Below are positions 1 through 37,532 of a DNA stretch of 37,532 bases, in pieces. Both the position numbers and the translations under genes were made by a program. Each line of letters begins with the position of its first letter. Positions within the stretch are counted from its first letter, which is position 1. The notes beneath the pieces were generated by a model. The model saw only the letters and a program-made list of their open reading frames with translations, made no database searches and had not been told where the DNA came from. This DNA comes from Planctomycetia bacterium (lineage in GTDB: Bacteria > Planctomycetota > Planctomycetia > Pirellulales > UBA1268), in contig RFRL01000009.1 in NCBI GenBank assembly GCA_009924545.1, positions 1 through 37,532 of the forward strand, in the 5' to 3' direction.

Positions 1-1
1 C

Positions 2-1003
2 GAACTGCTGCAGATCGGCAAGGCCAACGCCGATTTGGAACTCCGCCGCGGAGAGATCGAGCAACTCCAGAGAGTCACCGACCAGTTGGGACTCCAGCTG
101 GAGTCGTCCGCGGTCGATCTCACCATGCCGTCGCGGGTCCGCCTTCTGGAAGAAGCCGGAGTGCCACAGACGTCGAGCGATGTCACCCGCGCGGCGTTGG
201 CGGGCGCCCTCGGGCTCTTGGCGTTCGGGTCGGGTGCGGGGCTCACGATCGGCTTGGAGTTGCTGCGGGGTCGGTTGAGCTACCCGGAGGAAGTTCCTGA
301 GCGGACGGGGGTCCGGCTGCTGGGCACGCTTCCGAGGATTCGTCGCCGTGGGGGCAAGCGTGCCGCGGCCGAGTTGGGGCGATTCATGGAAGCGATCGAC
401 ACCATTCGCACGCTGATTCTCCAGGCAGGCCGCGATTCGGCGAGGATGGTGCTCGTGACGAGCGCCGGGGAGCACGAGGGCAAGACCACCCTCGCCGCAC
501 AGTTGGCAGCGAGTATCGCCCGCTCAGGGAAACGCACGTTGCTCGTCGACGGGGATCTGCGTCACCCCTCCGTGCATGCGATCCTGCAGATCGACATGGG
601 GAGCGGGTTGTCGGAAGTGCTCCGCGGAGAGGTCGGAACGGACGAGGTGATCCAACCCACGGAGATCGACGGACTGTTCGCGGTGACGGCGGGTGGGCAC
701 GACGCAGATGCAGTCCTGGCCCTGTCGCGACCCCAGCTGAAGACGACTCTGCAAAAGTACCGTGACTCGTTTGACCATGTCGTCGTCGACTCGGGGCCGG
801 CTTATGAACTTGCAGACGCGCTCCTTCTCGGCCAACAGTGCGATCTGGCGTTGATTTCAGCGATGCGGGACATCACCAGCGTGCCGCATCTGACATCCAC
901 GATCGACCGTCTGCGCACCGTCGGGGTGCGGGTTTTGGGGTGCGTCGTCCACGGTGTCGCGCGGGAGAAGTCGCGGCGGGAGTATTCGCTCATCCGTCGA
1001 TGA
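2..1003 (+). CDS. Polysaccharide biosynthesis tyrosine autokinase (Wzz/CpsD-type), C-terminal part, 5' end outside window
   Basis: Open frame continues to the window edge (E L L Q I G K A N A D L E L R...); P-loop VTSAGEHEGKTTLAAQLAASIA, Walker A' LLVDGDLRHPSVH, Walker B HVVVDSGP. Confidence 0.85.
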   Translation, partial: ELLQIGKANADLELRRGEIEQLQRVTDQLGLQLESSAVDLTMPSRVRLLEEAGVPQTSSDVTRAALAGALGLLAFGSGAGLTIGLELLRGRLSYPEEVPERTGVRLLGTLPRIRRRGGKRAAAELGRFMEAIDTIRTLILQAGRDSARMVLVTSAGEHEGKTTLAAQLAASIARSGKRTLLVDGDLRHPSVHAILQIDMGSGLSEVLRGEVGTDEVIQPTEIDGLFAVTAGGHDADAVLALSRPQLKTTLQKYRDSFDHVVVDSGPAYELADALLLGQQCDLALISAMRDITSVPHLTSTIDRLRTVGVRVLGCVVHGVAREKSRREYSLIRR

Positions 1004-1145
1004 TGTCGCCCCGGGAGCCGGGGTGTGATTGTGATCCGATATCGGATTCTCGGCTTGCGCGTGTCCGACGCCGCTGTTATCGGGTTCCCTGGGCCGCTGG
1101 CGGGTGGGTTGGCACGGTGTAACAAAGACGGGAAATGCCGCGAAC

Positions 1146-1205
1146 ATCACACGGTCGACAATCACACGGTCGACAATCACACGGTCGACAATCACACGGT
1201 GGACC
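1146..1205. repeat. Tandem repeat, 4 copies of a 15-bp unit (atcacacggtcgaca), last copy diverged
   Basis: 1146-1160, 1161-1175 and 1176-1190 are identical; 1191-1205 is atcacacggtggacc. Unit contains GTCGAC. Confidence 0.95.
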
Positions 1206-1210
1206 TGACC

Positions 1211-2002
1211 ATGAATCCGAGTCGCTGGGCTGCGTATCTTCCGGTCGTCGTGGCTGCGGTCCTCGTCGTGGCCGTCACGGCGTTGCAGGGCGTCTGGACG
1301 GAGCGCTGGTCCAATCGGGACATTGCCGGTGAGCTCAAGGCGAGCGCGGAGATCCTGGAGGAAGTTTTTCCTGCCGAAGTCGGTCCGTGGCGGTATGTCG
1401 ATGACGTGGAATCGAACGCCGAGCAACTTGAGCGGGCTGGGGCGGTCGGCCATGTGTCGCGGCTCTACCAACATCGTGACACGGGCGCGAAGATCGCGGC
1501 CTTCGTGATCTGCGCCACGCCGCACGATGCTTCAGGTCACACGCCCGACCGGTGTTATCCCGCGGCGGGCTATGTGATCGCGGAAGCAGAGCATCGGGAG
1601 ACGATCACGCTCGCCGATGGCAAGAAGGCCGAAGCTTTCGTCGGCACATTTCGTAAAACAGGGCAGACGATTCGGGTGTTTTGGACGTACGGGGTCCGTG
1701 GGGAGTGGCTCGCACCGCAGATCGCGCGGATCGAACTGGCGGGAACGGCGTCGGTGTACAAGCTCTACGCCATCATCGACCAAAGCGCGTTGACGCCGTC
1801 GCAGGCCACCGGCATCTGCAATGAGTTCCTCGCAACCATGCTGCCGGAATTCAACCGCGCGGTCGCGGAGCGGCAGGCGCGCAGTCAGGAGCAGGCCGGT
1901 TCCACGGCCGCAGCGGAGCGGAGCGAAGGTGAGGTGACCGAGGAGCCGGCGCTGGTGGCCACGGTCGCCTCCGGGGAACGGTCGAGCGGCGGAGGTCGGT
2001 GA
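1211..2002 (+). CDS. Exosortase-associated EpsI-family (DUF3485) protein
   Basis: Start taken at ATG 1211 (MNPSRWAAYLPVVVAAVLVVAVTAL signal/TM). EpsI-like pattern: FPAEVGPWRYVDD ... TPDRCYPAAGYVI ... VFWTYGVRGEW ... ARIELAGTASVYKLYAII. The longer ORF from 1025 would translate the tandem repeat. Confidence 0.75.
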   Translation: MNPSRWAAYLPVVVAAVLVVAVTALQGVWTERWSNRDIAGELKASAEILEEVFPAEVGPWRYVDDVESNAEQLERAGAVGHVSRLYQHRDTGAKIAAFVICATPHDASGHTPDRCYPAAGYVIAEAEHRETITLADGKKAEAFVGTFRKTGQTIRVFWTYGVRGEWLAPQIARIELAGTASVYKLYAIIDQSALTPSQATGICNEFLATMLPEFNRAVAERQARSQEQAGSTAAAERSEGEVTEEPALVATVASGERSSGGGR

Positions 2003-2086
2003 GCGAGGGTGGCCGGGGCGGTGTCGCGAAAAGTGACGGTTTCCGGCCGGTATGCGTGCCGACTGTTCGTCAGCAGCAGCGGTTGA

Positions 2087-3154
<1,068 letters not shown>

Positions 3155-3315
3155 GCCCGCCGGCGGTCACGCAGCGGCCCGGGTGGCGGGAGGCGGTGGA
3201 TCGGCGACGACCGATGGGTCCGGCGGATCCCGATCGACAGGGTGCCGCGGCCACGGCCGATGCGGTGCCCAGGAAGGCAGCGACCGGTTGATTTCTCCGT
3301 GGGCCAGTCGAGGGG

Positions 3316-4278
3316 GTGGGAGTGTCCAACGTCGATTTGTCGCAGAAGCGGGTGGTGGTGACGGGCGGGGCCGGGTTCCTCGGGCGTGCGGTGTGCCGCG
3401 TGCTCCGTCGGCGCGGCGTCGCCGAGTCACGGTTGTTCATTCCGCGGCGGCGGGAGTTCAATCTCACCCTCGAAGGCGATGTCGAGCGCTTGTACGCCAC
3501 CGCCCGGCCACAGGTGGTGATCCACTTGGCGGCGGAAGTCGGCGGGATCGGCGCCAACATGGCCGAGCCGGGGCGGTTCTTCTTCGCCAACATGTCGATG
3601 GGGATGCACCTCGTCGAGCATGCCCGGCGGAACGACGTCGAACAGTTCGTGCATACCGGAACCGTGTGTGCCTATCCCAAGCACTGTCCGGTGCCTTTCC
3701 GGGAGCAGGACATCTGGGAAGGGTACCCGGAGGAGACGAACGCGCCGTATGGCATCGCCAAGAAGGCGATCTTCGTCATGCTCGATGGCTACCGGCGGCA
3801 GTATGGGATGCGCAGCGCCGTGGTTGTTCCAGTGAATCTATACGGCCCGTGGGACAACTTCGATCCCGTCACCAGTCACGTGATCCCGGCCCTCATCCGC
3901 AAGTGCGAGGAGGCACGGTTGGCACGGGCGCCCGAGGTGGTGGGCTGGGGCACCGGGGAGGCGACCCGCGAGTTCCTGTACGTGGAGGACGCCGCCGAGG
4001 CGATCGTCCGGGCGGCCGAAGTGATGGAGGAACCCACACCCATCAACCTCGGCGGTGGCACTGAAATCTCGATCCGTGATCTGGCACAGAAGGTGGCGTT
4101 GGCCTGCGGGTACGACGGGCGGATCACGTGGGATTCCAGCAAGCCGAATGGTCAGCCACGCCGGTCGCTCGACATCTCCCGTGCCGAACGCTTACTCGAC
4201 TGGCGGCCGAAACAGGATTTCGACAGCGGCTTGGCGGCCACGGTGCGGTGGTGGCGCGAGTACGGCACCAACGAGTGA
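3316..4278 (+). CDS. fcl: GDP-L-fucose synthase (NAD-dependent epimerase/reductase)
   Basis: GTG start; VTGGAGFLGRAV, HLAAEVGGIGANMAEP, HTGTVCAYPK, NAPYGIAKKA, NLYGPWDNFDP; directly downstream of gmd. Confidence 0.9.
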   Translation: MGVSNVDLSQKRVVVTGGAGFLGRAVCRVLRRRGVAESRLFIPRRREFNLTLEGDVERLYATARPQVVIHLAAEVGGIGANMAEPGRFFFANMSMGMHLVEHARRNDVEQFVHTGTVCAYPKHCPVPFREQDIWEGYPEETNAPYGIAKKAIFVMLDGYRRQYGMRSAVVVPVNLYGPWDNFDPVTSHVIPALIRKCEEARLARAPEVVGWGTGEATREFLYVEDAAEAIVRAAEVMEEPTPINLGGGTEISIRDLAQKVALACGYDGRITWDSSKPNGQPRRSLDISRAERLLDWRPKQDFDSGLAATVRWWREYGTNE

Positions 4279-4305
4279 CGGGGAGCAGACCAGGGAATCG
4301 CACCC

Positions 4306-6696
4306 TCAATCGTGGCGCTCGTCGGCGGGTAGAGGGTTGCCGGGCGCGGGCATGGGGAGTGGCACGAGCGCCCCGTGTCCGATGATGAACGCCCGGGGCG
4401 ATGGTTCGCTGTCGAAGTTCACCGTGGCCACGGCACGGGGGCCGACGCCACTGATGGCCGTCACGTTGCCGACGCCGTACTCGGCATGCCGGATCCGTTG
4501 GCCGGCGACGAGCGCGGGGGCCGACGGAGCGGGTTGGCCCGGGCGTCGTGCGGTGAGTCCGGAGGGCGTGGTCGGCCCACGGGATTGATTGCGCCGCGGC
4601 GTCGCGGTCCCGTCCGAAGCCTCCTCGGGTTCGAACGTCAGTCCGTCGGCCCGCGGTTGACCCTGGGTTGCCGGTGGCGGGACATGGTCGCCGTCGTCGT
4701 CCTGACCAAGATCGTGGTGGCGTGACGCTGCCGCGCCGAGCAGCGACGTCGAGACCGTCCCGTGGGCCCCCTCGACGGTGGTCTCGGACCCGTGCATCTC
4801 CGCCAGGAAGATGCTCGGCACGCCCATCCGCCGACCGCCGCGGTAGTCCCTGACGCGGACGCAACTGGCATGGACCTCGGCGATACCTCGGGTGATCCCC
4901 ACGAAGACCAGCCGCCGTTCCTCCTCCAGGCGGTCCCGATCGTCGATGCTCCGCTCGTGGGGCAGGATGCCATCTTCGAGGGCCACCATGTACACGACGG
5001 GGAACTCGAGCCCCTTGGCGGCATGGAATGTCATCAGCGATATCCGTTCGCTGGCGGGATCCCAGGCGTCGGTGTCGGAAACGAGGGCAGTCGAATCGAG
5101 GAAGGCCGACAGCGCGTCGTCATCGCCTCGACCGACAGTGGCCGTGTCGGCATCGAATTGCCGGGCGGCGGTCACCAGTTCCTCGACGTTGGCGAGTCGG
5201 TCCTCACCGTCGGCGTCGTCACCATCGTCGATCCACTCACGGAGGCCGGCCTTCTCCAGGAGCTTCTCGAGCAGCGCCGCGATTCCCGGGCTGGGTGGGG
5301 AGAGCTCGTCGTAGAGCTGGACGAAACCGGCGGCCGCATTCGCCGCCCGCCGCGAGGTGAGGGGAACGCGATCGGCCTCGCGCATGGCCTGCAAGAGCGG
5401 TATCCCCCGCGCGCCTGCCCAGGCTTGCAGGCGTTCCACCGATTGCTTGCCAAGGCCGCGTGGCGGCGCCTGGAGCGCGCGGAGGAGCGCCTCCTCGTCG
5501 CGGGGGTTGCGCAACAAACGCAGCCAGGCGAGTACATCACGGATCTCGCGGCGCTTGAAGAACTCCACACCGCGCACCAACTGGTGCGGAATGCCAGCCC
5601 GCCGGAGAGCGATTTCCAACGATCTGGACAGGGCATTCGTCCGGAACAGGATGACGAAATCACGCGGGGTCCGCCGGCCGCTGCCGATTGCCGTGGCGAT
5701 TTCCCGTGTGATTCTTTCGGCCTCGGCTTGGCCGTCGTCGTCGATGACGATCCTCACGTGGGCCCCGGGGCCGGACTTGGTGAACAGACGCTTCGGTTTG
5801 CGGTGGACGTTGTGGCCGATGAGCCTGTCGGCCGTGCCGAGGATGTTGCCGGTGCTGCGGTAATTCTCTTCCAGCGCCACCACGGCAGCCGACGGATAGT
5901 CACGTTCGAATTCCAGGATATTGCGGATGCTCGCGCCCCTCCATCCATAGATGGCTTGGTCAGGATCACCCGTCACCGCAAGATTCGGGTGGTCGATCGA
6001 GAGGGCCCTGACGATCGCGTACTGGACGGCGTTGGTGTCCTGATACTCGTCGACGAGGATCCAGCGGTGCCAGGCGTCGAGTTGGGCACGCAGTTCCGGG
6101 TGGTCGGCCAGGATTGTCGCCACGTGGATGAGCAGATCGTCGAAGTCGACCGCATCGGCCTCGAGGAGGAGTTGCTGGTAGACCGGCCACACGCGCCGGG
6201 CCGTTTCCTCGGCCGGCCGGCCCCACCGCGGGGAAAACGAATCGGGGGTGAACAGGTCATTCTTGGCCCGACTGATGATGCCGGCGAGCCGGTCGATCGG
6301 CGTGTGCGTCAGCGACAGGCCGAGCTTGCGCGCCGCCCGCTTCAACACCGCAGCGGAGTCGTCGGGGTCGAGGATCGAGAAGTCGCCGGTCAGTCCCACC
6401 ATCCGGGCGTGACGGCGGAGCAGGCGGGCGGCGAACCGGTGGAATGTCCCCAGTTCCACCGGCTTTGGCCCGATGATCGCGGTGAGTCGCCGCCGCATCT
6501 CGTCGGCAGCTTTGTTGGTGAAGGACAGCGCGACGATCGCCTGGGGCGGCACGCCCACGTGCACCAGATGTGCGATCCGATGGGTCACCACCCGGGTCTT
6601 GCCACTGCCGGGGCCGGCGAGCACGAGGAGCGGGCCCTCCACGTGGGAAGCGGCCCGGCGCTGGGCATCGTTGAGGGATTCGAGAAGCCGTTCCAT
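4306..6696 (-). CDS. UvrD/PcrA-type superfamily 1 DNA helicase
   Basis: LNDAQRRAASHVEGPLLVLAGPGSGKTRVVTHRIAHL, VDEYQDTNAVQYAIV, GDPDQAIYGWRGA, ENYRST, LMTFHAAKGLEFPVVYMV, RRLVFVGITRG; C-terminal RIRHAEYGVGNV domain. Start chosen at ATG 6696; the ORF itself extends to 6834. Confidence 0.93.
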   Translation of the reverse strand: MERLLESLNDAQRRAASHVEGPLLVLAGPGSGKTRVVTHRIAHLVHVGVPPQAIVALSFTNKAADEMRRRLTAIIGPKPVELGTFHRFAARLLRRHARMVGLTGDFSILDPDDSAAVLKRAARKLGLSLTHTPIDRLAGIISRAKNDLFTPDSFSPRWGRPAEETARRVWPVYQQLLLEADAVDFDDLLIHVATILADHPELRAQLDAWHRWILVDEYQDTNAVQYAIVRALSIDHPNLAVTGDPDQAIYGWRGASIRNILEFERDYPSAAVVALEENYRSTGNILGTADRLIGHNVHRKPKRLFTKSGPGAHVRIVIDDDGQAEAERITREIATAIGSGRRTPRDFVILFRTNALSRSLEIALRRAGIPHQLVRGVEFFKRREIRDVLAWLRLLRNPRDEEALLRALQAPPRGLGKQSVERLQAWAGARGIPLLQAMREADRVPLTSRRAANAAAGFVQLYDELSPPSPGIAALLEKLLEKAGLREWIDDGDDADGEDRLANVEELVTAARQFDADTATVGRGDDDALSAFLDSTALVSDTDAWDPASERISLMTFHAAKGLEFPVVYMVALEDGILPHERSIDDRDRLEEERRLVFVGITRGIAEVHASCVRVRDYRGGRRMGVPSIFLAEMHGSETTVEGAHGTVSTSLLGAAASRHHDLGQDDDGDHVPPPATQGQPRADGLTFEPEEASDGTATPRRNQSRGPTTPSGLTARRPGQPAPSAPALVAGQRIRHAEYGVGNVTAISGVGPRAVATVNFDSEPSPRAFIIGHGALVPLPMPAPGNPLPADERHD

Positions 6697-6982
6697 GGAG
6701 CCGGTTGTCACCCACATCCTGGTGGGAATGGGTGTTTCGGACAGTCTGGGGCAACCTGGCGAGACAGAGGAATCAGTAAGCGATGCCGATGAGTTCCGGC
6801 AACGGACGCGGTAGGCGTTTTGAACTCGCTTCACCTAGTATACGGGTCGAGGGTGTGTTCGACACGCGGTGACAGACCCGGGCCTGCGGTTGCGGAGCGA
6901 TCGCCACCGGAAATTGCACCGCCAGGTTTCGTCGACACGCCCATCGATTGGTGCACCACGTCGATCGCACGGGAGGGAACCC

Positions 6983-7285
6983 ATGCCGAGGATTCCGTAC
7001 GTCAATCTCACCCGCAACGATGCCATGGCCGACCGGCTCGAAATGAGCACGGCCGAGATCGGACTCTCGGTGAGAACGACCAACTGCCTCGAAGAGCGGG
7101 GCATCTTCACGGTGCACGATCTGCTGCAGTGCACCCGTGCCGATCTGCTGTCGATCGCGAACTTCGGCGAGAAGACACTCGAAGAGGTCTATCGATCCCT
7201 GGAAAGGATCGGGTTTTCCCGGCAGGGCGGTGCGGAAGTCACCGTCATGACGATGCCGGCGTCCGACAAAACCGCGACCGCCTGA
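6983..7285 (+). CDS. Small stand-alone RNA polymerase alpha-subunit C-terminal-domain-like protein (about 100 aa)
   Basis: EIGLSVRTTNCLEERGIFTVHDLLQCTRADLLSIANFGEKTLEEVYRSLERIGF matches the alpha-CTD pattern; ATG 6983 is preceded by gggagggaac; no alpha-NTD sequence in the frame. Confidence 0.8.
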   Translation: MPRIPYVNLTRNDAMADRLEMSTAEIGLSVRTTNCLEERGIFTVHDLLQCTRADLLSIANFGEKTLEEVYRSLERIGFSRQGGAEVTVMTMPASDKTATA

Positions 7286-7469
7286 GCGGCGGCATCCGGG
7301 CGGCTGGTGACGGTCGTGGCGGCTGCGCGGGTCGTGACGCGCCAGCGAAAGAAACTCAGCTTCCGGAAGGCGGGTTTTTCGCGGGAATGTCCCGAAAACC
7401 AACCTAGGCTCTTTGAGAAGCGCGGATCAGGGGCATGGCCCGTGTCCGCCCTCCAGGGAGTCATTCTCG

Positions 7470-8696
7470 ATGAACGTCCGTCGCTCGGGTGCGCTGCTGT
7501 CGGTCGTGGCAGTTGTCGTATCGGTGTCCGCGCCGACCGCAACGGCGCAATGCTGCCTGAACGACCTGTTCGCCGGGTGCGCAAGCTGCTTCCGCCGTGC
7601 TCCGGCGGCGTACGCGGTGGCCCCCGTGACGGCGCCGCTGGTCGCCGCGCCCCAGCCCTATGCAATGGCACCCGTGCCGGCGCCACCGCCGCCGGTGGTC
7701 GTGCCGGTGCAGCAGGTCAGCTACGTTCCGGAGACGACCTACCGGACCCAGTACCAGTGCGTGCCGGTGACGAGCTACAAGCCGTCCACGGAGATCGATC
7801 CCTGCACCGGTTGCCCGCGCGAATGCATGCAACAAGTCACACAGTACGTGCAGCAAGCGGTCAACGTGCCGGTCACGCAGTACAGGGCGGTATATTCGAC
7901 GAAGTACGTGCAGATGCAACCCGGGAGTGGACAGGCCATGGCACCGCAGGCCATGGCGCCGCAACCGATGTATGGGCAGCCTCTTCCCATGGCCCCCGCG
8001 CCGGCGGTGGTGACGCCAGGCCCTGCCGGGGCGGCGACGAGCCCCTTCGCCGCCCCACTGCAAACGACGCCCCAGGCCTGGGGTTCGGCCGGAGCCGACA
8101 TCCCGCAACAACTCGTCCCCGGGCAAACGAGCATCGCCGCCCCCACCTTGTCGGCCCCGCCGACCGTATCGCAGCCGCTCGTCCCCCAACCCACCTTCCA
8201 ACAGCAGATCGTGCCGCAGTCGGGCACCTACGCGGCACCCCCTGCGGGCATTTCTCCGCAGCCGACGCCTCCGCCGACATTCACCCCCACGCCTGCCCTG
8301 CGCCCGATCCCCGAACTGCCCCGTGGCTCGGCGACGGCCGATGGCACCCCCGCGCCGAAGGGTGAAGCAACCCCTGGGGCCGGTGCAGCCGTGAACGCAG
8401 CACCCGTCATCGCGCCACCCGCCCTCACTCCGGCCCCGTCGACAGCCCCGTCTCCCGCAGCGACCGCACCGGCGGGGACTCCTCCGGGTGGTGTCGGCAC
8501 CGGGGCTACGATGCCCACCCTGCAGGGCGCCGGTCCGGCGGCGAATACCGGCGCCTTCCCCAGGTTGCTCGAGCCCACCGGGCACACCACTTCCTGGCAA
8601 CCCACCGCACCGTCCACCACGGCCGTGGCCAACCCGTCGGCCTATCCTCGGACGGCCTTGCCCGCCCGACTGGCACTGGGCGTGCCGCAGCCGTGA
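7470..8696 (+). CDS. Secreted Pro/Ala-rich low-complexity protein, unknown function
   Basis: ATG 7470: MNVRRSGALLSVVAVVVSVSAPTATAQ signal peptide, Cys-containing N-terminal region with VPVQQVSYVPETTYRTQYQCVPVTSYKPSTEIDPCTGCP, then a long P/A/T/Q-rich tail. Confidence 0.75.
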   Translation: MNVRRSGALLSVVAVVVSVSAPTATAQCCLNDLFAGCASCFRRAPAAYAVAPVTAPLVAAPQPYAMAPVPAPPPPVVVPVQQVSYVPETTYRTQYQCVPVTSYKPSTEIDPCTGCPRECMQQVTQYVQQAVNVPVTQYRAVYSTKYVQMQPGSGQAMAPQAMAPQPMYGQPLPMAPAPAVVTPGPAGAATSPFAAPLQTTPQAWGSAGADIPQQLVPGQTSIAAPTLSAPPTVSQPLVPQPTFQQQIVPQSGTYAAPPAGISPQPTPPPTFTPTPALRPIPELPRGSATADGTPAPKGEATPGAGAAVNAAPVIAPPALTPAPSTAPSPAATAPAGTPPGGVGTGATMPTLQGAGPAANTGAFPRLLEPTGHTTSWQPTAPSTTAVANPSAYPRTALPARLALGVPQP

Positions 8697-8835
8697 GGCG
8701 CGGGCAACCGGTTCGTCCGCGCCGACCAGCCATTCCGCCACCGGCCATTGCTCCCGGGCTTGCCGGCGATCCGGTCGTGGGTCGGCGCGGTAGTCTGTGA
8801 CCTGGTCTCCGGCCCCGCTTCGGAATCATGCCCGC

Positions 8836-10602
8836 GTGACCAACGCCGACATTGCCGCCGTGCTCGAACAGGTTGGGGATCTCCTCGAATACCTCGGGGA
8901 GAACCCGTTCCGATGCCGGGCCTACCGGTCTGCCGCCCGGACGGTTTCCGCCGTCGAGGAACCGTTGGTCGACCTCTGCCGTCGTGATGGCCTGGCCGGG
9001 CTGGACGGCATCGGTGTCGATCTCGCAGGACGGATCGCGGCGTTCATCGACAGCGGTCAATTCCCGCTTTTGGAGGATTTGAAGACCAGGGTGCCGGCCG
9101 TCGCCACCGATCTTGTGCGGGTGCCGGGGCTGGGGCCGAAGAAGGCCCGCCTGCTGATCGACCAACTCGGCATCGATTCACTGGCAGCACTGGAACAGGC
9201 CTGTCGGGACGGTCTGGTCGCCCGGTTGAAGGGTTTCGGGGAGAAGACCCAACAAGCGATCCTCCGTAACGTGGGATTCGCCGCGGACCCGGCGCGGCGC
9301 AGGCTCCTGTGGCGGGATGCCGACGACATCGTCCGGGAGCTCATCGCGTGGTTGGAGCGATGTCCGGCGGTGGGCCGTGTCGCCGCCGCCGGGAGTTGGC
9401 GGCGGGGGCGGGAGACCGTGGGCCATCTCCAGATCCTCGTCGCCACGCCGTCGCCCGCGATTGTCGTCGACCACGTCGCCGGCTGGCCCGAGGCCGGCCC
9501 GGTGATGTCCCGGGACGAGTCCGGGGCGACGATGCGGGGACCGAAAGACGTGGAGATCGCCCTCCGCTTCGTCAAGGAAGCGGATTTTGCCGCCGCCCTG
9601 GTGTGTCGGACAGGTTCCCGGCAGCACACCGGTCAACTCGCCGCGCGGGCGCTGGAGCGGGGGCTGACCCTCGACGACCGGGGGTTGCAGCCGTTCGCTC
9701 CGGGGCGAAGTCCGGACCCGAGCCGTGTCCCTCCGGTCTGCACGACCGAGGACGACGTCTACGCCAGCCTCGGCCTGCCCTGGATCCCTCCGGAACTGCG
9801 CGAGGGCCAGAATGAAATCGCTTGCGCGGAACGCGGACGGCTCCCCGATCTGGTGCGCACGGAAGACGTTCGCGGCGATCTCCACATGCACACCACCGCC
9901 TCGGACGGCGAGGCGTCACTGGTGGAGATGGTGCGGGCGGCGATCGCCCGCGGTCTGGAATACATCGCCATCACCGACCATGGCCCGCGGGTGTCGATGG
10001 CCAACGGCCTCCGCCCCCAGCGACTCCTCGCCCAGTGGGAGGAGATCGATCGCCTCAACGCCTCCTTGGCGGCGTCGGAGCCGGCGCCGCTGGTGATCCT
10101 CAAGGGTGTCGAGGTGGACATGCTCGAACAGGGAGGGCTCGACCTTCCCGACGAATTGCTCGCCCGGGCCGACTGGGTGGTGGCGAGCTTGCACTACGGA
10201 CAGCAGCAACCCGGCGACAGGATCACCGCCCGGATCATCGAGGCGATGGAAAACCCCTGGGTGAGCGTGATCGGTCATCCCACCGGTCGGCTGATCAATC
10301 GTCGTCCAGCCTACGAAGTCGACATGGAGGCGGTGATCGCCGCCGCCGCGCGCACGGGGACCTTCCTGGAGATCAACGCCAATCCCTGGAGGCTGGACCT
10401 TCATGCAGGCCACGCGGCCGCCGCCCGGGAAGCGGGGGTGGGGCTCGTGGTGTCCACCGACGCCCACTCCACCGCCGGTCTGGACGTGCTCCGGTGCGGG
10501 ATCCTCCAGGCCAGGCGGGCGGGGTGCACGGCGGCCGACGTGGTCAACACGCGGAGCCTGGCCGCTCTGCGGGCGCTCTCGGGCCGGGGTGTCGGAGCCT
10601 GA
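8836..10602 (+). CDS. PolX-family protein with HhH and PHP domains; polymerase active site apparently degenerate
   Basis: NADIAAVLEQVGDLLEYLGENPFRCRAYRSAART, HhH VPGLGPKKARLLIDQLGI, GSWRRGRETVGHLQILVA (canonical GD[LI]DIL), PHP motifs GDLHMHTTASDG, ITDHGP, KGVEVDML, ASLHYG, GHPTGR, STDAHS. Confidence 0.9.
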   Translation: MTNADIAAVLEQVGDLLEYLGENPFRCRAYRSAARTVSAVEEPLVDLCRRDGLAGLDGIGVDLAGRIAAFIDSGQFPLLEDLKTRVPAVATDLVRVPGLGPKKARLLIDQLGIDSLAALEQACRDGLVARLKGFGEKTQQAILRNVGFAADPARRRLLWRDADDIVRELIAWLERCPAVGRVAAAGSWRRGRETVGHLQILVATPSPAIVVDHVAGWPEAGPVMSRDESGATMRGPKDVEIALRFVKEADFAAALVCRTGSRQHTGQLAARALERGLTLDDRGLQPFAPGRSPDPSRVPPVCTTEDDVYASLGLPWIPPELREGQNEIACAERGRLPDLVRTEDVRGDLHMHTTASDGEASLVEMVRAAIARGLEYIAITDHGPRVSMANGLRPQRLLAQWEEIDRLNASLAASEPAPLVILKGVEVDMLEQGGLDLPDELLARADWVVASLHYGQQQPGDRITARIIEAMENPWVSVIGHPTGRLINRRPAYEVDMEAVIAAAARTGTFLEINANPWRLDLHAGHAAAAREAGVGLVVSTDAHSTAGLDVLRCGILQARRAGCTAADVVNTRSLAALRALSGRGVGA

Positions 10603-10638
10603 GCCCGCGGACACCCGGTCGCCAGCCGACGGCCGGTC

Positions 10639-11820
10639 TCAGTGGGGGCTGAGAACGCACCGAAAACCGATGTGATTGCACCCCGACGTCACCTCGGCCT
10701 TGCCGCGGGTGCCGACGATGTACCGGGAGCAGTACTGGTCAGTGCAGAGGAAGGAGCCTCCACGCAGGGCCCGCTTCCGCTGGCCCGGTTCCTGGGGATC
10801 GTGGCTCTCGGTCGGACCGGTGGGGTTGGGAAGCACGTCTTCAGGTGCTGCGCTGCGATAGGTGTCGGGCCGATACCAGTCGGAACACCACTCCCAGACG
10901 TTCCCCGACATGTCGTGCAGGCCGTACGGGTTGGCGGGATAGCGGCCCACCGGGGCGATCCCGGCGAAACCATCACCGGCCGAGTTGGCGTTGGGGAACC
11001 GCCCCTGCCACGTGTTGGCCATCCAGCGCCCTTCGGGCCGCAAGGCATCGCCCCAGGGATACATCGCGCCGGTCAGGCCGCCGCGGGCGGCGAACTCCCA
11101 TTCCGCCTCGGTCGGCAGCCGCTTGCCCGCCCAGCGTGCGTAGGCTTCGGCATCTTCGTAGGCCACGTGCACGACCGGTTCGTCGTCACGATCCGCGTTC
11201 GTGCTCTCGGGACCGAGCGGATGCCGCCAGTCGGCACCCGGGACGTAATCCCACCACCGGTAGTGGGTGTCGAGTGGTACGGTTTGGTCCGGTGGCGTGA
11301 AAACGATGGAGCCCGCGACCAGGTTCTCCGGTGGCGCGCCCGGGAAATCCTCCGCCCGAGGCGTGCGCTCGGCGACAGTGACATACCCGGTCGCGGCGAC
11401 GAATGCCGCGAACTGCCGGTTCGTGACCTCGGTGACGTCCATGAAGAACCCATCGACGCTCACGCGGTGGATCGGGCGAGCGTCATCCATTGCCTCGCGG
11501 CCTCCGTCGGGACGGCCCCGTGGGTCGGCACATCCCATGGAAAACTCGCCACCCGGGATCCACACCATCCCGGTGATCCGTTCCGCGGGGATGGTCGGCG
11601 CCGGGGCCGACCGCGTTACCGTCGGGGCGAACGCGTTGGTCGCCTGAACAGCCAGTGAGGTTCCGGTGACCGTGGGCGCCGGTGTGGTTTCCGGGGCCGC
11701 CGGCACGAGTGCCCGGCAGATGCCCCACAGCAGCAGTGCGCCGCCCAACCCCGTGGCTCCCGCCACTGCCAAGGCCGAAGGCCCGGAGCCCTGCCGCCGA
11801 TGATTTGATCGTCCCGTCAT
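10639..11820 (-). CDS. Formylglycine-generating enzyme / sulfatase-modifying factor family, membrane-anchored
   Basis: GMVWIPGGEFSMGCAD, DGFFMDVTEVTNRQFAAFVAATGYVT, RLPTEAEWEFAARGG, YGLHDMSGNVWEWCSDWY, LRGGSFLCTDQYCSRY (CX4C), GFRCV; N-terminal hydrophobic segment. Confidence 0.92.
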   Translation of the reverse strand: MTGRSNHRRQGSGPSALAVAGATGLGGALLLWGICRALVPAAPETTPAPTVTGTSLAVQATNAFAPTVTRSAPAPTIPAERITGMVWIPGGEFSMGCADPRGRPDGGREAMDDARPIHRVSVDGFFMDVTEVTNRQFAAFVAATGYVTVAERTPRAEDFPGAPPENLVAGSIVFTPPDQTVPLDTHYRWWDYVPGADWRHPLGPESTNADRDDEPVVHVAYEDAEAYARWAGKRLPTEAEWEFAARGGLTGAMYPWGDALRPEGRWMANTWQGRFPNANSAGDGFAGIAPVGRYPANPYGLHDMSGNVWEWCSDWYRPDTYRSAAPEDVLPNPTGPTESHDPQEPGQRKRALRGGSFLCTDQYCSRYIVGTRGKAEVTSGCNHIGFRCVLSPH

Positions 11821-12326
11821 GCGAGTGCCTTTCGTAGCGCCAGCCGGCAGTGCCGTCGGAGGTCGTGACGCCGGTCTCGGTCCCACCAAGCGGTGAATAC
11901 CCGGAGGATCTCCCGGAGCCAGCGACGGAACCACCTGCACGGTTTGGCGGGCACGAGATCGCGGAACAGGGCCATGCTCGCCAGGCTGCGTCTGGTTGAC
12001 ACGCGCAACCGGTGGATCCGTTCGACGGAGCATGGTCCGGACCCGCTCGCCACCACTTCGGTCCAGACCGCGTCGAGGGTCGAGATCAAAGTCCGCCGCA
12101 CACGCACCGCCAGCCGCCAGGGATGGGCGGTGGCGGATCGCCCTGAGTTTGCCAGCACCATGATCGGGACCACGTCCGTCCGCGCGACCGCGCGGCGATG
12201 GTGCCGCGGAACGCCCCGGAACAATTTACCGGACGGCGAGCCGGGAAAACCAGCGATGGAGGCCAGCCCGACCGCGGGGCGACGCAACGGAAAGGACGAC
12301 TCCCGCGGAGGCAGGCCGCCACGCAA
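11817..12326 (-). CDS. Short CHAD-like domain protein (true start uncertain)
   Basis: VERIHRLRVSTRRSLASMALFRDLVPAKPCRWFRRWLREILRVF resembles the CHAD core; stop TGA overlaps the FGE start codon (ATGA). Confidence 0.5.
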   Translation of the reverse strand: MRGGLPPRESSFPLRRPAVGLASIAGFPGSPSGKLFRGVPRHHRRAVARTDVVPIMVLANSGRSATAHPWRLAVRVRRTLISTLDAVWTEVVASGSGPCSVERIHRLRVSTRRSLASMALFRDLVPAKPCRWFRRWLREILRVFTAWWDRDRRHDLRRHCRLALRKALA

Positions 12327-12350
12327 GCGATCGTTTCACGAAGGCCGCGG

Positions 12351-13214
12351 TCAAGGAGCCGCGGACGCCGCCACTGGAGCCGTCATCCGCTCCGGCTTCG
12401 TGATCGTGACGTCCGAAGCGAACACGGTGGCTGCTCCCAGACAGCCCTGGCCGGCCCAGAGTCGCCCCTTGATCTCCACCGTGTCACCGGCCGAGGCCAG
12501 GAGCAGCTCAGCCGCATCGATCGAGACGCGGCAATCAGCGGCCAGCGGGAGGATCACCTGCCGAATCTTGCCCGCATCGATCCGCAGGACGAGCACCGAC
12601 GAACTGGCACGGACGACGGTGCCCACGATCGTGCCCGGCGTGTCGGGGCGGACCTCGTCGGGGGTGAAGCCAGACGGGGGGGTGACGATGTCGATCCTGG
12701 TGACGGGGATGAGACCCTTCCCCCGGCGATCCACCCGTCCCTGTGCCCGGACGGTCAGGCCCGGACCGAGCACCGTGGCATCCGCGTCGCCACGAACGGT
12801 CAGGCGGGACACACCGGCGGGATGGAGCATGGCCACCTTGACGGCGTGAGACGGATCCGTCGCGGTGGGGTCGACGAAGGCGATCAAACCGCCCTTGATG
12901 CCCCCCTGGACGCTGCGGACGACTCCCTGGAGCGACTCCTCCGGCAACGTGTCGATGGCGAGCTTGTTTTGTTCCACCGGGAGCGTGATCGCCTTGTTGG
13001 TGCCGCGACACGCACCCAGGTTCCACAGACGCTCGTAGCTCTTTTGGAGCTGTGCCGACTTGAAAAACGTTCCCCAGTGGAGCGTGCCGTCGGCGGCGAC
13101 GGGAGGGGCGGCGTCCTGGGAATCGGCGTAGGGGTTGTATGGCGTCAATTGTCCACTGGCGACCGACGACCAACTCCCCACCAGCGGGACGATCAGTGTC
13201 GCCAGCCGCAGCAT
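12351..13214 (-). CDS. Secreted protein of unknown function with two related beta-rich segments
   Basis: Start taken at ATG 13214 (MLRLATLIVPLVGSWSSVASGQ signal peptide). The ORF extends further upstream but without signal-peptide character. Confidence 0.7.
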   Translation of the reverse strand: MLRLATLIVPLVGSWSSVASGQLTPYNPYADSQDAAPPVAADGTLHWGTFFKSAQLQKSYERLWNLGACRGTNKAITLPVEQNKLAIDTLPEESLQGVVRSVQGGIKGGLIAFVDPTATDPSHAVKVAMLHPAGVSRLTVRGDADATVLGPGLTVRAQGRVDRRGKGLIPVTRIDIVTPPSGFTPDEVRPDTPGTIVGTVVRASSSVLVLRIDAGKIRQVILPLAADCRVSIDAAELLLASAGDTVEIKGRLWAGQGCLGAATVFASDVTITKPERMTAPVAASAAP

Positions 13215-13440
13215 TTCGACGCGGCGTCGGCCAGGGCGGGATTGACCAACCGGTGGAACTGGGCCGCGAGCGGATTGTAGATCGACGGCCATCAGTGGAA
13301 CTCCGGCAGGCACCCCAACCCTACCTTCGTTTTCGGCGGTGGGCCAATGAACTTGCCGGTGACGGTTGGAGCCCATGTCCACCCTGTCGGGGGGGTAGGC
13401 CGACCGCACCGAGGATCACTCGCACCGAAAAATCCGGGGC

Positions 13441-13497
13441 GAGAAGCCCTCAATCGTGAGGACCCGACACCAGCGAGGTCCGGTCGGACGGCTTCTC
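13441..13497. other. Nested inverted repeats between rpoC and the downstream gene; candidate terminator or structured RNA
   Basis: Perfect 8-bp arms GAGAAGCC (13441-13448) / GGCTTCTC (13490-13497), enclosing CCTCA-atcg-TGAGG (13448-13461) and GGACC/GGTCC. Confidence 0.45.
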
Positions 13498-13541
13498 CCG
13501 ATAGTGATCGGTCGAAATCGCCGAGCCGCTGTTGGACAGCC

Positions 13542-21684
<8,143 letters not shown>

Positions 21685-21998
21685 GGGGCGGAGCACTCCC
21701 GGGGCTACTGGATGAGCACAACGTCCACCACACCCACGCCACCACGGACGGACGGTCGCGCGGGAGCGTCGAACGCATGTGGCGGAGCGGGAACCCGACG
21801 GCGGTGCCAGCCTGTGAGCCGCGGAGCTCACCAGGGCCGGACCGAAGACAGGCGTTACTCCGCAGAGAACCCGGACCTACCCCCCCTGAGAAGCACGCCG
21901 AGGCACGGCGCACTCCACAAGAAGGGGCAATAACAGGGTCCCCAACGGAGCAGTTGAAACGGCAGGGGCAAACAGGAAGCACAACACCAACAGCAAAA

Positions 21999-22027
21999 AT
22001 GATACCGAGGTGTCTTCGATTGGCCAA
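21999..22027 (-). promoter_or_regulatory. Candidate sigma70-like promoter upstream of rpoB
   Basis: Minus strand reads TTGGCC-N17-TATCAT (-35 at 22022-22027, -10 at 21999-22004), in the 387-bp rplL-rpoB gap. Confidence 0.45.
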
Positions 22028-22071
22028 AAAATCGACGATTCAGTGATTTCGCCCAGCTGAAAAGGGCGCTC

Positions 22072-22497
22072 TCACTTGATCGAAACCTTGGCTTTCGCCT
22101 CCTCCAGTTCCTTCTTCAGCTTCTCGGCGTCGGCCTTGGAAATGCCTTCCTTGACCTTGGCCGGGGCACTTTCCACGAGATCCTTGGCCTCCTTGAGGCC
22201 GAGGCCAGTGGCAGCTCGAACGACCTTGATGATGCCGATCTTGGCGTCAGCCGCGAAGCTCTCGAGCACCACGTCGAACTCGGTCTTCTCGGCAGCCGCC
22301 TCGGCGGCGCCACCCCCCGCACCACCCGCACCGGGAGCAGCCATCATCACGGCACCACCTGCAGCGGGCTTGATCCCGTGGACTTCGTCGAGGTAGTCGG
22401 ACAGTTCCTTGGCCGCCTTCAGCGTGAGTCCGACGATCCGGTCGCCAAGATCCTTGGTTTCCTTGGAGAACTCGCGCGTTGCTTCAGCAGTCGACAT
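22072..22497 (-). CDS. rplL: 50S ribosomal protein L7/L12
   Basis: [69 protein letters not shown]. Confidence 0.98.
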
Positions 22498-22787
22498 GCC
22501 CAGCGATCCTTTCCCTACGATTGTGTCGGGGGGCCGGGCCCCACGACGGTGACGATTGATGGATGGTGACGGTGTGTGCGGGTGGTGCTGCAGTGGCGAC
22601 GACAGTCGGGATGATGCAGATCGCGGGCGGAAGTCGCTTTAAAACCACCGCGACAACGTCACCGCCGGGTGGCGGCAGGGGACGGTGTCCACCGGGGGCG
22701 TTGTACGGTTGCGCGCGAGGAACCCATGAGGATACCATGAACGCCGGTGCCGGGAACCCCCTCCGAAGTGGAGGTTTGTCGGGATGG

Positions 22788-23333
22788 TCACTCCGGGGAG
22801 GCTCCGGCGGCCTTCTCCAGGTCCTCGATCCGGGATTTGACCTGGCCGGCGAGTGTGCCGCCCGCCGAGACCACCTGACCGGCGAGGGTCCGTCCGAGGC
22901 TCGAAATCTGTCCCGACAGGATCGATAGCTGCTCGGTGCGACTGGGCCACTTGGCGACCGACTTGACGTCGGCCGGACCGAGGCGGGCCCCGTCGAGAGC
23001 GCCACCGCGGAACTCGAATCCCTGGTAATCAGCGATGCCGGAAACGCGATCGAGCTCCTTGGCCAGATCGACCACGTCTTCACCACCCCAGGCAATCGCC
23101 AGCATCCCCTCGGTGCGGTCGAAAGCCGGAGCCAGCGGCGTCTCGAGCGTGGCGCGGCGGGCGAGGCTGTTTTTCACCAACTGGAGGTGGATCCTCTTCT
23201 TCCGCAATGCCTGGCGGAGCTGGCTCGTTTTCTGGCCATCGAGCTTTCCCAGGCTCACGACCACGACTTCGTTCACGTCGCGGAGGCGGCGCTTCAGGTC
23301 ATCAACCAGCATGTTCTTGACGAGCTTGCTCAT
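22788..23333 (-). CDS. rplJ: 50S ribosomal protein L10
   Basis: MSKLVKNMLVDDLKRRLRDVNEVVVVSLGKLDGQKTSQLRQALRKKRIHLQLVKNSLARRA; position between rplA and rplL. Confidence 0.95.
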   Translation of the reverse strand: MSKLVKNMLVDDLKRRLRDVNEVVVVSLGKLDGQKTSQLRQALRKKRIHLQLVKNSLARRATLETPLAPAFDRTEGMLAIAWGGEDVVDLAKELDRVSGIADYQGFEFRGGALDGARLGPADVKSVAKWPSRTEQLSILSGQISSLGRTLAGQVVSAGGTLAGQVKSRIEDLEKAAGASPE

Positions 23334-23406
23334 GGAAGGTCACCGGGGAGTCGGGAGAAGCGGGGGAATGGGTGTCGGGCTGACGGCTGGGGGTGGGTTG
23401 ACGGCC

Positions 23407-24087
23407 TCACGCCGCCACCAGCACCCCCGGCGTCATCGTGGCGGAGATGGAAATGCTCTTCACGAACTGCCCACGAACGCTCGACGGCTGATTGGCGAGC
23501 ACGTAATCGATGAAGGCGCGGATATTGTCGGCGAGTTTGGCCGCGTCAAAGCTCGCCTTGCCCACGACCGCGTGGACGATGCCGGTGGGATCGTTGCGGA
23601 ACTCCACCTTCCCCGCCTTGTACTCACGGACGGTCTTGGCGATTTCGGCGGTGACGGTGCCCGCGCGCGGGCTGGGCATGAGGCCCCGCGGGCCGAGCAC
23701 CTTCCCGAGCGGTCCGACGAGCCCCATCATGTCGGGGGCCGCGATGCACACGTCGAAGTCGGTCCACCCTTCCTTGATCTTCTTGGCGAGCTCGTCAGCC
23801 CCCACCTCTTCGGCCCCTGCCGCACGGGCGTCGTCGGCCAGCCCGCCCTTGGCGAACACGACGACGCGCTTCGACTTCCCGATGCCGTGAGGCAAGACGA
23901 GCGAGCCACGGACGATCTGGTCGGCCTGCTTCGGGTCGATCCCCAGTCGCATGTGGATCTCGACAGTCTGGTCGAATTTGGTGGGGGGAAAGCTCTTCAG
24001 GATGGCCACGGCCTCGGGAAGGGGCAACGGAGCTTCCGACTGGGGCTTCTTGGCGAGCATGGCCCGCATGCGCTTGGAGATCGACAC
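23407..24087 (-). CDS. rplA: 50S ribosomal protein L1
   Basis: GTG start 24087 ([11 protein letters not shown]); [77 protein letters not shown]. Confidence 0.97.
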
Positions 24088-24220
24088 GGCTGATGTCCTC
24101 GGCTGAGAAACAGATGTGATGGAAAAAGGAGGCGGCGGCACAACGGAATCAGGAACAGCGGTCCGGGGCACGATCGATCTGCGGTTCATGCCCGCAGACC
24201 GGGGCTCCGGCCACTGCAGG

Positions 24221-24646
24221 TCAACCCTCGACGGTGATGCCCATGCTCCGGGCGGTACCCTCGATCATTCGCCGGGCATGGTCGCCGTCACGGGCGTTGA
24301 GGTCGGCGGTTTTGAGGCGGACGATCTCGTCGACCTGGGCTTTGGTGACCTTGCCCACCTTGTCCTTGTTGGGGACGCCAGAACCCTTGGCAAGACCGGC
24401 GGCTTTCTTGAGCAGGGCGGCCGCTGGGGGGCTCTTGGTGTAGAACTCGAACGAGCGGTCGTTGTAGACGGTGACCACGACCGGGATCGCCATGCCGGCT
24501 GCTTCACGTGTCCGGTCGTTGAACTGTTGGACGAACTGGCCGAGGTTGATGCCGTAGCGCCCCAGCGACGTTCCCACCGGAGGAGCGGGGGTCGCCTGAC
24601 CGCCCGGAATTTGGAACTTGGCCTGTCCAACCACCTGCTTCGCCAT
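24221..24646 (-). CDS. rplK: 50S ribosomal protein L11
   Basis: [46 protein letters not shown]. Confidence 0.97.
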
Positions 24647-24853
24647 GATCCCTGCCTCGGGTTCTGCTGATTGAAATCGTGCTGACTGAAGACCCGCTCG
24701 CCCAACGCCACCGTCATCCCGCGACCATCGCGAAAACGATCAGCCGGTGTGGTCCGGGCCGCTGTTGTGTGCGTTGCTGTTGTTCGCGTGATCGTCGTTC
24801 GGGCCGTCGTTGTGGCCCGCTGACGTTGGCCCCCAAGTCGGAAATGCTGCGTT

Positions 24854-25564
24854 TCAGACGTTTTCGATCTGCCAATACTCGATGTCCACGGGTGTCGAAC
24901 GGCCGAAGATGCTCAGCATGACGGTCACCCGTCCGTTGGCCTCGTCGATCTGCTCGACCTCTCCCTCGAAGTTCTCGAAGGTACCCTCGGTGATTTTCAC
25001 CCGATCGCCCTTCTTGAAATTGATCCGCAGCCGCGGCGTCTCGTCGGTCTTCGCCTCGGTCTTGTTGAGGAGTTTGGCGACGTCCTGCGGCAGCATCGGG
25101 CTCGGTCGACCGGCCGACCCCGTGAAATCACCGATGCCCCCGGTTTCACGCACGACATACCACGTCTCGTCGTTGAGCACCATGTTCACGAGGATGTACC
25201 CCGGATAGAGCTTCCGCGAGACGATCTTCTTCTTTCCGGCTTTGAATTCGGTGACCTGCTCCTTCGGCACGATCACGTCACCGAAGAAGCGGTCGAGCCC
25301 CTGCATCCGCACCCGCCTTAACAGCGCGTCACGGATGGAGTCTTCGCGATTGCTCTGCACCTTGAGGATGTACCAGTGCTTGTCGGGCACCGTCGCAGCC
25401 GACTCGTCGGTGGCATGCGCGACTGGCGCGGCGTCCTCGCTGCCCGCGAAGGGATCGGCGATTTCTGCGGGGCCGTCATCGTCGTCCTCGGCGTCAACCG
25501 GCGCGGAGCCGGGGGTGACCGTGGACGGCGGGAGATGGGAATGGGGAAGTTCGTCGTCGTGCAT
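24854..25564 (-). CDS. nusG: Transcription termination/antitermination factor NusG with acidic N-terminal extension
   Basis: DKHWYILKVQSNREDSIRDALL, SRKLYPGYILVNMVLNDETWYVVRETGGIGDFTG, KOW FKKGDRVKITEGTFENFEGEVEQID. Start chosen at ATG 25564; ORF extends to 25711. Confidence 0.95.
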   Translation of the reverse strand: MHDDELPHSHLPPSTVTPGSAPVDAEDDDDGPAEIADPFAGSEDAAPVAHATDESAATVPDKHWYILKVQSNREDSIRDALLRRVRMQGLDRFFGDVIVPKEQVTEFKAGKKKIVSRKLYPGYILVNMVLNDETWYVVRETGGIGDFTGSAGRPSPMLPQDVAKLLNKTEAKTDETPRLRINFKKGDRVKITEGTFENFEGEVEQIDEANGRVTVMLSIFGRSTPVDIEYWQIENV

Positions 25565-25742
25565 GGAAGCCGGGCCTGGCAACGCCTGATCGGGATGTCG
25601 TTCCGGAAAGGGTAATCGCGCCGTCAACGGGGTGCTGGGGGCGGGAACGGTTTCGCTTCGGAGGAAGTGTTGGTCTCGACGGTCGACTGCCACCCCGGAT
25701 GGCGAACCCACGTCGACCGGCCGGTGGTCAGTCGACGCCGTG

Positions 25743-26249
25743 TCAGGCGAATCCCTGGAGCGCTTGCAGCAGAACCCGCCAGAACAGGTCGTACAGGAAC
25801 AAAATGGCCGAGAGGGCGAAGATCAAGAAGATGATCACCGCGGAACTCCGGGCCACCTCACCTGCAGTGGGCCAGGATACCTTGGTCATCTCCGTTTCCA
25901 CGGCGATGAGGAAATCGGCGAAACGGGGCACGTTGACGAGGCGGTAGACGAGCCAGGTGCCGGCGGCCATCAGGACCAGGGGGAGCAGGAACCGCACGAG
26001 CCCGAAATCGGTCGCGGTTGACTGGCTCCCGAGAGCCGTCGACAGCGAACCGGAAAGCGACGCTGCACCTCCGAACCACGCCGCGAGAGTCTGCGACAAG
26101 CGCCACACCCCCAAGGCCAGCGTCGCCACCAGGGCCGCGAACGTCGCCTGCCGGGCAATGCGCCCCTGATGCCGTTTGTAGATCGACGCGGAGAGGAATT
26201 CCCTCCAGATTGCGCCGTCCGTCGTGGTGCTGTCTTGTGTCCCTGCCAT
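25743..26249 (-). CDS. secE: Preprotein translocase subunit SecE
   Basis: RFADFLIAVETEMTKVSWPTAGEVARSSAVIIFLIFALSAILFLYDLFWRVLLQAL; position directly upstream of nusG. Confidence 0.92.
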   Translation of the reverse strand: MAGTQDSTTTDGAIWREFLSASIYKRHQGRIARQATFAALVATLALGVWRLSQTLAAWFGGAASLSGSLSTALGSQSTATDFGLVRFLLPLVLMAAGTWLVYRLVNVPRFADFLIAVETEMTKVSWPTAGEVARSSAVIIFLIFALSAILFLYDLFWRVLLQALQGFA

Positions 26250-26460
26250 GCGTTCCTCGTCTTGCGGGCCGATCCCTCGTGATCCGCACCCACCGGTCTC
26301 CACCGACCATCCGCTCCACACCGACGCCGCCGGGCGCCGTATCGACCACGAACATCGACCACGAACGCCGCCACCGGGCACCCGACCGGCGGACGCCCCG
26401 GTCACACCGGCACGCGGAGCGAACCACGAACTCCACCGACGTCGGCCGGACGACACACAG

Positions 26461-26533
26461 CAGGGGCGGCGGGGATCGAACTCGCAACCTCTGGTTTTGG
26501 AGACCAGCGCTCTGCCAGTTGAGCTACGCCCCT
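26461..26533 (-). tRNA. tRNA-Trp (CCA)
   Basis: Minus-strand cloverleaf AGGGGCGTAGCTCAACTGGCAGAGCGCTGGTCTCCAAAACCAGAGGTTGCGAGTTCGATCCCCGCCGCCCCTG; anticodon loop CTCCAAA, discriminator G. Confidence 0.95.
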
Positions 26534-26590
26534 GTGGTCCGCGATCCCCCGAAGGGGCCCGGAACCGCACGGTGTCGACCCGCGCCTCCG

Positions 26591-27790
26591 TCAGTCGAGG
26601 ATCTTGGTCACGACGCCTGACCCGACCGTCTTCCCGCCTTCACGGATGGCGAACCGAACGCCGTCGTCCATCGCGATCGGCACCATCAACTCGACCTCCA
26701 TCTTGACGTTGTCGCCGGGTGACACCATCTCGACACCGCCGAGCGGCTTCGTCGAGCCGGTCACGTCGGTGGTCCGGAAGTAGAACTGCGGCCGGTAGTT
26801 GGCGAAAAACGGCGTGTGCCGACCGCCCTCCTCCTTGGAGAGCACGTACACCTCGCACTCGAACTTCTTGTGGGGCTTGATCGACCCCGGCTTGGCGAGG
26901 ACCTGCCCGCGCTCGATGCCGTCACGGGTCACACCCCGGAGCAGGCAGCCGACGTTGTCGCCGGCCTGTCCGCTGTCGAGCACCTTTTTGAACATTTCGA
27001 CGCCGGTGACGGTCGTCTTCTCCGACTTGTCCTTGAGGCCGACGATCTCGACTTCGTCGCCGACCTTGACGAGGCCCCGCTCGATACGGCCGGTGGCGAC
27101 GGTGCCACGACCTTCGATCGAAAACACGTCCTCGATCGCCATCAGGAAGGGCTTGTCGAGCTCGCGGACGGGCTCGGGGATGTAGGCGTCGACCGCATCG
27201 AGCAGGTCGCCGATGCACTTGTTCTTCGCCGGATCGGCCGGGCTGTCGTAGGCCGGCTTGCCGGCGCCACGGATGATCGGCACGTCATCGCCGGGAAAGC
27301 CGTACTTGGTGAGCAGTTCCCGGATCTCCATCTCGACCAGATCGAGCAGCTCGGCGTCGTCGACCAGGTCGACCTTGTTGAGGAACACCACCAGCGCCGG
27401 CACGCCGACCTGGCGGGCCAGGAGGATGTGCTCACGCGTCTGGGGCATTGGCCCGTCGGCCGCGCTGACCACCAGGATGGCGCCGTCCATCTGGGCGGCA
27501 CCGGTGATCATGTTCTTGATGAAGTCGGCGTGCCCGGGGCAGTCGATGTGAGCGTAGTGACGATTGGCGGTTTCATATTCGACGTGGCTCACCGCGATCG
27601 TCACGGTCTTCGTTTCGTCGCGGACGGTGCCGCCCTTGGCGATGTCGGCGTAGCTCTTGGCGACCGCGAGGTTCTTGGCGGCCTGCACCGCGACCAACGC
27701 GCCGGTCAGCGTGGTCTTGCCATGATCGATGTGCCCGATCGTCCCGACATTGACGTGGGGCTTGCTCCGCGTGAACGTGTCCTTTGCCAT
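26591..27790 (-). CDS. tuf: Elongation factor Tu
   Basis: [82 protein letters not shown]. Confidence 0.98.
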
Positions 27791-27993
27791 GCTTCTCCTC
27801 GACGTTCCTCTCTGAAGGTCACCGGCGGCATCGCGGCCCCGGTCGACGGCTCGAATGCCCCCGTCCAACCGGAAACGCCCGGTCGCGACGCGAGGCTGTG
27901 GGTCTGGATGATGTGTTGAACGATAGTTGCCCGGTGGGCGCGATCTGGCTGCGGTTGTCGACGGTCGACGGTCGTGTCGGTGATGGTATGAGC

Positions 27994-28039
27994 GGTCTGG
28001 TCTGGGCTGTCTGGTGTGGTCTGGTCTGGTCTGGTCCGG
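27994..28039. repeat. Imperfect GGTCT pentanucleotide repeat in the tRNA-Thr(GGT)-tuf spacer
   Basis: ggtctggtctgggctgtctggtgtggtctggtctggtctggtccgg. Confidence 0.85.
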
Positions 28040-28118
28040 CTTCATGCCGTTTTTGGGGCCCGGCGCTGCCCGTGACGGTCACGTGCCGCTGACGGACACC
28101 GACCGCCGCGATCGCGGG

Positions 28119-28192
<74 letters not shown>

Positions 28193-28489
28193 GGGTGATG
28201 CGGAAATCGAGGCCCTGCGATCAGGAGGCCCGACGGGACGTGGCACTGTGACTTGGTCGCTCCATGGGTGGCTGACGGCGGGGATTTGTGAGGTCACCGG
28301 GGATGGCGGCGAACCGCGCTGTCGCAGGTTGCGTCGGTGACTGCGGCAAGGTCGACATGGCGCTGCGTGGGTGCTGGACCTGTGCTGGTGCCGGACGCGG
28401 CGAGGCGAGTTCGGGTCGAAACGACGGATCGTGGCGGAGCATGAGAGTGGTGAGAACCGCGGTCAGCGTGTCAGTCGCCCGAGGGACGA

Positions 28490-28560
28490 AGCGGGTGAAG
28501 GGAATCGAACCCTCGTCTTTAGCTTGGAAGGCTATTGCTCTACCATTGAGCTACACCCGC
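28490..28560 (-). tRNA. tRNA-Gly (TCC)
   Basis: Minus-strand GCGGGTGTAGCTCAATGGTAGAGCAATAGCCTTCCAAGCTAAAGACGAGGGTTCGATTCCCTTCACCCGC; anticodon loop CTTCCAA. Confidence 0.95.
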
Positions 28561-28657
28561 GGTTTGGACCACATCGGGCTCGACTCGGGATCGCTCGACT
28601 CGGGGGATCAGTGGCCTCGGGATCAGCGACGCGTCGGGATCAGGGAATACATCGCAC

Positions 28658-28705
28658 CTCAACCAAATCGAATCTCAACCAAATCGAATCTCAACCAAAT
28701 CGAAT
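28658..28705. repeat. Three perfect 16-bp tandem copies (ctcaaccaaatcgaat) in the tRNA-Tyr/tRNA-Gly spacer
   Basis: 28658-28673, 28674-28689 and 28690-28705 are identical. Confidence 0.95.
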
Positions 28706-28712
28706 GCAGTGC

Positions 28713-28745
28713 ACGGCTGGGGTCACACGGCTGGGGTCACACGGC
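28713..28745. repeat. 14-bp tandem repeat (acggctggggtcac), about 2.4 copies
   Basis: 28713-28726 and 28727-28740 are identical, followed by a partial third copy (acggc). Confidence 0.9.
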
Positions 28746-28753
28746 CAGGAAAA

Positions 28754-28836
28754 TGGGGAGTGCAGGATTCGAACCTGCGAAGGAAAAATCCATCAGATTT
28801 ACAGTCTGACCCCTTTGACCGCTCGGGAAACTCCCC
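28754..28836 (-). tRNA. tRNA-Tyr (GTA)
   Basis: Minus-strand GGGGAGTTTCCCGAGCGGTCAAAGGGGTCAGACTGTAAATCTGATGGATTTTTCCTTCGCAGGTTCGAATCCTGCACTCCCCA; anticodon GTA, long variable arm. Confidence 0.95.
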
Positions 28837-29184
28837 GTGCCCGAAGAACCATGGCTCGAATCATTTCGCAAACCTGACCGCCGTCATCCGCCATCCTTCC
28901 GCTTGCCTGCGGTCGCGGCCGTCGCCCTCGCTGACCCGCACCTGCCGCCCTCTCTGAGAGGCACCTGCAACCGACTGCTCAGCGCGCCCTGCTGCTGGCG
29001 TCACCGCCACCAGGTCCAGCCCAGGCATTTGCCACGTTTTGGGTCACCGCACCGTCGCGCCGGGGCGACGAACCGAACCGCATTACCGACCTCGCCGGCA
29101 ATCCACCGATCTCGCCGGCAATCGACGTCTTCACGCCGTTGCGAGGGAACCGAACCGAGCCTTTCCGTTCGCCGGCACGCAGTG

Positions 29185-29257
29185 AGCTAGCGGCGGGAGT
29201 TGAACCCGCAACCTGCTGATTACAAATCAGCTGCTCTGCCAGTTGAGCTACGCTAGC
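29185..29257 (-). tRNA. tRNA-Thr (TGT)
   Basis: Minus-strand GCTAGCGTAGCTCAACTGGCAGAGCAGCTGATTTGTAATCAGCAGGTTGCGGGTTCAACTCCCGCCGCTAGCT; anticodon loop TTTGTAA. Confidence 0.95.
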
Positions 29258-29299
29258 GACCCGGACGCCGCCGAAACGGTCAGACCGTGGAAACCCTCC

Positions 29300-29327
29300 A
29301 GTGTACGGATTCAGATTCCACGTGCAA
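29300..29327 (-). promoter_or_regulatory. Candidate promoter of the tRNA-tuf operon
   Basis: Minus strand TTGCAC-N16-TACACT, about 40 bp upstream of the first tRNA; weak consensus match. Confidence 0.3.
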
Positions 29328-29379
29328 GCCGCTCTTCCGTCATCGACGACCCCCTGTCGGGGTGGTGAGGGCTGGGTTT

Positions 29380-30744
29380 TCACTCCGGTTTTTCGGAGAA
29401 AAACAGTTCGACCATTGAGAAATCGTCTGCAAAGTCGTCGCGACCGGAAACCTCCACGACCTGCTGCAGGAGCGAGTCGAGTCGACGATCGGGTGGTGTC
29501 GCCGGGCTGTTCATGAAGCGGAGGAAGGCGTCGAATCCCCACATGGCCCCGTCGGGCCGGCTCACCTCGAACGCCCCGTCGCTGTAGAGGTACAGACGCG
29601 AACCCGGCACGACGGTGGCTTCGCGGGATCCGAAGTCGAGTGCATCGACGGCCCCGATCAGCGGGCCATCCGACCCCAACAGCACCCACGGCGGGCTCCC
29701 CGCGCTGCCACGGGGGGGGAGCAGGAGGGCCGGAGGGTGCCCCCCACCGGCCCACGTCAGCGTGCCCGCAGCCGCGTCGAGGATCCCGTACCAGATGGTG
29801 AAAAACATGTCGTTTTGCCGTTCCATCGGAAAGGCGCGGTTGAGCGCCGCCAACACCCGGCCCGGGTCGCGGAAATCGGTGTGGGGCAGCGCCTCGGTGC
29901 GGAGGGTGGTGAGCACCGACACGCTCAACAGCGCCGCTCCCACCCCGTGCCCGCACACGTCGAGGAGGTAGATCGCGGTCCTGTCGGCATCGATGGCATG
30001 GAAACCGAAGGCATCGCCGCCGAGGTCGGCCGACGGGCAGAACCTCCAGTCAATGGCCACGCGGCCGAGCCGCTGCGGGGGCGGGAGCAGGGAGCGCACG
30101 TAGCGGGCCGCGCTCGCCAGATCGTTGGCGAGCGCCTCGCGGCTGGCGCGCAGGGCCTCGAAAGCGTGGTTCCGTTCCTGGAGCGCGATGTAGCCGCGCG
30201 AGTGGTGCCGGACCCGGGCGAGTAGTTCGAGACGGTCGGGCAGTTTCACGATGTAGTCGTTGGCCCCGCGCTGGAACGCCTCTGCTTTGACGGCGGGATC
30301 CTCCTTGGTGGACAGCACGATGATCGGCACGTCATGGAAGCGCTCGTCGGCCCGGAACTGCCGCACCAGTTCCAGCCCGTCGACGTCGGGCATCACCAGA
30401 TCGAGGAGGATCACGGTGGGGGCCACGGCGGCAGCCGCCTGGAGCGCCGTCGGCGATTCGCGGCAGTAGTGGTAGTCGATTTCGTCTTCACCGAGGAGCA
30501 TGCGGCGGACCGCTTCGCCGATGATCGGCTGATCATCGACGAGGAGGACGGAGGGCCGGCGCGCGGCGGCCACGGGAGCAATTGGGGCGGGGAGCTGGGG
30601 CACGGGCCGGTCACCAGGGGGCCGGGAAGAGGAGGCGGAACGGCGCCGGTGCCATCCGGCCCGGGGCGGCCCCCACTGCCGACCGAGTCTAGCAGCCCCG
30701 CGAAGGCGACGGCCGTCCGGTGCGACCGCTATCATCGCGGCCAT
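29380..30744 (-). CDS. Response regulator receiver + SpoIIE/RsbU-type PP2C phosphatase
   Basis: RPSVLLVDDQPIIGEAVRRML, VILLDLVMPDVDGLELVRQFRAD, PIIVLSTKEDPAVKAEAFQRGANDYIVKLPDRLELLARV; PP2C part DLGGDAFGFHAIDADRTAIYLLDVCGHGVGAALLSV, LTWAGGGHPPALLL. Start uncertain (30744 or downstream). Confidence 0.85.
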   Translation of the reverse strand: MAAMIAVAPDGRRLRGAARLGRQWGPPRAGWHRRRSASSSRPPGDRPVPQLPAPIAPVAAARRPSVLLVDDQPIIGEAVRRMLLGEDEIDYHYCRESPTALQAAAAVAPTVILLDLVMPDVDGLELVRQFRADERFHDVPIIVLSTKEDPAVKAEAFQRGANDYIVKLPDRLELLARVRHHSRGYIALQERNHAFEALRASREALANDLASAARYVRSLLPPPQRLGRVAIDWRFCPSADLGGDAFGFHAIDADRTAIYLLDVCGHGVGAALLSVSVLTTLRTEALPHTDFRDPGRVLAALNRAFPMERQNDMFFTIWYGILDAAAGTLTWAGGGHPPALLLPPRGSAGSPPWVLLGSDGPLIGAVDALDFGSREATVVPGSRLYLYSDGAFEVSRPDGAMWGFDAFLRFMNSPATPPDRRLDSLLQQVVEVSGRDDFADDFSMVELFFSEKPE

Positions 30745-30832
30745 ACGGCGGAGGTTCCGGTGCTCCTCCGTGTCGCCCGAGGCCGCGCTGCCCGAGGTAG
30801 GAAGAACCGCCGGAGACGTGCCGAGGCCCGCG

Positions 30833-33350
30833 ATGACCGAACCCAAGTCCGCCCGTCGTGCTCCCGCGGCCGCGAACGACCACGCCGACGCCGGTCCTGG
30901 CATCGAGGGGCTCGGGGTGTTCTACCTGGGACGCAGCCTCGACACCGAAACGGGGCGGCCCGGCCCGCCCCTGCTCGTGGATGCGCGCCGGTTCACCACC
31001 CACGCCGTCTGCGTGGGCATGACCGGCAGCGGCAAGACCGGGTTGCTCGTCGGCCTCGTCGAGGAGGCGGCGATCGACGGCATCCCCACGCTCATCGTCG
31101 ACCCCAAGGGCGACCTCGCCAACATCCTCCTCACCTTCCCCGATCTCGCTCCCGAGTCGTTCCGGCCCTGGTTGGAAGAGGACGCCGCGCGGAGGGACGG
31201 GATCACGATGGACGAGCTCGCCGCGCGCACGGCCCGCCGGTGGCGCGAGGGGCTCGAGTCGAGCGGCCAGTCGGTGGAGCGGATCGGCCGCCTCCGGGCC
31301 GCCGTGGACATGGCGGTCTACACCCCCGGGAGTCGGAGCGGCCGCCCCCTGGCGCTGCTCCAGAGCCTCGATCCGCCCGAGGGGGACGACGATCCGGAAT
31401 CGCGCCGTGACCGGATCGACTCCCTCGTGTCCGCGATCCTCGCCCTCGCCGGCATCGACGCGGAGCCGGGTCGGAGCCGGGAGCACGTCCTCCTGGCGTC
31501 GATCGTCGACGCCCTGTGGCGCAGCGGCCAGCGCATCGACTTCGCCACCCTCGTCCGCGCGATCCCGGCCCCGCCCCTGGAGCGGGTCGGATTCCTCGAC
31601 CTGGAAAACTTCTATCCCGCCGGAGAGCGGTTCCAGCTCGCCTCGCGGCTCAACACGGTGGCCGCGGCGCCGGGGTTCGAGGCCTGGCTCCAGGGGGAGC
31701 CGCTCGACGTCGACAGGCTGTTGTGGACGCCCGCGGGGCGACCGCGGGTGAGCGTGATCTCGATCGCCCACCTCTCCGACATGCAGCGCATGGCCTTCGT
31801 CACCCTCCTCACCGGTCAGGTCGTGTCGTGGATGCGGGCCCAGGGGGGAACGTCGTCGCTCAAGGCGTTGTTCCTCATGGACGAGGTCTTCGGCTACATG
31901 CCCCCCACCGCCAACCCGCCGAGCAAGGGGCCGCTGCTGACGCTCCTCAAACAGGCCCGCGCCTTCGGCCTGGGGGTCGTGCTCGCGACGCAAAACCCCG
32001 TGGATCTCGATTACAAGGGGTTGTCGAACGCCGGCACCTGGTTCCTCGGCCGTCTCCAGACCGCGCGTGACAAGGCCCGGGTCCTCGACGGTCTGGAGGG
32101 AGCCGCCAGTTCAGCCGGTCGGGGGTTCGACCGGGGGCGCCTCGACCGCCTCCTCTCGGGGCTCGAGCAGCGGATGTTCCTCATGCACAGCGTCCACGAG
32201 GAAGCGGAGACGGTGTTCCAGACACGCTGGACCCTCTCCTACCTGCGTGGGCCCCTCCTCCGCGAAGAGATCCGCCGGCTCACGGCTTCGGCGCCGGGGA
32301 TCGTGGCACCGGGGATCGGCCGGGCGCCGCTGGAACGCCCCCTGGTGGAGCCCGTCGAAGCCGAGATGGATCGCAGCGGGGGGCTGGCCCTCGGGGCAGG
32401 GCGGCCGCTCCTCCCGCCCGGGGTCCGCGAGGTGTTTCTGGCGCCGCGATCGGGTGCCCCGCTCACGCCCGATGGCCTGCTGCGGTATCAGCCCACCATC
32501 CTCGGACGGGCGCGCGTCCGGTACGCCAAGGCGAGTGCGCGGATCGAGGTCGACCGGGAGTTGATCTGCATCGCGCCGGCGACTGACCAGCTCGGCGAGG
32601 CGGCATGGGACCAGGGGGAGGTGTTGCCGGAAGCGCCGCAGGTGGAGATGGGCCCCCCGCCCGGCCACGTTCGCCCCGTTGCCCGCCTCCCTGGCCGGTC
32701 CGCGCGGCTATGGCACGCTGGCGACGTCGCTCAAGGCGCACCTCGGTCGGACGTCGCGGATCACGGTGTGGCGTGCCCCAACGCTCGACGCCGTGTCTCG
32801 GCCCGGGGAGACGGAGGCGGAGTTCCGCGTTCGTATCGCCCAGCAGGCGCGGGAGTGGCGCGACGGCGAGCTCGACCGCGTGCGGGCACGCTACGCCACC
32901 CGTCTGGCGAGTCTCGATGACAAGATCGCCCGTGCCCGCCAGAAGGTCGAGCGGGAGAAAGCGGAGGCCAAGAACCAGTCGATGCAGACCTACGTGTCGA
33001 TCGGCACGGCGGTCCTGTCGGCGATCCTCGGCCGCAAGGTGGCCAGTTCCACCAACGTCGGTCGGGCCGCGACGTCGATGCGGTCTGCCAGCCGCGCCGC
33101 CCGGCAGCAGGCCGACGTGGCCCACGCCGAGGAGAGCCTGGGCAGCCTCGAGGAGAAGCGGCAGGCACTGGCCGACGAGATCGACGCCGCCTTGGTCGAG
33201 GTGCGGGGGGAGGCGAGTCCGGAGCGGATGCGCCTGGAGCCGATCGAGATCCCCGCCCGGAAGACCGACATCGCCGTCGATGAGGTGGTGCTGGCCTGGG
33301 TGCCGGCCGTCGTCACCCCGCCGCGACAGCGGTTCGGAAACGCGTGGTGA
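30833..33350 (+). CDS. HerA-like (DUF87-type) ATPase with C-terminal coiled-coil region, apparently interrupted by a frameshift near 32653-32664
   Basis: Walker A CVGMTGSGKTGLLVGL, Walker B KALFLMDEVFGYMPP, VLATQNPVDLDYKGLSNAGTWFLGRLQTARDKARVLDGLEG in frame of ORF 30770..32920; the C-terminal region ATFAPLPASLAGPRGYGTLATSLKAHLGRTSRITVWRAP...ETEAEFRVRIAQQAREWRDGELDRVRARYATRLASLDDKIARARQKVEREKAEAKNQSMQTYVSIGTAVLSAILGRK is in the neighbouring frame (ORF 32679..33350). Confidence 0.8.
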
Positions 33351-34270
33351 CCACCGTGACCAAGCCTGCCCCCGATCGTGACGGACCGACCACCGTGCTT
33401 CCCGGGACCACCGATCGCGACATCGTGCTGGTCGACTGTCCCGACGAGGTCGGCCTCATCCACCGCATCACCGGAGTGCTCCGGGACCGCGGACTCAACA
33501 TCGAGAACAACCAGGAATTCGTCGACACCGCCACCGGTCATTTCTTCTTCCGCGCCGAGGTGGCCGTCGGTGTGGCACCCGTGGTGGGGGCCGGGCTCAC
33601 CACCGATCTGGCGGAGGTGCTGCCGGCAGGCGTCCGGGTCCGCGTGACCCGCGCCGGCGTGCGGCCGATCGTCCTCCTGGCGAGCCTCGAGCCGCACTGC
33701 CTGGGGGAGCTCCTCCTCCTGGCCGACTGCGGCGACCTGCCGTGCTCGATCCGCGCGGTGGTCGGCAACCACGAGCGCCTGCGGGGGCTGGTCGAGCGCT
33801 TCGGTGTGCCCTTCCACCACGTGCCCGCACCCGATCCGGCGGCCAACGCAGCGGCGCGGCTGGCCCACGAAGCGGCGATCGAGAAAGCCATCCTCCCCCA
33901 TGCCCCCGACTACGTCGTGCTGGCCCGCTACATGCGCGTGCTCTCGGAGGGGTTCGTGGAGCGGTTCGCCGGTCGGATGATCAACATCCACCATTCGTTC
34001 CTCCCCGCCTTCGCCGGGGCGGCTCCCTACCGGCAGGCGTTCGCGCGGGGCGTGAAGCTGATCGGGGCGACAGCCCACTTCGTGACCCGCGATCTCGACG
34101 AGGGGCCGATCATCGCCCAGGACGTGACGCCGGTGGACCATGCGTTCACACCGGAGCGGATGGCCCGGGCCGGGCGTGACGTGGAGAAGCTCGTCCTCGC
34201 CCGCGCCGTGAAGCTGGTGCTGGAGGAACGGGTGTTCGTCCACGGTCGGCGCACGATCGTCTTCGCCTGA
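33344..34270 (+). CDS. purU: Formyltetrahydrofolate deformylase
   Basis: ACT region DIVLVDCPDEVGLIHRITGVLRDRGLNIENNQEFVD; formyl-transferase core VVGNHERLRGLVERFGVPFHHVP, YVVLARYMRVLSEGFVERFAGRMINIHHSFLPAFAGAAPYRQAFARGVKLIGATAHFVTRDLDEGPIIAQDV. Confidence 0.93.
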   Translation: MVTTVTKPAPDRDGPTTVLPGTTDRDIVLVDCPDEVGLIHRITGVLRDRGLNIENNQEFVDTATGHFFFRAEVAVGVAPVVGAGLTTDLAEVLPAGVRVRVTRAGVRPIVLLASLEPHCLGELLLLADCGDLPCSIRAVVGNHERLRGLVERFGVPFHHVPAPDPAANAAARLAHEAAIEKAILPHAPDYVVLARYMRVLSEGFVERFAGRMINIHHSFLPAFAGAAPYRQAFARGVKLIGATAHFVTRDLDEGPIIAQDVTPVDHAFTPERMARAGRDVEKLVLARAVKLVLEERVFVHGRRTIVFA

Positions 34271-34465
34271 CCGCCGGCCCCGGTCACTCATCGATACCGT
34301 ACCGAGATCCTCGACGTGGCCCGGCTGCCATCACGTGGTCGAACAGCGCAGGATCGGTGCGTTCGAGCGCCATGGCGGATCTCCGGTGAGTGGATCTGAC
34401 GCGGCCGCTTGCCAACGGTAGGCTGGCACCGGTTCTCCGGTCCGGGAACGCGTCGAACGCGGTGG

Positions 34466-35386
34466 ATGACGGCGGACAGTTGGCAGCCGCTTGGCACGGG
34501 TGGTGGAGCGATGGCGACCGCACCGGGTGACGGAAACGCCGCGGGCCCGACCGACCGGGCCCGGGCGACGATGCAGGCCCGCGCGGTCCTCGTCGGCAAC
34601 GCGATCGACATCGCCGCCCTCGGGGCCACGGAGCGGACCGGCGGGGCACCGTTGGTGTTGGAACTCGTCGGGTCCCTCACCGGCACCACCCTGCCCGGGA
34701 TCGGCCGGGGTGTCGCCGTCCTCTACCGGGCGGGGGTGGCGGTGTTCTTCGACGTCACGCCAGCCGGCAGCGCCGACTGCCTGCTGCGGATCGCCCCGCA
34801 CGTCCGCCAGCCGTTGCCCGAGGCGGAGCTGGAGACGGAGGTGCTCGACATCCGCGTCGACGGGTCGGGGAGGGAGGTCATCGAGGGCAACACCCTGCTC
34901 CTGACCGACGTGACCATGGAGAAGCTGCAGATCGTCGCCGACATCCTCGCCAAGAGCGTGTCGCTGGCGCATCACGAGCGCGACGTCGAGCGGCAGTTCG
35001 AACGGGTCGAGCCGTTCGCCGCCGATCTCGGTCGGCGGGGGCGGAGCAGCCGGGCGGGTCGGGAGTTGCTCCAGCACATCGGCGGGGCGCTGCTGGCCGA
35101 GCACCGGGTCGTCGCCGGGGCCCGCGTCGACGATGCCCCGGAACTGCTCTGGGACCACCCCGACCTGGAGCGCTTGTGGGGCCGGCTCCGCGACGAGTTC
35201 GAGATCCGGGAGCGGTCGCGGGCCCTGCACGACAAGCTGGGGCTGATCTCGCGCACCGCCGAAACCGCGCTCGATCTCCTGCAGAACACCCGGAGCCTGC
35301 GGCTGGAATGGGCCGTCGTCGGCCTGATCGTGGTCGAGATCCTGCTCACGCTTGTGCAGTGGTGGCTCGGCGGCGTTCACCTCTGA
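34466..35386 (+). CDS. RMD1/DUF155-family protein with C-terminal transmembrane helix
   Basis: GVAVLYRAGVAVFFDVTP, TDVTMEKLQIVADILAKSVSLAHHERDVERQFERVEPFAADL, DKLGLISRTAETALDLLQNTRSLRLEWAVVGLIVVEILLTLVQWW. Alternative ATG at 34511. Confidence 0.75.
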   Translation: MTADSWQPLGTGGGAMATAPGDGNAAGPTDRARATMQARAVLVGNAIDIAALGATERTGGAPLVLELVGSLTGTTLPGIGRGVAVLYRAGVAVFFDVTPAGSADCLLRIAPHVRQPLPEAELETEVLDIRVDGSGREVIEGNTLLLTDVTMEKLQIVADILAKSVSLAHHERDVERQFERVEPFAADLGRRGRSSRAGRELLQHIGGALLAEHRVVAGARVDDAPELLWDHPDLERLWGRLRDEFEIRERSRALHDKLGLISRTAETALDLLQNTRSLRLEWAVVGLIVVEILLTLVQWWLGGVHL

Positions 35387-35461
35387 TCCGTGGTCGCGGT
35401 ATAACGGCTTCTGGCCGCCTCCCGGGGTCGGCGGTTCTCTTTCCCTCGAGCAGGATTTGCC

Positions 35462-37114
35462 ATGCCCAGCCCCAGTCGTCCCCTGCCGACCACGTGGGCC
35501 CGCCGGATCGGAAGCGGCGGGCCGCCCACCCGGTCCGGCAGCGGCCGGGAGGCGTGGGCCTGCGGCCTCCGCGCCGCGTGGGTCGTCGCCGGCCTGCTCG
35601 GCGCGTGTGGCAGCTTTCCGGTGGCTGCCCAGGAAGTGGCGGTCGAGGAGTTCCGCCTCGACAACGGCATGGAATTCCTCCTCGTTCCGCGGACGGATCA
35701 GCCCAACGTGGTGAGCGCCGGGTGGGTCGCCAAGGTGGGGAGTGTCAACGAGCGCCCGGGGATCACCGGGATCAGCCATTTCTTCGAACACATGATGTTC
35801 AAGGGAACGGGCACCATCGGCACCCGCGATCCGCAGCGCGACGCCGAATACCGCCGCCGCCAGCAGGAACTCCGCGACGAGATCAACCACCTCGTCTGGA
35901 CGGGGCAGTACGAGCGCTACTTCCGCGGCGAGATCGACGACCCGTGGGATCCGGCGAACGACACGCAGGCGCTGCGCGTCCTGCGCGGCAGGCTCGACGC
36001 CCTCATCAAGGCGCAGCAGGGGCGCGGTGACGACGGGGCGGAGGCGGCCACGATTGTCAAGGACGAATTCGACCAGATCTACACCAAGGCGGGTGGCAGT
36101 GGCATGAATGCCTTCACCAGTCACGACCTCACCTGCTACTTCATCACGGTCCCCGCCAACAAGTTGGAGCTGTGGGCCTGGATGGAGAGCGATCGCCTCC
36201 ACGACAGCGTGTTCCGCGAGTTCTACTCGGAACGCGACGTAGTCCACGAGGAGCGACGCCTGCGGACCGACAGCACCCCGACGGGACGCTTCGAGGAGCA
36301 GTTTGACAGCATGTTCTGGGCTTCGTCCGGCTATTCCTGGCCGGTCATCGGCTGGCCCAGCGACCTCAACAGCTACACCTTCGAGCAGGCCCTCGACTAC
36401 TGGAACGTCTACTACCGTCCGGGCAACCTCGTCGGCATCGTCGTGGGCGATTTCGACCCGGCGCAGGCCAAGGCGTTCATCCGCCGCTATTTCTCCCGCC
36501 TCGACCCCGGTGCGCGGAAACCGCCGCCGGTGGTCACGCTGGAGGTGGAACAGCTCGCCGAACAGCGGATGAACGCGGTCGGCGATTTCCCTCCGTCGGT
36601 GGAGATCCGCTACCACACCGTTCCCGCCGGGCATGCCGACAGCTATCCGCTCGACATGCTCGCCGAACTGCTCAACGGGCGGACCGGGCGATTGTACGGC
36701 GGCCTGGTCGAAGGGCGGGCCATCGCGGCCGATGCCAGCACCCAGTCCGACACGAGGAAATACGCCGGCCTGTTCGCGTTCGAGGCGCAGACCCGCGACA
36801 GAGCCACCCCCGAGCAACTCGAAGCGGCGTGGTACGAGGAGCTGGCGCGCCTCCAGACGGAGGAGGTCCCGCAGCGCGAATTGCGCAAGGTGAAGAACCG
36901 CGTCGCCGCCGGCAACTACCGCCGCCTGGAGAACAACATGGCGCTGTTGGTGCAGTTGGCGTTCGCCGAGGCCACGCTCGACTGGCGGGAGATCAACGAC
37001 GGGCCGCGCAAATACGAAGCGGTGACGGCCGCCGATATCCGCCGTGTCGCCAACACCTACTTTTCCCCCACCAACCGCAGTGTGGCGGTCTTCCGCCGTC
37101 AGGAGGCGCCGTGA
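35462..37114 (+). CDS. Secreted M16-family zinc metallopeptidase
   Basis: FRLDNGMEFLLVPRTDQPNVVSAGWVAKVGSVNERPGITGISHFFEHMMFKGTGTIGT (HxxEH), GGSGMNAFTSHDLTCYFITVPANKLELW, SERDVVHEERRLRTD. Confidence 0.92.
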   Translation: MPSPSRPLPTTWARRIGSGGPPTRSGSGREAWACGLRAAWVVAGLLGACGSFPVAAQEVAVEEFRLDNGMEFLLVPRTDQPNVVSAGWVAKVGSVNERPGITGISHFFEHMMFKGTGTIGTRDPQRDAEYRRRQQELRDEINHLVWTGQYERYFRGEIDDPWDPANDTQALRVLRGRLDALIKAQQGRGDDGAEAATIVKDEFDQIYTKAGGSGMNAFTSHDLTCYFITVPANKLELWAWMESDRLHDSVFREFYSERDVVHEERRLRTDSTPTGRFEEQFDSMFWASSGYSWPVIGWPSDLNSYTFEQALDYWNVYYRPGNLVGIVVGDFDPAQAKAFIRRYFSRLDPGARKPPPVVTLEVEQLAEQRMNAVGDFPPSVEIRYHTVPAGHADSYPLDMLAELLNGRTGRLYGGLVEGRAIAADASTQSDTRKYAGLFAFEAQTRDRATPEQLEAAWYEELARLQTEEVPQRELRKVKNRVAAGNYRRLENNMALLVQLAFAEATLDWREINDGPRKYEAVTAADIRRVANTYFSPTNRSVAVFRRQEAP

Positions 37115-37532
37115 GTCGTCCTGCTCCAGTGCCCCGTCACCTTCGGCACCACCCTCCCCGGATGACCAGCGTCATGCCCAGCTCCGCCGTCCGTCGCCTG
37201 ATCGGCCTCGTTGCCTGCACGGCCCTGGTCGGGCCCCTGGCGGCGACGGATCCTCCGGCGGCCGTTGGGGCCCAGACGCCGGAGGCCGCGCTCCCCCCGC
37301 GCCCCGAGACGATCGAGTTCGCACCACTGGAGTTCCGGCCGCCGGAGGCGGCGCGTTTCCGGCGCACCCTGCCCGACGGCACGGTGGTGTATGCCGCCCC
37401 GAGCCACGAATTTCCCCTCATCACGCTGTCGATCACGTTCAAGGGGGGAGCAGCGCTCGATCCCCCCGACGTGCCGGGGCTCGTGGCCGCCACGGTGCGC
37501 TTGATGCGAGAAGGGGGGACGACGTCGTCCCC
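37111..37532 (+). CDS. Second M16-family peptidase-like protein, 3' truncated by window end
   Basis: GTG 37111 overlaps the preceding TGA (ATG 37162 also possible); signal-like region, then RFRRTLPDGTVVYAAPSHEFPLITLSITFKGGAALDPPDVPGLVAATVRLMREGGT. Confidence 0.7.
   Translation, partial: MSRPAPVPRHLRHHPPRMTSVMPSSAVRRLIGLVACTALVGPLAATDPPAAVGAQTPEAALPPRPETIEFAPLEFRPPEAARFRRTLPDGTVVYAAPSHEFPLITLSITFKGGAALDPPDVPGLVAATVRLMREGGTTSS

Follow-up and report, generated by a model that had tools for sequence, protein, structure and literature searches.

We found that the polX-like gene at positions 8836..10602 (+ strand) of the window, the 37,532-nucleotide stretch of planctomycete DNA that was analyzed here, encodes a full-length PolX that has lost the catalytic residues of its polymerase site and keeps an intact PHP nuclease site. 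The gene has descended in place from canonical planctomycete PolX, and the relaxation of constraint is focused on its palm and fingers. With a probability of roughly 0.88, we regard the protein as a noncanonical PolX, that is, a planctomycete ortholog whose polymerase chemistry was lost in the ancestor of the genus and which has been retained for its PHP nuclease. Proteins in which a dead polymerase scaffold carries a PHP nuclease are already known; what is new is a recent, independent polymerase loss in planctomycetes, with close canonical orthologs available for comparison and a Q240E change that is shared by the whole genus.

The PolX gene and its altered polymerase site

The gene encodes 588 residues from a GTG start, where the N-terminus MTNADIAAVL aligns with MRNQELARIF of Thermus PolX; starting from an alternative GTG in the same frame at 8797, the protein would be 13 residues longer. 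The reading frame is intact, and five domains follow one another on the + strand: the 8 kDa domain (HHH_8, Pfam PF14716, E 1.1e-16; residues 1-75, 8836..9060), the helix-hairpin-helix region of the thumb (HHH_5, PF14520; 9109..9264), a full-length palm without deletion (residues 166-248, 9331..9579), the fingers (PF14791, which carries the Pfam name DNA_pol_B_thumb; 9595..9804), and the PHP nuclease domain (9877..10575). The helix-hairpin-helix regions named in the preliminary description are present as the two Pfam domains, while the interval it had given, 9409-9561, covers the palm motifs but not the full extent of the gene. Thermus PolX (3au2) matches residues 1-574 (E = 1e-104), and NCBIfam PRK08609 ("DNA polymerase/3'-5' exonuclease PolX") matches at 438.9 bits against a cut-off of 426. 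Judged by domain order and full-length homology, the protein is a prokaryotic PolX, and automatic annotation via the PRK08609 equivalog would label it a DNA polymerase.

The DxD motif had been read as HxQ and the third aspartate as alanine, and both the codons and a gap-free alignment to VGDLD and QVDLR of Thermus PolX bear this out. Codons 9421-9432 (ggc cat ctc cag) give G-H-L-Q, and codons 9550-9567 (gtg gag atc gcc ctc cgc) give V-E-I-A-L-R, placing H197 (cat, 9424..9426) at catalytic Asp 1, Q199 (cag, 9430..9432) at Asp 2, and A242 (gcc, 9559..9561) at Asp 3. The D-D-D triad has thus become HQA, and the three acidic palm residues by which a canonical PolX is recognized are gone. No gap interrupts the alignment here, so the aspartates have not shifted to neighboring positions, a possibility that the preliminary description had raised. 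The motif context around the lost triad is retained (GSWRRGRETVG and EIxLR); within it lies GSWRRG (9391..9408), the palm's contribution to the dNTP site, and each of the four species in the genus retains GSxRRG.

The loss extends beyond the triad, to which the preliminary description had confined it, and includes a fingers motif; a glutamine-to-glutamate change had also been missed. At 9604..9630, CRTGSRQHT replaces the canonical YFTGSKEHN: the steric gate YF and the Asn equivalent to Pol beta N279 are lost, TGS and H are kept, and K is changed to R. The dNTP pocket of a canonical enzyme (a YF or HF gate, GS, K/R, and N) is therefore incomplete, with GS retained and the K to R change conservative, and the YF..K..N positions are altered in all four species. 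The glutamate, E240 (9553..9555), precedes A242 by two residues and is Q in nearly all canonical relatives and E in 4/4 members of the genus. This Q240E change is common to the four species, though the residues that replace the triad vary among them; in each species, one of the triad positions is also basic (H197, R199, or R242). In the 8 kDa domain, R66 (9031..9033) occupies the position of the Pol beta lyase lysine K72, an equivalence taken from its place in the GIGxDLAxK motif. This position is K in 129/139 aligned PolX proteins and in L004 and L007, and R in the window protein and L002, which by motif placement suggests that dRP-lyase chemistry is gone as well in the latter two.

The PHP metal site is complete in the window protein, with 9/9 ligands in the pattern HHHEHHEDH (H350, H352, H382, E426, H453, H481, E512, D542, and H544). 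The PHP motifs reported earlier are thus preserved, as is the glutamate of the FLEIN motif (E512, 10369-10371), which was missing from that list. In Bacillus subtilis PolX, residues R469, R474, N498, R503, and K545 lead DNA to the PHP site (PMC6616362). Their putative equivalents in the window protein are R485, R490, N514, R519, and R561 (10288..10518, + strand), assigned by motif and a constant offset of 16 rather than by alignment with the B. subtilis sequence.

Distribution and descent of the loss

The genus is represented by four genomes with one PolX each, and their triads are HQA (the window), CRA, NDR, and NDR. Asp 1 and Asp 3 are lost in 4/4 species, with the frame and the PHP domain intact, and a search of the four genomes for a second, active PolX returned one match per genome and no such copy. 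On the other hand, the DDD triad is present in 31/31 PolX proteins from other genera of the family and in 22/22 main-copy orthologs from other families of the order, or 53/53 together, and an even sample of the phylum gave DDD in 29/30 fetched loci and NDE in one. Since other planctomycete homologs keep DDD, the loss is genus-wide rather than clade-wide, and the clade-wide loss that the preliminary description had proposed checking for is ruled out. Chance and sequencing or assembly error are likewise ruled out as the cause, because the triad is lost in four independent genomes. Two species retain Asp 2, and this distribution of states suggests an order in which Asp 1 and Asp 3 disappeared before it.

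Altered triads were also seen elsewhere. L162, from a genome of the same phylum (G087), combines the triad NDE with nearly canonical fingers (YYTGSKDHN) and is possibly a case of early or partial polymerase loss. Among 80 loci from named genomes, the non-DDD proteins besides L059 were four from Bacteroidetes and one from a cyanobacterial MAG. L059 matches the CRA protein of G003 in motifs and identity, and the two probably represent the same genome. The PolX of cyanobacterial MAG SZAS-4 (L118:3001-4677) has the triad NNS and a degraded fingers motif, and its tree position is separate from the Bacteroidetes group.

Since the substitutions in the genus are of the same class as those in the main noncanonical cluster (Bacteroidetes and Deinococcus), the gene might have been acquired horizontally from that cluster, but the phylogeny and gene order make this extremely improbable. 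When the palm and fingers columns are left out of the alignment, the resulting trees group the four genus proteins together with full support, nested within the canonical planctomycete family. Their union with the Bacteroidetes noncanonical PolX is rejected (p-AU 2.6e-20), a test in which the main cluster was represented by its Bacteroidetes rows only. The palm and fingers are also free of deletions. The window PolX thus falls outside the main monophyletic cluster, which is not a requirement for a noncanonical PolX; smaller, separate noncanonical groups exist besides it (PMC9226535). The minimum number of changes between canonical and noncanonical states on the sampled tree is four.

Gene order gives the same picture. 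The arrangement UvrD / proline-rich / PolX / FGE-sulfatase / RpoC is shared by the genus with its canonical relatives G006 and G023, and with canonical G022 up to the contig limit. In the window, the syntenic markers are a divergent UvrD-type helicase (4306..6834, - strand), a proline-rich conserved hypothetical gene just upstream of PolX (7413..8696, + strand), which has no known joint action with PolX, and a convergent FGE-sulfatase (SUMF1-like) gene (10639..12033, - strand). The proline-rich protein is without a Pfam match, and its gene directly precedes PolX, in the same orientation, in six of six relatives compared. This synteny with canonical relatives, which also speaks against horizontal transfer, indicates a recent polymerase loss at the original locus, independent of the Bacteroidetes noncanonical proteins.

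Constraint on the two halves and competing readings

Among sites conserved in the family, 15/52 in the palm and fingers are changed in all four species, compared to 3/124 in the PHP domain (Fisher p = 9e-7) and 3/55 in the 8 kDa domain and thumb. On a fixed tree, the branch-length ratios of the genus were the highest of 35 subtrees, both for palm/PHP (4.4; median 1.5) and for fingers/PHP (10.4; median 2.0). Rough dN/dS values, which are NG86 estimates on short domains, were 0.43 for the palm, 0.35 for the fingers, and 0.10 for PHP in the pair L001-L002, compared to 0.00-0.24, 0.00-0.28, and 0.05-0.12, respectively, in canonical pairs. PHP values within the genus were 0.09-0.10, and the pair L004-L007 was too similar to inform on the palm and fingers. 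The polymerase half is subject to drift, yet it evolves below neutrality and without deletion. A predicted structure of the window protein, a check that had been proposed earlier, reached a mean pLDDT of 92.6 and superposed on the DNA ternary complex of Thermus PolX (3au6) with TM 0.86/0.90. Since a confident model superposes on this complex, the polymerase fold is probably kept. Together, the lost triad and dNTP pocket, the constrained PHP domain, and the modeled fold lend support to the preliminary description's reading of a PolX-derived nuclease on a dead polymerase fold.

These data bear on how much function the palm may retain. A residual or rewired polymerase, in which E240 with H197 or D199 would bind metal and allow slow synthesis, could account for the presence of E240 in all four species and its rarity elsewhere, as well as for the Asp 2 kept in the NDR species. 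We nevertheless consider it very unlikely, since the DxD strand of the HQA and CRA proteins is devoid of carboxylates, the site of three species contains a positively charged R199 or R242, and the steric gate and the N279 equivalent are lost. In B. subtilis PolX, a single aspartate-to-alanine change (D203A) already abolishes the polymerase, and an earlier claim of polymerase activity in a noncanonical PolX was not reproduced (PMC9226535). New chemistry at a remodeled palm site, for example an HxQ pair binding another metal or ligand, would draw on His 197 as a possible ligand and on the retained GSxRRG loop around the site. This too is very unlikely, as the replacements vary by species (H, C, or N; Q, R, or D; A or R), which looks like drift rather than a new conserved site, and as dN/dS is raised in the palm and fingers. 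Decay of the whole gene toward a pseudogene would fit the missing triad and dNTP pocket and the loss of the lyase-lysine equivalent in two species, but it is highly improbable given a frame that is intact in four species, a gene retained in place, and the low PHP dN/dS and few changed PHP sites described above.

One observation sits uneasily with loss of the polymerase and retention for the nuclease, the explanation that we favor. Conservation remains complete in the GSxRRG loop, which is part of the dNTP site in active enzymes, and in the TGS of the fingers. This is unexpected for a wholly drifting site and would follow from a structural role or from a loss that is still young. We tentatively raise a more specific version, which we think doubtful but conceivable, in which the common ancestor of the genus lost Asp 1 and Asp 3 and a single branch subsequently lost Asp 2, E240 pairs with whichever basic residue (H197, R199, or R242) now occupies the vacated metal site, and the palm became a stabilized, noncatalytic holder of DNA ends serving the PHP nuclease in Ku-free repair.

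Repair setting and relation to known PolX proteins

Noncanonical PolX proteins were described by Prostova et al. (2022, NAR; PMC9226535) and accounted for 27.5% of the 2,935 proteins in a 2022 set; in a 2026 survey, the polymerase site was intact in only 75% of PolX1 and the PHP site in 95%. The PolX proteins of D. radiodurans (AEE) and D. gobiensis (ARE) have no polymerase activity and a robust Mn-dependent 3'-5' exonuclease (PMC9226535). By analogy with such relatives, the window protein would be an active nuclease, and its dead polymerase half may act as a DNA-binding platform. The helix-hairpin-helix regions, the 8 kDa domain, and the palm and fingers would all still fold and would probably grip DNA at gaps or nicks. 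At its Mn-dependent PHP site, the protein would then trim or clean the 3' end as a 3'-5' exonuclease, 3'-phosphodiesterase, or phosphatase, and perhaps also incise at abasic sites. After this trimming, another polymerase, most likely Pol I, would by the same analogy fill in.

The likelier setting for these steps would be base-excision repair or the cleaning of single-strand-break ends, with synthesis by Pol I. The three sister species have Pol I, and all four genomes of the genus encode endonuclease IV. A DNA polymerase I domain was not found in the window assembly (92.9% complete), which, with all three sisters having one, is probably an assembly gap. ExoIII gave no match above the cut-off in any family member searched, canonical or not, and with endonuclease IV in all four genus genomes, a tie between polymerase loss and a changed set of repair enzymes found no support. 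Altered PolX is often co-encoded with NHEJ, as an association and not a strict requirement. In contrast, a search of 36 family genomes, the four of the genus among them, found no Ku, so that a Ku-dependent NHEJ role of the type proposed for such proteins is unlikely for the genus PolX and an NHEJ partnership is unsupported in the family. Elsewhere in the order, G053 has a second PolX with the triad DGN and an intact PHP site, located in a LigD - Ku - PolX run on one strand (L149:6165-11549), in addition to an ordinary DDD PolX elsewhere in the genome. This second copy is a noncanonical PolX that sits directly inside what looks like an NHEJ operon.

The window protein resembles the noncanonical PolX of PMC9226535 in having lost the triad acids within a conserved context, the steric gate, and the N279 equivalent, and in keeping the nine-residue PHP site and the full domain order. 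Unlike those proteins, it arose independently inside canonical planctomycete PolX and has no deletion in the palm or fingers, with the fingers GS and palm GSxRR kept; planctomycetes are not named in the main text of that paper. With canonical PolX (Thermus thermophilus 3au2/3au6 and B. subtilis), it shares the fold, domain order, and PHP site, and it is orthologous to the canonical planctomycete copy, but it is without the three catalytic aspartates and the dNTP-binding Y, F, and N. The PolX-like proteins of Actinobacteria (PMC12926913) have also kept PHP and dispensed with polymerase function, though by lacking the whole polymerase region, whereas the genus protein is full length and predicted to fold. 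Since canonical (DDD) orthologs with about 65% identity to the HQA, NDR, or CRA enzymes lie at the same locus, such pairs make it possible to test directly what PHP nuclease function owes to the polymerase half once DNA synthesis has been lost.
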